This document shows positions 1 to 64,000 of a stretch of DNA of 64,000 bases, one piece after another; within the stretch, counting starts at the first letter, position 1; each line of letters begins with the position of its first letter. The notes beneath the pieces are model-generated. The model was given only the letters and a program-made list of their open reading frames with translations. It was not told where the DNA came from and did no database searches. Both the position numbers and the translations under genes were made by a program. This DNA comes from Minisyncoccota bacterium. Lineage in GTDB: Bacteria; Patescibacteriota; JACMRA01. The DNA lies in NCBI GenBank assembly GCA_014376695.1, contig JACMRA010000008.1:24685-88684 (forward strand), in the 5' to 3' direction.

Positions 1-97
1 TTGTCAAGAAGTTTTTTGAATGCTATACTAAGGGCAATTAACCGGTAGTTGTAATATAGCCCCTACCGCGAACATACAAAAACATACAACAAATTTT

Positions 98-199
98 ATG
101 ACCGATTTTCAATATTTTGCCCATCGAACTGCGGCTTTTTTGACTGGCTTACTTAGCACAAGCTTGGTACTTTTGGCTTTTGGATTCTTACCTTTTTAG
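98..199 (+). CDS. small single-TM peptide (33 aa), hypothetical
   Basis: ATG..TAG ORF MTDFQYFAHRTAAFLTGLLSTSLVLLAFGFLPF, hydrophobic C-terminal half; not in the ORF track because short. Confidence 0.35.
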   Translation: MTDFQYFAHRTAAFLTGLLSTSLVLLAFGFLPF

Positions 200-243
200 G
201 CCGATCTCGACAAAACTCAATTATTTGGCTAAGATATAATTAT

Positions 244-1254
244 ATGCAGGGATTTCTTAGATTATTTTGGGTTCATCGGTTTCGATTATACGCCGTGATT
301 ACTGTATGTTTGTGTACTCCACTTCTCTATTCCAGCAATATTAATGTCAAAAATAATATATCGGCTCTTGGTTACACAGTAACTAGTAGTAACCTCTTGG
401 CCCAAAAGATCGAGTATAATAAACTTAATCCAGCCTTGCCAGTCCCCCCACCAAAACCAATTGAAACCAAGCCAGTCCCCGAGGCCAAAGTCAAATTTGA
501 CTTTACTAGCCAAGACATAATGGACAAACTCAAGGCATCTATATACACCTATCAAAGTGGATTTATCAATACCAGCACTCTCAAAGATCTTAAGATGCCG
601 CTTCCAGTCCCTGAGCGGATAGTTGAAGTTACTCAAAAAGAAGCCCAACTCCTCAAATCCAAACAAGGCAAAACTCTTGACGACATCTACCCAAGGCCAA
701 CTGTAGCACCTCGTACAAACTTTATAACTATCCCAGATTATACGATTAATTCGCCTCTTGTATATGCGAACTTCGATGAGTTTTTCGCCAAGAATCCCGA
801 CGGAGCTTTTGCCTTTAGTGAAAAACCGCTTGATTCGAGCGAACGCAAAAGCCCTCTTCAGCAAAAACTTCGTGCAGGTATTGTCTGCCTTCCTTTTAGT
901 CCGTTCCCCGGAGAACTTGGTAACAGTTACTGCATTGGACACTCCAGCAATTATGCAGATGTAATATCTGATTATAACGAAGTTCTAAAACCAATCGAAA
1001 GGAAAGGTAAAGTCGGGGAATTAATCCAAGTCTATGATCCATATGGTCGCGAATTGACTTTTAGAATTTTTGAGACAGAAATTATTGAGACAAACGGGGC
1101 TCAAAAAGCCTATTTACCATTTTCAGACCACAAGCGGGTTTTGACACTGCAAACCTCTGTCGTCAGCACCCGAAATGGTAGAACCGACGTTTTTCAACGA
1201 TGGCTGGTCAAAGCAGAACTAGTCTGCCCGGGGGGCGAAGTCTGCAAAGAATAA
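244..1254 (+). CDS. sortase-like membrane-anchored protein with Ser at the expected catalytic Cys
   Basis: N-terminal TM; GNSYCIGHSSNY (sortase His motif), RVLTLQTS (TLxTC position) and downstream RWLVKAEL (Arg motif). Confidence 0.65.
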   Translation: MQGFLRLFWVHRFRLYAVITVCLCTPLLYSSNINVKNNISALGYTVTSSNLLAQKIEYNKLNPALPVPPPKPIETKPVPEAKVKFDFTSQDIMDKLKASIYTYQSGFINTSTLKDLKMPLPVPERIVEVTQKEAQLLKSKQGKTLDDIYPRPTVAPRTNFITIPDYTINSPLVYANFDEFFAKNPDGAFAFSEKPLDSSERKSPLQQKLRAGIVCLPFSPFPGELGNSYCIGHSSNYADVISDYNEVLKPIERKGKVGELIQVYDPYGRELTFRIFETEIIETNGAQKAYLPFSDHKRVLTLQTSVVSTRNGRTDVFQRWLVKAELVCPGGEVCKE

Positions 1255-1324
1255 CCCTCGATTGACAAAAAAAAGTTAATCTATCTAACTTGAAACAATA
1301 ACCCGTGATTAAAGAATTTTTTGT

Positions 1325-1465
1325 ATGATCAGAACTTACCAACCAAGTACTAAACGCCGAGCCAGAACCTGTGGATTTCGAACACGAATGCGTAATTCGC
1401 CAAACACAATCAAAGCTAGGCGAGCTAAGGGCCGATGGAGGATCACTCCAAATGTCAAATACTAA
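1325..1465 (+). CDS. rpmH: 50S ribosomal protein L34
   Basis: [46 protein letters not shown]; directly upstream of rnpA. Confidence 0.93.
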
Positions 1466-1488
1466 TTTTTGTTATCTGACTCCCCCGA

Positions 1489-1890
1489 ATGTTACCAAAA
1501 AAACATCGCCTTGTTAAGCAATCAGATATTTCAAAAACCCTAAAGTCCCGTTATAGGGCTTTTTTTGATGGGATTAACCTTATAGCCCGAGATCACAAAG
1601 TCACAAGTTACCGCCCAGGCTTTCGGGGCTTAATTGTCATCTCCAAAAAAATCCACAAACGGGCTGTAATCCGCAACAGCCTGCGTCGCCAATTTAACGC
1701 AATTTTTGAGGGGCTTCACGCTTCTGACAAGCTTCCGTGCAATTTAGACTGTATTATTATTCTCAAGGACAAGACCTGCATCGATCTAAAAATCACCGAG
1801 CATTACCATAAATTTATCGTGAGCCAATTAAATCGCTTTTCCAAACTTGCCGCAACGCCCCAAAATCCAACCAAAGTGCTTACTCATTAA
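1489..1890 (+). CDS. rnpA: ribonuclease P protein component
   Basis: RGLIVISKKIHKRAVIRNSLRRQFNAIF matches the RnpA RNR-type motif; follows rpmH. Confidence 0.88.
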   Translation: MLPKKHRLVKQSDISKTLKSRYRAFFDGINLIARDHKVTSYRPGFRGLIVISKKIHKRAVIRNSLRRQFNAIFEGLHASDKLPCNLDCIIILKDKTCIDLKITEHYHKFIVSQLNRFSKLAATPQNPTKVLTH

Positions 1891-2701
1891 CTTTTTTGAT
1901 TATTTTTACGACGTTATTTTTGGTATTTATCAGCTCCCCAGTATAATAGCTACCAGTTGAAATTTGCGTAAATAATTCTGCAACTGGTTTAGAGGGCTTG
2001 ATAAGCTTTTCCAGTCCGACAATTTGACTGCTTAATTGCTCACTAGTCGGCATCGCGGCCACGTCATCTTGTAACCAACTAACCCCGTCCAGATAACTTA
2101 TAACCCCCTTGTAATAATTAATCGCCGTGACCAATTTACCAATTATAACTGTGTCGGTACTTTGTGTGTTGTATTCTTCTAATTTTGTTATTAGAGTTTT
2201 GCCGTTTTGATATTCTTGTAGGATTTTTGATTTGTTTGGTTGAGTATTAGATTTTTTTAGCTCTGCAACTAGCCGAATATCCCAGTTATCCTCCCCCTCT
2301 AGTTCAGTTGCAGTTTTTAGATTAGATTGGATTTTGACTAGGTTTTTTTTACCAGTTTCGAGGTAACTTGCGTAATAAGTCTTGAGATTATAGCTCTTGG
2401 CGACAATTTGGTCATCTTGAGAATTAGCAATCTTAGAATTAGTTTCAATCACTTTGAGTAAATTACCTATTTCACTTTGCTTACTTGTGGTTGTAGTTTG
2501 TTTTAGCAAATTATTTGCTGAGGTTTCCATCACGACTATCTCGGAGGCTACTTGATTTGACCATTTTTTGGCTATTAAAGTATTGTTGTAATTACTAAAC
2601 ATCCCAAGTCCCATAGCAACAATCAAAAACCCAAAGAAAAGAATAGGTTTTTTTTGAGATTGCCAGAATCGCTGCAGGCTATTGGTTTGAACTTTGGTCA
2701 T
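1880..2701 (-). CDS. hypothetical membrane-anchored protein
   Basis: full-length ORF with one N-terminal TM and a helical body. Confidence 0.6.
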   Translation of the reverse strand: MTKVQTNSLQRFWQSQKKPILFFGFLIVAMGLGMFSNYNNTLIAKKWSNQVASEIVVMETSANNLLKQTTTTSKQSEIGNLLKVIETNSKIANSQDDQIVAKSYNLKTYYASYLETGKKNLVKIQSNLKTATELEGEDNWDIRLVAELKKSNTQPNKSKILQEYQNGKTLITKLEEYNTQSTDTVIIGKLVTAINYYKGVISYLDGVSWLQDDVAAMPTSEQLSSQIVGLEKLIKPSKPVAELFTQISTGSYYTGELINTKNNVVKIIKKVNE

Positions 2702-2737
2702 AGCTCAACACTAGACGCCGGGGGGATTAATGTCAAA

Positions 2738-3163
2738 CTAACTAACTCGAATTTGAATCTTTTTAGCCTTGACTTTGAGTACTGGGATTTTGACAATTAG
2801 AATTCCGTTGTTAAGATTAGCCTCGATGGTATCTACGTTGACGTTATCAGGCAGTGGGAGCTCCCGCATAAACTCACCCCAGAAACACTCCGATAGCTCT
2901 GTATTAACCTCACTATCTTTGTAGGGCTTACGCCGAACCCCTTTGATAAACAAAACCCCACTCTCAACCGCGATATCCAGATCGGAGGCCTGAACCCCAG
3001 CAACGGTTGACACAATATAAATAAAATCACCTCGGTAATACATATCTACTGTCAATTGCGGTACAGCTTCTGGCATCCAAGAACTATTGGAATCAAAACT
3101 AATATTGTTATCTCTATCTTCCTCGGTCACTAAGGCAGAAGAACCAAATTGAGTTGCATACAT
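2738..3163 (-). CDS. Hsp20/alpha-crystallin family small heat-shock protein
   Basis: VESGVLFIKGVRRKPY..., RELPLPDNVNVDTIEANLNNGILIVKIPVLK alpha-crystallin core. Confidence 0.85.
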   Translation of the reverse strand: MYATQFGSSALVTEEDRDNNISFDSNSSWMPEAVPQLTVDMYYRGDFIYIVSTVAGVQASDLDIAVESGVLFIKGVRRKPYKDSEVNTELSECFWGEFMRELPLPDNVNVDTIEANLNNGILIVKIPVLKVKAKKIQIRVS

Positions 3164-3213
3164 AAAAAAAGAAATTGTTAAGATTATATAAAAAATCTTA
3201 GTAATATATTATA

Positions 3214-3244
3214 CCCTTGACCAATATTTGCTTTATGTCAAGGG
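3214..3244. promoter_or_regulatory. inverted repeat CCCTTGAC-N15-GTCAAGGG upstream of hsp20 (candidate operator)
   Basis: perfect 8-nt arms, ~50 nt upstream of the hsp20 start, next to a TATAAT-like element on the minus strand. Confidence 0.45.
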
Positions 3245-3291
3245 GAAATCGTCTCTGCTAAAAAGGATTATTTTAAGCTTGGATTCGCAAA

Positions 3292-3318
3292 AAAAATACC
3301 CCCTCGATTAAGAAAGGG
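3292..3318 (-). terminator. putative intrinsic terminator after the pilin-like gene
   Basis: minus strand: CACCCTTTCTTAATCGAGGGGGTATTTTTTTT. Confidence 0.4.
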
Positions 3319-3344
3319 TGACTTTATTAAAATATATGTGTGTG

Positions 3345-3791
3345 TTACTGAACTAGATTTCCTGAGTTTAAGAAATTAAGAATTACACCAACTAAGCCGT
3401 ATGCTACAACCGAAATAACTAGGGCTATAACTGCGTTCCTAATAATCTTTAAGCCTTTTTCAGCTCCTTTTTCTTGGTCAGTTAACCAAAGGAAAGCTCC
3501 ATAAAGAACAAAGATAATCGCGATCGAACCAATAATGAATGTCATTAGCTGGGCAATCTGAGAAGCAAACTTTGGAAGCGAATCTTTTTCTACACCAGTC
3601 ACGTTAACTCCGCCGCAATTGCTAGCATCTTGCCCTGGACAGACGGAAGCGCCTGTTGGAAGTAACGGCTTTTTTTGAGCGTAACTGCTAATTGCTGGAC
3701 TGGCAACTAAACCGCCGACTGCCATAATAGATAGCCCGGCTATGATTAAAACGTTTTTTGTAATTTTTTTGATTGAATTAAATAAAGTCAT
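3345..3791 (-). CDS. TrbC/VirB2-like (T4SS pilin-like) membrane protein
   Basis: signal/TM plus paired C-terminal TMs; resembles 25739..26218 (GSIAIIFVLxGAF...GLKxIRxAVxxLVxSVxAYGLxxxxL). Confidence 0.5.
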   Translation of the reverse strand: MTLFNSIKKITKNVLIIAGLSIMAVGGLVASPAISSYAQKKPLLPTGASVCPGQDASNCGGVNVTGVEKDSLPKFASQIAQLMTFIIGSIAIIFVLYGAFLWLTDQEKGAEKGLKIIRNAVIALVISVVAYGLVGVILNFLNSGNLVQ

Positions 3792-3877
3792 AGATAAAAT
3801 ACTTTTTCAGTCTCTATTATTTACGATATTTTAATTCTTGACAAGATTAAGGGTATTTGCCAAATTATAGATATTAT

Positions 3878-3951
3878 TCGGGAATCGTCTAATGGTAGGA
3901 CTTTGGTTTCTGGTACCAACTATTGGGGTTCGAATCCCTATTCCCGAACCA
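3878..3951 (+). tRNA. tRNA-Gln (anticodon CTG), CCA encoded
   Basis: cloverleaf: acceptor TCGGGAA/TTCCCGA, anticodon arm TTGGT-TTCTGGT-ACCAA, TTCGAAT T-loop. Confidence 0.9.
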
Positions 3952-4057
3952 GTAAAATCACTTTTTAAAATCCTAAAATTATCAGGCGGAGTGTCATTCT
4001 TTTAGATACTCACTTCGGCAGGTATAACAGCTGACTGTTAGTTATTAAAAGCTCCAA

Positions 4058-5119
4058 ATGAATTACTTTTTACAGACTCAATCTTGGATGAACTTTTGGG
4101 CTAATTACAACAAAGCTGGTCATCAAGTCTACTTCTTTGAAGAAGGTTTTTTGTCGTGCTATATCCAAGAATATCCATGGCATTTTGGTGCCAAATTTTG
4201 GTATATTCCCAAAGCTCCAGTTATTGACTCCAATGCCAATTTGGAACAGATTACCCCCACCCAGACCAAAGAAGATCTCAATAATCTGTACACAAAAATA
4301 ATCAAACAAGCCAAAATCCAAGGTGCGATTTTTGTTAAGAGCGATTTTGATGATACTTTAACTAAGCGATTAGGACTGTTCGATAATCGCCAGCTTGCAA
4401 ACTTTTTGGAGGCTATACCTGCTCTAGCCGAATATAAAATCCAGGCAAGTACCAAAAAAATCCAGTATTTGGAGTGTACCTATTGCGAGCTAGGCTACCC
4501 AAATTATGGCCTAGCCTCTGGTAGTTTGCAGCAATTCTGGGATAATAGCCAATCTTTTTGGTCAAACTGCAACGAACAAGTCCGGCGCTACACTCGCAAA
4601 GCCCTCAAAGACTACAATCAAGGTCTCTACACGATTAATACCGACAAGACGCAGGAGAATTTTGAAGCCTTTTGGCAAGTGCATCGCGACACGACCATTC
4701 GGCAGAATTTTAGCACCCAGCCAAAAGATTATCTAATCCAATTTATGAATGCTGATTTTGGTAGGATTATTACAGTTCGGGACGCCGAGAACAAACCGAT
4801 GAGTGTATGGCTTGGCGTCAAGATGGGTGAGACGCTCTACTATATTCTGGGAGGCAACACGGACCAAGCTCTCAAATCGCGGACTCAATATCTACTCCAG
4901 TTAGCTGCCGTCAGGCAAGCCAGGATCGAGAGTTGCAAATACTACGATATGGGCGGCTACGAAGCTGGCAGTGGTTACGGGCAGTTCAAGGACGGGTACA
5001 AGGGGACTCATAGGCAATTCCTCGGGCCAATCGATATTGTGCTTGACCCAATCAAATACACGGCCACTATCCTGGCTTATAACACGGCCAAATCCATCAA
5101 AAAAATTCTTGGCAAGTAA
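4058..5119 (+). CDS. FemAB/FemX-like peptidyltransferase (peptidoglycan cross-bridge GNAT fold)
   Basis: VRRYTRKALKDYNQG...MSVWLGVKMGETLYYILGGNTDQALKSRTQYLLQLAAVRQA...YYDMGGYE. Confidence 0.75.
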   Translation: MNYFLQTQSWMNFWANYNKAGHQVYFFEEGFLSCYIQEYPWHFGAKFWYIPKAPVIDSNANLEQITPTQTKEDLNNLYTKIIKQAKIQGAIFVKSDFDDTLTKRLGLFDNRQLANFLEAIPALAEYKIQASTKKIQYLECTYCELGYPNYGLASGSLQQFWDNSQSFWSNCNEQVRRYTRKALKDYNQGLYTINTDKTQENFEAFWQVHRDTTIRQNFSTQPKDYLIQFMNADFGRIITVRDAENKPMSVWLGVKMGETLYYILGGNTDQALKSRTQYLLQLAAVRQARIESCKYYDMGGYEAGSGYGQFKDGYKGTHRQFLGPIDIVLDPIKYTATILAYNTAKSIKKILGK

Positions 5120-5121
5120 TT

Positions 5122-5553
5122 ATGGCCGAATACAAATCCGAAACGGGAATATATCTCTCCAGTTATAAAGACGAATTAGCCGGGATATACTTCGTTAAGT
5201 TCTTGACACCGTACGACTGCCAGCATTACAAAATCCCCAAGAATAAGCCAGAACTGATTAGTCAATTAGCTAGGCCATTCGGTTTGGTAACCGTAGAATT
5301 AGTCAAAACCGCCAAAAATTGGATAATTCAAGATATCGGGCAATATCAACAACTCTACCAGGCGGTAAGCTATCAAGAATACGAAGATATGAGCAAAGCG
5401 CTCAAGTTACTCGACGACCTGGTGATCCAAAATCAGCAAACCACAATTCTCAAAAAAGTAATAAATTATATGAACCAGCTCCAAAACCAATCCGAGCACA
5501 GCTTAGATCTCAAGGATTATGAACGAATGCTTATGACTGGAATGGGGTTTTAG
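5122..5553 (+). CDS. hypothetical protein
   Basis: ORF immediately after the femAB-like gene, same strand. Confidence 0.55.
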   Translation: MAEYKSETGIYLSSYKDELAGIYFVKFLTPYDCQHYKIPKNKPELISQLARPFGLVTVELVKTAKNWIIQDIGQYQQLYQAVSYQEYEDMSKALKLLDDLVIQNQQTTILKKVINYMNQLQNQSEHSLDLKDYERMLMTGMGF

Positions 5554-5757
5554 GATTATTTTGGATTAGGAATCAAAACTATTTGGAGTAGCTTGGCGTA
5601 TTTAGCGTACAATCCTCCGTCTGAAGTTATGATTTTATCTACTCGATTGTCTAAGCAACAGGGTACCGAGAATTCATATGTAAAAACATATGCTGAGGAA
5701 AATTCGCTGGTAAATGAACCAAACGGGTTGTTAAGGAGTTGCTTCGTAGGTTTCTGG

Positions 5758-6939
5758 TTATCGTAGGTTTCCCACACTGTCTATGCCTATATTTGCAAAA
5801 CAGTTGTCGGATTTCTGGGTGTTTGTTGTTTCATTCGGATTTGTAATATACGGCTTATTCTCACATTGATCGTTAAATAATCGAATATTAGTTCCGCACA
5901 TTTCATTAAACTTTTTGGTTGAAGCTGATCCAGACGAGCAGTTAACTTCATACACTTTATAAGGCTTCGAAGCCGAGCTTCCACTTTTTTTTGTATCGAT
6001 TAATCTGAAGCTACCATTTTCGAGTAATTTTGAAGCGATAAGCGGGATCTCGTTGTAGCTTTTACCCTTGTAAGTACCTGCCCGGGCCTTTGCGATTATG
6101 TCAGGATAGATATCAGCAACTGCACTTTCACCGTTTGGATAAAGCGATAATAAATAATTCAATAAAAGTCTATCTTTTTCGTCATTCCGGTCAAACTTTC
6201 CACTTTTAAGGTCTTCTAGAATTTTCTCCTTAATAACATTTAATTGGAGCTTGTGTGTACGTGCAAAAGCATCTGGGTCTTTGAGCAGTTCGGCGGCTAG
6301 TTCTGGGGTTAATTTTTCGTATTCTAAGGCGCTTAAGATTTCTTTACCTCCCTCGCCAGTGGTTTTTGTTTGGCCGTTCTCGTTGACTGTGGTCTCCACT
6401 CCTTTGGCTGGGCCGGATAGTCGTTGGAGGTTGATTACTCCAGCTAGTGAAAGCGTCGTCGGGTTAAAGAATGACAAGAATATACTCGGCGACCCAATTA
6501 GAAGCAGTCCCACGGTTACGTCTCGAACTAAGGTAATCGTATTTGAGACGGCTTTTCCAGCTTCAGCCGGATTGATATTGGCAAAAGCTTCTATACCAAT
6601 ACGCACCGCAATGATAAATAAGGCAAGGGCAAAGAAAAATTGAATAATACTACCAACACATTTCTGGAATTGAGCATCGACATTGCTGACGACTGCTGCG
6701 CCCGGCTGGCCACTATTAGTGACAAAATTACATTCTTTGAACCCGATTGAGCCGATTACGTTGTTCTCGCCAGCCGATTGAGCGTAAGTATTGATGGTCA
6801 GTATTTGCAAAGTCCCGAAGAGCGAGACCAACAAAACCAAATATACCATTGATTGAGTTATAGTCAATCCAACCAAATTGCGGAATTTGTTATACAGATT
6901 AATTACTGATAACGGTGCGGTTAGATTGCTTGGTGTCAT
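5758..6939 (-). CDS. membrane protein, possible T4SS-associated, hypothetical
   Basis: full ORF with N-terminal TM and a cluster of central TMs; Cys-containing C-terminus. Confidence 0.55.
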   Translation of the reverse strand: MTPSNLTAPLSVINLYNKFRNLVGLTITQSMVYLVLLVSLFGTLQILTINTYAQSAGENNVIGSIGFKECNFVTNSGQPGAAVVSNVDAQFQKCVGSIIQFFFALALFIIAVRIGIEAFANINPAEAGKAVSNTITLVRDVTVGLLLIGSPSIFLSFFNPTTLSLAGVINLQRLSGPAKGVETTVNENGQTKTTGEGGKEILSALEYEKLTPELAAELLKDPDAFARTHKLQLNVIKEKILEDLKSGKFDRNDEKDRLLLNYLLSLYPNGESAVADIYPDIIAKARAGTYKGKSYNEIPLIASKLLENGSFRLIDTKKSGSSASKPYKVYEVNCSSGSASTKKFNEMCGTNIRLFNDQCENKPYITNPNETTNTQKSDNCFANIGIDSVGNLR

Positions 6940-7088
6940 TAAACTTAATTTCGATTATAATCGCCTGGTTTTGTCTTTTGATATTTCAAAAGTACTCTAA
7001 AAAAATCGTCTTGTCAAAAAACCCAAATTTCTAAATCATTATTCAATAACGGTTATCAAGTCCGCTTGAAATACTCAATCTATTCTAT

Positions 7089-8885
7089 ATGCAATCATTA
7101 ATATCAACTTTTTTAGGGTGGGCTACGCGTGCAAGCCTGCTGATTTCCAAAAATATTCTTTGGGCCTATATAATATGTATAAGCCTCTTTTCTGGACTAA
7201 CTTATTTGAGCAATTATCACCTGCCAAACAGTAGTATATGGGACGAAACTTACCATATTACCAGCGGCGAAAAATACTTGACAGGGACAATGTTGATGGA
7301 AGCTCATCCACCACTTGGAAAGCTCCTAATCGCTCTCGGTGAAAAAATCGTCAACCCAAATGCACCGCTAAAAGATCTCAATATCTTGGGCAAAATCTGC
7401 TTGGCCACCACTCCACTAGTCCAGACAATCGACGGTAAAAAAGTAATTACAACGACACTAAAAGCTCGGCAATCCAACCCAACTAAATTGGTTGACAAAT
7501 CTAGCTTTACGACTACGGATTCTATCGGGATCGACAATAATAATGATGGAATAAAGGACTCGGACTATCCAGAATATTTTAGTTATTGTGGTTTTCGATT
7601 AATTCCTGCCTTGTTTGGCTTTGGGATACCTTTGATTTTCTTCTGGTTGCTGTGGCTAATGACTCGAAACCCTCATTTGTCAGCAATTGGTAGTTCCCTT
7701 GTAATTTTTGATAATGCTTTGCTTGTCCAATCGCGGGCGGCGATGTTGGATTCGATACAGATATTTTTGGTTTTGGGGGCATGTTGTTTTTTTGTAAGTT
7801 TAATTAGCGATTTTTTGGATAGTCAATTGATTCAACCCCAGTGGAAAACGCTCTTGAAGTATCTTGGCCTGGGACTTACAATTGGACTAGCCCTGGTTAC
7901 CAAACACAGCAGTGCTTTTTTGCTTCTGCTACCTATAATAACAATCGGCTGGGAGCTCGTAAATATCGCAACAACCCAAATCCAATCATACTGGATATGG
8001 AAAAATCAAAACCCAACTAAAAAATTCTATGAAAATTGGCTCGATATCGTTGACGACTTAATAATTAATATTATCCCAAAGCTCTCAATAGTTTTGCTTG
8101 CAATTCTATTTGCTTATTGTAGTATTTTTTATATTCACACGGGACTTGGAACGACTATCAACTCAAAAGCCAGTAATAACCAAGGTCTCTACAAGGCCAA
8201 AGACCAGTATCAAGACATAATCAAATCGTCAGAAACTTGGAATCCGGTCAACTTTCCAATAATGTTTGAAGATAATTGGAATTATATGGAGCAATATCAC
8301 AAAGGCGTCCCAAAGTTAGACCCAACCAACAAAAACGAAAATGGTTCGTATCCCTCGAACTGGCCGGTAATGAATAAGACCATAAGTTTCAAATGGGAAA
8401 CGGCTAACTATAGCGAGTATCAGATAATGTATCTAATTGGCAACCCCTTAATCTGGCTCACGGGGCTCGCTGGGATTATATTATCTATCTCGCTGATTAT
8501 TTCAGTTATATTCTTTGGCAATCGAATCAAAAATCTTAGAAGTTTTGTCTTTATCATAATTTTTGTTTTTTTGTGGCTGGTTTATATGGCGACGATGCTT
8601 TATGTTATCGAGATACGGGTTATGTATCTATATCATTATTTGATCGCCCTGGTGTTCAGTCTAGTCCTACCCACTTTGCTAATTGAATATCTCTACGGGC
8701 ACGAACTCCGCAAAGATACCTTTAAGTCTAATTTAATATATTTGTCTTTGGTTAGTTGGATGGTCGCGGTGTTCGTGAGTTACTTAGTATACGCTCCATT
8801 TACTTATTATTTACCGCTGAGTCATGACGGATTCAAAGCTAGGCAACTATTTGGCTTTTGGCAGATGAAATGGCCTAAGGACTAA
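7089..8885 (+). CDS. protein O-mannosyltransferase-like (PMT family) glycosyltransferase
   Basis: multi-TM; IWDETYHITSGEKYLTGTMLMEAHPPLGKLLIALGE motif. Confidence 0.75.
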   Translation: MQSLISTFLGWATRASLLISKNILWAYIICISLFSGLTYLSNYHLPNSSIWDETYHITSGEKYLTGTMLMEAHPPLGKLLIALGEKIVNPNAPLKDLNILGKICLATTPLVQTIDGKKVITTTLKARQSNPTKLVDKSSFTTTDSIGIDNNNDGIKDSDYPEYFSYCGFRLIPALFGFGIPLIFFWLLWLMTRNPHLSAIGSSLVIFDNALLVQSRAAMLDSIQIFLVLGACCFFVSLISDFLDSQLIQPQWKTLLKYLGLGLTIGLALVTKHSSAFLLLLPIITIGWELVNIATTQIQSYWIWKNQNPTKKFYENWLDIVDDLIINIIPKLSIVLLAILFAYCSIFYIHTGLGTTINSKASNNQGLYKAKDQYQDIIKSSETWNPVNFPIMFEDNWNYMEQYHKGVPKLDPTNKNENGSYPSNWPVMNKTISFKWETANYSEYQIMYLIGNPLIWLTGLAGIILSISLIISVIFFGNRIKNLRSFVFIIIFVFLWLVYMATMLYVIEIRVMYLYHYLIALVFSLVLPTLLIEYLYGHELRKDTFKSNLIYLSLVSWMVAVFVSYLVYAPFTYYLPLSHDGFKARQLFGFWQMKWPKD

Positions 8886-8945
8886 AGTTTAAGCGGTTTT
8901 TTGACAACAAGTTTGATATAACCTAGATTAAGGTATCAAAATCAT

Positions 8946-9710
8946 ATGAGCAAATCACTTAAGAAGTCTAGAATTGACTCCGAAACTAATCTTACCCCTC
9001 GCCAGCGTAACCTCTTATTTGCAGTTGTTAAGGAGTATTGTGAGTTTGGCAATACTGTTAGTAGTCAAGATCTTAAGGCCAAGTACAACTTTGACATTTC
9101 GCCAGCAACAATCCGCAACGAATTCATCAACCTTCGCAAACTCAATTATTTGTATCAGCCATTTACTAACGCCAGTAGTCAGCCTACCGAAAAAGCTTTT
9201 AAACTTTTTATTAACCAATTGGTCGCAGGTGTCCAGATAACTTCTAAGCAACAGCACGAACTTCGCAGACAAATTACCGAACTCGAATCTCGCCAAGATT
9301 CAATGCAAAAAGAAATCTCAAAACTACTGGCCCTGGAGACGGATTCGGTTAGCTTTGCTTTCAACGACCAAACAGAAAGCTACACTGGTCTCAAACATCT
9401 AATGGGTGCCCCCAAAAGTGAGGAAGCTAGCCAAATTCTAGACTTCCTCGAAAACCTTGACCAACACAAACAATTATTTCTTGAACATAATCAAGGTACT
9501 CCAAAAAACAAATCTGGGATAACCACAATTTTTAGCGGGGAAAATCCAATCCTCCCACTAGGCAACGGATACGCTATTGTAGCCACCGAAACAATGCTCA
9601 ATAACCAAAAAACAGTCTTTGGGATAATCACCCAACCGCACATAATCGGCCGAAAAAAAACTCTCCAAATTATCAATGCCATCACCGAAATCCTAAACGG
9701 AAAAATTTAA
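8946..9710 (+). CDS. hrcA: HrcA-like heat-shock transcriptional repressor
   Basis: N-terminal wHTH: TPRQRNLLFAVVKEYCEFGNTVSSQDL...ISPATIRNEFINLRKLNYLYQPFTNASSQPTEKAFKLFINQL. Confidence 0.75.
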   Translation: MSKSLKKSRIDSETNLTPRQRNLLFAVVKEYCEFGNTVSSQDLKAKYNFDISPATIRNEFINLRKLNYLYQPFTNASSQPTEKAFKLFINQLVAGVQITSKQQHELRRQITELESRQDSMQKEISKLLALETDSVSFAFNDQTESYTGLKHLMGAPKSEEASQILDFLENLDQHKQLFLEHNQGTPKNKSGITTIFSGENPILPLGNGYAIVATETMLNNQKTVFGIITQPHIIGRKKTLQIINAITEILNGKI

Positions 9711-9726
9711 AAACCCAAAAAATTAT

Positions 9727-10482
9727 ATGAATTATCATGAATTCCAACAAGCTGTTAATGTATTCCAAGAATTAATAGGATACAGGTTCAAGACCCCTAA
9801 ACTACTCTGCACTGCCCTTGTCCATCGATCCTATCTCAACGAAAAACATCGTTATCAAGATCTGACGGAGCATAATGAAAGGCTTGAATTTCTTGGAGAC
9901 GCCGTAGCCGAGATTATCGTAACTAATTTTTTGTATTTGACTTTTAATGAACCTGAAGGATTTTTGACTAGCCTTCGCGCGGCCTTGGTTAATTACAAAA
10001 ATATGGGACAAGCCGGACTGGAAATTGGACTGGACGAACTAATATTGATAAGCAACGGGGAAAAGGCCGAACTTGGCAAAGCCCGATTATCTATAGTTGC
10101 CGATGCCGTAGAAGCTGTTATCGGGGCGATATATCTAGACGGCGGATACGATCAGGCCAAAAAATTTGTTGATAGTTATATACTTAATAAACTTAGCGGG
10201 ATTCTCCAAAATCAATCTTATAAAGACAACAAAACCCAACTCCAAGAACACACCCAAAAATATCTCAAGCAAACTCCTCGCTATCAAATCACCCAATCCG
10301 AAGGCAAAGACCACGAAAAAACCTTCACAATAGAGGTTACGGTTGGCGGAACCAGGTATGGAGAAGGGGTTGGAAAATCTAAACAAGACGCCGAACTAGA
10401 CGCCGCCGGCAAGGCCCTTAGCAAGCTCCGGGAAAGCGAAACGGAAAAATTAAAGCAGGCAAGTTTTTCAGTCACTGATTAA
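9727..10482 (+). CDS. rnc: ribonuclease III
   Basis: HNERLEFLGDAVAEIIV signature, ADAVEAVIGAIYLDGG, C-terminal dsRBD. Confidence 0.95.
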   Translation: MNYHEFQQAVNVFQELIGYRFKTPKLLCTALVHRSYLNEKHRYQDLTEHNERLEFLGDAVAEIIVTNFLYLTFNEPEGFLTSLRAALVNYKNMGQAGLEIGLDELILISNGEKAELGKARLSIVADAVEAVIGAIYLDGGYDQAKKFVDSYILNKLSGILQNQSYKDNKTQLQEHTQKYLKQTPRYQITQSEGKDHEKTFTIEVTVGGTRYGEGVGKSKQDAELDAAGKALSKLRESETEKLKQASFSVTD

Positions 10483-12800
10483 AATTCTTCAAAATCTCCT
10501 TCTATAAATTTTCTAAACCCTGGCCAATTTGGCATTTTAGTTAGTATTTGATGTGAAAATAATCCTTCAATATTTCCTGATTTTTTCTCGTATTCTCTTA
10601 CGGAATCTATATCATTGGTTCTTGCAATAGCTGACATTTCTCTAAGTGTAAGCTCCTTTAAACCTAAAAATTCATCCCAATTTGTCCAATCTTGAAACTT
10701 TTCTAATTTGAATATTGATATTAAACCAAGTATGGATTTACATCTATTATTATAATCATTTTTAGATTTTATTTCTGCATTTCTTGCTAGCTGACTATAA
10801 TATTTAAGGTCATTATTTTTTTCTGACGCTAAAAAATCACTTAAATTAGTCCATCCTGGTAATTGCACTAAACAGTCATAAGTAACTAAACCTAGTATTT
10901 TTTTATATCTTTTTTTATAATCACGTTGATTTTGTATTCCAGATTCAGTAGCTATTCTGCTATATTCTGATAAGGGTTTTTCAACCCCATTAATTAAATT
11001 GTCAAAACCCCACCAGTCTGGTTTTACTTTTAAGCAATCTAGATTAGGTAGTCCCAATTTTTCTTCAATTTTTAAATATTCTGTCTCAGTAGTAATATTG
11101 TTTTTTTCTAAAATTACTTTTACTTGTTTTAAAGTAAGATCATCCTTATTTCCAAAAAAATCTCTTGGATTTGTCCATTCTTTCATATTTTTCAAAGTTG
11201 CATATGTTGGCAAACCTAATCTTTGACAATTTACTTGATACTCTGATGAAGAAACGATCTTATTATCTCGAATAATTTTAACAATTTCAGTCCAGATTAA
11301 CTTGGTCACTTCAGTGTATTCAGGTTTTAATTTTTGTGTTAACTCGAAAACAGTTCTTGTATTTGCGATTATTTCAAACGAGCCTATTGTGAAATCTTCG
11401 TCACCTGAATCTAAATTTAGTTGGCTTTCTGTTTGCTTAGGTTTTCTATTTATTGAGTTTGGTGGGTAAATTTCTGCTTGACCTAAAATATCTGGAAAAG
11501 TTACTTGATGATTTGAAACATCTTCATAAATAAATTCAACAACAAGACATACTTTGTTTGGATCGTCAGAATTTAATCTTAATCCCCGACCTGCTGATTG
11601 AGTCACTTTGACTACCGAGGTACTTGGGAATGGTCTAATTACACCAGTTATTCTTGGCTCGTCAAACCCATCAATTATTTTTCTTACACCAATTATTACT
11701 TTTGATTTTCCATTTGATATATCTGATTTTACTTGTTCTTCATCATCTGTTTTTCCGTGTAGTGCTACAGCATAACCATCGCCATATATTCCATTAAAAT
11801 CTTTAGCTAGTTTGTCTGCTTGATCGGTAGTATTTACATATATGGCAACAGTTTAGTCTTTAAATAATTTTGAATATACATCGATACAGGATAATAGTAC
11901 CCCTCCTTTTTGGAGAATTTTATTCAAATCATTAGTATTATATTCACCAGATTTAGAAACTTTTGCATCAAGTACACTGATATTAGTTTTTACAAAAATA
12001 CATTTAATACCACATAGAAGACCTTCGGTAACAGCTTCATCGATACTCATCTCAAAGATAATTTCAGAATTTAGTTTTTTATTTTCACCATATTTATCTG
12101 TTGCAGTGAAATTAACAATTAACTTGTTTTCTTTACGGAATTTATCTATTGATTCTTGAATTGGATCTGTCAATGATCTATGGGCTTCGTCTAAAAAAAC
12201 TAAATCAAAATCCTTAGGTGAAATTGTGCCTCTATTAATTTGACTTACTAAACTTGCATAAGTAGTTACTGTAGTTTGTTTTCCAAATGTCTTTGATCTT
12301 GAATTAACTGTACCAACTTCTAAATCAAGATTAAACTCTTGAATTTTATTAACTGTCTGATCAAGTAAAATATTTGTTGGAACTACAATTAAAGTTCTTT
12401 GATTTATCGCCTTACTAGCTTCTAAAAATAGGATAGTTTTACCAACGCCAGTTGGAAGTTTAATTGTTCCTTCGGTTTTCCCTGATGCGATAAACTCAGC
12501 CATATCTTCAAAAATACGAATCTGACGTTCTCTTAAAATTCCAAATTCTTGATAATGAATTTTTAGGTAACTGATTATATTTTTAATTTTTTGCATCCAG
12601 ATAAGTATATCTTTTGGATTGTTTCCCCTATTGAAACTTTGATACTGAGATAATAGACTTGGGAACTTTTTTTCAATATCGTTAATTTTTGTTGCAATAT
12701 TTAAGTCAACCATTGATGCCTCGCTGACCTGATTTTCCATTGTTTTTAACATTTTTTCTAATTGTGAGTTTATTGCAATAATTGAATATTGAGAAAACAA
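10479..12800 (-). pseudogene. DEAD/DEAH SF2 helicase with C-terminal repeat array, interrupted by an in-frame TAA at 11853-11855
   Basis: ORF 12800..11853 (TGVGKT, DEAH) and ORF 11606..10479 (QSAGRGLR) are in the same frame; the 82 codons between them have no further stop and encode TVAIYVNTTDQADKLAKDF... Confidence 0.8.
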
Positions 12801-13224
12801 TGTAAGTAAAAACGAAGAATTGATTTGATTTGGACTCTGTAAAGATTCTACTTTAGAACATTTTATGGCTCAAGACTAGGATTTATATAAAAAATGGGGT
12901 TAGATACTTGTTACAAGTTTTCATTAGGAAATTTATATTGTCAAAGGATTTCCATTGTCATAAGTCATAAATTAGGTAAGGCCATTAATAAGCATTAATA
13001 AAAAAGGCTTTAAAACAGTATCAGACATTTAGCTTATGTTGGAGAAGATTGATATAATTGTAAAGCTGGTTGCGAAGATCGTAAAATTAAGCAATATTTT
13101 TTCTAAATAGAAATCGATTTACCACCCTTTCAAACTCCATTTCTTGACAGAATTTGTTTTGAGTGGTTTGCTTTAGGTATTATTGTTCATAGCATTTGAC
13201 GATTAAATTAACATAAAGATTACA

Positions 13225-13551
13225 ATGTCCAGTACCAAAATACGAGTTAAAATCTACTCATTTGACAACAAAGTCCTAGAGGAGGCCGTCAAAAAATTAA
13301 TTCAGGTAGTTATCAAAGCCGGCGGAAAAGTTATCGGCCCAGTTCCTCTCAAAACCAAGAATCGAGTTATCGCTATCCATCGTTCAACTTTCGTTTATTC
13401 AAAACACATCGATAAACTAGAGCAACGAACTTACAAGCGTTTGATTGATATCACTAATGTCAATACAGATATTATCAACTCTTTATCAACTTTGTCTCTC
13501 CCAGCAGGTGTTGATATAAGTATCGAAACTCTTAATACCGAGTCTAAATAA
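13225..13551 (+). CDS. rpsJ: 30S ribosomal protein S10
   Basis: KIRVKIYSFDNKVLEEAVKKL...GPVPLKTKNRVIAIHRSTFVYSKHIDKLEQRTYKRLIDI. Confidence 0.95.
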   Translation: MSSTKIRVKIYSFDNKVLEEAVKKLIQVVIKAGGKVIGPVPLKTKNRVIAIHRSTFVYSKHIDKLEQRTYKRLIDITNVNTDIINSLSTLSLPAGVDISIETLNTESK

Positions 13552-13596
13552 ATTACCATTTAAAAATTTTAATTCATATAATAGAGATTACAAAAT

Positions 13597-14208
13597 ATGT
13601 CCGTCGGATTCGCAAAAAAACTTGGAATGACTAGGCTCTTCATCAACGAAAAAGCCGTTCCAGTAACAGTACTAGAAGTACCTGTCAACTACAAACTACA
13701 AACCAAAACTACTGATAAAGAAGGTTATAATTCTATACAAGTAGGAACAAAAGCAACTCGAAAAGTTACCAAACAACTTCAAGGTCATATCAAGAAAGCT
13801 CTTCCAGAGGTAGAAAGTGGCTTCAGTTTTATTGCGGAATTTGATAACAAAAATATCCCAGCTGATAAAACCCAGTTCGATATTAATGATTATTCTATGG
13901 ACAATCTAATTGACATCACTGGAACCACCATTGGAAAAGGATTCACTGGAGCTGTTAAGCGATGGGGATTTGCAGGTCAACCAGCGTCTCACGGACATGA
14001 TCATCTTAAAGCTGTAGGATCTATCGGTGCTAGATGGCCACAACGCGTTGTCAAAGGAAAGAAGATGGCCGGAAAGCACGGCAACAAAGGACTAACTCTC
14101 AAAAAAGTTAATATCGTAGCCATCGATAACGAAAAAAGCCTCTTATTTGTTAATGGATCAGTTCCAGGAGCTAACAGTAGCTACGTCAAAATCCAAACTG
14201 TCAAATAA
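13597..14208 (+). CDS. rplC: 50S ribosomal protein L3
   Basis: GFTGAVKRWGFAGQPASHGHDHLKAVGSIG...GKKMAGKHGNKGLT. Confidence 0.95.
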   Translation: MSVGFAKKLGMTRLFINEKAVPVTVLEVPVNYKLQTKTTDKEGYNSIQVGTKATRKVTKQLQGHIKKALPEVESGFSFIAEFDNKNIPADKTQFDINDYSMDNLIDITGTTIGKGFTGAVKRWGFAGQPASHGHDHLKAVGSIGARWPQRVVKGKKMAGKHGNKGLTLKKVNIVAIDNEKSLLFVNGSVPGANSSYVKIQTVK

Positions 14209-14234
14209 TCATTTGTTAATATTAATATAAATTT

Positions 14235-14582
14235 ATGCCAAATACTAAATCAGCCAAAAAAGCCCTACGTGGCTCCGAGAAAAAACGAGGATTCAATGTA
14301 GTTCGAAAGTTCAAAATAAAAAACGCTATCAAAGAACTCAAAAAATCTATTGCAATTGACGCAACTAACTTTCAAGCAGGTCTTAGCCGAGTCTATTCCG
14401 CACTAGACAAAGCAGTCAAAGGAAAGCTCATCAAAAAAGGCAACGCCAGTCGGCGAAAATCAAGATTTGCTGCTATGGTCGCCAAACTTGCGAATCTACC
14501 CGTAGTAGAAGCTGTAGTCAAAGCTCCAAAAATAGTCAAAACCGCAAAAGTTAGCAAATCAGAAACTCCAAAAGCTAAATAA
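14235..14582 (+). CDS. rpsT: 30S ribosomal protein S20
   Basis: MPNTKSAKKALRGSEKKR...GLSRVYSALDKAVKGKLIKKGNASRRKSRFAAMV. Confidence 0.92.
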   Translation: MPNTKSAKKALRGSEKKRGFNVVRKFKIKNAIKELKKSIAIDATNFQAGLSRVYSALDKAVKGKLIKKGNASRRKSRFAAMVAKLANLPVVEAVVKAPKIVKTAKVSKSETPKAK

Positions 14583-14660
14583 TTGCTAATCGCCAAATTT
14601 TTAAACCTTGTGTAATAACGAGGTTATTTGATTGAATAGCCAAAATATTCTTATTAATAT

Positions 14661-15248
14661 ATGCCTTTAGTACCTTACGTAATCAAAAAAACTCCAGATG
14701 GCCAAGAGCGCGGTATGGATATCTACTCACGATTGCTCGACGATCGAATTATACTTCTAAATGAAGCCTTCGATGATCCTATGGCCTCAACAATCGTGGC
14801 CCAACTCCTGTACCTCGAATCAGAGGATAATAGCAAGGACATTACTATGTATATCAACAGTCCAGGCGGTTCGGCAACTTCTATGTGGTCTATAATTGAT
14901 ACAATGGACTTGATTAAATGCGATGTATCCACAATCTGCACAGGACTCGCGGCTAGTGCTGGAAGTTTCGTGCTTGCCAACGGAGCAAAGGGTAAACGGT
15001 TCATCCTTCCCAATGCAGAAGTTATGATTCACCAACCGCTCGGTGGCGCCCAAGGTCAAGTAACCGATATGGAGATTAGACTTAAGCAAATTATCAAACT
15101 TAAAAAGCAAGAAGTAGAATTCTTTCACAACAAAACTGGCCAACCCAGAGAAAAAATCGCCGAAGATATCGAACGGGATTATTGGCTCGATGCCCAAGAA
15201 GCTCTTGACTACGGAATTGTCGACGCTATTCTAAAGCCAAAAAAATAA
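14661..15248 (+). CDS. clpP: ATP-dependent Clp protease proteolytic subunit
   Basis: ERGMDIYSRLLDDRIILL, GLAASAGSFVLANG, MIHQPLGGAQGQ. Confidence 0.95.
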   Translation: MPLVPYVIKKTPDGQERGMDIYSRLLDDRIILLNEAFDDPMASTIVAQLLYLESEDNSKDITMYINSPGGSATSMWSIIDTMDLIKCDVSTICTGLAASAGSFVLANGAKGKRFILPNAEVMIHQPLGGAQGQVTDMEIRLKQIIKLKKQEVEFFHNKTGQPREKIAEDIERDYWLDAQEALDYGIVDAILKPKK

Positions 15249-15269
15249 CTTTTAGGTAATAAAATTATA

Positions 15270-15725
15270 ATGTCCTCAATTTATATATCCTCCAAAAAAC
15301 GTCTTGATTCACGGTGGCTATGGCTGATTGGTTCGATTATGGTATTGTTAATCGCTGGTCTTGGTTATCTTGTTGTAGCCAACTATCTCGCACCAAAAAA
15401 AATCCAGAATAGTCAGACAAAGTCTAGCCAATCTCCAGTATCTAGCTCGCTAAGTAATTCAAGTACGGCTCAAAATCAGTCAAATCCAATGACAGCAGAT
15501 GTCCAAAAAACCGAGGAAAAAGCCGAGTCTCCAACAAATGCTAATAGCGGAAGTGTCATGTCGGCGCCTAATGCTGATGCCAAGGCAAAATCTGATCCTA
15601 TGCCAGCAGCTACAAATAATCAAACAGCCAGCGACATAATGGTATCAAACGAGCCAACCAAACCAACTTTATCAATGGACGAGATACTTAACCAAACTAA
15701 AGCCACGCAATCTGTCGATAAATAG
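15270..15725 (+). CDS. hypothetical single-TM protein with Ser/Ala/Asn-rich tail
   Basis: N-terminal TM followed by low-complexity region. Confidence 0.5.
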   Translation: MSSIYISSKKRLDSRWLWLIGSIMVLLIAGLGYLVVANYLAPKKIQNSQTKSSQSPVSSSLSNSSTAQNQSNPMTADVQKTEEKAESPTNANSGSVMSAPNADAKAKSDPMPAATNNQTASDIMVSNEPTKPTLSMDEILNQTKATQSVDK

Positions 15726-15732
15726 CATCAAT

Positions 15733-16764
15733 ATGAAAGACGATTTACAGCGTAAAGCAGATCAAAATATTAAAGATATTCTGGAGCTGTCCCTCAAGCA
15801 CCATCTGGATTCTAAACTGCAAAAAACATTGGTCATCTATGATAACCAGACCACACTTGCGCACATATTAACCGAGGCATATAGATGCAATCTACTCGGA
15901 GCTGATTATATAGACTTCGATACAAGTAGCCAAATTGACTTGATACACAAGTTTAACACACTGGGCCCAGGCGATCTTGTTGCCCTAATTCAAAGCTCTA
16001 ACTTTCGCCTCAACGATTTTCGCATTCGCCTCTACCTCTTTAATCGCGGGATAAAAGTAATCGAGCATATGCATCTCCACCGCAACTGCCAGTCAACTTG
16101 GCCAATGTATATCGATTCCCTCGCCTATGATATAGAATATTTGACTAGTCAATCACATTCAATTGAACAAGCGCTACTTAGTGCCAAATCACTAACCATT
16201 AGCTACAACAATCAATCGTGCCTAGTAGACAGCCCGCTCGAAATACCCAAACTCAACATCGGGCAATACGACGCAATGGCAAATATCGGCGGAACTTACC
16301 CTATTGGCGAAATTTTTACCGAATCTCAGAACTTGCAAGCGATCAATGGCCGTATTTGGGTATATGCTTTTGCTAATAGTGCTTTTGAGGTGGAACTTGC
16401 ACCAAGCCCCTTTTGGTTAGAAATTAATAATGGCATTATTACCAACTGGGATCCGACCACGCCTCCAAGTTTTGTGACAGTACTTAACAAAGTCCAAAAA
16501 TCGGAGAGTCTATTAATTCGCGAATTGGGCTTTGGGATTAACCGGGCTTTTAGTCGGAGGCCCGAACTTTTAATCAAGGATATAACCGCCTTTGAGCGTA
16601 TTTGTGGTATGCATATGTCTATTGGCCACAAGCACAGCGTGTACAAAAAATCTGGTTATCCCACGCATAAAGCAAGGTACCATATTGACATATTTATCCA
16701 AGCCGACATTATCGAGACCGATACGCAAGTTATCTGGGAGGGTTTGGACTATCTGTGCAAGTAA
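15733..16764 (+). CDS. M29-like aminopeptidase family protein
   Basis: ANIGGTYPIGEIFTE...INGRIWVYAFANSAF, LIRELGFGIN, GMHMSIGHKHS, ARYHIDIFI resemble the M29 metal-ligand motifs. Confidence 0.55.
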   Translation: MKDDLQRKADQNIKDILELSLKHHLDSKLQKTLVIYDNQTTLAHILTEAYRCNLLGADYIDFDTSSQIDLIHKFNTLGPGDLVALIQSSNFRLNDFRIRLYLFNRGIKVIEHMHLHRNCQSTWPMYIDSLAYDIEYLTSQSHSIEQALLSAKSLTISYNNQSCLVDSPLEIPKLNIGQYDAMANIGGTYPIGEIFTESQNLQAINGRIWVYAFANSAFEVELAPSPFWLEINNGIITNWDPTTPPSFVTVLNKVQKSESLLIRELGFGINRAFSRRPELLIKDITAFERICGMHMSIGHKHSVYKKSGYPTHKARYHIDIFIQADIIETDTQVIWEGLDYLCK

Positions 16765-16765
16765 C

Positions 16766-17611
16766 CTAATTTGCGATAAGTTTATTGACAACTCGATGCC
16801 TTATGTCGTCATCCGAGGTTTTGTTCAAAACCCATAGATAGAGCTGTTTTTGTAAATCTACTTGGTCAAGTTTACCGTATATTTCGGCCAAATCTAACGC
16901 TATATCTAATTTATTATATCCACGAGCTTGATTAAACCTAGTCAAAGTAAATTTCTCGAGCTTAAATAATTCGTCTTTTGACATCTCAGGATTAGATTTA
17001 TCAATCAAACTTTCATTTTTCTTGTTTAGATCTCCCAGCAATTCTTCATCGTCCGATTCTTGCCCAATAATTAAGGTGCTATGAGTTTTAATTTTGGCGT
17101 CTTCTATTGACAGATTAGAGTCACGCTTGTCGTTGACTGTATTTCGCTTGTAGGTTGAATTCAAGCGAGTTGTATCTCTATTAATATCGGTTGTTGCAAT
17201 ACCTGGTGCTTCTTCATCTTGATCTGATACTTGAGGATTTTTGACCAATCCAGAAGCTGGGGGTTGGTTACTTGGATTAAGTCGGAGCTTACTATCTAAA
17301 TCATTTATCGGCCTCAAATTCCAAAAAAACTTAAAGATATTAATTGTAACATTGCCAATGTTATCAAGAATATAACTAAAAAACTGGGCCAGCTTTGAGG
17401 CGTGTCCGTTTTCTAAATATTTAGACGTAGATTGATTAAGCTTTTGCAGGCTGGATTGTATCTTTGATAGATTGCTTCCGATCATGGAATTCTTGTAGGT
17501 GGCAAAAATTGTGTGATCATTTTTGTTTTGACTAGCAGAATATTGTAACAAAAAAATCAATACCACAGTACAACCAATCAAAAGAACAAAACCAAAAATT
17601 AAAACCCACAT
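16766..17611 (-). CDS. hypothetical N-terminal TM protein with helical C-terminal domain
   Basis: full-length ORF. Confidence 0.5.
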   Translation of the reverse strand: MWVLIFGFVLLIGCTVVLIFLLQYSASQNKNDHTIFATYKNSMIGSNLSKIQSSLQKLNQSTSKYLENGHASKLAQFFSYILDNIGNVTINIFKFFWNLRPINDLDSKLRLNPSNQPPASGLVKNPQVSDQDEEAPGIATTDINRDTTRLNSTYKRNTVNDKRDSNLSIEDAKIKTHSTLIIGQESDDEELLGDLNKKNESLIDKSNPEMSKDELFKLEKFTLTRFNQARGYNKLDIALDLAEIYGKLDQVDLQKQLYLWVLNKTSDDDIRHRVVNKLIAN

Positions 17612-17620
17612 ATTTAACTA

Positions 17621-17962
17621 TTAATTATTAAAAGTTAGCTCGTTCCAGAGTTTTTCGTTACAACTACCAACTGTATTCTTCTTGGCAAAACAACTTACAT
17701 AATTGACACCTGACTTGCTAGTGTTATCAACAAAGCTAAGAAAAATAGAAACTATGGAAGTAAAGATGATAATCACAAATATCCAATTAAGTATATACTT
17801 GAAAGTTGGCCATTCAGCTTTGGAAAGCTCTTGTATGGTTGACTTGAAAAAATTAACTTTTTCGGTGGTGGCACTTTGGATTTTCGGTGTGCTTGAGTTG
17901 GTTTCGGAACTTCGAACTGTGTCTAAAACAGAACTAGAATTGCTTTTTATACTGATAGCCAT
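17621..17962 (-). CDS. secE: preprotein translocase subunit SecE
   Basis: VNFFKSTIQELSKAEWPTFKYILNWIFVIIIFTSIVSIFLSFVD. Confidence 0.8.
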   Translation of the reverse strand: MAISIKSNSSSVLDTVRSSETNSSTPKIQSATTEKVNFFKSTIQELSKAEWPTFKYILNWIFVIIIFTSIVSIFLSFVDNTSKSGVNYVSCFAKKNTVGSCNEKLWNELTFNN

Positions 17963-18298
17963 AAGATAAATTTTTATATTTTTGGTTTGTTTTTATGCTT
18001 AAATTGTTAAGATTTTGCGGTTGTTGTAACCCTGATTTGAATATTAGGAAATGTCAAATTGTAATAAGGCAGTGTTTGTATATTATACGGTTAATATTCT
18101 TGATACGCCAAATTACTTTTTTGATGATTGCTCCGAAAACAAAAGAAAAATATCGCAAGTTTGATATAGCTAATAGTAAAAAACCAGCAAAATAAGCCTT
18201 ATTTGGATTGACAATTATTAGATAACTTGCTACTTTAATAAAATTACCCTTATCGAATTTGGATTACCAAAATTAAATGATGAGAGAATAGTTTAGAT

Positions 18299-19606
18299 AT
18301 GCCTCAAATGAGCCTATTCAAAAAATTCATACATATCACAATGGCGATTATTTTGACATGTTCAACTATTAATCTGTCCTTATCACCTCTGCAGTCTATT
18401 ACTGTAACGGCGCAAAGTCCGCTAAGTACCTTCGAACAGCGAAAAACTGATATCAAAGCCAAGCAAGCCGAAATCGATCAACAACTCAAAGATGTAAACG
18501 TTGACTTTGAAAGCACTACAAATCGAAAATCTACATTGGCCGCAGAAAGAAAAGCCAGAGAAGAAGAAGTCAACAAAATTAAAACTTCGATCGAAATTAT
18601 TGATGTACTAAGCAAAAAAATTCAAGGACAAATTGAAGAGTACAAAAAAGAACTACAGGGGTTAGAAAATACTCAAGCTGAGATATATAATGAATTATGG
18701 ATTGATTCGCGTATTCCATTTTTGGCTAAATTACTTAATCGAAATATTATCGAATCATTTGAAGCTGGTAAAAAACTCAAAAACCTTGAGGACGAAGCCA
18801 GTAAAATCACAGAAGAAATTCGATCGAAAAATCAACAGCTTGAAGAACAGTTAGCCGAGCAAATAAAACTTAAATCCCAGTGGCAGGCGGCCCAGGCAAT
18901 AGTTGATACAAAAGTGTTCGGACTTAACAATCTTATTGAACAGGTGCAAAATGACGAATCCAAATACGCTCAACTAATGAAGGCTTTAACCGACCAAAAA
19001 AAAGCTAGAGATATTGAATTAGAAAAAGCAGGGATAGATTACAAAAAACTAGAAGAAGAAATTACCACAAAAAATCAGGAAGCCCAAAAAGCTGGACTTT
19101 ATCAACCAAATAATTTAGTTCCCAACAATAACAAACCCGGATATATTGGGTGTTGGAACGAAGCTAATAATCTGAACGTGCCAAGAGGATTTTTTGGGCC
19201 AATAGTATCTAAAGGAACTTATAATCAACCGTTCCATTGCGGCCACGACGGGCTAGATATAGGTGGCAATTGGGGGGAACCGTTATTCGCTTTGGCAGAT
19301 GGTATCGTTGTGCAAACTGGATATGATTACGCAGCGGGAAACCACATTGTAATTGAAATGACACTACCTTCGGGTCAAAAAGTATACTCGCATTACCTAC
19401 ATATGCTTACTCCAAGCTTAGTTAGATCTGGTGACTTTGTGAGAAAAGGTCAGCCAGTTGGTAAGCTTGGATCGACCGGCAATAGCTCAGGTAGGCATGT
19501 CCACTTAATGCTCATTGATACAAGCAGTGGTAACTATTTTTGTAGCTACGGTGGCAATGCTAAGTGTTACAACCCAGCTCGCTTTATTGACAACGTAATC
19601 GGCTAA
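18299..19606 (+). CDS. M23-family peptidase with N-terminal coiled coil (EnvC-like)
   Basis: signal peptide, coiled coil, FHCGHDGLDIGGNWGEPLFALADGIV...HYLHM...GNSSGRHVHLMLI. Confidence 0.85.
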   Translation: MPQMSLFKKFIHITMAIILTCSTINLSLSPLQSITVTAQSPLSTFEQRKTDIKAKQAEIDQQLKDVNVDFESTTNRKSTLAAERKAREEEVNKIKTSIEIIDVLSKKIQGQIEEYKKELQGLENTQAEIYNELWIDSRIPFLAKLLNRNIIESFEAGKKLKNLEDEASKITEEIRSKNQQLEEQLAEQIKLKSQWQAAQAIVDTKVFGLNNLIEQVQNDESKYAQLMKALTDQKKARDIELEKAGIDYKKLEEEITTKNQEAQKAGLYQPNNLVPNNNKPGYIGCWNEANNLNVPRGFFGPIVSKGTYNQPFHCGHDGLDIGGNWGEPLFALADGIVVQTGYDYAAGNHIVIEMTLPSGQKVYSHYLHMLTPSLVRSGDFVRKGQPVGKLGSTGNSSGRHVHLMLIDTSSGNYFCSYGGNAKCYNPARFIDNVIG

Positions 19607-19780
19607 ATTGTTAAATGCGAACTTGCTACTTAATATATACTAAGTACTTTTCAAGTATTAACACTATTTCTGTTGATTAAGACAAAGTAAAATTGAGCTA
19701 TCAACGTAAATCACTTTGACTTTTTGGAAAATTTGTGCTATATTAAAAACATAGTTCGAATTATTAATTATCAGTCATTT

Positions 19781-20320
19781 ATGTCCTATAGAATCTCCAC
19801 CCTACAAAAAACACTTTTGATACTTGGAATTTGCTGTTTCACAGTTATCGGAATAACTTCCACCTCTGGTCTAGTTGCTCGAGCCGAAGAACCAACAACG
19901 CCAAATACTCCTAGTATGGGAATTCCGACAGCCACAGGGGCAGCTCAAACAACTAACACCGCCGCACCTGCAGTTCCAGTACCCAAAACCGAAATAATTC
20001 AAGGTGGAGCAATTATAATAGCTAGACCAGGAGTTACTACAAAAGAGTTTAAGCCTGAGTCCGACACCGTTAAGGCTACCGCGACTGGAGCTACTAATGA
20101 GCTAAAGGCTAGTGACCTCACAATTCAAAAAACCGTCGAAACAAAAGTCAAAACAGCTGCCGAAGCAGTTCGAACTGGAGCTGTACCCGCATTCCTGCTT
20201 ATCGCCGCACCAGTGGCAGTAATGCTTTGGTACCAGTATCGATTTATCCGAAGTAGAAAAACCAGTCTTGCGACAACTGAAGAAAAAATCACAACCTCAA
20301 TAGAATTTGACAAAAAATAA
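19781..20320 (+). CDS. hypothetical secreted protein with C-terminal TM
   Basis: signal-like N-terminus, Thr/Ala/Pro-rich middle, C-terminal TM; start moved to MSYRISTL. Confidence 0.5.
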   Translation: MSYRISTLQKTLLILGICCFTVIGITSTSGLVARAEEPTTPNTPSMGIPTATGAAQTTNTAAPAVPVPKTEIIQGGAIIIARPGVTTKEFKPESDTVKATATGATNELKASDLTIQKTVETKVKTAAEAVRTGAVPAFLLIAAPVAVMLWYQYRFIRSRKTSLATTEEKITTSIEFDKK

Positions 20321-20353
20321 TAATTTAATCATTTTTGAGGTATCAATACAATT

Positions 20354-20381
20354 GCTAGAGTACCGTCTCTAGCTTTTTTTT
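20354..20381 (+). terminator. intrinsic terminator
   Basis: GCTAGAG-TACCGT-CTCTAGC-TTTTTTTT. Confidence 0.75.
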
Positions 20382-20398
20382 CTAAAAAAATATAATAT

Positions 20399-21526
20399 AT
20401 GTCCATTAATCTTAGCGAACTAAAAGAAGTTATTGAATACATCTGCATAGAAAAAAATCTTGACATCAATGAGGTCAAAAAATCTATCGAAATTGCCATT
20501 GCCGGTGCATACAGAAAGGAATTCGGTCAAAAAGATGCATCTTACGCTGTAGACTTTGATCTTAATACAGGTCTTTACACAGTTTTTAAAACAATGACCG
20601 TGGTCGAGGAAGTTCTTAATCCGGCCCAGCAGTTATCCGTTCTGGAGGCAAGACTAACCAAGCCAGATGCAATGCTTGATGACGTTCTCAAAACCTCGCT
20701 GGAGCTAGATCAGCAAGTCAATTTTGGCCGTATCTCATCTCAGATTGCCAAACAAGTACTAACTAACAGTGTCCAAAATGCACGGCACGGCAAGATCCTA
20801 CAGCAATTTGTAGATAAAGTCGGAGAAATTGTGTCAGTCGAAGTTGATTATTTCCACAAGGGTGGCTACTACGTTAAATTGGGTCAGACCCACGGTTTCT
20901 TGAGTCGCGAAAATTTAATGCCGATCGATAAGTTCAAATCCGGTATTCATATCAAAGCCTTAATTGTTAATATCACAGAAGACAATCAGGGTAATGCCAA
21001 AATTGTGCTTTCAAGAACTCACAACGACTTTATTAGCGCACTTATTCGCTCCGAAATTCCAGAAGTAGCTAGCGGGCTAGTCAATATCGAAAAGATTGCT
21101 CGAGAACCAGGATTTAGATCTAAAGTTCTCGTCTCGGCGGCTGACGATGCAGATATTGATCCCGTTGGAAGTATTCTTGGGCGAAAAAACATGCGAATCA
21201 TTAATATTTTGAGAGAGGTCAACACCAATATGCAAGAGAAAATTGACATTATTGAGTGGCAACCTGAAGACGTAGATCTAATGATTATGGACTGCCTCGA
21301 ACCAGCTCAAATTGAACGCGTTGATTATAATGAAGCAACCAAACACGCCGATGTTTATTGCTACAAAGATGAGGCTGCCCTTGCGGTTGGCCGAAGAGGA
21401 CTTAACATTAAACTGGCTCAAGAACTATTGGACATAGAACTTAATCTTGTCACTATTGACGGTGAGAACCCTGAAACCAGCCTCAGCCAAGAGTCTAAAT
21501 CCGATTCTAGTATTATCTTGGAATAG
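20399..21526 (+). CDS. nusA: transcription termination/antitermination factor NusA
   Basis: IAIAGAYRKEF, DDADIDPVGSILGRKNMRIINILREVNTNMQEKIDIIEW, AVGRRGLNIKLAQELL. Confidence 0.9.
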   Translation: MSINLSELKEVIEYICIEKNLDINEVKKSIEIAIAGAYRKEFGQKDASYAVDFDLNTGLYTVFKTMTVVEEVLNPAQQLSVLEARLTKPDAMLDDVLKTSLELDQQVNFGRISSQIAKQVLTNSVQNARHGKILQQFVDKVGEIVSVEVDYFHKGGYYVKLGQTHGFLSRENLMPIDKFKSGIHIKALIVNITEDNQGNAKIVLSRTHNDFISALIRSEIPEVASGLVNIEKIAREPGFRSKVLVSAADDADIDPVGSILGRKNMRIINILREVNTNMQEKIDIIEWQPEDVDLMIMDCLEPAQIERVDYNEATKHADVYCYKDEAALAVGRRGLNIKLAQELLDIELNLVTIDGENPETSLSQESKSDSSIILE

Positions 21527-21583
21527 CGACTCGGGTCAAAATCTTATTTTATCATTAATAGCTGTGTTTAGCAATTCCTCTGT

Positions 21584-23080
21584 ATGTTTTCCAAGTCTGC
21601 CAAGGTTCCAAAATCACCGAAAATCAAACCTAAAACTACTTTTTGGGTTAAAGTCTCGAAGTTTTTATCTACTATATTTTTGATAGTAAGTATAATCTTT
21701 GTCTCCGGGGTAGGTATGGTGGCTTGGGAGGTAAATGCCCAGTCTCAAAAACTTAAAGGAGGGATAGATCTCAACCCACTAGCTTTTATAAGCGCCGGAT
21801 TAACCAATGCCGTTACCGGTAGTCGCACGCCAATCAAAGGAGAGTCTGAAGGCAGGACAAATTTTTTGGTAGCCGGCCTTGACCCTCTAAACGGGAACTC
21901 AGACACTATGATTATAATAAGTTATTTTCATAAAGAAAAAAAAGTAGCGGCGGTGAATATTCCAAGAGATCTTTATATGACGGAGAGTGCCACTGGAATA
22001 AATAAGCTCAACGCAATATACACGATATATAGAAATGATAAACAGCTCGATCCAAAAAGCTCGGCCGAAAAACTAGTGAAATTTATTGAAGACGAGTTTA
22101 AAGTCCCTCTGCATTACTGGGCAACTATCAATATAAATGGACTTAGGCAGATGATTGATCAATTAGGCGGCGTTGATGTAAAAATTGATAATGATTTTAT
22201 TGATTACACGTTCCCAACGGACGGATATACGGGGTTCATTAAGCCAGCACCCAGTTTTAAAACTGGCGTCGAAAAAATGGATGGTACGAGGGCCTCAATC
22301 TACGCGCGAAGTCGGCACGCAGACGGAGTTGAAGGCGGTGATTTTGCTCGATCCAGGCGATCTAATTTGGTAATTGCCGCCATTCTCACCAAAATAAAAA
22401 CTAATGATATCTGGAGTAATATTGGTAATATATCTGGATACCTCAAGGTTTTGGGGGACAATGTACAAACTAATATGACCCCAGAAGAGATGATAAGTAG
22501 CGGTCAAATCCTAAAAGACATTAATCCCCAAAATGATTATTACAAAGGGGTTTGGCAATACGGCAATGGATTTTTGTGTAGCTTTAATAATGGGACATCT
22601 TACGTTGCATACGGAACAGAAGGGGATTGCGGACGATTCCTTGCTGGTAGTAAAAACCCCAGTAAATACCGCACAATGGCTCAAGAGTACGTTGTCAACA
22701 TGCTAACAGAGGCTAAGTTTGATGAAATACAATATCAGACCATAAATCTTATTGGGAATAACTCCCCGACAATTGTAGCCTTGTCAAAGGAACTCACGAA
22801 TAATAGGATGACCTTCAACGTTAATAATAATTTTCGTTTTGCTGGCACCACAAATACCAAAGCGAGTGCCTCAAATAATCAATCTAAAAGTTCGGCCACC
22901 TCAGTTCAAAACAAAGTTTCTGTGTATATTCCTGATAAAAAGGTTAAACAGATTTTTAGCGAGTTAAATCCTAAACCATTCCAAACCGAGTATGAATTTG
23001 TCGAAAGCCTACCTCAAGAAATTGCGAACAATAAAACCATTAATTCGGCTAAGGATATTATAATCTACGATGCTCGCTAA
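21584..23080 (+). CDS. LytR-CpsA-Psr family protein
   Basis: N-terminal TM; TNFLVAGLDPLNGNSDTMIIISY...VAAVNIPRDLYM...ARSRHADGVEGGDFARSRRSNLVI. Confidence 0.88.
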   Translation: MFSKSAKVPKSPKIKPKTTFWVKVSKFLSTIFLIVSIIFVSGVGMVAWEVNAQSQKLKGGIDLNPLAFISAGLTNAVTGSRTPIKGESEGRTNFLVAGLDPLNGNSDTMIIISYFHKEKKVAAVNIPRDLYMTESATGINKLNAIYTIYRNDKQLDPKSSAEKLVKFIEDEFKVPLHYWATININGLRQMIDQLGGVDVKIDNDFIDYTFPTDGYTGFIKPAPSFKTGVEKMDGTRASIYARSRHADGVEGGDFARSRRSNLVIAAILTKIKTNDIWSNIGNISGYLKVLGDNVQTNMTPEEMISSGQILKDINPQNDYYKGVWQYGNGFLCSFNNGTSYVAYGTEGDCGRFLAGSKNPSKYRTMAQEYVVNMLTEAKFDEIQYQTINLIGNNSPTIVALSKELTNNRMTFNVNNNFRFAGTTNTKASASNNQSKSSATSVQNKVSVYIPDKKVKQIFSELNPKPFQTEYEFVESLPQEIANNKTINSAKDIIIYDAR

Positions 23081-24338
23081 CCTGCCTCGTTTCAAAGATC
23101 GCTATTTGAATATAGGGATACTACTCTCCCTCGTCTTTGTGGATATGCTGGGGGCCAACATGGTTATCGCCATTTTACCCCAGTTTTTTACGTCGTATTT
23201 CGGGGCCAATACGGGGGGTCAGAACCTAATATACGGACTATTAATTGCCTGCTATCCAATTGGTCAATTATTCGGTGCCCCAATATTTGGTTATTTATCA
23301 GATAATCTTGGACGGAAAAAAATCCTCAAACTATCTCTAACTGGAACCACGTTTTCTTATTGTATATCATTTTTGGCTATTTGCATTAATAACTTGCCAC
23401 TACTTTTTTTGGCGCGACTTCTTGACGGTTTTACGGGTGGTAATATTTTTATCGCTCAAAGTGCCATGCTTGATTCTAGTCAACCCAAATCGAGGTCTAA
23501 GAACCTAAGTCTCATAAGCCTAATGATCGGCCTCGGTGCAATTATTGGCCCTATATTTGGAGGTATTTTAACCGAGTTGAAAACGCCGCTTAACCAATGG
23601 GTGCCACTTTTGAGTTTGGCTATGCCATTTTTTGGGGCTTTTATATTGGGGAGTTTTAATATATTTATTCTGAGCAAGTTTTTCTCAGAGACTAAATCTA
23701 ACCCGACACAAGTTATTGACCTCAGAAAAATAAATCCATTTTATGGCTTCTCACAAATTTTTAAGGCCTTTCGAGTCACTTCGTTAAGGTGGCTGTTTGT
23801 GCTGAGTTTTTTGCTTTCACTGGGTTTTAGTATTTTTAGTAACTTTTTTCCTAAGCTTTTGACCGATAAATTTGCTCTTACACCTCTTTTACTTGGGTCG
23901 ATAATTTCCTACTTTGGAGTTTGGGTATTTGGGGCTGTGATTGTTTGCCTACCTCTGTTCAATCGATATTTTAAACACTATCAATCTCTTTATATCACCC
24001 TTTTTTTCACGGCAATCTCTGGGATGGCTTTGAGTTTTGTGACTCAGATTTGGGGCTATTTTTTGATCCTGCCAATGGTGGCTATTGGTATCGCCTTGTC
24101 AACTCCGTTACTCACAACGATTATTTCAAATCTGTCCCCAAAGGATCAACAAAGTAAAATTCTTGGAATAAATACATCAATACAAGCACTGGCTGCAACG
24201 GCCCCTATTCTCGCAGGTCTAATAGCCGTCTACTCGCTAGAATTGACTATTTTCATTGGGTTTGTTGTCTATGGGCTGGCTGGATTGATAATATATTTTA
24301 AGCCGTCCGAGTTTGACGATAGTCAATGTAACACCTAG
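23070..24338 (+). CDS. MFS transporter
   Basis: 12-TM-like profile, GYLSDNLGRKKILKLSL motif. Confidence 0.85.
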   Translation: MLANLPRFKDRYLNIGILLSLVFVDMLGANMVIAILPQFFTSYFGANTGGQNLIYGLLIACYPIGQLFGAPIFGYLSDNLGRKKILKLSLTGTTFSYCISFLAICINNLPLLFLARLLDGFTGGNIFIAQSAMLDSSQPKSRSKNLSLISLMIGLGAIIGPIFGGILTELKTPLNQWVPLLSLAMPFFGAFILGSFNIFILSKFFSETKSNPTQVIDLRKINPFYGFSQIFKAFRVTSLRWLFVLSFLLSLGFSIFSNFFPKLLTDKFALTPLLLGSIISYFGVWVFGAVIVCLPLFNRYFKHYQSLYITLFFTAISGMALSFVTQIWGYFLILPMVAIGIALSTPLLTTIISNLSPKDQQSKILGINTSIQALAATAPILAGLIAVYSLELTIFIGFVVYGLAGLIIYFKPSEFDDSQCNT

Positions 24339-25698
24339 CCCCCAAAAATAGAGTCAATAGAATGTTGTTTATTACAAAGCTGAACATGACTACCTGTGCG
24401 GTGAATCCTCCTATAAACTGTAGCAAAACTAAACACAAGATGGCCGACACTACATTGGCTATAACCGACGAAATAATTGGGTACCAATTTGCTTCTAGTG
24501 CAATAAAATAACGATTAAGTATCTCACACATTGACTGAAAAATAATTGCCGCCGAGCCAAGAACGGTTAGTTGGATGATTAGATTAAATATGTCTGGGTG
24601 GTTAAGTAAGCTACTGGGCTTTGCAAAGGAGAGGGTACGAATTATCAGGAGCAAAACTGGATTGAACAAAGCTGTAATCACAGTTGCAATACCTCCAAAC
24701 ACCAGCGTTAGCATCAAATATTTGTATAAATGCTTCCAAAAAGCATCGCTTCTGCCATGGTTGATAAGGATTTTGGCTATGTCAGGTAGGAAGACTGCAC
24801 CAACGGCCACCATCAACCCATAAAATACCCCTTGTATATTCATAGCCATTCTAAGCGCCGAAAGTTCACCAGTATTTTTGGATAATATGGTAATTAACGT
24901 CTCCGCGAGTCGAGCCGCAGGAAAAATTAATATTCTCGGTAAAAATAAGTACAAAGCTTGGATTAAATAGCCGCCAATCCCATCAAACCACCCAATATCA
25001 AATCTAAAACCAATCCGCCAAGCATCCCACCCAAAGGCAATCATAGCAATTGTAAAACCCGTCAAAAGCCCATAGGCAGCCCCAGTAATCCCAAACAAAC
25101 CATAAAGAAGTGACAACCCAATAATCGACCCAATATTCGATAAAACTCCATCTAATGCAAAAACTTTGAACGACTTATTAGCATTTAGAAATACTCCAAA
25201 GATTGTCTTGACGGCAAAAAGGATCGGGGCAACCAAAAATATTTGATTAAGTAGTACATAATTGTGTTCTAAGCCATAACTCTTGACCCGGGTGTAAAGA
25301 TCCAAATTAATAAGTTTGAGCAAGTCAGCCGAGAAAATAATACCAATTAAGCAAAGCACGCCAATGAATCCGCTAAAAAATATCATCGACCAAGTTAAGA
25401 ATTGGTTGGTTTTGGTATTTTTCTGGGCGTCTAACTTGATTATTTGCGGGAGTAAAGCAACTCCAACGGAGCCCAATATGAAGAGTGTTACGATATTTTC
25501 GTTTAGGACGCTGGCGGCATTGAATATTTCGGCCTCGATTGGACTGAGTCTACCAACCAAAATCTCCCGGACAAGCCCAAGACCTCTACTGGCAAAAGCC
25601 CAAAAAACCAAAATCAATATTGACGTAAGGTTAGCAGATTGTCTAAATTTGGCTATGGTACTAGTTACTAAAGAGCTGATCTTTTGTCTTGAATTCAT
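24298..25698 (-). CDS. murJ: MurJ/MviN-like lipid II flippase
   Basis: ASRGLGLVREILVGRL and multi-TM architecture; 3' end overlaps the convergent MFS gene. Confidence 0.85.
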   Translation of the reverse strand: MNSRQKISSLVTSTIAKFRQSANLTSILILVFWAFASRGLGLVREILVGRLSPIEAEIFNAASVLNENIVTLFILGSVGVALLPQIIKLDAQKNTKTNQFLTWSMIFFSGFIGVLCLIGIIFSADLLKLINLDLYTRVKSYGLEHNYVLLNQIFLVAPILFAVKTIFGVFLNANKSFKVFALDGVLSNIGSIIGLSLLYGLFGITGAAYGLLTGFTIAMIAFGWDAWRIGFRFDIGWFDGIGGYLIQALYLFLPRILIFPAARLAETLITILSKNTGELSALRMAMNIQGVFYGLMVAVGAVFLPDIAKILINHGRSDAFWKHLYKYLMLTLVFGGIATVITALFNPVLLLIIRTLSFAKPSSLLNHPDIFNLIIQLTVLGSAAIIFQSMCEILNRYFIALEANWYPIISSVIANVVSAILCLVLLQFIGGFTAQVVMFSFVINNILLTLFLGARCYIDYRQTRTA

Positions 25699-25738
25699 AT
25701 TCTTTTTTATTCGTGGTTTCTTTTTAATTCGTTAGTGA

Positions 25739-26218
25739 TTATTTTGACCAAGCGCCCAAGACAGAGAGAACAATAGCAATTAAGCCGTAGGCCAGAACAC
25801 TAAACACAAGTCCCGTGACTGCGTAGCGAATTGACTTGAGTCCCTCTTCGTATTTTTTGGAGTCCCCTTCCGATGTTAGCATCTTAAAGGCCCCTATTAA
25901 CACAAATATAATTGCAATAGATCCAGCTACATAAGTCATCAAAACTGCAATGTCAACGGCAATGTTACTTGCAATCTCTCCAGCGGTACCGGATTGATAT
26001 CGGGTGTTGTTTTTGAATGAGCCTAAGCAACCGAATATATCGCAGGGGTTCTCTGGTTTTGGGATAGAAGAAGGATTAGGTGCACCGGGATTTTGAATTA
26101 TAGGTGAAATCCCGCTCCCAGCATTGGTCGCAGCTTTGTCTGCAATTGGGGCTATAGTTTCTGTAGGGACGTAAACGTTTTTAGGGGCTGAGCTTAAAGT
26201 CGTGTATTGATATGCCAT
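25739..26218 (-). CDS. TrbC/VirB2-like pilin-type membrane protein
   Basis: similar to 3345..3791 in the paired C-terminal TM region. Confidence 0.5.
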   Translation of the reverse strand: MAYQYTTLSSAPKNVYVPTETIAPIADKAATNAGSGISPIIQNPGAPNPSSIPKPENPCDIFGCLGSFKNNTRYQSGTAGEIASNIAVDIAVLMTYVAGSIAIIFVLIGAFKMLTSEGDSKKYEEGLKSIRYAVTGLVFSVLAYGLIAIVLSVLGAWSK

Positions 26219-26222
26219 AATA

Positions 26223-27614
26223 TTAAAGTTTTATATTAACTGGCGAGCAGGACTCTTCCAGTGTTCCATTTTTGAGATCTACGTCAGTGGCCTTGAGATT
26301 CTTAAGCGATCCAATTGTTGGTTCATGGAGTTGGAATTTGGTGATGTTGTCGGTAAGTTGTTTTTGCCTTTGAGCTGAAAGTTTATTTGTAGTATTAGTG
26401 AACTTAAAAGCTGGGTCGTTACAAGCCTTGATCTTAGCAAAATCACTGTATCCACTGTTGGTACTGTCGGATTTGGTTGGATCGGTGTTATAAATATTTA
26501 CTTCGTCTCCATCAGCAATTCCATCATCATCGCTATCGGCTTTGTTTGGGTTGGTACGGTAAGCTTGCTCTTGAATATTAGTCAGCCCGTCCTTGTCGGG
26601 ATCAGCGTCGAGACCGCAGATAGAATTGTCAGCGCACTTCTCTTGGACAACTTTGACTGGTTCAAAATTTTGTTTGAGGAAGTCTGGGGTCAAAGTCTCG
26701 AGGGTGTCTTTTTTGGCAACGTCTGCTGGTTTGGGACCGTTAGGATCATTGAAAACAACTACCACTGAACGAGCTGAGCGTGTTGGCTCGCTTGTACCCA
26801 TAGAATCTCCATTTTGACTTGATGAACTAACGCTAATGCTAGAGGTACTTTGAGGATTGACCCCTGCTTTGCGCTGGGAAGCGGACCACCAAGCGTACGC
26901 GCCTAGACCTACAAATAACAAAACCAAAACTAATGCAATCAGGGCGAATAACCATCTGCGCGATTTTGACTCCGTGGGGATATCGCCAGCATGAGCATCA
27001 TCTTTCAAATCTAGACCAGGAGCCGTTGGGTCGATTAAAGTCGAATCTACATAGGTTCCGTCTACTTGACTTATACCGCTATTAGGTATTATGCCGGTGT
27101 CTAAATTGGGTTGGCTAGGATTATAAATGCTCTTGTAATCCTCAAAATTAGCCTGAGGATAGGTAACCGATTCGTAGACAAGACTTGGATCGACTGGCAC
27201 TGGATTGATCTGCTGAGGGGCAGGGGTCAAAGGCTGGGTAGGATTAAGGAGTATGTCACTTGTTGCAGTAACCGTACCAAGGTTATTAATTGCCGGTTGT
27301 TGATATAATTTGTTAAGTTGGGCTTCGGCTTGCGGGTTGACCCCCTCGTTATAATCGTGGTTATAAAGATTTTCGTTTGGGGTCTGGATTTGTGGTATAT
27401 TCGACTTGTCTATTGGCGGCGGGGTAAGCGTGCCGACTCCTTCGGTGTTATAGTATTTCATTGCTTTTGCAATAATGTCCGATTCAGGGTCTCTGGGGAT
27501 TTCTTGGGCAATTGATAGTTGCTCCGCATCGAGGGTTGAATAAGGGTCGTTAGGATCTAAGGCAGGATTGTGATTTGGATTATTGGCGTTAGTATTGGTG
27601 TTGGGAGTCGGCAT
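26223..27614 (-). CDS. single-TM protein with thrombospondin type-3-like calcium-binding repeats
   Basis: DADPDKDGLTNIQEQAYRTNPNKADSDDDGIADGDEVNIYNTDPTKSDS. Confidence 0.75.
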   Translation of the reverse strand: MPTPNTNTNANNPNHNPALDPNDPYSTLDAEQLSIAQEIPRDPESDIIAKAMKYYNTEGVGTLTPPPIDKSNIPQIQTPNENLYNHDYNEGVNPQAEAQLNKLYQQPAINNLGTVTATSDILLNPTQPLTPAPQQINPVPVDPSLVYESVTYPQANFEDYKSIYNPSQPNLDTGIIPNSGISQVDGTYVDSTLIDPTAPGLDLKDDAHAGDIPTESKSRRWLFALIALVLVLLFVGLGAYAWWSASQRKAGVNPQSTSSISVSSSSQNGDSMGTSEPTRSARSVVVVFNDPNGPKPADVAKKDTLETLTPDFLKQNFEPVKVVQEKCADNSICGLDADPDKDGLTNIQEQAYRTNPNKADSDDDGIADGDEVNIYNTDPTKSDSTNSGYSDFAKIKACNDPAFKFTNTTNKLSAQRQKQLTDNITKFQLHEPTIGSLKNLKATDVDLKNGTLEESCSPVNIKL

Positions 27615-27733
27615 AACAAAAACGGTTATTAAATCAATTGAATAAAGGTAAATTCTGTGTTTATTTTAACCGAAAATTAAATTTTTGACAAGTAGTCAGT
27701 AAACAAAAATCGGGCTAACAAAAATCGAGGCAG

Positions 27734-30700
27734 TTATGACAATATCCGGAGCTTGTCTGCCTGTTTTTTGAGGTCTTCGAATCGGTCAGCCAAATCTTGT
27801 CGCTTCTGATCTATCACTTCTTGCTCAGCTCGCTCTATAAATTGGGCGTTGTTAAGCTGATTGTTAATTGTATCAATTACTTTTTGGATAACCTCTATTT
27901 GTTTTTTGGTTTTGAGGATCTCCGATGGCTTATCTTTGATATAATCAAGTATATTAAGCCCGTATTGATCCAGCCCGATTTCTAGTATCAAATCTCCATT
28001 TTTGGGCGATGATATAATCAGGTCAATTTTGGCTAATAATTTTAGATATGGTCGATATGTATTAAGTAAATTCGAAGTACTTCTGATGCTGATGGCAAGG
28101 TGCGGGTCGATGCCAAACAACCCTTTGAATGAACGAACCTGGTTAATATGCTCAACTACTAACTCAAATTGACTGGCCTCGGTTTTTTTAATTAAGGTAC
28201 TTGCGTTAAGAAGCCAGGTAGTATCAACAGTCTGCCAAGCAATCAAGCCATTCTGCTTGAGAAACTCGACCCATAGTACCTGCGACTCAAATGGAATATA
28301 TGGTGATATTAATATAATAAACTCTCTAAATAGCTGAGCCGCAAAAATTATATCAGCCTTGTCTGTCTTGAGATACTCGAGATACCAACTAGCATAATCA
28401 TCCCAAAGAAACCTATAAATCAGATCTACAGAACTAGCCAAATTATAAGTCGTAAAGTTATTATCAAGTTGCTGGCTAAGATCCTTGTACTTGTTCAATA
28501 TCCATTGGGAGGCAGGAGATATATTTTGGATGCTCTTTTGAGATGAGGGAATTAATTGATTACCAGGAATTGCTTTGGGCGTTTGAACAATCAAGGGTTG
28601 GTCGCCCTGAGTGATTTCGATAATCTTTGGCCCAGCAACATAATTGGGCAAATTTAACTGCTGCGGCTTAACCATGGCTACCCGTTTAAAATCAAAATCT
28701 ACCCTAATTGAAACCATTTTTGGCCTTGAAGCAGTAGTTTGGGACTTGGCAACTGGCTGAATAGGAATATCCCCCATTGCTACCTCAAGGAACCGAGCCA
28801 CATTCCATATTTTGTTACCTAAGTTTCGGTATTTTTCGGTTAATGTATCGGCTAATTTACCCTGAAAGCGAAAGTTCTTGCCGGGAGCGGCTCCAGTTAG
28901 CATTGCCAAACGGGTTGAATCCACCGAAAAATTAGCGATATGGGTTATAGGGTCAAGTCCATTATTGAGAGATTTGGACATCTTTCGGCCTTTTTCGTCG
29001 AGTACCCAAGCGTGGCATAAGTAATCCCTAAATGGGACTTCGCCTGTAAAGTACATCCCTGTCATCACCATCCGAAGTATCCAAGCGTAGAATATCTCCC
29101 AAGCCGAGGTCATAATTGTACTAGGATAATGCCTGAGGAACACCTGCGCCTGATTACTATAGTTCGACTCACCATAATAATTGCCAAGCCTGTTCCCGTT
29201 GTCCAAACCAAGTCGATGATTCTCAAAAGCAAAGTCCACAAAACCAAGGGTCGATAGGGGCCAAAGGGTCGAACTAAACCAAGTATCCAAAATTTTGGTT
29301 TCTTGTACCCAGTTGCCTGGCTCATTTGGCCTGTTAGGTTGGACACGGAACAAATCACTGATATGATACATCTTTGCGTCAATCTCAATTTCTTGATTAA
29401 ACTCACTGTATTGATAAAATCTTTGACTTGGGTTTAGATCTATATTATACCATATTGGCATCTTATGACCCCAGATTAAATCTCGACTGATGCACCAGTT
29501 CTTAATTTTTTCGAAGTATTTGATACCCCGCTCTCGGTACTCACTAGGATAGAAATTCACCTTATTTAGGCCTGAAATAGCTAACTCTTGGAGCGAGGTA
29601 GTTGGCTTAGTTAGTGAATAAATATAATACTCTTCTTCTTTACCGTTGACGCTTACGAAGTTTTTTTGGCTAATTTGTTCAAAGCCAAGTTTTTGGGCTA
29701 GCTGGATACTGGCTGTGTTGTGCGTCTTTACTTCGTAAAGTAGTTCGCTGACACGTAGATTATCAAAAGACCAATTGATTAGCATACCCAAAGATTCCAT
29801 GGCTAATCCTTGATTTTTATATTTGTTCGCAATCCAAATTGTCAACTTATATTGATTGTCTTCTTTGCGAATACCAGTATAACCAACAAAATTACCGCTT
29901 TTTTTGTCTATAATTGCAATAGTAATTCTTGAACCATTTTTGGCCTCGACAATCCTATCCTCTATCCAAATCTTTGCCTCACCCTCAGTGTCGAATTGGG
30001 GTGAAATTACAAGTTCGGCGTCCTTTTCGTTCATATGATGAACTAAATCGAGTGAATGAATTGGTTTGATTGCCTCAAGCCGAATACGCTGATTTTCAAT
30101 TCCAAAAGCCGAGAAATCAATATTTTTGTGGCTGACAGGGCTGTGCAAAAATTGCTTATAATAATCTACAAAAAACTCTTCGCTAATCAATGGTTCTACA
30201 ACAGATTTTGAGCGTTCGCAGATAGTCACATTATGCTTATAATTCCAGTCAATCTTATAATCTGGATAGAAGTCTTGCAGGTATTTGCAACGACCAACGT
30301 ACTCTAATTGTTCGTACTTATCAATATCAAATACGTGATTGACTTCTGTATATTCGGGTTCCGAACTAGCGTAATCATCGTCTGTCTGGCTGGCAACAGA
30401 GGCTTTGTGGATTTGCTTAATGTGATCGTTATCAATCAGGAGTTTAATTACGTTGGTTCGAGCTACCTCCACAGTTTGACCAGCCCATTTATGACAATCT
30501 TCGGTTAATTTACCGCTTCGAGCAATAATTGACTTGGCCGTTAAACCATGTTTTTTTGCAATATTGTAATCGACGATATCGTGGCCTGGAGTAATCTTGA
30601 GACAACCCGACCCGAAGCTTGGATCTACATCTTCGTCAATAATTAACTTGACCCCACGCGTCATCAAACATCGAATTTGAAAATAAATTTTGATTTTGTC

Positions 30701-31627
30701 ACTCTCTATTAATTCGATTATATAATCTGCTGTCAACTCATTAATACGATTATCAAGTAACTTATTTCTCAGGATTTGGGGGTGAATTGCTATGGCCACA
30801 TCACCAAAGATTGTTTCGGGTCTGACCGTTGCCACCGTAATACTGGCAAAAACTTGCTGTAACAAGCCCCTAAGTTCTGTATCTAAGGTTGACTCTTCCA
30901 ATAATTCAACTTTGTCCAAATTGTAGTCAAAAGTAACAAAAGGATCGACTTTTTCTATATGTCCAATATCCTCAGGAACATCAGAAAGTGCAGTCTGCAG
31001 GGCAACCGACCAATTAATAAGATAACTATCTCGATAAATTAAATCATCTTGCCAGTATTTGAGAAAAGCAAAATTGACCATTCTTATAGCTCTTTCATCG
31101 AGAGTAAATAATAGCCGCTCAAAATCTGGAGAATCCCCGATAATTTTGGCCTGCTCGAGTTGACCGCTACGCCATATTTCGGCTTTTTCCATAGCTATCT
31201 CGGTCCAGAGACTAGGATTTTGTTTTTTGAGATAATTGGCTTTTTCGGACTGCTCTAAAGTTGAAATTTCGGGATTCTCGGACAGTATTCGCTCATCAAA
31301 CTCGCCATCGTTAATCATCCGACTAATCACACCTTCTAGTTGAATCCCAGCGTGGTCTACTCCCGGTTGGTATAAGGTAGGTATTTTTTTTTGGCGGGCA
31401 ATACGAGCCAAAGTGTCCATCAAAAAATGCTCAAAAGCGTGTCCAGCGTGTAACATTCCCGTAAGGTTAGGCGGCGGAACTACGATCGTGTAAGTATTAT
31501 TAATATTTTTGTAATCAATTGCTTGGATTTTTAGCTGGTTGGCTAAGTTTCCTATTTTTTGACGGCTCCACAATTCTTTTATGTTTTCTTCGTATAATTT
31601 TGGATTATAAGTAGGGGCAATCGACAT
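27734..31627 (-). CDS. valS: valyl-tRNA synthetase with embedded GNAT acetyltransferase domain
   Basis: PPPNLTGMLHAGHAF, SKSVVEPLISEEFFVDYYK, WCISRDLIWGHKMPIWY, GRKMSKSLNN; GNAT domain between the second and third motifs. Confidence 0.93.
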   Translation of the reverse strand: MSIAPTYNPKLYEENIKELWSRQKIGNLANQLKIQAIDYKNINNTYTIVVPPPNLTGMLHAGHAFEHFLMDTLARIARQKKIPTLYQPGVDHAGIQLEGVISRMINDGEFDERILSENPEISTLEQSEKANYLKKQNPSLWTEIAMEKAEIWRSGQLEQAKIIGDSPDFERLLFTLDERAIRMVNFAFLKYWQDDLIYRDSYLINWSVALQTALSDVPEDIGHIEKVDPFVTFDYNLDKVELLEESTLDTELRGLLQQVFASITVATVRPETIFGDVAIAIHPQILRNKLLDNRINELTADYIIELIESDKIKIYFQIRCLMTRGVKLIIDEDVDPSFGSGCLKITPGHDIVDYNIAKKHGLTAKSIIARSGKLTEDCHKWAGQTVEVARTNVIKLLIDNDHIKQIHKASVASQTDDDYASSEPEYTEVNHVFDIDKYEQLEYVGRCKYLQDFYPDYKIDWNYKHNVTICERSKSVVEPLISEEFFVDYYKQFLHSPVSHKNIDFSAFGIENQRIRLEAIKPIHSLDLVHHMNEKDAELVISPQFDTEGEAKIWIEDRIVEAKNGSRITIAIIDKKSGNFVGYTGIRKEDNQYKLTIWIANKYKNQGLAMESLGMLINWSFDNLRVSELLYEVKTHNTASIQLAQKLGFEQISQKNFVSVNGKEEEYYIYSLTKPTTSLQELAISGLNKVNFYPSEYRERGIKYFEKIKNWCISRDLIWGHKMPIWYNIDLNPSQRFYQYSEFNQEIEIDAKMYHISDLFRVQPNRPNEPGNWVQETKILDTWFSSTLWPLSTLGFVDFAFENHRLGLDNGNRLGNYYGESNYSNQAQVFLRHYPSTIMTSAWEIFYAWILRMVMTGMYFTGEVPFRDYLCHAWVLDEKGRKMSKSLNNGLDPITHIANFSVDSTRLAMLTGAAPGKNFRFQGKLADTLTEKYRNLGNKIWNVARFLEVAMGDIPIQPVAKSQTTASRPKMVSIRVDFDFKRVAMVKPQQLNLPNYVAGPKIIEITQGDQPLIVQTPKAIPGNQLIPSSQKSIQNISPASQWILNKYKDLSQQLDNNFTTYNLASSVDLIYRFLWDDYASWYLEYLKTDKADIIFAAQLFREFIILISPYIPFESQVLWVEFLKQNGLIAWQTVDTTWLLNASTLIKKTEASQFELVVEHINQVRSFKGLFGIDPHLAISIRSTSNLLNTYRPYLKLLAKIDLIISSPKNGDLILEIGLDQYGLNILDYIKDKPSEILKTKKQIEVIQKVIDTINNQLNNAQFIERAEQEVIDQKRQDLADRFEDLKKQADKLRILS

Positions 31628-31773
31628 ATTTTGTATCTGATTTTAGAAAGATTTTTTAGCCCAAATAAGCTGTAATTTATGATACAAGTCTTGTATAGAA
31701 CAATTATTTTGTCAAAATTTTGACAAGACCCAGTTAATTTCATATGGTTTAGATAATTAAGCAATATACTATT

Positions 31774-31848
31774 GGTTTTGTAGCTCAGTGGTAGAGCAGA
31801 AGACTCTTAATCTTTTGGTCGTGGGTTCGAATCCCACCGGAACCACCA
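31774..31848 (+). tRNA. tRNA-Lys (anticodon CTT), CCA encoded
   Basis: acceptor GGTTTTG/CGGAACC, anticodon loop CTCTTAA, T arm GTGGG-TTCGAAT-CCCAC. Confidence 0.9.
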
Positions 31849-31864
31849 ATAAATTTAATTTTTT

Positions 31865-32290
31865 TTGGCAATGACGATAATTCACCCACTTATCCCAACC
31901 CATTGCCCGAGCTGCAAGGCACCTCTTATCCTTACTTCTACTGGTGTAGATTTATTTTGCGGTAATACAGATGATTGCCCAGCCCAAATACTTGGCAGGC
32001 TTAGTTATTATTGCCAACGGAGCCGAGCTAATATCCCCGGTTTATCGACCAAAATACTAGAAAAACTGATTAACCAAAATCAAGTCACCGACATCTTTGA
32101 CATTTATTCTCTAGATTATAATCTCGTTAGCCAGTGGAATGGCTTCGGCTCAAAATCAGTTGAAAATTTAAAAAATTCAATCGATCAATCCAAAAATACA
32201 ATATCCCCAACCAAATTCTTAGCCAGCCTCGGAATAAAAGGCATTGGGATCGAAGTTGCCAGCCTAATTTGTAATCAATTAGAAGTCTAG
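31865..32290 (+). CDS. free-standing NAD-dependent DNA ligase zinc-finger + HhH fragment (no adenylation/OB domains)
   Basis: PTHCPSCKAPL...DLFCGNTDDCPAQ, IPGLSTKILEKLI, GFGSKSVENLKNSIDQSKN, FLASLGIKGIGIEVASLI. Confidence 0.85.
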   Translation: MAMTIIHPLIPTHCPSCKAPLILTSTGVDLFCGNTDDCPAQILGRLSYYCQRSRANIPGLSTKILEKLINQNQVTDIFDIYSLDYNLVSQWNGFGSKSVENLKNSIDQSKNTISPTKFLASLGIKGIGIEVASLICNQLEV

Positions 32291-32364
32291 CCGTGGTGGA
32301 TTTAGCAAGGGCGGGTTTTGTCCATATAAGAAATTTCGTGCTTAACCTTATCCAATTTTTGGGC

Positions 32365-33822
32365 CTAAAACAGATTATTATTTTCAAAAACCTCTAACTG
32401 CGATCCGGCATTCTCCACCCTCTGCAGACAAAAGATATTCTGTGCAATAATTCTCCCTGTACAATTATTATCAATCCATTTAACTAGCGAATAGCCCGTG
32501 ATGTTGTGATTGACCGAAGATTTGTCATACCACACACTAGAGATTCTGGCTGGCTCAAAAATAACTAATCTTAACCATTTGGTAGAATAGTCCAAAGTTA
32601 AATCCTGTATAGACAAATCCCTGTCCACTGGTAAATATCCGAGTCGAGATTGATAATTGGTATTAAAATTCCAAGAATAGATTGGCAAGCCTGATTGGAT
32701 TTTTGTGTTGACCCAGAATAAAGTATCTTCAAAAATTGTAAAGTTGATAGCCTTTTGACTAATTAGAGAGAGGTTATTCGGGGCACTATCATTATAATAA
32801 TACAAACTGTTATCGACTTGAATTACAACTCCCTGAACAAAATTACTAATATTCAAATAACTAGGCTTTTTACCGGAAGTAGTGGCCAGCTTCGGGGACT
32901 CAAGATAGAGAGAGTTGCTTTGACTATTATATTGATTACCGTTAATTTTGTATAATTTTTGATTAATTAAATACCAGCTATTTTTGGACTTGATGTTATA
33001 ATAAAGATAATCAATCCCTTGATCTATAAGTTTGATTTTGGGATTTTTGGGATCTTGGAGATTGAGTTCCCAGAGATTGTCGCCGCGACTTTTTATCAAG
33101 ATTAGATCTTGGCTTATGTTCACCACCTGCTCCGCTTCTTTGATAATGCTGTTAATAGGGAGGCTTTCGGAGTTAAGACTAGATTCCAAACTCAAAATTT
33201 TCCAGTTGTCCCGACTCAAAAAAACTATTAATTGATTATCTTTATCAAAAAAAGTATTCTCCCCCACAATCTGCCATTTTAATTCAGATTTTAGATTATT
33301 TATAGTTTTAACTTTATTAATTTCTTGAATTTCAATTGGCTGGCCATTTAGTTGGTCTACATTGAACTTTTGAAGCAAAAAATTGCTAATTTGATTTTTT
33401 GTTTCTACCCAGATTAAATTGTTATCGACTATGCTAAGTGATTTTTGGCTGGGTTTTTGGTCTGTGATTTTGCGACCTTTCTCTTGGAGAAGCTTTAATT
33501 GCGTAAGTCTGGTGTTGAGATTTTGGTTAGGACGGGGGTTGACCCAGTAAGATTCATCTAAATAACCGTCTTTTGTAATGTCAACGCGAGATTCACCTGG
33601 CTTGGTTATGGCTATATCAGTTGGCGAGTTTGTATCCAATATCTGATTGTTAAGATAAATTTTAGCGCTGATTGGATAAGTTTCAACCTTAATTTGGAGC
33701 GAATTTTGAATTTTGCCCGAATTAAGATTATATCCAAGGCTAATTATTACAAGAAGCGGCGCCGTGACCAAAAAGGTCAAGCAAACTATCCCAAAAATTA
33801 TCTTACGATTTCGCTTGAGCAT
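32365..33822 (-). CDS. PEGA-domain membrane-anchored protein
   Basis: N-terminal TM; VETYPISAKIYLNNQILDTNSPTDIAITKPGESRVDITKDGY. Confidence 0.75.
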   Translation of the reverse strand: MLKRNRKIIFGIVCLTFLVTAPLLVIISLGYNLNSGKIQNSLQIKVETYPISAKIYLNNQILDTNSPTDIAITKPGESRVDITKDGYLDESYWVNPRPNQNLNTRLTQLKLLQEKGRKITDQKPSQKSLSIVDNNLIWVETKNQISNFLLQKFNVDQLNGQPIEIQEINKVKTINNLKSELKWQIVGENTFFDKDNQLIVFLSRDNWKILSLESSLNSESLPINSIIKEAEQVVNISQDLILIKSRGDNLWELNLQDPKNPKIKLIDQGIDYLYYNIKSKNSWYLINQKLYKINGNQYNSQSNSLYLESPKLATTSGKKPSYLNISNFVQGVVIQVDNSLYYYNDSAPNNLSLISQKAINFTIFEDTLFWVNTKIQSGLPIYSWNFNTNYQSRLGYLPVDRDLSIQDLTLDYSTKWLRLVIFEPARISSVWYDKSSVNHNITGYSLVKWIDNNCTGRIIAQNIFCLQRVENAGSQLEVFENNNLF

Positions 33823-33823
33823 A

Positions 33824-33940
33824 TTACCTTTTTAGCCAGCCTTTGACTATTAAATACCACCACATCATCCACAAAATCAGCAATACCGCAACGAAAGTCG
33901 CAATTAGTATTGCCCAGAGTAGAGTTAATTCGGAGGTCAT
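33824..33940 (-). CDS. small single-TM peptide (38 aa)
   Basis: MTSELTLLWAILIATFVAVLLILWMMWWYLIVKGWLKR between rplD and the PEGA gene. Confidence 0.45.
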   Translation of the reverse strand: MTSELTLLWAILIATFVAVLLILWMMWWYLIVKGWLKR

Positions 33941-33957
33941 TATATTTTGAGGATTTA

Positions 33958-34596
33958 CTATGCAACTCTAGTTTCTAGATAAGCTCGAGCGGATTCTGTA
34001 AAGATGAAGTATCGACTGTTGACCATTTCACTAATCCTAAGATTGTTCACATTGAAGAGCTGTACGCCAGTATTGGCTACACCATTGAAATTATTCTTAT
34101 CCTGGTTGTTATAGATTATAGCAATTTTAGTTGCTTTTATACCTTTAGTCTCAGCGAAGCTATTGAGGCCTGTTGTGAATTCCTTGGTTTTTTGATAACT
34201 TACGGTTTGGCTTAGTTCTGAAACTGCATTATTTAGTAGCTTATCTTTGATTACAGATTTGAGGGCTGCAACTCGTGAAGATTTGTTGATTTTCTGGTGC
34301 CAGTTAGTAGTGTTTCGGGGGCCAAAGGTAACTCCTCCACCAACCCAAATTGGCGATCGAGATGAACCGTGTCGAGCGCGACCAGTTCCTTTTTGCTTCC
34401 AAGGTTTTTTACCTCCTCCGCGGACTTCTCCTCGCATTTTTGTGTGAGCGTTGCCTGCTCGAAGGTTGCTTAGTTCGGCTCGGACAACTTGAGCTAGTAG
34501 TAATTCTCGAACAGGATAATCACTTAAACTGGCAAAAACTGAAGTAGTGCTAGCGGATTCTAAATTTTGATTGAGGACTGAGATATCAAAAGACAT
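33958..34596 (-). CDS. rplD: 50S ribosomal protein L4
   Basis: NAHTKMRGEVRGGGKKPWKQKGTGRARHGSSRSPIWVGGGVTFGP. Confidence 0.95.
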   Translation of the reverse strand: MSFDISVLNQNLESASTTSVFASLSDYPVRELLLAQVVRAELSNLRAGNAHTKMRGEVRGGGKKPWKQKGTGRARHGSSRSPIWVGGGVTFGPRNTTNWHQKINKSSRVAALKSVIKDKLLNNAVSELSQTVSYQKTKEFTTGLNSFAETKGIKATKIAIIYNNQDKNNFNGVANTGVQLFNVNNLRISEMVNSRYFIFTESARAYLETRVA

Positions 34597-34870
34597 ATTA
34601 TAATCGATAATTCACAAATTAATAAATACTATTGTGGTATTTGGATGTAATCTTATATGTAAAGCTAAAATTATTTTTTAAAAATCGTCAATTAGCTTGT
34701 AGAATTTTTGTTATTATATTTTCCAATATTTTTGCTATGTTATCCAACCGTACTAATAAATTACCGATTGGCGGTTTTGGGTCGTGTGCTAATTCAGTTT
34801 TGAGGTGGAGTAGTATTCTTGATAGAGACCATAGAAATTTGCAGTCATTTTGTCAAAAAAGTTACCATAT

Positions 34871-35596
34871 CTATTCACTAGCTACCATATACCGGGTCCA
34901 GTAATCAATCGAGGCGATATCAAAATGTTGGGCGTATTTATACAGGAGGTAGCTATTAAGTCCCACGAGACAAAAGCCCAAAAAAGTCTCAACGCCCGAC
35001 CCAGTTCGAAATAGTTTAAGGCCTAACTTCTTCTTGAATGGAAAGAAAATCGGTATCCCCTCAATAGTTACCCAGTCGCCAATTAAGTGGGCAATATAGC
35101 CAATAATTAACAAAACGGCAATCTCAAATCGCAAGTTCTGGTTCCAAACCAAAAAAAGCAAACCAACTAAAACAAAATTAATGGCCATACTAAATATGTG
35201 AAGGATGAAATTTACTTGTTTTTCGGAGATAATATTTCTGGTAATTTCATCAATCGAGCCAATATATCGTTGAAGGATTTTTTCGAGTAAGTAATTCCCA
35301 AAAAAGGCTGCAACAATCAAAAAATAGGTAAAATAAATATTCTGACCAAGTAAAAAATAGATTAAGCCTGCAAAAAGCCCAACCCCGACCAAAGAATGTG
35401 TAATTCCACGATGTGGCAAAAACTTACCAACCGGCCTGAAATATCGCCCAAGCTCGCTACCAGGATGATCAATATCAGGAAATACCCCAGCAAAAATCAC
35501 AAACAACAAAAGTGGTAAAAAGAAAGGTCTCTCAAAATAGAGACTAAGCCCAAGCGCTGAGGCTGTTGCAAGAGTGGCGTGATTAATTGCAAGCAT
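34871..35596 (-). CDS. YdjM/DUF457-like membrane-bound metal-dependent hydrolase
   Basis: DIDHPGS...HRGITHSLVGVGLF...HLIGDWVTIEGIPIFFPF. Confidence 0.8.
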   Translation of the reverse strand: MLAINHATLATASALGLSLYFERPFFLPLLLFVIFAGVFPDIDHPGSELGRYFRPVGKFLPHRGITHSLVGVGLFAGLIYFLLGQNIYFTYFLIVAAFFGNYLLEKILQRYIGSIDEITRNIISEKQVNFILHIFSMAINFVLVGLLFLVWNQNLRFEIAVLLIIGYIAHLIGDWVTIEGIPIFFPFKKKLGLKLFRTGSGVETFLGFCLVGLNSYLLYKYAQHFDIASIDYWTRYMVASE

Positions 35597-35603
35597 ATAA
35601 CTT

Positions 35604-36611
35604 TTATTCTCCTCGCAAAAAGCTTAATTGGCCATTATAAAATTGAGTAATACCCGTAATTTCAAGCTTCATCTGAACAAGCCGAGTTAACCCGAGGCCA
35701 AAAGCTATGCCCTGATACTCAGTGGTATCTAGTCCCATATTCTTGATTACCTGGCTATGAATTGGACCAGCTCCAGCCACTTCTATCCATTTGCCACCTT
35801 TGAACCACTTGGCATATATATCAATTTCAAACGACGGTTCCGTAAATGGAAAATAGCTTGGTCTTAATCTTACCTGAAGCTCGGGGTCACGAAAATACTC
35901 CCGAAAAACTTTTTCGAGTAGAGTTACTAACTGACTTATGCTAATTTGCTTGTCGACCATCCACATATCTAACTGGTGAAAGTTAATATCGTGAGTTGAA
36001 TCCATATTCTCAGCCCGAAATACGATACCCGGGAAGACAACCCGAAAAGGTGGCTTATGCGTCTCGGCGTATTTGCAGATATTGGATGTTACTTGAGTTC
36101 TCATAACGTAATTCTCACCTTTGCTATCCTGCTGGGCCAAAAAGAATGTATCTTGCATACCTCGAGCCGAGTGGTAATCTGGCGTTCCGACCGAAGTAAA
36201 GTTATACCACTGACTCTCCACCTGAGTCGAATCAAAAATATCAAAACCCAGTCGCTGAAATATCCCAACAATCTCGTTGCTAACTTGAATAATCGGATGC
36301 AAAACCCCGCTTCTAGTTTCTTCGAATTGGTGCGAAGCAAAAGTTGGGTCAAATTTTATATAATCGTCCTGTTCTTGCAGGGCTTGGATAGCCTGGATTT
36401 TAGTATCGGCAGCGGCTGTAATGGCTGATTTGATAGAAGTAATTTGACCACCTAGGGCTTTTTTTTGGGCGGGATCTCCTGATTTGAGTTCTTGCAAAAG
36501 ACTAGCGATTAAATCTCCCTTGAGAAGACTTTCTTTGATCGCGATGCACTGACTAATGGTAGTACACTGAGCAAAGTCGGGGCTGTATTGATTGGAGTTA
36601 GTCTCGGTCAT
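35604..36611 (-). CDS. pheS: phenylalanyl-tRNA synthetase alpha subunit
   Basis: HPIIQV..., MRTQVTSNICKY, FRAENMDSTHDINFHQLD, FAFGLGLTRLVQMK-type motif (AFGLGLTRL); start taken at MTETNSN. Confidence 0.93.
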   Translation of the reverse strand: MTETNSNQYSPDFAQCTTISQCIAIKESLLKGDLIASLLQELKSGDPAQKKALGGQITSIKSAITAAADTKIQAIQALQEQDDYIKFDPTFASHQFEETRSGVLHPIIQVSNEIVGIFQRLGFDIFDSTQVESQWYNFTSVGTPDYHSARGMQDTFFLAQQDSKGENYVMRTQVTSNICKYAETHKPPFRVVFPGIVFRAENMDSTHDINFHQLDMWMVDKQISISQLVTLLEKVFREYFRDPELQVRLRPSYFPFTEPSFEIDIYAKWFKGGKWIEVAGAGPIHSQVIKNMGLDTTEYQGIAFGLGLTRLVQMKLEITGITQFYNGQLSFLRGE

Positions 36612-36731
36612 AAATTGAATTGCGTAGATAGATAGCCAAATAATCACCAAAGGCCGGTTTACTGTCAAGCCAACAAAAAACACCTCCTTAGTTGAGATGC
36701 TAATTGAGTTAATTGGTCAAAAAATTCGGGT

Positions 36732-37064
36732 TTAGATGTTTCCTGCGTCTTTGAGCATGCCCATAAGATCGTTAATCCCTCCAGTTTGTTGTAGTTGAGT
36801 TACCACAGCTTTTTGGACGTCTTCAACAGCTTTTTCGAAGGCTTCGATAATGGCCTTACCCAAAAGAGCGTCGGGTTTACCTTCCTTAATAAAGTTTTCG
36901 TAGACGAATTCAATAAGAGCTGGGTCGATATCAATTGTCTGGATTTTTTGCTCTCCGTTGATGGTTACAGTAACTTTTCCGTTCTTAGAAGTTCCAGTTA
37001 CGATAATAGACGAAAGTAATTTTTTGAGCTTTTCGTGTTGTTGTTGCATTTTAATTGGGTTCAT
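36732..37064 (-). CDS. ybaB: YbaB/EbfC family nucleoid-associated protein
   Basis: size and SIIVTGTSKNGKVTVTINGEQKIQTIDIDPALI. Confidence 0.85.
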   Translation of the reverse strand: MNPIKMQQQHEKLKKLLSSIIVTGTSKNGKVTVTINGEQKIQTIDIDPALIEFVYENFIKEGKPDALLGKAIIEAFEKAVEDVQKAVVTQLQQTGGINDLMGMLKDAGNI

Positions 37065-37134
37065 AATCGGCGATGTATTATTCTGTTAATTTCTTATAAG
37101 CTAGTATCAAAGGCGTTTTCTGTCAAGGTGGCGG

Positions 37135-37182
37135 AGTTTTAGTTATAAATGTTTAGTACTAAAGTTTTAGTTATAAATGTTT
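37135..37182. repeat. 20-bp direct repeat AGTTTTAGTTATAAATGTTT, two copies 28 bp apart
   Basis: identical copies at 37135-37154 and 37163-37182 in the ybaB upstream region. Confidence 0.85.
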
Positions 37183-37193
37183 GCTATCAACGG

Positions 37194-37886
37194 TTACTTC
37201 TCGATAATTTTGCTTATCAGTTCCTCAATTTTTTTATCTCTAAGATCTTGAGTAGATAACTCATTAGTCATTTCTAGGGCTACTAAGTATTTTTGATTGT
37301 TATTCAAACTGATATAGAAATCTTTTATTTGGTCGCCAGTTGTTTTGTACATAAACAAGAAAGTAGCTCCTATAAATTGAGATACAAGACCCGAAATCAA
37401 AGGTATTGATAATTGTGCGTAACTGGCTTGATTACTCGCCCCGAGATAAAAACTAAACCCTAGTATGGCAAAACCTATCACTGATGAGGTACAGGCCAGC
37501 CAAAAAGTTGCAAAACTTTGGAATTGATTAGTCTCTACATACTTTGTAAGTTTAGCGGAGTCTAATTTCATTGACTCAATGGGTGTTAGAGTCTTTGTCT
37601 CATATTTATCCATTTTTAATTTTACGACCTCATCCCAGTAATCGCTAAAAGCGTATGCAATTGGAAGTAGAATAATAAAATGAGAAAAGTACCATACTGT
37701 TATAATTAACGCTCCGTATTCCCTAGGAATGCTAAAAGGCGATTTTAAGAAAAGAGTTATGAATGCTAATTCTCCAAATATACATAAAACAGGTGTAATA
37801 AAAGCCCCTAAAAATAAGAAAATAAGTGGCACCACCTGATCCAAATAATAAACTTTAACCTGCTTCAAATTAAAGGATAGCTTCAT
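37194..37886 (-). CDS. hypothetical multi-TM protein
   Basis: ORF overlapping the thrS stop (ATGA). Confidence 0.6.
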   Translation of the reverse strand: MKLSFNLKQVKVYYLDQVVPLIFLFLGAFITPVLCIFGELAFITLFLKSPFSIPREYGALIITVWYFSHFIILLPIAYAFSDYWDEVVKLKMDKYETKTLTPIESMKLDSAKLTKYVETNQFQSFATFWLACTSSVIGFAILGFSFYLGASNQASYAQLSIPLISGLVSQFIGATFLFMYKTTGDQIKDFYISLNNNQKYLVALEMTNELSTQDLRDKKIEELISKIIEK

Positions 37887-40252
37887 ATTACCTGCAACCC
37901 CTCCAAATACCCCCTCAACTCACTCAATCCAAGCTTTACGCTCTCTCCATTATACTCGATACTGACTTGACCGGCTTCGACATCTTTGTCGCCGATAACT
38001 ATTAACATTGGGATTTTTTCGAGTTTGGCTTCTCGGATTTTTTTGCCTAGGCTCTCGGATCGACTATCTATTGTAAAGCGGAGTTCATTGTATTTGAGCG
38101 GCTTCATAAGTACCACTTGATCTAGTTCAAGTTTGATTTGCTCGACATACGGCAGGACCTGATCGTTAATTGTGAGGATACGAATCTGTTCAGGAGCCAG
38201 CCAAAATGGGAAGTGTCCTTTGGTTGATTCTAGCAAAATAGCCATAAATCTTTCGTAGCTACCAAGTATAGCTCTATGAATCATTACTGGCGGTCGCAGA
38301 GTCCCGTCAGCGTCTTTGTATTCTAGCCCAAAGCGTTTAGGAGTGGCAAAATCTAGTTGAACCGTAGATAATTGTCTTTCGTTGCCCTGCAAATCCTTGT
38401 ACATAAAATCAAGCTTGGGACCGTAAATTGCCGCCTCTCCCTCGCACACTTTTCCGTCCAAACCTAGCTCTTGATTAATCTCTTTTAGCATTGATTCAGC
38501 TTTGTCCCAGTCTTCGGCAAACCCTGTGTAGCCGTCTAATTTGTTATAATCTCTGACCGAAATGGACACCCAATGATTACCGTACATCCCGAGACCGGTA
38601 TAAAACTCCTTAATAATATTACACAGTGACAATATTTCAGCTTTTATCTGATCCGGTGTACAAAAAGTATGGCCGTCGTCACAGGTAATCGCTCTAACTC
38701 GAGTTAATCCACCAATTGCCCCTGGTTTTTCATCTCTATATTGCATAGTTGACTCAATATACCGAAGTGGCAAATCTTTATAGCTCCTTGGTCTAGATGC
38801 AAAAATCTGAGTATGGTGGGGACAATTCACGGGTTTGAGTACGAATTCTGTATCATAGTGACTCTTCACATGGAATAACTCACCTGCAAACTTTTTGGCG
38901 TGGCCAGATGTTTCGTACAACTCAATTTTGGCCATATGGGGAATTGTAACCTCCTGACAACCGTATTTTTTACTAATTTGAAACAATGTATTTTTGAGTA
39001 AATTTCGGAGTGTAGTCCCCCTTGGGCTAAATAACGGCAGTCCAGGCCCGACCAAATCACTAAAACTAAACAAATCTAATTGTTGTCCCAGAATCCTGTG
39101 GTCATATTTTTTGCTTTCCTCTCTCTGACTAAAAAAGTTAAGTAACTCTTCCCCCGTGTCCATAACAACAGCATAAAGCCTTTGCATATTAACCCCACGT
39201 TCTTGATCCCCTCGCCAATAACTAGCACTAAACTTGTCTAAACCATAATTAATGTCTTTGTAATCTACCATGTCTATATGAGGCCCCTTGCACAGATCTT
39301 CAAAAATTACTTCATCGGTTTTGGTATTGCGGATTGAATAAGTGGTTATGATTGGAGTCTCCCCGTTTAGCACATCTCTTTTCTCCTCCTCGCTCAAACT
39401 TGTCGTTCCCTTGTCTCTCAAATTCTCTAGCAGTTCCACCTTGAGTAATTGGCCTTTGGACTTGAATAGCTTAATGGCTTCGTCCATCTCTAGCTCTTTA
39501 CGCTCGAAGACCAAGTCTTTTTTGATCAAGTCATTGATAACCTTACTAATCCCCTTGAGATCATCTGGAACGAGGTTGCGTGGTAAAATAAAATCGTAAT
39601 AGCATCCATTCTCAATAACCGGACCCACGCCGAATTGGATAATTTTAGGCTGGTAATCCAAGCCTCTTTTGACCGTGATCTGAGTATATTTATCAGCCTC
39701 TGTCACACCGCCTCGACCCTCCATTAATATTTCAAGCTTAGAACTATCGAACCAATCATACTGATCTGACTTGCCAGCTTCTAATACTGGATTAGAATAA
39801 TCTTTTACTTGGACTACAACTTGAACGACTCTTTGCTGGTAATTTTCCTGGCTATCTCTCATCGCCTCTGGTAACTCAAAATCTTGATAATGAACAATAT
39901 CCAAAATCTGGTCTAACTCAAAATTTAGCTCCTCCTTGAGTTCTCGCTTAACACAATCAAAAATTGTCTCCCCGTCTTCAAGCCCTCCACCTGGCAAGTC
40001 CCAACAATTAGGAAACTTCCTTCTATTTGAGGTTCGTTTTTGGGCAAAAACCTGCCCTTTGTCGTTAATAATCAAGCAGTCAACAAATAATTTTCTGTTT
40101 AGGGCTATCGACCCTTTGAGGAGCGTGCTGAGTTTTCGACTCACGTTGTCTTCTTGCCTAAAGTAAATCTCAACGGCGGCGGCCATCAAGTGGGCAAATG
40201 AATGTCTTTTTGTGTCTAATTGTAGGTTGTTTGAATTTTGGTTTATGGACAT
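37883..40252 (-). CDS. thrS: threonyl-tRNA synthetase with embedded Nudix domain, no TGS domain
   Basis: RHSFAHLMAAAVEIYF and IIQFGVGPVIENGCYYDF are separated by ~170 aa containing GGGLEDGETIFDCVKRELKEELNF; catalytic PVNCPHHTQIF, MIHRAILGSYERF. Confidence 0.95.
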   Translation of the reverse strand: MSINQNSNNLQLDTKRHSFAHLMAAAVEIYFRQEDNVSRKLSTLLKGSIALNRKLFVDCLIINDKGQVFAQKRTSNRRKFPNCWDLPGGGLEDGETIFDCVKRELKEELNFELDQILDIVHYQDFELPEAMRDSQENYQQRVVQVVVQVKDYSNPVLEAGKSDQYDWFDSSKLEILMEGRGGVTEADKYTQITVKRGLDYQPKIIQFGVGPVIENGCYYDFILPRNLVPDDLKGISKVINDLIKKDLVFERKELEMDEAIKLFKSKGQLLKVELLENLRDKGTTSLSEEEKRDVLNGETPIITTYSIRNTKTDEVIFEDLCKGPHIDMVDYKDINYGLDKFSASYWRGDQERGVNMQRLYAVVMDTGEELLNFFSQREESKKYDHRILGQQLDLFSFSDLVGPGLPLFSPRGTTLRNLLKNTLFQISKKYGCQEVTIPHMAKIELYETSGHAKKFAGELFHVKSHYDTEFVLKPVNCPHHTQIFASRPRSYKDLPLRYIESTMQYRDEKPGAIGGLTRVRAITCDDGHTFCTPDQIKAEILSLCNIIKEFYTGLGMYGNHWVSISVRDYNKLDGYTGFAEDWDKAESMLKEINQELGLDGKVCEGEAAIYGPKLDFMYKDLQGNERQLSTVQLDFATPKRFGLEYKDADGTLRPPVMIHRAILGSYERFMAILLESTKGHFPFWLAPEQIRILTINDQVLPYVEQIKLELDQVVLMKPLKYNELRFTIDSRSESLGKKIREAKLEKIPMLIVIGDKDVEAGQVSIEYNGESVKLGLSELRGYLEGLQVI

Positions 40253-40292
40253 AGGTGTGTGTTTATATTGTTATGGAGTAGCCTCTTTGGAT

Positions 40293-40955
40293 TTATTTGA
40301 AATTGGCTTTTTTGATAAATAGTCTGGCAAAGTCTTCAGGCTCTACCAAAATCTGACTATCCGGCAATAGGGTTTTCAAAATATCATAGCCATGGTAGCC
40401 CCAGCTACAACCGATCATATTCTGATTCGCAAATATCTCACCGAGTTCGCTTATATCGCTAACCGTATCAGCAAAATAAAAGACTTTGTCGCTATCGACC
40501 TGCCAATTACTAAGAATTTGTTTTACGTTTATAATTTTGGACGGACTATCTTGGCTTGTCAGGACGTAATCAAATACCAAGTCAGGGGCTTGTTTCAGCA
40601 TTTTATGAACTCCAATAGGCCAGCCACTTGTAACGATTGCCAAGCGTAGATTGCTTAATTTACTAATTTCTTTGATGAGGCCGTGAAATAAATAACCTTG
40701 GGAAATTAATTTTTCGGTAAATATTTTACCTACTTGTTTGAGATCCAATCCCTTAGTTTCAATACCTGGATTAGTTCGGATATTGGTATAACTAAATTGC
40801 TCAATTAATTTTTTGGCTTGGTCACTTTGGATATTTAGGACCTCGATCATAGTCTCAAGCATCAAATCGTAAGTATCTCCAATTACGCCGTCAAAATCGA
40901 AAATTAGGTATTTGGTATCAAGCTCTGTATTAGCTAAATTGTGGTTTATGGACAT
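40293..40955 (-). CDS. HAD-superfamily hydrolase (phosphatase-like)
   Basis: LIFDFDGVIGDTYD, LAIVTSGW, FYFADTVSDI. Confidence 0.8.
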   Translation of the reverse strand: MSINHNLANTELDTKYLIFDFDGVIGDTYDLMLETMIEVLNIQSDQAKKLIEQFSYTNIRTNPGIETKGLDLKQVGKIFTEKLISQGYLFHGLIKEISKLSNLRLAIVTSGWPIGVHKMLKQAPDLVFDYVLTSQDSPSKIINVKQILSNWQVDSDKVFYFADTVSDISELGEIFANQNMIGCSWGYHGYDILKTLLPDSQILVEPEDFARLFIKKANFK

Positions 40956-40991
40956 AAGAGCGGGAGATTTTAGTTTAATAAAATTCAATTT

Positions 40992-42314
40992 TTAGGGCAT
41001 AAGCCGCTTAACATCCCGAGGGAATAGGACCGCCTCTTTGACAGATGATAAGCCGATTAGTTGCTTGACAAATCTATCTACTCCAAGCCCGAATCCACCG
41101 TGCGGTGGCAAGCCATGTTTGAATGCCGTTACATAATACTTGAATCCATCACTTTCTGGGTCAAGGCCAGCGCCCCGAATTTGGGCAACTAGTTTATCAT
41201 AGTTATTCTCTCGAAGTGGAATGGTTGCAAGCTCTATTCCCCTGAACAGGAGGTCAACTCGATCGGTGACCAATTGATTGCCTTCGAGTTTTTTTTGGTA
41301 GAATTTCATATCCGAAGAAGGGAACTCACTGATAAATACCGCCTCTGAACCTAAGTTTGCCGCCGCATAATCACAAATCCACCGCTCCTCCTCGGGAGTA
41401 CAATCATCATCTCCAATCGTGTTTTTACCGGTTGCCTCGCTAAACATCTTGTGCAATTGGCTAAGTGTAATCACAGGAAACTTATCACTAAGAACTGGCT
41501 TGACAGCACCCAGCGCGGTTAATTCACTGGCATTGGAACTCCAAACATTGTCGCACACTGACTTTATCAGATTTTCGGTCACCGTCAAAACATCTGTCAA
41601 TCCATCGACAAAGCCCATCTCAATATCAAGCATAATTGTCTCCGTAAGGTGGCGAGTAGTGTAGCTGAGTTCGGCCCGATAAGCATGTCCAATCTCAAAA
41701 ACTCTCTCAAATCCCCCAACCATCATTTGCTTGTAGAATTGCGGCGACTGGGCTAGAACTGCTTTTTGCCCGAAGTAATCAACACTAAAAACTTCTGCCC
41801 CACCTTCGGTTGCGCCCGCCAAGATCTTGGGACTGTCTATCTCCAAAAAATCTTCCCCAATCAAAAAATCTCGAATTGATTGAATTAATTTGGCCTTAAC
41901 CCTAAAAATTCCGGCCTCTTTCGGGTTTCGGACGTTCAAGCTCCGATTGTCAAACAAAATATCAAAACTCTCTGGATTATGGTTAATATCCTTATCAATT
42001 TCGATCGGCGGTACCTCCGCAATTGGAACGATAACCTCAATTACTGGCTCGCCCATTTCGACTCCAATGGCTGAGCGTTTATCTTCTTTGACCAAACCTT
42101 GGATATAGAGAATTGTGCCATTTTGGAGTCCTTTTAATTGGCTAATTACCTGATTATCTTCTATTACGACTTGAATAAGTCCACTTCTGTCCCGCACCAC
42201 CGCAAAGGCAAGTTTGGAGCTGACTTCGCGCTTTTTGTGCAAAAATCCTTTTATAAATACAGTTTGACCAATATGTTGATTAAGTTCTCGGATGAGGATT
42301 CTAGGTTGAGTCAT
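40992..42314 (-). CDS. aspS: aspartyl-tRNA synthetase, archaeal-type
   Basis: IGQTVFIKGFLHKKREVSSKLAFAVVRDRSGLIQVV...GGFGLGVDRFVKQLIGLSSVKEAVLFPRDVKRLMP. Confidence 0.88.
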   Translation of the reverse strand: MTQPRILIRELNQHIGQTVFIKGFLHKKREVSSKLAFAVVRDRSGLIQVVIEDNQVISQLKGLQNGTILYIQGLVKEDKRSAIGVEMGEPVIEVIVPIAEVPPIEIDKDINHNPESFDILFDNRSLNVRNPKEAGIFRVKAKLIQSIRDFLIGEDFLEIDSPKILAGATEGGAEVFSVDYFGQKAVLAQSPQFYKQMMVGGFERVFEIGHAYRAELSYTTRHLTETIMLDIEMGFVDGLTDVLTVTENLIKSVCDNVWSSNASELTALGAVKPVLSDKFPVITLSQLHKMFSEATGKNTIGDDDCTPEEERWICDYAAANLGSEAVFISEFPSSDMKFYQKKLEGNQLVTDRVDLLFRGIELATIPLRENNYDKLVAQIRGAGLDPESDGFKYYVTAFKHGLPPHGGFGLGVDRFVKQLIGLSSVKEAVLFPRDVKRLMP

Positions 42315-42369
42315 AAAAATTTGTTAGTTTATATCTCGATGATTGGTCAGTTTGATTTGGTTGTCAAGG
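42312..42369. repeat. ~58-bp direct repeat copy A (hydrolase C-terminal tail remnant + leader + start codon)
   Basis: about 85% identical to 43896-43954; minus strand still encodes LDNQIKLTNHRDIN*. Confidence 0.85.
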
Positions 42370-42370
42370 A

Positions 42371-43898
42371 CTATTTAACTTGTCTTTCTTGAGTCGGATA
42401 TGGCGGCGGAAACGGTACGTCCTTGTAAATATTTTTATACAAAAAACCTCCAATCACTAATATAGCCAAGGCTGTTAAACCTCCAATTGCCGCCGCCCGC
42501 CTTTTAATCAGACCATCAACGTATATTTGGAATTTTACTGCTTGCGTTTGATTGTCTGCCCCTCTTGAATCAGGCCCGTCAGGTAGGAGTTGCGTTGATA
42601 CAATTTTATGGTCGCTCAATGAAGTTGGGACTACCGTTACAGTGGCTTGCGACCCCTTCGGTACAAAGACAATGTCGAGTACGAACTTTAGAGACCCCTT
42701 TACTAATGTTGGCTGAGTGTCTGGCCCGTCAAGATTAGCTATGCGGTAGTCAAGTTTAGAACTTGTCCGATGATGAGCTAGCAACTCTATAAGATTAGGC
42801 AAATTGACACCTGTAAACGCAAATGAAGGTATTATAGTTCGAAACAGTGTCGATGGAAAAGCCGGGACGTAAGGGACTTTTGTAACTGGCTTTCCTAAGT
42901 CGCCCAACGGTCCATAATTGTTACAATCCCCGCTCATAATAGAAAAGTTTAACCCGTCTCCACGATTAGCCTGTGCTAAATATTTGTGATTGGTAAGCGA
43001 AGTTTGGATAGTGGCTACTCTACCAAAATAATCGCTCGCGGGGTTAATATATAACGTACTAGTTGTAACCGTGCTTCCATTTTCAAACCTTAGAGTCAAA
43101 TGTTGGGTCGAGCCAACATAAATGTTATCGGTTACTGGAGTCCCAGACCTGGCATGTTCGTTGCCGTAAGCTCGCCAGTTGGCTGGGCCATTTTGATCAG
43201 CTATATTCCCACGCTGAAAATGTGGAGTTAGGTTAATTTCATAGGATTTTGGCACTTCCAGGCGATTGCAATTTACAAGTTGGATAATGCTGTAGGGCGT
43301 CTCAATATTATAAGAGGTCTATTCGTGCCAGGATCCATATAATTGGTACTAACGACCATATATCCAGCGCTCTTTAACTGCTCAAGATGATCATCAACCT
43401 CAGGAAAATCGCTCAAGGCAATAATATCATAACCTTGGATTCTTTCTAGTAATTGACTCAAATTTGTGTGCCGTTGCACGCCCACAGCCGCCAATCTATC
43501 TTCATAAGTATCCGAAGGAAGTTTGGCTATAGATCGTGGGTACTCAGATTCTTGAGCAAGTCCAGCCATATTTAAGGTCATTACGACCAGACCATTTTTC
43601 TTGATATCTCCCTGTATCCGCTGGGTCGATTGGTTAATATCACTTAGGCTTGGAATTTTGATGGACCAATAGGGTTCTCCACTGCAGGATCCCCAGTCAA
43701 AAAGTACAGCCCGCCAGTACCTTCATCGTGCCTAACCAAAGTCAACTCCCCAGGTCTTACCATTAGTCCAAAAAGGCTTCTCACAACATCTGAATCAGGA
43801 TTAGCCATTAGATTGTATAACTCGTTGCCGTCAGCTTCTGAGTATTCGTCGCAAAAGCGTTGTTGAAATTCCAGCGGAATCAATGATACTATAGACAT
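42371..43898 (-). pseudogene. endonuclease/exonuclease/phosphatase (EEP)-family protein with C-terminal TM, broken by two frameshifts
   Basis: three consecutive ORFs (43644..43898, 43273..43581, 42371..43255) join into one reading: DWGSCSGEPYWSIKIPSLSD...LVVMTLNMAG...IIALSDF...LVNCNRLEVPKSYEINLT...LDIVFVPKGS...SLSDHKIVSTQL. Confidence 0.75.
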
Positions 43899-43954
43899 AA
43901 AGAATTCGTTAGTTTATGTCTCGATGGTCGGCTAGTTTGATTTGGTTGTCAAGG
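43896..43954. repeat. ~58-bp direct repeat copy B
   Basis: matches 42312-42369. Confidence 0.85.
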
Positions 43955-44583
43955 GTGGATTTTAGCCAATCATTCTCAATCAAAGTATTGTGCCAGTTAC
44001 CAAAGCTTGGTATAAACTTAAAATGATTATGGATATAAGGCGAGCGAGAGCCAAGAATCCCCCCGCAAAATTGCCTGGTCAAAATCGTAGAACTCAACAA
44101 GGTCAGATCCCAAAAGAAAAAATAATTATCTATCACCAGACTACCGGCTTGAATCCTCTCAATAATCCCCCCGTCAAGCAAATCTAGATTATGCGGGGCC
44201 GCGTTATTGATTAAGCATATTCGTGTTACAGAAGATGGCAATGGCTTAGAGTTTAGGTAATTGAGTAAGTAGTGACAGCCTAATGAATGAGCGACTATTA
44301 TTTGAGGGTTATCAGCCTTTAATTCTGACTCAAGCTTTGCAATATTGACCGAACTTTGTATTTGCCTGCGTTCTTGAAGGTACAATTTGGCTGACGTCCA
44401 GGGGTTTATAGACTGCAAAAAAGTAAAATGCTGTTTTTTGAGGTACCAACTGAACAAGCTAGTATCCTTGATTAATATACTATCCCCAAAGGCACAGAAT
44501 CCACCGTCCATAGTGCAAGCCCCTCTAAAAAAAGAATAGGTCGCTCCAATAGAAAAGCCGTGGATCAATAATATTTTGGACAT
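43909..44583 (-). CDS. alpha/beta hydrolase
   Basis: ILLIHGF..., IIVAHSLGCHYLLNYL nucleophile elbow. Confidence 0.7.
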   Translation of the reverse strand: MSKILLIHGFSIGATYSFFRGACTMDGGFCAFGDSILIKDTSLFSWYLKKQHFTFLQSINPWTSAKLYLQERRQIQSSVNIAKLESELKADNPQIIVAHSLGCHYLLNYLNSKPLPSSVTRICLINNAAPHNLDLLDGGIIERIQAGSLVIDNYFFFWDLTLLSSTILTRQFCGGILGSRSPYIHNHFKFIPSFGNWHNTLIENDWLKSTLDNQIKLADHRDIN

Positions 44584-44635
44584 AAAAAAAGACCCTAAGG
44601 CCTGATAAACTTTTTATTTTGCTTGGGTATTGATA

Positions 44636-45001
44636 CTAGTTAAGAGCGAATTCGTCAAAATCCGAAGTCGGTGGAGGTGTGGGTTTGCTGAAACTTCGAG
44701 CATTGCTTTGAGGTTGTTCATCTTCACCGAATTTTGTAGATCCATCAGGTTCCAAAATTTGGACTCGGATCCTCATCTTATGGGCCATACCAATGGCGGT
44801 CATAACTGTTTTGATTGCTTTGGCCATTCCGCCGTTGCGTCCGATAACAAGGCCCATATCAACTGCATTAACTTTGACGGACAGTTGAACTCCTAATTCA
44901 TCAACATCTCTAGTAATTTCTACGGATTCAGGAACGGTGACAAGATTGGTCAAAATGTTCTTTAATACTTCAATGTCTACTGTTGGGGTTTGTGAGTTCA
45001 T
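44636..45001 (-). CDS. KH-domain RNA-binding protein (KhpA-like)
   Basis: LSVKVNAVDMGLVIGRNGGMAKAIKTVMTAIG; downstream of rpsP. Confidence 0.82.
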   Translation of the reverse strand: MNSQTPTVDIEVLKNILTNLVTVPESVEITRDVDELGVQLSVKVNAVDMGLVIGRNGGMAKAIKTVMTAIGMAHKMRIRVQILEPDGSTKFGEDEQPQSNARSFSKPTPPPTSDFDEFALN

Positions 45002-45034
45002 AAATCTTTTTTTGCTAATTTTAATAAAGGATTA

Positions 45035-45271
45035 TTATTTTATTAGATTATTCTTTTTTAGTAAACCCGTGACCGTTTCGGACATTTCTGTATTCAACTC
45101 AACGTACTTATTAAGCAGCTCTTTATTAACCGAAAGCGCCTTTGTGTAAGGGTTATAAGTTCCCAAATCTTCTACCGATCCTTTTGTTGGATGTGTGGTT
45201 TTTTTGAAAACTGAAATTCGGTAAACTCGATGTCTTTTTCGCCCTAGTGGCTTTAATTTTATAGTTAGCAT
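45035..45271 (-). CDS. rpsP: 30S ribosomal protein S16
   Basis: MLTIKLKPLGRKRHRVYRISVFKKTTHPTKGSVEDLGTYNP. Confidence 0.93.
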   Translation of the reverse strand: MLTIKLKPLGRKRHRVYRISVFKKTTHPTKGSVEDLGTYNPYTKALSVNKELLNKYVELNTEMSETVTGLLKKNNLIK

Positions 45272-45306
45272 AATTTATTAGATTTAAATTGATATATAGT
45301 GGATAA

Positions 45307-45720
45307 CTAGATTCTTCGACGATTTGCTTTTTTGGCTCCTCCGTGTGGGAATTCTGTTCGATCTTTGATAGATTCTACTTGAAGATTAGAGGCTTGGATT
45401 GCTCTCAAAAATGATTCTCGACCCATACCATGACCTTGAATAACTAGATGAACGCTGTTGGCATCAACCGAGCGAGCTCTTTCAATAATCTCTTCGGTTA
45501 CTTTTTGAGATGCGAATGGAGTGGCTTTTTTGGACCCTTTGAATCCGGATTTTCCGCCTGATGACCATGCAATAACTTCTCCTTGTAGGTCAGTTAGAGT
45601 TACTAAGCTATTGTTGGCATTGGCTCTAAGACAGATACGCACAATAGGATACTTGTTTCGAAGTTTTGAATTTTTGGCTAATTTAGCCGTTGGTTTATTT
45701 TTCTTAATATTGACTGCCAT
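45307..45720 (-). CDS. rpsK: 30S ribosomal protein S11
   Basis: NNSLVTLTDLQGEVIAWSSGGKSGFKGSKKATPFASQ...GHGMGRESFLRAI...DRTEFPHGGAKKANRRRI. Confidence 0.93.
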   Translation of the reverse strand: MAVNIKKNKPTAKLAKNSKLRNKYPIVRICLRANANNSLVTLTDLQGEVIAWSSGGKSGFKGSKKATPFASQKVTEEIIERARSVDANSVHLVIQGHGMGRESFLRAIQASNLQVESIKDRTEFPHGGAKKANRRRI

Positions 45721-45744
45721 ATTGATGGGTAAAATTTGTTGTTA

Positions 45745-46083
45745 TTAATTAGCTACGCTTTCCTTAATCACTGGTGTTTCCACTGTCTCTTCTGGTGCAT
45801 TTTCACCAAAATTAATTTCTATGTCAGATGTGCGTATTTTTCTAAGCTTAGCTTTTTTGGTGCTTACAGATCCGGTTGTTTTATTTACACGGTTTTGGAA
45901 CTTTTCGATTCGCCCAGCTGTATCAACAAGAGTTTCTTGTCCGGTGTAAAAAGGATGGCAAGTTCCGCAAATTTCTAAATTTAAGGTTTCCAATGTCATT
46001 CCCACCGTGTATTCACTACCGCAGTTCAAACACTTTACTTTGGCTTGTGGATAATATGTGATTTTATCTAGTTTTTTTGCCAT
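45745..46083 (-). CDS. rpmE: 50S ribosomal protein L31, C-terminally extended
   Basis: YYPQAKVKCLNCGSEYTVGMTLETLNLEICGTCHPFYTGQETLVDTAGRIEKFQNR. Confidence 0.92.
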   Translation of the reverse strand: MAKKLDKITYYPQAKVKCLNCGSEYTVGMTLETLNLEICGTCHPFYTGQETLVDTAGRIEKFQNRVNKTTGSVSTKKAKLRKIRTSDIEINFGENAPEETVETPVIKESVAN

Positions 46084-46194
46084 AATTATTAATCTCAGTA
46101 TTCATTGTATATATTATATATCAAAACAGTTTTGATTGATTTTGTCAAACATATAACCCACTAAATTTGTAACCAGCCCGTGTAACTAATTAAG

Positions 46195-47910
46195 CTACTT
46201 TTTTGGAGTTACCCAGTAACCCATGTATTTACCGAGTAGGCCGCGCGACTGAGCATCGAGGGCTGGCAATGCCATAAACCCAAAAATCAATGGGGATAAT
46301 AAAGATTGGAGTAAAATCTGCCCGAGCTGATTGATACTTAGTTTGTCAGAGCGAGCTGCACGTCGACCCAAAAAGAAAATCGTCAAATATCCAAAAGTGG
46401 CCACAAATATATACGAGAACCAAGAGAACATAATCAGAAAAAAGCTTAAATTACTAGCAATTACTGACGAAGTATAACTAGATCCGTGAAGAATAATTGG
46501 CACAAAAGCACCGATAGAAAAAATAATTGGCGTCGTCGACCAAAAAAAATGATTAGTGTACTTGAGAAAAGCCCATTTGATTTTGGTAGATATTTTTATC
46601 TCCTGGCTTTCTTTGGTCAAAAATAGTCGCTTAAAAAGATATGGAAAACCTTCAACTCCGCCCCATGCCCATCGCTGTAATTGCTTATATTGAAATATTA
46701 TCTCTTCGATTGCGTCCTCAGCCTCGATTGCGTCCCCTTCAAATATTCCAAAATGGGGGACAACCCGAAAATCTCCTTTGTAATGAGTTAGGCATTTGGC
46801 AAAAATCATGTAATCCTCACCAATAACATCTTTGACCCAGAAGTCTACCTCAATTAGCACGCTCATCGGGAGTGAGTAAATCGCAAAAAATGCCATCTGA
46901 GATTCTATCGCCAAATTGGTAGAATTAAACCAAGTAGTTTGGGTGGCTACCAATCGCGGGAAAACTCCAGTCTCAAAAAAATTGTTAGAGTACGAATGCA
47001 TCGGCTGAAAACCGCACCGCGACCTATCAGGGGTCAAGCAATACCGAAATACCAAATTATGAAAAAAATACGGGGCAATATGCGAGTCAGCGTCCAGAGA
47101 TGTAACCAATATCATATCCGGATTAATCTGTTTTGCTTGAGTTAATCGGAGTATTTGTCTAGCGCCCCAATCTTCATTACTAGCTTTGCCCTTGATTTCC
47201 CCTATTCGACCATCGGGATGTTGAGTAAAAAATATATTGAGCTTAGTAGCCGATAAATGCAAAGACCCCAAATCCTGATCATCTATTTGATCGATGTTAT
47301 AAACTTCTACAAAATCAAGTTTACATATTTGATCGTAGGTTTTTTGGTTATCTTCTTGCCCGAGCCGAGCTTCTTGAGATACCGTAACGATCAACTTATC
47401 GAGGTACCAACCGCTTTTATATAGACATAGTAGCGATTTGGTTAAGACCTCTGCACCTTCATTATAAGTAGCAAAAACAGCCACATTGTAAAAATTTTTT
47501 GGTTCGGCAAATTTGCTATTGCGGTTTTGATTGTAAACACCTATGTCAGTTGCCAACTTCATATTAAAGTCGAGCTTATTATTGTTTTCTAACATTAAAT
47601 CAATTAACTTTTGACTTGTTTGTTCGTAGTTATCAAAATTTTCAATTAAACCTGACCAGTCAACTAACGACCAGCGATTAAACTGCTTGTAAGAATAAAG
47701 AGTATAAATCACGTTAAGAAAAGCCTTAAGTAGCCACAGAAAACTATATATAATCAAGAACAGCGAGGCCGCAATTGGAAAAAAATAAGCAACGGCAACA
47801 AACCCCACCAAAAAGCTAACCGAACCCAAAAAAAGTGAGCTTTCGAGTAATCGATATTGCCAATGTTGCCGGTCTTGATTAACGGTACTAGAAGAACTAA
47901 ATGGAGTCAT
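46195..47910 (-). CDS. family-2 glycosyltransferase, membrane (processive-type)
   Basis: VAVFATYNEGAEVL, LVTSLDADSHI, FQYKQLQRWAWGGVEGFPYL, flanking TMs. Confidence 0.8.
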   Translation of the reverse strand: MTPFSSSSTVNQDRQHWQYRLLESSLFLGSVSFLVGFVAVAYFFPIAASLFLIIYSFLWLLKAFLNVIYTLYSYKQFNRWSLVDWSGLIENFDNYEQTSQKLIDLMLENNNKLDFNMKLATDIGVYNQNRNSKFAEPKNFYNVAVFATYNEGAEVLTKSLLCLYKSGWYLDKLIVTVSQEARLGQEDNQKTYDQICKLDFVEVYNIDQIDDQDLGSLHLSATKLNIFFTQHPDGRIGEIKGKASNEDWGARQILRLTQAKQINPDMILVTSLDADSHIAPYFFHNLVFRYCLTPDRSRCGFQPMHSYSNNFFETGVFPRLVATQTTWFNSTNLAIESQMAFFAIYSLPMSVLIEVDFWVKDVIGEDYMIFAKCLTHYKGDFRVVPHFGIFEGDAIEAEDAIEEIIFQYKQLQRWAWGGVEGFPYLFKRLFLTKESQEIKISTKIKWAFLKYTNHFFWSTTPIIFSIGAFVPIILHGSSYTSSVIASNLSFFLIMFSWFSYIFVATFGYLTIFFLGRRAARSDKLSINQLGQILLQSLLSPLIFGFMALPALDAQSRGLLGKYMGYWVTPKK

Positions 47911-47917
47911 AATCTAA

Positions 47918-48574
47918 CTATTGCCTCAGAAACTGATTTAGTCTAGCCGCAACTTCCTCTTTTGGTAAAATGGCTAATATTTCAAAGCTACTTGCCGATT
48001 TTGCTTTGCCGCTTAATGCTAATCGAAGCGGCCAGAGATATGCGCCGTAATCTTGATTATTATCAACTAGATATTTCTTAATTGTCTCTTCCCAATATAT
48101 AAGCCGAGTATTGTACACGCTATCCAAAGGCTTATTTGCATCATTAAGCAGCCAAAAAGAATCAGTTAGGATTGTACCTGCGAGTTCTCGAAGAGCCTGA
48201 ATAGATTCTTCCTGAGTAGATTTTTTCCAGCGTAGCTCCTCTGAGCTGCAAGGACTATAATTCCAAATCACGGCCGATTCTATACCGACTTGGTCAAGCT
48301 GATTTATTCGATTTTTATCTAGGATTAGTGACATTTTGTGATAGGGATTGGAAATATCAAGCTTGAGAACTTCCCAAAATTGGCTAGTCCGCTCAACAAA
48401 TTCTTCAAAAGATAGCAGTGAAATATATTGCTCGTTAAACCAAAGCAGCTTTTTAAGATCAAATCGGGCGGGCGACTTGTGCAATGTATCAATTGTAAAT
48501 TCACTGGCGATACGATTGATAAGCGTATTGAGGCGAATATTAACAGTTAGTTGGGTCGAGTTAGTCATATCCAA
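47918..48574 (-). CDS. free-standing glutamyl-tRNA synthetase anticodon-binding domain (no catalytic half)
   Basis: HKSPARFDLKKLLWFNEQYI..., YNTRLIYWEETIKKYL, YLWPLRLALSGKAKSASSFEILAILPKEEVAARL; no HIGH or KMSKS. Confidence 0.82.
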   Translation of the reverse strand: MDMTNSTQLTVNIRLNTLINRIASEFTIDTLHKSPARFDLKKLLWFNEQYISLLSFEEFVERTSQFWEVLKLDISNPYHKMSLILDKNRINQLDQVGIESAVIWNYSPCSSEELRWKKSTQEESIQALRELAGTILTDSFWLLNDANKPLDSVYNTRLIYWEETIKKYLVDNNQDYGAYLWPLRLALSGKAKSASSFEILAILPKEEVAARLNQFLRQ

Positions 48575-48629
48575 AAGTTAAGTCTTAATCTATTTATTGT
48601 CCAAATTGATATTAGTTGGCCAAAACAAC

Positions 48630-48676
48630 AAAAAAGCTACCCAAAGAATTAATAATTACTTAATAGGTAGCTTTGA
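48630..48676 (-). terminator. intrinsic terminator after the Nudix gene
   Basis: minus strand: AAGCTACC...GGGTAGCTTTTTTG. Confidence 0.6.
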
Positions 48677-48713
48677 TATTGCTTATGTGGTTACAATGAT
48701 GAAACTTCAAGGA

Positions 48714-49187
48714 CTAATCTTGCTTAGCGTGTTCTAGCAATAATTCTTGCAGGCCGACTTTGTAGAATTCGTAATTCATGATTTCTGATGCATCTACCCA
48801 TTCAAAACTGTGGTGTTCGAAGCTAAGCTTAACTTCTTCGTCAGTTTCACAAGCGAAAACAAATTTTACCTTTTCTTCTCCTTTCCATGGGCAAATGTAC
48901 TTGCCGTGGTGAATTAGATCTAAGGTTGGGGCTGTAATACCAGCCTCTTCAAATAATTCCCGTTTTGCATCGTCCAATGGGTCGTTACTGTCAGTAGAAC
49001 CACCTGCAAAGTCATACAGTCCTCTACCATCTTCGTCTTCCCAAGACCTTTGTAATACAAGGTATTTACCTTCTTTGTTTTTTACTAGGGTGATAACAGA
49101 TCCCATTGTAGAGATATCGAATCCCTCGTTCAATAAATTTTCAACGACTGTATTGATGTCGTGTTTGTTGTTTGTAATTTGAGTCAT
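48714..49187 (-). CDS. stand-alone Nudix hydrolase
   Basis: YDFAGGSTDSNDPLDDAKRELFEEAGI (Nudix box with Asn at the first Glu position). Confidence 0.85.
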   Translation of the reverse strand: MTQITNNKHDINTVVENLLNEGFDISTMGSVITLVKNKEGKYLVLQRSWEDEDGRGLYDFAGGSTDSNDPLDDAKRELFEEAGITAPTLDLIHHGKYICPWKGEEKVKFVFACETDEEVKLSFEHHSFEWVDASEIMNYEFYKVGLQELLLEHAKQD

Positions 49188-49381
49188 ATATTTATTTGTA
49201 GATAATTTCTTTTGAATTGTGTGTTTGCATTCTTAACAGTTAATACCTGTCATTCATTTTTAATTAGCCCTGCGAAATTTGCTAATTATTGGCGTATATA
49301 AAAACCACTCTTTAAATCATTAGTACTGTAAGAATGGTTTGGATAAGTCAAAATAAATATTGGACTTTTGTCAAACAACAC

Positions 49382-49410
49382 AAAAAAACTACCCTATATC
49401 AAGGGTAGTA
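49382..49410 (-). terminator. intrinsic terminator after rplB
   Basis: minus strand: ACTACCCT-TGATAT-AGGGTAGT-TTTTTTT. Confidence 0.75.
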
Positions 49411-49431
49411 AAATTACAAATAGTTAAATAA

Positions 49432-50274
49432 CTACTTAGCTTTTCGCGGTTTTCGTCGTGCGATGATTAACTTAGAACTTTGTTTTTTCTTGTTTCGAGT
49501 CTTAACTCCGAGAGCATGCTTTCCCCAAGGTGTCTTTGGGTATTTCATACCAATCGAGTTACTGGCCTCTCCACCTCCGTGAGGGTGGTCAACAGGATTC
49601 ATTACCTTACCTCGAACAGAAGGGCGAACACCTTTGCGTCTAACACGACCAGCTTTTCCTAGTCGAACTAATCCGTGGGCTGTGTTACCAACTCGATTAA
49701 CGATACATTTACAGGTAGCTAGAATCTTGCGGATTTCGCTGGATGGAAGTTTAATCGTAACATATCGCTCATCTTTGGCTGTCACGATGGCGTAAGTTCC
49801 GGCGGATCGAACCATGGTAGCTCCTTTATTTGGACTCATCTCTATTTGAGATACATAAGTTCCAACAGGTATTGTTCCAATCACAACTTGATTGCCGTCT
49901 AGTACTTCGCTGGTAGTCTGGTAGGAGTTCCCAACTTCCATTTTGTCAGTGTGTAGGATATATTTTTTTATACCGGTTTTAAGGCAGCTTACTAGGCAGA
50001 TAAAAGAAGTTCTGTTTGGATCGTATTCAATAGTCAAGACTTTGAATCCCTCTGGGAAGTTTCTTTTGATGTCAATTTGTCTAATCATCTTACGGATACC
50101 TGAGGCTCCCTGATGTCGGACAGTAATTTTTCCTTGGCTTCTACCAGCCTGAACCTTCTTACGTAAGAGTAGAGGCTTATGCGGCTCATTGGTGGTCAAA
50201 ATTTGTTTGTAGTCTACAATGGAGGTAGATCTACGACCCGGTGTTGTAGGCTTGTAAAGTTTTATTCGAGACAT
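49432..50274 (-). CDS. rplB: 50S ribosomal protein L2
   Basis: TPGRRSTSIVDY...GRSQGKITVRHQGAS...VRPSVRGKVMNPVDHPHGGGE. Confidence 0.96.
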   Translation of the reverse strand: MSRIKLYKPTTPGRRSTSIVDYKQILTTNEPHKPLLLRKKVQAGRSQGKITVRHQGASGIRKMIRQIDIKRNFPEGFKVLTIEYDPNRTSFICLVSCLKTGIKKYILHTDKMEVGNSYQTTSEVLDGNQVVIGTIPVGTYVSQIEMSPNKGATMVRSAGTYAIVTAKDERYVTIKLPSSEIRKILATCKCIVNRVGNTAHGLVRLGKAGRVRRKGVRPSVRGKVMNPVDHPHGGGEASNSIGMKYPKTPWGKHALGVKTRNKKKQSSKLIIARRKPRKAK

Positions 50275-50442
50275 ATATTTCTAAAATTTGTAGGTTCGCA
50301 ATAATCAAACTGAAACTTAACTTATTTCAAATAAACTTAGAATTTTATTTTTTGTCAATCTTTTGTACATCAGAATACATCAAGAAAATCCAGTCGGAAC
50401 TGGATTAAATATGATTCTAAAAATTGAATACTATTACTAACT

Positions 50443-50506
50443 AAAAGTTAATTTTGTTGTGTTATAAACGGTCAAAAATAAGTAACTAATTAGATTACAA
50501 ATTTCT
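50443..50506. repeat. 3' arm of the inverted repeat flanking the 16S gene (candidate pre-16S processing stem)
   Basis: reverse complement matches 52227-52302 (agaaatttgta..ctaa.tagttacttatttttga.cg.tta...taacacaa). Confidence 0.8.
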
Positions 50507-50739
50507 ACTCAAAAAATATTTTGTCCAATTGCTAATAAAAAGTAATGAATTATTAGTATAATTATAGATGTATAATTAATTAAATTGAGGTATTTTTTAA
50601 GATTTAGGTTACTTTTTTATAAATACGGTCTTATATTCGTATAATCTTTGTCATATTGTATTTATAAATCAATCATCAAAAACAAGATTTATTAATAAAT
50701 TAAATTTAAATAATAAAAAATTATTTTTTAACTCCTTAA

Positions 50740-52226
50740 TAAGGAGGTAATCCATCCACAGCTTCCGCTACGGATGCCTTGTTACGACTTAAATCCAGTT
50801 ACTAGTTTAGCCTTTGACTCGAAAACTCGAGTTTTGGGGCTCCCCTAATTCCCAGACCTTGACGGGCAGTGTGTACAAAGCCCGAGAACGTATTCACCGT
50901 GAAGAGGATGATTCACGATTACTAGCGATTCCAGCTTCATGAAGTCGGGTTTCAGACTTCAATCCGTACTGAGGGAGGTTTTGAAGATTTGCTCGGTCTC
51001 ACGACTTGGCGGTCTCACTGTACCTTGCCCATTGTATCATGTGTGCAGCCCTAGATGTAAGAGACACGCTGATCTGACGTCATCCCAGCCTTCCTCCTAA
51101 TTAAACTTAGGCAGTCTCTTTAGACATTAAATAACTAAAGATTGGGGTTGCGCTCGTTGCCGGACTTAACCGAACATCTCACGACACGAGCTGACGACGA
51201 CCGTGCATCATCTGTGTAACACTCTCGAAGAAGTCCAACTTTCGAAGGATTTGCAGTTACATGTCAAACCTAGGTGAGGTTCCTCGCTTACTATCGAATT
51301 AAGCCACATGATCCACCGCTTGTGCGGGCTCCCGTCAATTCCTTTGTGTTTTAAGCTTGCGCTCGTACTATACAGGCGGAGTGCTTATAGCGTTAGCTTC
51401 TACCTCTGAAGAAGATTGATTTCCTCCAAAAGTGAGCACTCATCGTTTAGGGCGTGGACTACACGGGTATCTAATCCGTATCGCTCCCCACGCTTTCGTC
51501 CTAGCAGTGTCAGGATATGCCCAGTAGCTTGCTTTCGCTTTAGGTGTTCCCTTACATATCAACGGATTTCACCCCTACTTGTAAAGTTCCAGCTACCTCT
51601 TCATACCTCAAGTAATGTAGTTTTTAGAGCAAACACGCAGTTAAGCTGCGGTCTTTAACCCTAAACACACAAAACCACCGATCGGAACGCTTTACGCCCA
51701 ATAAAACCGGATAACGCTTGGGGTCTCTGTATTACCGCTGCTGCTGGCACAGAGTTAGCAACCCCTTTCTAGAGAACTCTTCATTATAGTAATTCTCCAC
51801 AGAAGTTTACGACCCTAAGGCCTTAGTCCTTCACGCGGCATGGCTCGGTCACGCTTTCGCGCATTGCCGAAGATTCCCCACTGCTGCCACCCGTAGGTGT
51901 CTGGGCCGTGTCTCAGTCCCAGTGTGGCCGTACAACCTCTCAGTCCGGCTACCCGTCTTAGCCTTGGTAGGCTTTTACCCTACCAACTAGCTGATGGGAC
52001 GCAGGCTTGGTTCTTAGCGGGTTACCCCTTTAACTTTGCAGTCACATTCGGAATTACCTAACCTTTCGATTAGCTATGCCAAACTAAAAAACAATACCTA
52101 CGCGTTACTCACCCGTTTGCCGCTGATCATCATGAATATTACTATCCATAAATCACCGCTCAACTTGCATGTGTAATGCCTGCCGCCAGCGTTTATCCTG
52201 AGCCAGGATCAAACTCTCAACAAAAA
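50740..52226 (-). rRNA. rrs: 16S ribosomal RNA
   Basis: 5' AGAGTTTGATCCTGGCTCAG, GTGCCAGCAGCAGCGGTAA, 3' GGATTACCTCCTTA. Confidence 0.97.
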
Positions 52227-52302
52227 AGAAATTTGTATCCTAACTAGTTACTTATTTTTGATCGCTTATATATAGTATATAACACAAATGAATTAACATT
52301 TT
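52227..52302. repeat. 5' arm of the inverted repeat flanking the 16S gene
   Basis: complementary to 50443-50506. Confidence 0.8.
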
Positions 52303-52349
52303 GTTTTGTAATAGTATCCAACTGTTAAGCTAAGTGGTTTTTCTTTTCA

Positions 52350-52395
52350 CTCATTAATATCATTAACAATTAAAAAAAATGTTTTGTCAAGAATT
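52350..52395 (-). promoter_or_regulatory. candidate 16S promoter
   Basis: minus strand TTGACA followed by an AT-rich spacer and TTAATG/ATATTAAT. Confidence 0.35.
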
Positions 52396-52595
52396 AGTTT
52401 TTGGAGGATATCTAAAAGCTTGTGTTATTCTTTTTAAATAGCTATCAAACTAATATCTAAATCGTTTTTAAAACCAAAAAGCCCAAAAGCCAAAATTTGT
52501 TCAATATAAGCTTTTTGGATGTGGTTATTTTGACAATTGATTTTATCTATAATATTAATATAAGTAACTCACTCTAATTACTATAACTTATCCGT

Positions 52596-53777
52596 ATGTC
52601 AACGATTAATCTAAGTATCTTAACCAAGGAAATTCTCAAAAATATTCAGATTTGCAACCAAATTTCTCTAAAAAAATCTGATATTGACTTATTTACTAAC
52701 ACATTGGTTAGCGTTACGGGGGAGCAAATTACATTGTTTTCGTCTAATAATTCGGTTTTTTATATCGGAAAAATGAAATTAGCCAGCGAACTTCCAATTA
52801 CTAGCGAGCTAAAATTTTTGGTCAAAACAGACCAATTTAATAATATTCTTAATGTCATTAACGATGAATATGTTAATCTAATAATCGATACAGAAAAACT
52901 AACTTTGCAGCTTAAAGGCCTAAAAAGCAAGCACCAGCTCCGAATCTCCGTTGAAAATTTAGAAAATTTTATTATCCCTGCCCAAAACACCCAAAATCAG
53001 GTTGCCGAATTTTTGCTTACGGTTGACGAGCTAAATGAGACCAATAAATCAAGTTTAATTAGCGTTGGTAACCCAAAAAGTATGTATGACGCGCCATATC
53101 TGAATATTTGTTATACTCTCCGGCCTTCTGCTAGCCAATTAGTTATTGTGGCTACCGACCGTTACAGGATCACCCGAAATCAGCTTACCAAAGAATTTAC
53201 GAGCCTTAGCGATGAGGTTAAGAGTGCAGAATTTACCAATTTTTTGTTGCCGCCTAATTCGCTCAAGTTGGTCGCCAGCGCTGTAAATGATAAAAATATT
53301 AAGGTAAGGTTTGAGACTGAGTATAGTTTTTTTGAAATTGACGACAACCGAACTATTATCACTAGATATGGTGATGGTAAGTTCTCGGATTATGAGAAGA
53401 TTATACCCCAAAGCTTTAGCTGCTCTTTTAATATAAACACCGAAGAATTTCTCTCATCGCTCAAACAGGTTTATTGGTGTATAGCAAACGATGTAAAAAA
53501 GTCTGTCCAGATTCAGCTCAATCCGCTAGAAAATTCTCTTTCCCTCTCGGCTATCAATGTCAATGGAGAAGAATCTAGTGCGGAAATTAAACTCGAATCG
53601 TATCAAGGTAATAATGAAAGTTGGACTCAATTCTTCAACGCAGATTATCTAAAAGACTATCTTAGTACGATTAAAACCGACACATTCTTATGGGAATCCA
53701 ACCCAAACAAGCCGGTAATCCTGAGTCCAAAAGATCAAAAGAATTCTCAGTTTTACTTAGTTGGCGTCCTTAGATAG
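52596..53777 (+). CDS. dnaN: DNA polymerase III beta subunit (sliding clamp)
   Basis: size, three-domain layout, LVIVATDRYRITRNQL motif. Confidence 0.82.
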   Translation: MSTINLSILTKEILKNIQICNQISLKKSDIDLFTNTLVSVTGEQITLFSSNNSVFYIGKMKLASELPITSELKFLVKTDQFNNILNVINDEYVNLIIDTEKLTLQLKGLKSKHQLRISVENLENFIIPAQNTQNQVAEFLLTVDELNETNKSSLISVGNPKSMYDAPYLNICYTLRPSASQLVIVATDRYRITRNQLTKEFTSLSDEVKSAEFTNFLLPPNSLKLVASAVNDKNIKVRFETEYSFFEIDDNRTIITRYGDGKFSDYEKIIPQSFSCSFNINTEEFLSSLKQVYWCIANDVKKSVQIQLNPLENSLSLSAINVNGEESSAEIKLESYQGNNESWTQFFNADYLKDYLSTIKTDTFLWESNPNKPVILSPKDQKNSQFYLVGVLR

Positions 53778-54596
53778 GTAAAAATTATCTAATTCCAAAA
53801 AATTGACCAAAGGTATAATTTCTACATTACTGGCTGTTCTTTCCAAATGCTGGATGTACGGGATGTCGATGTCTCGTTGCTCACCAGGGGCCAAATCACT
53901 AACCGCAAAATCCCCAACTCCAATAATACTGTCTTGCTTATCTCTCACCGTAAAAATTATATCCACATTCTTAATATTGACTTTGTCCCGATTTTTTAGC
54001 GTGAAACCGATATTCATATAATTAGTAAATGTTCTGAGGGTGTATTTTTCGTTAGAAACTACTATATCCGGTTTCTTGAATTTTTTTGACATTGGGTTAT
54101 AATAGATTGGAGTAGTTTGGTTATTGCGATTGATTATTAGACGATCCGCTCGCCCGTCGGGGCTTTTGTAGGTTATGTAGCGAGTATCGCCAGGTAAAAT
54201 ATAAGATGTCCTGGTTTCTTGGTTGATTGCAGCCCCATTTTTGTCAAGAACTTGTATATCGTAAACAAATGGATAAAAACCAATTTCTGGATTATCCTTG
54301 TTATTTATAGAAAAATACAATTCTTTCGAGCCATCTTTGAGCGGGACAACCTGCGTTGGGGAAATAATCAGAGGCTTTTCAACGATGAATTTGGGGATAA
54401 AAAAGCTAGCTGTATCCAAGCGACTGGGATTGGCAAATAACCTAAACCAAGTAGTGGAGGTAAAAATACCCAAAAAATAAATCGGTGCCAATAGGCAAAG
54501 CATGACCACCGTAAATATAATTATACTTCTTCTAACTCCTCCTTGGAACCAAATTGAAATATTCTCCAACTGTTTTTGTAAATTATCTGCAAACAT
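53757..54596 (-). CDS. hypothetical single-TM protein
   Basis: full-length ORF, overlaps the 3' end of convergent dnaN. Confidence 0.55.
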   Translation of the reverse strand: MFADNLQKQLENISIWFQGGVRRSIIIFTVVMLCLLAPIYFLGIFTSTTWFRLFANPSRLDTASFFIPKFIVEKPLIISPTQVVPLKDGSKELYFSINNKDNPEIGFYPFVYDIQVLDKNGAAINQETRTSYILPGDTRYITYKSPDGRADRLIINRNNQTTPIYYNPMSKKFKKPDIVVSNEKYTLRTFTNYMNIGFTLKNRDKVNIKNVDIIFTVRDKQDSIIGVGDFAVSDLAPGEQRDIDIPYIQHLERTASNVEIIPLVNFLELDNFYLSKDAN

Positions 54597-54834
54597 ACAT
54601 ATTTATTCTAATATTGACAACAGCTGCCTTTTGCTGCACCGATGAATCAATCTTACAAGATAAGTTAGACTTGGGCAAGAATATATTGAAGCCACAAAAA
54701 ACCGCACTAATATCAAAAAAAGTTTGACAAACTAAAAATAATTTTTCAAGTTTTTATATATAAGCCCAAGAATCGTTAATCATCAGCCTTTCGACCAAAT
54801 TTTTATCCAACGCTTATTTCAAGATTATACTAAT

Positions 54835-55002
54835 ATGACAAAACAGAACTCGGCAATTCCTAAACCCCCTACTATATTTTTGATTAGTTTTTTTTATAGT
54901 ATTTTTGTTTTATTATTTTTTGTTAGCTTGTCTATTGTCACTCCAGTTAATAGCAAGTCACCAGTTAGTGTACAGGTTTCTAACAACTTCCTGACTAAAT
55001 AG
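54835..55002 (+). CDS. small TM peptide (55 aa)
   Basis: MTKQNSAIPKPPTIFLISFFYSIFVLLFFVSLSIVTPVNSKSPVSVQVSNNFLTK. Confidence 0.4.
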   Translation: MTKQNSAIPKPPTIFLISFFYSIFVLLFFVSLSIVTPVNSKSPVSVQVSNNFLTK

Positions 55003-55028
55003 TCCTGCTAGTTAGCTTTTACATCCAT

Positions 55029-55685
55029 ATGAACACCAAGATTTCTCCAAGTAGTACAATATCTGATAACCAAAGCATGAGCAAAATCATAATTGCCGAT
55101 ACGGAAACTACAACACTTCGCCTCGAAATAGTTGATTATGTCAAAACCCAATTAGAAATTACAGCTATCGCCAGTCCTGATTTTTTGGAATTCGAAAAAG
55201 ATATCGTCTTAACTGGGCTTTTGGAAGGCTTGGTCAAATTAAAAAACCGGGCTGATAATGACTCGAGCAAACGCGCCTCTCGGATTATTCTTGATATTAT
55301 AGAAGATCACTACGATATTTTAGCTTCCAAAAAAAACAAATATCTTAAGCTTCGCGATCTGAGTTGGGATAAAGTCTTTGGGATATTACCAGAGATAAAA
55401 ATACTACTAAAGCACAAACAAGTCCTACTTAATGATATTTTGATTTTTATTAACAAGGTCAAAGAGAAATGTCCACTTCCTTATCAATACTATTGGATAC
55501 TAAATACACGAGCAAAAGATCCGCGATCCAAACTAATTCCCGAAGAGATTTTTTTGCTTGATTATCTCCAAGACTACGATAAAGCCATAACCAAAAATAC
55601 CAAAGAACTCAAAAATCATTACCGTAGCGAATCTAGGCAAGGAATGTTCGGAATCCGAGCGGCTATTAAATCGGTAATTAAATAA
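55029..55685 (+). CDS. hypothetical protein
   Basis: full-length ORF. Confidence 0.55.
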   Translation: MNTKISPSSTISDNQSMSKIIIADTETTTLRLEIVDYVKTQLEITAIASPDFLEFEKDIVLTGLLEGLVKLKNRADNDSSKRASRIILDIIEDHYDILASKKNKYLKLRDLSWDKVFGILPEIKILLKHKQVLLNDILIFINKVKEKCPLPYQYYWILNTRAKDPRSKLIPEEIFLLDYLQDYDKAITKNTKELKNHYRSESRQGMFGIRAAIKSVIK

Positions 55686-55699
55686 GTCAGAGGTCAGCC

Positions 55700-56065
55700 T
55701 TGCCAACAATCTCAATTTCAATTAGTTTGTGGTTACCATTTCCACCTGTTCAAAATAATTCCAATCTTTATATTATGTCTGAAAAAAAAACTTTTTTCGC
55801 TGGCCAAGAAGAAGTCTTCGCCCGATTAGCAAGCCTGGTTATTAACTGTCTATTTTTTACTATATTTATCGTTGCCAAAGACTATATTACTCTACAATGG
55901 AAAGAGATGCTAATAGTTCTGGGGGTCTTTTGGATTCTGTACGAATTGGTGGCAATTTTGTTGTTTCAAATGTTTGTATTTTTCTCGAGTAATCGCAAAG
56001 TTGAGCAGGTAATCCCGGAAACAACCAAACCCATCGAGGACATTGACCAAAGCCCTAATCAATAA
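55700..56065 (+). CDS. hypothetical two-TM protein (start likely at MSEKKTFF)
   Basis: ORF with two TMs. Confidence 0.5.
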   Translation: MPTISISISLWLPFPPVQNNSNLYIMSEKKTFFAGQEEVFARLASLVINCLFFTIFIVAKDYITLQWKEMLIVLGVFWILYELVAILLFQMFVFFSSNRKVEQVIPETTKPIEDIDQSPNQ

Positions 56066-56609
56066 TCGCATCTTCAAGGTTTGCCAAATCTTTTTTGGAC
56101 AATTTTTTGCCGCCAGCCTTGATGAATACCTTGCCCGATAAATGATCGTATTCGTGCTGAATAACTCTCGATAACCACCCCTTGGCTAGGAGTTTTTTGG
56201 ACTTTTGATAGACCGGCTTGGCGTCCTTGGTTATCACCTCTTTGAGATTTTTGATTGTATCGTACTCTAGTTGGATGATCTCAGATCTGACAATATCCCA
56301 GTATTCGCTCGGGAACGACAGACAGCCCTCAATCATTGAAACTTTATTTTGGCTATAAAAAGTAATCTTTGGATTAATTACAATAAAGTCAGACTCCTTG
56401 AGCTTCTTGGCAAGATCCTTATCTTGGCTTAATCGGACAATAAATAGCTGAAGGCTGGCTCCCACCTGAGGAGCCGCAAGACCTACGCCGATACCTTGCA
56501 CTGTTTGCCACATATTTTTGACCAAATCTAGATCGCTACTCGATAAGGGTAACTTTACGCTTTTGGCTATTTGAGTCAGTATCGGACTAGGATAAGTAAG
56601 GATTTTCAT
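56055..56609 (-). CDS. def: peptide deformylase
   Basis: GVGLAAPQVG, EGCLSFP, QHEYDHLSG. Confidence 0.95.
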   Translation of the reverse strand: MKILTYPSPILTQIAKSVKLPLSSSDLDLVKNMWQTVQGIGVGLAAPQVGASLQLFIVRLSQDKDLAKKLKESDFIVINPKITFYSQNKVSMIEGCLSFPSEYWDIVRSEIIQLEYDTIKNLKEVITKDAKPVYQKSKKLLAKGWLSRVIQHEYDHLSGKVFIKAGGKKLSKKDLANLEDAIID

Positions 56610-56648
56610 AATTATACTAAGACTGGAGTTTGGCTCTTTGTCAACGAG

Positions 56649-57743
56649 TTAAAAAGTCTGTATAATCTCGCGAACCTTCTCAACTATACTATCTCTGTCA
56701 ATTTGAGCCATCTGCATTAGTTCAAGCGGCGTGCCACTGCGAGGAATTACATTAACTGCCAATGAATAGGTCGGCTTAATAGCTATTCCTGAGCTACAAA
56801 TTGCCTCGTAAATACCACCTTCAGGATAATGATCTTCAACTACCAAAATGCTATTAGATTTGGCATAGGCTCTTTGGAGGGTTTCGACGTCCATTGGCTT
56901 GACGGAATATAAGTCAACTAAATCTACATAAACCCCTTCTTGTTCGAGTAATAAAGAGGCTTGGTAGGCTTGATGGAGGGTAATCCCCGCACTAATTATA
57001 GTTATCAGGCTTAATTTATGACTAATTATTTGCTTACTGCCACCTATCTTGAACTCATGCGTATCGTTATAAAGATTAGGCAAATTTTCCCGGGTTACAC
57101 GCAAATAAGTAACAGAATTATATGTATTAACAGCAAGTTCAAGGAGTTTTTGGGCGGACGTATTGTCGCTGGGATAAAGAATTATACTGCCGCGTATGCA
57201 CCGAAAGAAACTTATATCCTCTAAGGCCATCTGGCTTGGCCCGTCCGCCCCTATTGAGATACCGCAATGTGTCCCAATTATTTTGATGTTAGACCGTGGA
57301 GCCGAATATTGAGACATTCTTATTTGGTCAGCTGCCCGTATCAAAAAAGCCCCGAATGTAACGGCCACAGGAATCTTGCCAGAGACACACAATCCTTGAG
57401 CCACGCTTATCATATTCTGCTCGGCGATATAACATTGGATAAACCGCTCCGGATACTCCACGTCAAAAAGACTTGTAAAGGTTGAATTAGAGACTTCACT
57501 GTCTAGAACTACCAGATCTGGATTCGCGGCTCCTAGGTCTACTAGTCTGCGCCCCACAGCTTCTCTAAGGGAGAAAACTTGGTTAATATTGTACACGCCG
57601 CCGCTTAAAATTGCGATTTGATTTCCAAGGCTAATTAGCCCACTACCTAATTGAATAATCTCGTCTTCTACCGAACTGTTCACCTCTGACTTACGTGAGT
57701 CCTCTGGATTTGCCTTGGTGTTATCAACCGCCATATTAATCAC
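56649..57743 (-). CDS. transketolase C-terminal half (Pyr + C-terminal domains)
   Basis: SLREAVGRRLVDLGAANPDLVVLDSEVSNST...YIAEQNMISVAQGL...THCGISIGADGPSQMALED. Confidence 0.88.
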   Translation of the reverse strand: MINMAVDNTKANPEDSRKSEVNSSVEDEIIQLGSGLISLGNQIAILSGGVYNINQVFSLREAVGRRLVDLGAANPDLVVLDSEVSNSTFTSLFDVEYPERFIQCYIAEQNMISVAQGLCVSGKIPVAVTFGAFLIRAADQIRMSQYSAPRSNIKIIGTHCGISIGADGPSQMALEDISFFRCIRGSIILYPSDNTSAQKLLELAVNTYNSVTYLRVTRENLPNLYNDTHEFKIGGSKQIISHKLSLITIISAGITLHQAYQASLLLEQEGVYVDLVDLYSVKPMDVETLQRAYAKSNSILVVEDHYPEGGIYEAICSSGIAIKPTYSLAVNVIPRSGTPLELMQMAQIDRDSIVEKVREIIQTF

Positions 57744-57763
57744 ATTTATATTAAAATAGTCTT

Positions 57764-58336
57764 TTATTTTTTGACCTCGGCCGGCCTGGGGGCTATTCCA
57801 AACTTAATTACCGGATAATAAAAACAAGCAATTGGAAGCAGTATCCACACCCAAGGTACCGCCGACCAAAAACTCTGAGTTACCACAGTACTTACAGTGT
57901 CGCCGTAAGTATTGGCATACCCGTTGGACGCTCGAATAAACCATTCTGGATAGCTCGTTGGCATCGGTACCAGTGTAAATACACTATTGATAGTAAAGAG
58001 GTAAAACCCAAGGACGGCGATGATAGTTACCCAAAATTCGAGATTCGAACCAGCTGGTTTGTCAATTTTGAGGCCTAGTGGCTTAATCAAAAAACTCCGA
58101 ATAATTAGCGTTATGAAAACCGTCACCATAAGTAAAACATTCCAAACCTGCCCTGGGGATATGTTGTAGTTAATAATCACACTCATTAGCGAAATAACCC
58201 ACTTAGCCAATAAAATTATTAAGGAGTCAAATAATCTAAAAAGGAATAAACTAAAAATGGTGGCCAGGTAAAATTCGGAGAGGTCGGGCTTTTTCCAGAC
58301 AAAGATATTTATCTGGCGAAGAAAATCCATAAACAT
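57764..58336 (-). CDS. hypothetical multi-TM protein
   Basis: ORF with 4 predicted TMs. Confidence 0.55.
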   Translation of the reverse strand: MFMDFLRQINIFVWKKPDLSEFYLATIFSLFLFRLFDSLIILLAKWVISLMSVIINYNISPGQVWNVLLMVTVFITLIIRSFLIKPLGLKIDKPAGSNLEFWVTIIAVLGFYLFTINSVFTLVPMPTSYPEWFIRASNGYANTYGDTVSTVVTQSFWSAVPWVWILLPIACFYYPVIKFGIAPRPAEVKK

Positions 58337-58534
58337 AAATGAGAGGGTGGGAATTGTGTTTTTGTTAAATTGATAGTTCTATTTGTATAGATTATAATGA
58401 TTTGTGTCAAATATCAAGACAATAAACTTAGCTATCGAGTAATATGATTTGACAAATCTGTTAGTTTGAGTTTTTATTATAAATAATAGACAATCAGTAA
58501 TAGGCTTAGCTACTAAGAATTTTTAAAAGAATAT

Positions 58535-58885
58535 ATGTCAAGAGTTAAAGGAGCATTATCCGCCAGAAAACATCGTAATTACTTGCTCAAAAGAGCTAAG
58601 GGATACCTTAACGGTGCCAAAAATAAGTTTAGACTAGCCAAAGAGCGATTACTCAAGGCAGATTCTAACGCTTACAAAAGTCGAAGACTCCGCAAAAGAG
58701 AGTTCCGAGCACTATGGATCGCTCGTATTAACGGTGCACTAGACCAGATTAATTCTAGTTATAATTACAGCCGTTTTATGCATGCACTTAAGGTTAAGGA
58801 AGTTGAACTCAACCGAAAATCCCTCTCTGAGATGGCCATTAATAACATCGATGCTTTCAAAGATTTGGTAAATAGCTTAGCCTAA
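58535..58885 (+). CDS. rplT: 50S ribosomal protein L20
   Basis: MSRVKGALSARKHRNYLLKRAKGYLNGAKNKFRLAKERLLKA...RRLRKREFRALWIARINGA. Confidence 0.95.
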   Translation: MSRVKGALSARKHRNYLLKRAKGYLNGAKNKFRLAKERLLKADSNAYKSRRLRKREFRALWIARINGALDQINSSYNYSRFMHALKVKEVELNRKSLSEMAINNIDAFKDLVNSLA

Positions 58886-58933
58886 GACTTGATTATTATC
58901 AGACAATTTATTCACCTTTAACCTAACATTATT

Positions 58934-59119
58934 ATGGGAACACCAAAAAAAAGACTAACCAAACGACGCCAAGGAAATCGACGAAGTCAAGGTCACGGCA
59001 AATTAACAGCCGTTTGCCTAGCTAGCTGTACAAACTGTAACACACGAGTAATGCCACATCAAGTATGTCATACCTGTGGACATTACCGAGGCAAAAAAAT
59101 CTTAGCTAAATTAATCTAA
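58934..59119 (+). CDS. rpmF: 50S ribosomal protein L32
   Basis: MGTPKKRLTKRRQGNRRSQ...CTNCNTRVMPHQVCHTCGHYRGKKI. Confidence 0.93.
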   Translation: MGTPKKRLTKRRQGNRRSQGHGKLTAVCLASCTNCNTRVMPHQVCHTCGHYRGKKILAKLI

Positions 59120-59131
59120 GCTAGATAACTT

Positions 59132-59599
59132 ATGCTAACGACAAAAATCCGCTCACTATTATTTTTGGTAATTTACAATTATTTATATCAAGACAACTTT
59201 ATTGATTATGATACTAGTAGCGAAACCAATATAGTAGAGCGGATTAGTGATATTTACATAGATGCTAACTATTCTAAGACTCACCTCCAAGAAAAGCCAA
59301 GTTTTAGCACCGAGGAGATCGAAGAGCTAAAGGATTTCTTCAAGGAATTTAAGGTACTTATACCAACAATTCAGGTAGAGGCTCGTAAATATATCAACTG
59401 GGACAAAACCTCTTTTATATTACAGAGTATTTTAATGCTCTTATTGGCGGAGCTGCAGACTATAAGTAGTGGAGGTATTCAAGTCACCGCCGACCAAAAA
59501 AAACTTATTACCAGAAGTTATCTTAAGCTATGCCAGCAATACATTGATAATCAATCAGTTAGTTTGCTGCACGCTGTTCTGACCAAGGTTTTGGACTAA
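59132..59599 (+). CDS. nusB: NusB-like transcription antitermination factor
   Basis: INWDKTSFILQSILMLLLAELQ and all-helical size match; follows rpmF. Confidence 0.6.
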   Translation: MLTTKIRSLLFLVIYNYLYQDNFIDYDTSSETNIVERISDIYIDANYSKTHLQEKPSFSTEEIEELKDFFKEFKVLIPTIQVEARKYINWDKTSFILQSILMLLLAELQTISSGGIQVTADQKKLITRSYLKLCQQYIDNQSVSLLHAVLTKVLD

Positions 59600-59657
59600 G
59601 GTTTCTTGACAAAGATTTAATTTTTATTCTTACTATTAGAGTATTTGAAGGATATAT

Positions 59658-59732
59658 GCGGGATTGGTCTAGTGGTTATGACCTCAGTTTTCCAAACTGA
59701 TGAGAAGGGTCCGATTCCCTTATCCCGCTCCA
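59658..59732 (+). tRNA. tRNA-Gly (anticodon TCC), CCA encoded
   Basis: acceptor GCGGGAT/ATCCCGC; anticodon loop TTTCCAA. Confidence 0.88.
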
Positions 59733-59755
59733 AATCATTTATTATCCTTACATTT

Positions 59756-59830
59756 GGCGATGTAGCTCAGTGGTAGAGCAGTGGCCTGAAGAGCCTCGTG
59801 TCGTCAGTTCGATTCTGACCATCGCCACCA
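59756..59830 (+). tRNA. tRNA-Phe (anticodon GAA), CCA encoded
   Basis: acceptor GGCGATG/CATCGCC; anticodon loop CTGAAGA. Confidence 0.88.
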
Positions 59831-59850
59831 GAATCAACATATTATCAATC

Positions 59851-59872
59851 TTGTCCTTCGGGACAATTTTTT
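59851..59872 (+). terminator. intrinsic terminator after tRNA-Phe
   Basis: TTGTCC-TTCG-GGACAA-TTTTTT. Confidence 0.85.
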
Positions 59873-59964
59873 GTTGCCAAAGTGACAATTGCTCATTCCT
59901 AAAAACCTAAGGCTATTGATAGGATTTGGATTGACTGGACTGTGATAATATCCTGTCTTTAGAA

Positions 59965-59988
59965 CAAAAATAGTCCTAATTAGGACTA
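59965..59988 (-). terminator. intrinsic terminator after tRNA-Thr
   Basis: perfect palindrome TAGTCCTAATTAGGACTA followed by TTTTT on the minus strand. Confidence 0.7.
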
Positions 59989-60011
59989 GAAGTGGATTTT
60001 TATATATCTAA

Positions 60012-60087
60012 TGGAGCCGTCAAACGGAATCGAACCGGCGACCTCTTCCTTACCATGGAAGTGCTCTACCAACTGAGCTATGACGGC
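60012..60087 (-). tRNA. tRNA-Thr (anticodon GGT), CCA encoded
   Basis: acceptor GCCGTCA/TGACGGC; anticodon arm CTTCC-ATGGTAA-GGAAG. Confidence 0.9.
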
Positions 60088-60104
60088 CTAAACTTATCAT
60101 CAAT

Positions 60105-60133
60105 ATATTAAATACAAGTCAGAATATTGTCAA
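60105..60133 (-). promoter_or_regulatory. tRNA-Thr promoter
   Basis: minus strand TTGACA-N17-TAATAT upstream of tRNA-Thr. Confidence 0.6.
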
Positions 60134-60364
60134 ATTGCTCAAATATGGCTAGTCGCTGAGGTAAGATTATGTCTATTTATTTAATGATTATATTTTTTTG
60201 GGGTATGTTGCTTCCTTAATTAAGTTTTATTTGTTAAGGCGATACGCTCCAAACGGGATGGATGAGATTAATTTGCCGATTTGTAAAAGATATGATATGC
60301 TCACTGCATTAGCATCCAGGATACATTGGTAAACTAAAACAAAAATTCAAACAAAAAATAAGGT

Positions 60365-63300
60365 ATGGTCGTAAATGTACTCGGCAGAAATATTGATTTC
60401 CCTAGTCAACTAATTAAATTAGTTGCAAGTTTATTGATCGGCGTTTGCCTAGTATCAACTCTCGTTGGGGTTACTGTAACTGCGGCCGAGTTCAATTTGA
60501 CAACCGCTGTTAGCTACAACTCTGCTCCAGCTGTTAGTCCATTGACACTCAACACAATGACGCCATTTACCTATTACATTAATTATGCTTGCCAATCGAC
60601 CGTTGGCGACTGTCAAGGTAATACAATTGTCGTAGATCTTCCCAAAATTCAACCAATCAATGAAACTCTGCCAGTTGGTGTAAGTAAAGTCTACGATTCT
60701 AACACTGATAAATATACGCTTACTTTTAATAACTCTATACTTTCGGGAACTACAGGTCAAATCGGCATCAATATGCAAATTCGGGAGTTTGGGGTATACC
60801 AAGGAGAATCCCTACCGATTCAGGTAAGCACAATTAGCGGGGGTAATCCAGCAGAAACCTATCCTAGTCAAACTTTTACTCTAAATCCTGGTAATGGTCT
60901 AATACGTGCCGACGGATTGTTGATCGAGAAGATAATGGGCGATCCTAATCAGTATATTATCAATGGAGTAGCAAATTACACGGCGGAACTCAAAGTCAAT
61001 TCTAATGATATTAATGACATTAATAATGTTGAAATATTAGATAATTTGCCAGTTAATACTAATTTGACTCAAGTTAAGCTTGTACTTGTTCCTGGTGGTG
61101 CATTTCCCCCATCGATAACCCCTACAGTTGAATATCAAACGGATATAAACGCCACTTGGACAACTATGCCGGTTCTCATTGGGCAAGACCAATGGTTTGA
61201 TATTTCTACCCTTGGCCTCGCTGCTGGCGATAGAGTAAAAGCCGTTAGAGTAAAGATTCCCAATCTCCCTGCCGAATCTATCCCACCTAATTACAAAACA
61301 ATTTCACTACAACTCAAAGGCGAGGTTATAAGTCCGACTGAGGGAATAGTAGTCAATAATTGTGGAGATATTACGGGGATTAATAGCTTAACTAGTCAGG
61401 TCTACACTAATCAATCTTGCGCCACAGTAACTTATGCCACTCCAATCAAAGCATTAAAATATTACTTCGAAAAATACACCGACGCTAATAATCCATCATC
61501 TCCCGGGGATATTGCAAGAACAAGTTTGTTCTTTCGAATGGATCCAAACTTCGCCCTACCAGTAATTGATCCTGTTATGTATGATTTGCTACCAGCGGGT
61601 CAAATATTAGAAGAAGGCCCAATGACGATAGGAGGTGGTGGAAATTGCATACTCTGGTATTGTGTAGCTGATAGTAATTATACATCAATTATGGGGCCAA
61701 TAGTTACTAAGACACCCAACTATAATAATACGGGCCGAACACTGCTTAAATTTGACTGGAGTGGGGCTAGTAGCTTGACACTGGATGGACTAGCAACTAA
61801 CCCTGCCAAAGCCAATTTGACAGCTCTGCGAGTATTTTTCAAGGTGAAGCTTGATCCGACATTAACCCGAACTACGCTCACCAATATTGGCTACGGTGAT
61901 TCGGCCAACACTGAAACTAAAGGCCCTGGATACTGTACCAATGAAACCAATAATGGTACAGATGACATTTATGACGTTAATGGTAATGGGTCTGTGATAG
62001 ATAGGATTTGTCGGGATTTTAAAAATACCAATGTCCTCCCTCCTCCAGGATCCTCAGAGCTAAACTCAATCAAATACGTCAAAGGTGATCTTGATACAGT
62101 TTATAGTAAGTATCCTGATGTAGGAAATGTAACAAGTGGTGGTAATATTGATTATCGAATCGCCATTAGCAACCCTGCGGGAGCGGTCAAGGATTTGGAT
62201 ATTTATGACATATTTCCATCTCTTGGAGATAGAGGTGTGGTTAGTCCAGAGCTTCGATACTCATCTTGGCGTCCATTTCTCAAGGCACCAATTAGTTTGC
62301 CAGCCGGGGTTACAGGTACTGTTTATTATACAACCGTTAATGATCCATGTCGCGACGCATTATCTTCAAACGGTATAACCCCATTCCCAACGGGTTGTAA
62401 TCCAGCTGGTTGGTCAACAGCCCCTCCTTCTCTTATCGGCACTACCACTGGGGTTCGATTCGACTTGACTGGGTACACGATACCCAACGGTGGAAGCATC
62501 GAAATTAACTATCAGATGAAGGCTGCCACTAACAGTAGTTTTAACAATACAGTGGCCTGGAATTCTTTTGGTTATGTTTCTACAAGTGTTGCCAGCGGTC
62601 TTAAACTATTGCCATCCGAACCTGTAAAAGTTGGTATTAAGTATTTTGCAACAGATTTGTTTAGTCTAGGTAATCGAGTATGGATTGATACCGATAAAGA
62701 TGGACTCCTCAACAATGGAGAAACAGGAATTGACGGAGTCAAAGTTAATTTACTGGACAGCGCTGGAGCTGCGGTTTTGGATGGGACTGGACAACCGACC
62801 ACTACGTTGACGGCTAGCGGTGGATATTATCGATTCGACAATCTTGCTACAGGGGACTATATTGCCGAGATTCCTGCAAGTAATTTTGTAGGCAGTGGCC
62901 TACTTACTGGTTACGTCTCTAGCCCAATTGATGAAGTTGTGGCTAATAATGATATCGACGGGAATGACAATGGAATTGGTGAACTTAACACGGTCGCAGG
63001 TATCAAAAGCTCAATAATCACGCTCGCCAAACCAGAACCCTTGGGTGAAACAGATCTAGTCGCCGGTGCTAATCCACAAGGAGGTGCCGACGATCTAGGT
63101 AATATGACTTTGGATTTTGGTTTTTATAAATTAGCCACTATTACTGGTAAGATATTTTTGGATTCCAATAACAACGGTATCCAAGATGGAACCGAACCTA
63201 ATACTACAGTTGGTAATCCAATCCCTGCTGGAACTACGGTTACTATAACTGATACGACAACTCCAGCTATTACCTTTACAGCGATTATTAATACAGATGG

Positions 63301-64000
63301 TACTTATAGTCAAAATGTTCCGGATGGAACTTATACTGTTACGGTGGCTGCACCGGCAGCCTACACCATTACTGGCGGTTCTAATCCAACAACAGTTACC
63401 GCAAGTCTTGCCGCCGCAGTAGATGCAGGTCTGGACGGTCTCTACAATCCTGCCACCATCACCGGTCAGATCTTCCTAGATCCTAACAACAACGGTATCC
63501 AAGATGGAACCGAACCTAATACTACTCTTGGTAATCCAATCCCTGCTGGAACTACGGTTACTATAACTGATACCACAACGCCAGCTATTACCTTTACGGC
63601 AGTAATCAACACTAATGGAACTTACAGCCAAAGTCTTCCTGCTGGAACTTACGCGGTTACAGTAGTTGCCCCAGTTGGTTACACCATTACTGGAAGTCCA
63701 CTATCTAATCCAACAACAGTTACAGTCACTCCAGGGTCTTCAGTCAGCACTGGCAAAGACGGACTCTACAATCCTGCCACCATCACCGGTCAGATCTTCC
63801 TAGATCCAAACAACAACGGTATCCAAGATGGAACAGAACCTAATACCACTCTTGGAAACCCAATCCCAGCTGGAACTACAGTTACTATTACTGATACCAC
63901 AACTCCAGCTATTACTTTTACAGCTCTTCTTAATACTAATGGAACTTACAGTCAAAGTATTCCAGCTGGAACTTATAGTGTTACCGTTGTAGCTCCTATT
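60365..64000 (+). CDS. large secreted surface protein with C-terminal SdrD_B-like repeats, 3' truncated by window
   Basis: open frame from MVVNVLGRNIDFPSQLIKLVASLLIGVCLVSTLVGVTVTAAEF to the window end; LGNRVWIDTDKDGLLNNGETGIDGVKVNLLD and repeated GQIFLDPNNNGIQDGTEPNT units; absent from the ORF track because no stop is reached. Confidence 0.88.
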   Translation, partial: MVVNVLGRNIDFPSQLIKLVASLLIGVCLVSTLVGVTVTAAEFNLTTAVSYNSAPAVSPLTLNTMTPFTYYINYACQSTVGDCQGNTIVVDLPKIQPINETLPVGVSKVYDSNTDKYTLTFNNSILSGTTGQIGINMQIREFGVYQGESLPIQVSTISGGNPAETYPSQTFTLNPGNGLIRADGLLIEKIMGDPNQYIINGVANYTAELKVNSNDINDINNVEILDNLPVNTNLTQVKLVLVPGGAFPPSITPTVEYQTDINATWTTMPVLIGQDQWFDISTLGLAAGDRVKAVRVKIPNLPAESIPPNYKTISLQLKGEVISPTEGIVVNNCGDITGINSLTSQVYTNQSCATVTYATPIKALKYYFEKYTDANNPSSPGDIARTSLFFRMDPNFALPVIDPVMYDLLPAGQILEEGPMTIGGGGNCILWYCVADSNYTSIMGPIVTKTPNYNNTGRTLLKFDWSGASSLTLDGLATNPAKANLTALRVFFKVKLDPTLTRTTLTNIGYGDSANTETKGPGYCTNETNNGTDDIYDVNGNGSVIDRICRDFKNTNVLPPPGSSELNSIKYVKGDLDTVYSKYPDVGNVTSGGNIDYRIAISNPAGAVKDLDIYDIFPSLGDRGVVSPELRYSSWRPFLKAPISLPAGVTGTVYYTTVNDPCRDALSSNGITPFPTGCNPAGWSTAPPSLIGTTTGVRFDLTGYTIPNGGSIEINYQMKAATNSSFNNTVAWNSFGYVSTSVASGLKLLPSEPVKVGIKYFATDLFSLGNRVWIDTDKDGLLNNGETGIDGVKVNLLDSAGAAVLDGTGQPTTTLTASGGYYRFDNLATGDYIAEIPASNFVGSGLLTGYVSSPIDEVVANNDIDGNDNGIGELNTVAGIKSSIITLAKPEPLGETDLVAGANPQGGADDLGNMTLDFGFYKLATITGKIFLDSNNNGIQDGTEPNTTVGNPIPAGTTVTITDTTTPAITFTAIINTDGTYSQNVPDGTYTVTVAAPAAYTITGGSNPTTVTASLAAAVDAGLDGLYNPATITGQIFLDPNNNGIQDGTEPNTTLGNPIPAGTTVTITDTTTPAITFTAVINTNGTYSQSLPAGTYAVTVVAPVGYTITGSPLSNPTTVTVTPGSSVSTGKDGLYNPATITGQIFLDPNNNGIQDGTEPNTTLGNPIPAGTTVTITDTTTPAITFTALLNTNGTYSQSIPAGTYSVTVVAPI
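63134..64000 (+). repeat. tandem ~318-324 bp SdrD_B-like coding repeats (at least 2.7 copies)
   Basis: units begin at ~63134, ~63452 and ~63776 (ATITGxIFLDxNNNGIQDGTEPNTT); copies 2 and 3 are near-identical at nucleotide level. Confidence 0.92.

Follow-up and report, generated by a model that had tools for sequence, protein, structure and literature searches.

A GNAT acetyltransferase domain nested in the valyl-tRNA synthetase of a Patescibacteria genome, and the enzymes found in the loops of related synthetases

The valyl-tRNA synthetase (ValRS) encoded in the window, by which is meant the whole stretch of 64,000 nucleotides that was analysed, contains a GNAT acetyltransferase domain within one continuous polypeptide, the motifs of both parts are intact, and nested enzymes are recurrently swapped at the equivalent loops of the leucyl- (LeuRS), isoleucyl- (IleRS) and valyl-tRNA synthetases of the same phylum, the Patescibacteria. 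The reading preferred here, to which a probability of roughly 0.55 is given, is that the GNAT domain is a semi-independent enzyme tethered to ValRS and, to judge from its motifs, catalytically competent. Both halves of the protein are probably active, and the substrate of the GNAT domain is probably not specific to ValRS.

The valS gene and its nested GNAT domain

The source genome (G000, the window genome) is a Patescibacteria assembly of 955 kb in 16 contigs, and a genome-wide search for a second valS found none, the window copy being the sole ValRS gene. Its product can be assigned to ValRS by the class I signature motifs (HAGH and KMSKS, intact as the earlier note had described them), the retained editing-domain motifs (the TVRPET and FGSGCLKITPGHD segments), the anticodon-binding domain, the C-terminal coiled coil and a structural match to Thermus ValRS (Table 1), and the Pfam tRNA-synt_1 profile matches it with an E-value of 1e-73. 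The score against the NCBIfam ValRS model TIGR00422 falls below the cut-off (515 bits vs 612.1), as expected because the sequence is both divergent and interrupted, and ValRS models are still the best-matching families. Two smaller additions were seen in the alignment with relatives, namely an extension at a second insertion loop (site C), which is the position of a hydrolase and a NUDIX domain in the ValRS of the sister genus (G002), and an extra linker between the catalytic and anticodon-binding domains, located at the spot where relatives such as G004 split valS.

Table 1. Features of the ValRS gene in the window (coordinates are those of the window; aa, residues of the predicted protein).
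Feature	Coordinates	Strand	Basis
valS, valyl-tRNA synthetase with nested GNAT	27734..31627	-	single uninterrupted ORF, 1297 aa
HAGH (class I HIGH motif), aa 60-63	31439..31450	-	sequence
Whole insert, about aa 492-676	29600..30154	-	alignment with G003/G004/G002 ValRS
GNAT domain, aa 514-650	29678..30088	-	Pfam Acetyltransf_3
Putative acetyl-CoA binding loop KNQGLA (GNAT motif A), aa 604-609	29801..29818	-	sequence, RimL/RimJ alignment
Ser640, opposite E. coli RimL Ser141 (NTAS / NPQS)	29708..29710	-	BLASTP and MAFFT
WCISR segment downstream of insert, aa 711-715	29483..29497	-	sequence
Extension of ~30 aa at second insertion loop (site C)	29141..29236	-	alignment with relatives' ValRS
KMSKS motif, aa 882-886	28970..28984	-	sequence
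Extra linker of ~80 aa, catalytic to anticodon domain	28520..28786	-	alignment with relatives' ValRS
Anticodon-binding domain, aa 1041-1175	28103..28507	-	Pfam Anticodon_1, E 1.3e-14
C-terminal tRNA-binding coiled coil, aa 1236-1288	27764..27922	-	Pfam Val_tRNA-synt_C, E 4.3e-6

The insert comes after ICERSKSVVEPLISEEFFVDYY and ahead of the stretch running to WCISRDLIWGHKMPIWY. The earlier note had proposed a GNAT domain of the RimJ/RimL type at 29610-30110, embedded in the catalytic core of ValRS. Its coordinates were right to within tens of bases, and the domain does lie inside ValRS, but the site is not the active site; by alignment, the insertion point corresponds to about residues 355-365 of Thermus ValRS (1gax), in a loop directly past the CP1 editing domain. 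The identity of the domain was borne out by the Pfam Acetyltransf_3 profile, which matches over its entire length (positions 1-138 of 138) with an E-value of 3.1e-18 and 67.2 bits against a cut-off of 25.4, and a full-length profile match at 3e-18 is far beyond what chance would be predicted to give. The KNQGLA segment agrees with the R/Q-x-x-G-x-G/A pattern of the acetyl-CoA binding loop except that its first position is Lys, departing from the usual R/Q. The N-x-x-S motif is retained, and its serine stands opposite RimL Ser141, a residue that has been reported, like Ser553 of MccE, to act as general acid (PMC4363471).

The proposed type was likewise upheld, in the sense of a RimJ/RimL-like domain. 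The nested GNAT shares with RimJ/RimL and MccE the fold family, the position of the catalytic serine and the N-x-x-S motif; it differs in that its identity to the E. coli proteins RimL and RimJ is just 16-18% and that it misses the cut-off of the RimJ model PRK10809 (20 bits vs 190), and because of this identity and score it is classified, by sequence, as RimJ/RimL-like and not as an orthologue. MccE sandwiches the nucleobase between Trp453 and Phe466, and in the alignment with RimL and RimJ the stretch equivalent to RimL shows no clear Trp. Weak free-standing GNAT relatives occur in the window genome (L267) and in G004 (L264), and a scan of viral contigs for relatives of the GNAT domain or of ValRS found none. 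An intein or a stop-separated gene was considered as the nature of the insert and rejected, the reading frame containing no stop and the domain being a GNAT.

An AlphaFold2 model of the window ValRS was built with 35 homologues. Confidence is high in the ValRS core on either side of the insert (pLDDT about 90) and low across most of the GNAT domain (pLDDT under 60), because the alignment held no homologues for the GNAT part. The best PDB match of the modelled ValRS is Thermus ValRS 1gax, and as modelled the core fold accommodates the insert.

Occupants of the ValRS loops in relatives and across the phylum

Six genomes make up the sample of the same class, all of them compared as assemblies. 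The nearest uninterrupted homologue is the ValRS of G003, which has 985 aa and wholly lacks the GNAT domain. In the sister genus (G002), valS consists of two genes on different contigs, each contig-internal, encoding an N-terminal half of 387 aa and a C-terminal half of 1187 aa, the latter with a HAD domain at the loop that holds the GNAT in the window ValRS and with an alpha/beta hydrolase and a NUDIX domain in a later loop. In a ValRS tree (FastTree), G000 and G003 were grouped with a support of 92 and G002 fell outside, which implies that the GNAT and HAD domains were gained separately, were exchanged, or that the loop occupant was lost in G003.

Split and interrupted forms of valS are also seen in this class. 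The break between the two pieces in G002 (L047:3875-5038 and L039:2362-5925) falls after the editing domain and before the second catalytic half, and each piece has clean termini. In G004 (L040:1826-3964 and 6980-7768), the anticodon-binding and coiled-coil part of ValRS is a separate gene that lies ~3 kb downstream, past intervening genes, and a similar separate gene for the C-terminal part is found in G001 (L042:9103-9921). The valS of G005 (L044:2977-5913) shows TAG, in frame, at a conserved position that is a Glu codon in relatives, just ahead of the GNAT loop, and this may be either a sequencing error or a true nonsense codon. Within the class, the contig scan brought up only G005 (JAOZKL010000017) and G004 (CALITC010000005).

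Among 380 Patescibacteria genomes, no GNAT-bearing ValRS was found besides that of the window, so that 1/380 carries one. Other enzymes occupy the ValRS loops elsewhere in the phylum. A profile of the KMSKS region located ValRS in 263 of 287 genomes and about 60 longer ORFs were then read, ORF length serving in most genomes as the proxy for inserts, such that short-form ValRS with small inserts may escape. A histidine phosphatase (HisPhos) domain is present at loop B (after IPVWY) in the ValRS of G008, G047, G049 (two copies), G190 and G242 and at loop C in G321; ASCH-like domains are present at loop B in G125 (a weak Pfam match) and G274 (recognised by eye), with an ASCH domain at loop C in G209; and a NUDIX domain is present at loop B in G158. 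In the FastTree phylogeny of ValRS, one sister pair joins a HisPhos host to a NUDIX host, both with the domain at loop B, and another consists of two ASCH hosts that differ in the loop used, B in one case and C in the other. Inserts of at least 100 aa were not seen in some 65 ValRS from other phyla.

The catalytic motifs of the nested domains are mostly intact, with the strict NUDIX box present in most nested NUDIX domains. The strict NUDIX and RHG motifs are conserved in most nested domains across long distances. The HisPhos domain of G047, which is without the second histidine motif, is a degenerate case, and the narrow pattern by which second histidines of HisPhos domains were counted gives too low a number.

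Nesting in other aminoacyl-tRNA synthetases

Nested enzymes also occur in LeuRS and IleRS. Roughly one quarter of the LeuRS ORFs listed (about 147 genomes) exceed 930 aa, and 15 of the 16 long LeuRS that were scanned contain nested NUDIX, RBBP9-like serine hydrolase, HAD, Ham1 or nucleotidyltransferase domains. About one fifth of the IleRS ORFs listed exceed 1100 aa, and all seven long IleRS scanned hold HisPhos, one of them (G049) a GNAT as well. The MetRS and AlaRS controls keep to the normal length but for one long AlaRS, as no MetRS ORF listed (107 genomes) is longer than 614 aa and the complete AlaRS ORFs listed (150 genomes) have about 570-770 aa with a single exception of 1013 aa. These lengths rule out a general insertion habit of all synthetases, and the nesting habit is concentrated in the Leu, Ile and Val enzymes.

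Several individual cases were recorded alongside this survey. The LeuRS of the window genome (L261, contig C10, about 61.7-64.5 kb) has a nested alpha/beta hydrolase with a GHSLG motif after WGCPIPVYY, while the LeuRS of G008 (L283:1177-6561) reaches 1795 aa with nested HAD, Ham1, NUDIX and nucleotidyltransferase domains. The G049 IleRS (L299:2638-6990, 1451 aa) has its GNAT in the catalytic domain, at the loop C position, and its histidine phosphatase before the anticodon domain. The IleRS of G003, G004, G005 and G001 (L255, L256, L257 and L259) have in common an insert of ~120 aa after WGNPIPIWQ, for which no Pfam match was obtained in G003, the sole one scanned, and they also carry a coiled-coil insert in CP1 that is absent from the window genome. 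AlaRS is apparently split in five of the six class genomes, the catalytic part being a separate ORF for about 300-350 aa (L311:4505-5461 on contig C12 of the window genome, with matches in G001, G003, G004 and G005).

Interpretation and alternatives

Most of the domains known to be inserted in synthetases serve for editing, anchoring or tRNA binding. The CP1 editing domain is itself enzymatic and lies within the catalytic domain of LeuRS, IleRS and ValRS, and it differs from the GNAT domain in being ancient and functionally coupled, the GNAT being lineage-specific and additional to CP1. The LeuRS editing family has been listed as insertion-only (PMC13114784). A second precedent is the CAAD domain, which is inserted in cyanobacterial ValRS, IleRS, LeuRS and others, most often in ValRS, and whose removal from Anabaena ValRS changed the kinetics little (PMC4893482). 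The CAAD case is similar in that an extra domain lies within a class I synthetase, at alternative positions according to lineage, with aminoacylation kept; it differs in that CAAD is a membrane anchor at ValRS positions of about 750 and 820 (PMC4893482), whereas the insert in the window ValRS is an enzyme domain and lies where the editing domain gives way to the second catalytic half. The NCBIfam family NF040702 (ileS_w_GNAT, isoleucine--tRNA ligase with N-acetyltransferase domain) also combines a GNAT with a class Ia synthetase in one protein, but it is an IleRS family, and the window ValRS, compared by the family model alone, falls far below its cut-off (64.5 bits vs 1999). A literature search found no description of enzyme domains nested in Patescibacteria synthetases.

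On the preferred reading of a tethered enzyme, a full-length ValRS would have gained a small autonomous GNAT where a permissive loop links CP1, the editing domain, to the second Rossmann-fold half. With its catalytic, editing and anticodon-binding parts retained, the synthetase would most likely charge tRNA-Val normally, and the GNAT domain would most likely fold by itself, bind acetyl-CoA and transfer acetyl to an amine; an abundant housekeeping protein would serve as its tether, and it would itself have no part in valine charging. That the nested domains are functional enzymes, rather than junk or artefact, is argued because their repertoire is shared and exchangeable and their active-site motifs are kept.

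A possible, though distinctly less favoured, alternative is that the GNAT domain is coupled to ValRS as a quality-control or immunity module like RimL or MccE, acetylating aminoacyl-adenylates that were misactivated or expelled, mischarged tRNA or antibiotics of the aminoacyl-nucleotide type; a role in proofreading or detoxification had been suggested in the earlier note. Acetylation of many aminoacyl adenylates has been reported for both RimL and MccE (PMC3817062), and the RimJ/RimL-like character of the domain with its Ser640, the concentration of inserts in the CP1-editing Leu, Ile and Val synthetases and not in MetRS or AlaRS, the nested GNAT of the G049 IleRS and the existence of NF040702 are all consistent with such coupling. 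Against it stand the occurrence in ValRS of one genome in 380, the HAD domain in the same loop of the sister genus and the empty loop of G003, and the lack of a confidently identified counterpart of the nucleobase-stacking Trp of MccE. A role specific to ValRS is further disfavoured by the many unrelated small enzymes that the phylum has in loops of its LeuRS, IleRS and ValRS, and ValRS-specific proofreading is less likely than a tethered enzyme, because of the single occurrence and the differing loop occupants in relatives.

It is unlikely that the insertion was neutral, the loop tolerating any compact domain and the GNAT decaying as a passenger without any function under selection. The diversity of domains at the same loops, the split genes in relatives and degenerate cases such as that of G047 would agree with neutrality, but the GNAT is full length with intact motifs, and strict NUDIX and RHG motifs are conserved in most nested domains elsewhere.

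An assembly or annotation artefact, in which a chimeric contig or a frameshift fused two genes, is very improbable: the genome is a 16-contig assembly of one strain and one relative (G005) has a stop inside valS, but the frame is open throughout, ValRS resumes beyond the insert, another domain occupies the same loop in a relative and nesting of enzymes is seen again in many other, independent genomes. Nothing hints at a chimeric contig, since the insert resembles the remaining gene in GC content (37% vs 40%) and its codon usage is inside the range of other valS stretches. The earlier note had held that an uninterrupted valS in related genomes, combined with misassembly here, would speak against the insertion; the first exists in G003, but nothing indicates the second.

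The tethered-enzyme reading must also account for the choice of host, which argues that the host matters, as inserts are found in the Leu, Ile and Val enzymes and MetRS and AlaRS are nearly free of them, a distribution not to be expected of a passenger that is purely independent. It may be suggested, tentatively, that the LeuRS, IleRS and ValRS of Patescibacteria are carriers of exchangeable house-cleaning enzymes that act on side products of the synthetases, for instance dinucleotide polyphosphates or aminoacyl-adenylates that have been expelled. The set would comprise NUDIX, histidine phosphatase, Ham1, HAD, serine hydrolase and ASCH domains, and the GNAT in the window would be its acetylating member.

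Unrelated metabolic enzymes are thus repeatedly and exchangeably nested in three editing synthetases of one phylum. If by-products of the synthetases are indeed what the nested enzymes act on, this would be a new form of translational quality control in bacteria with tiny genomes, and if they are not, it would be a striking nesting of genes within essential genes.
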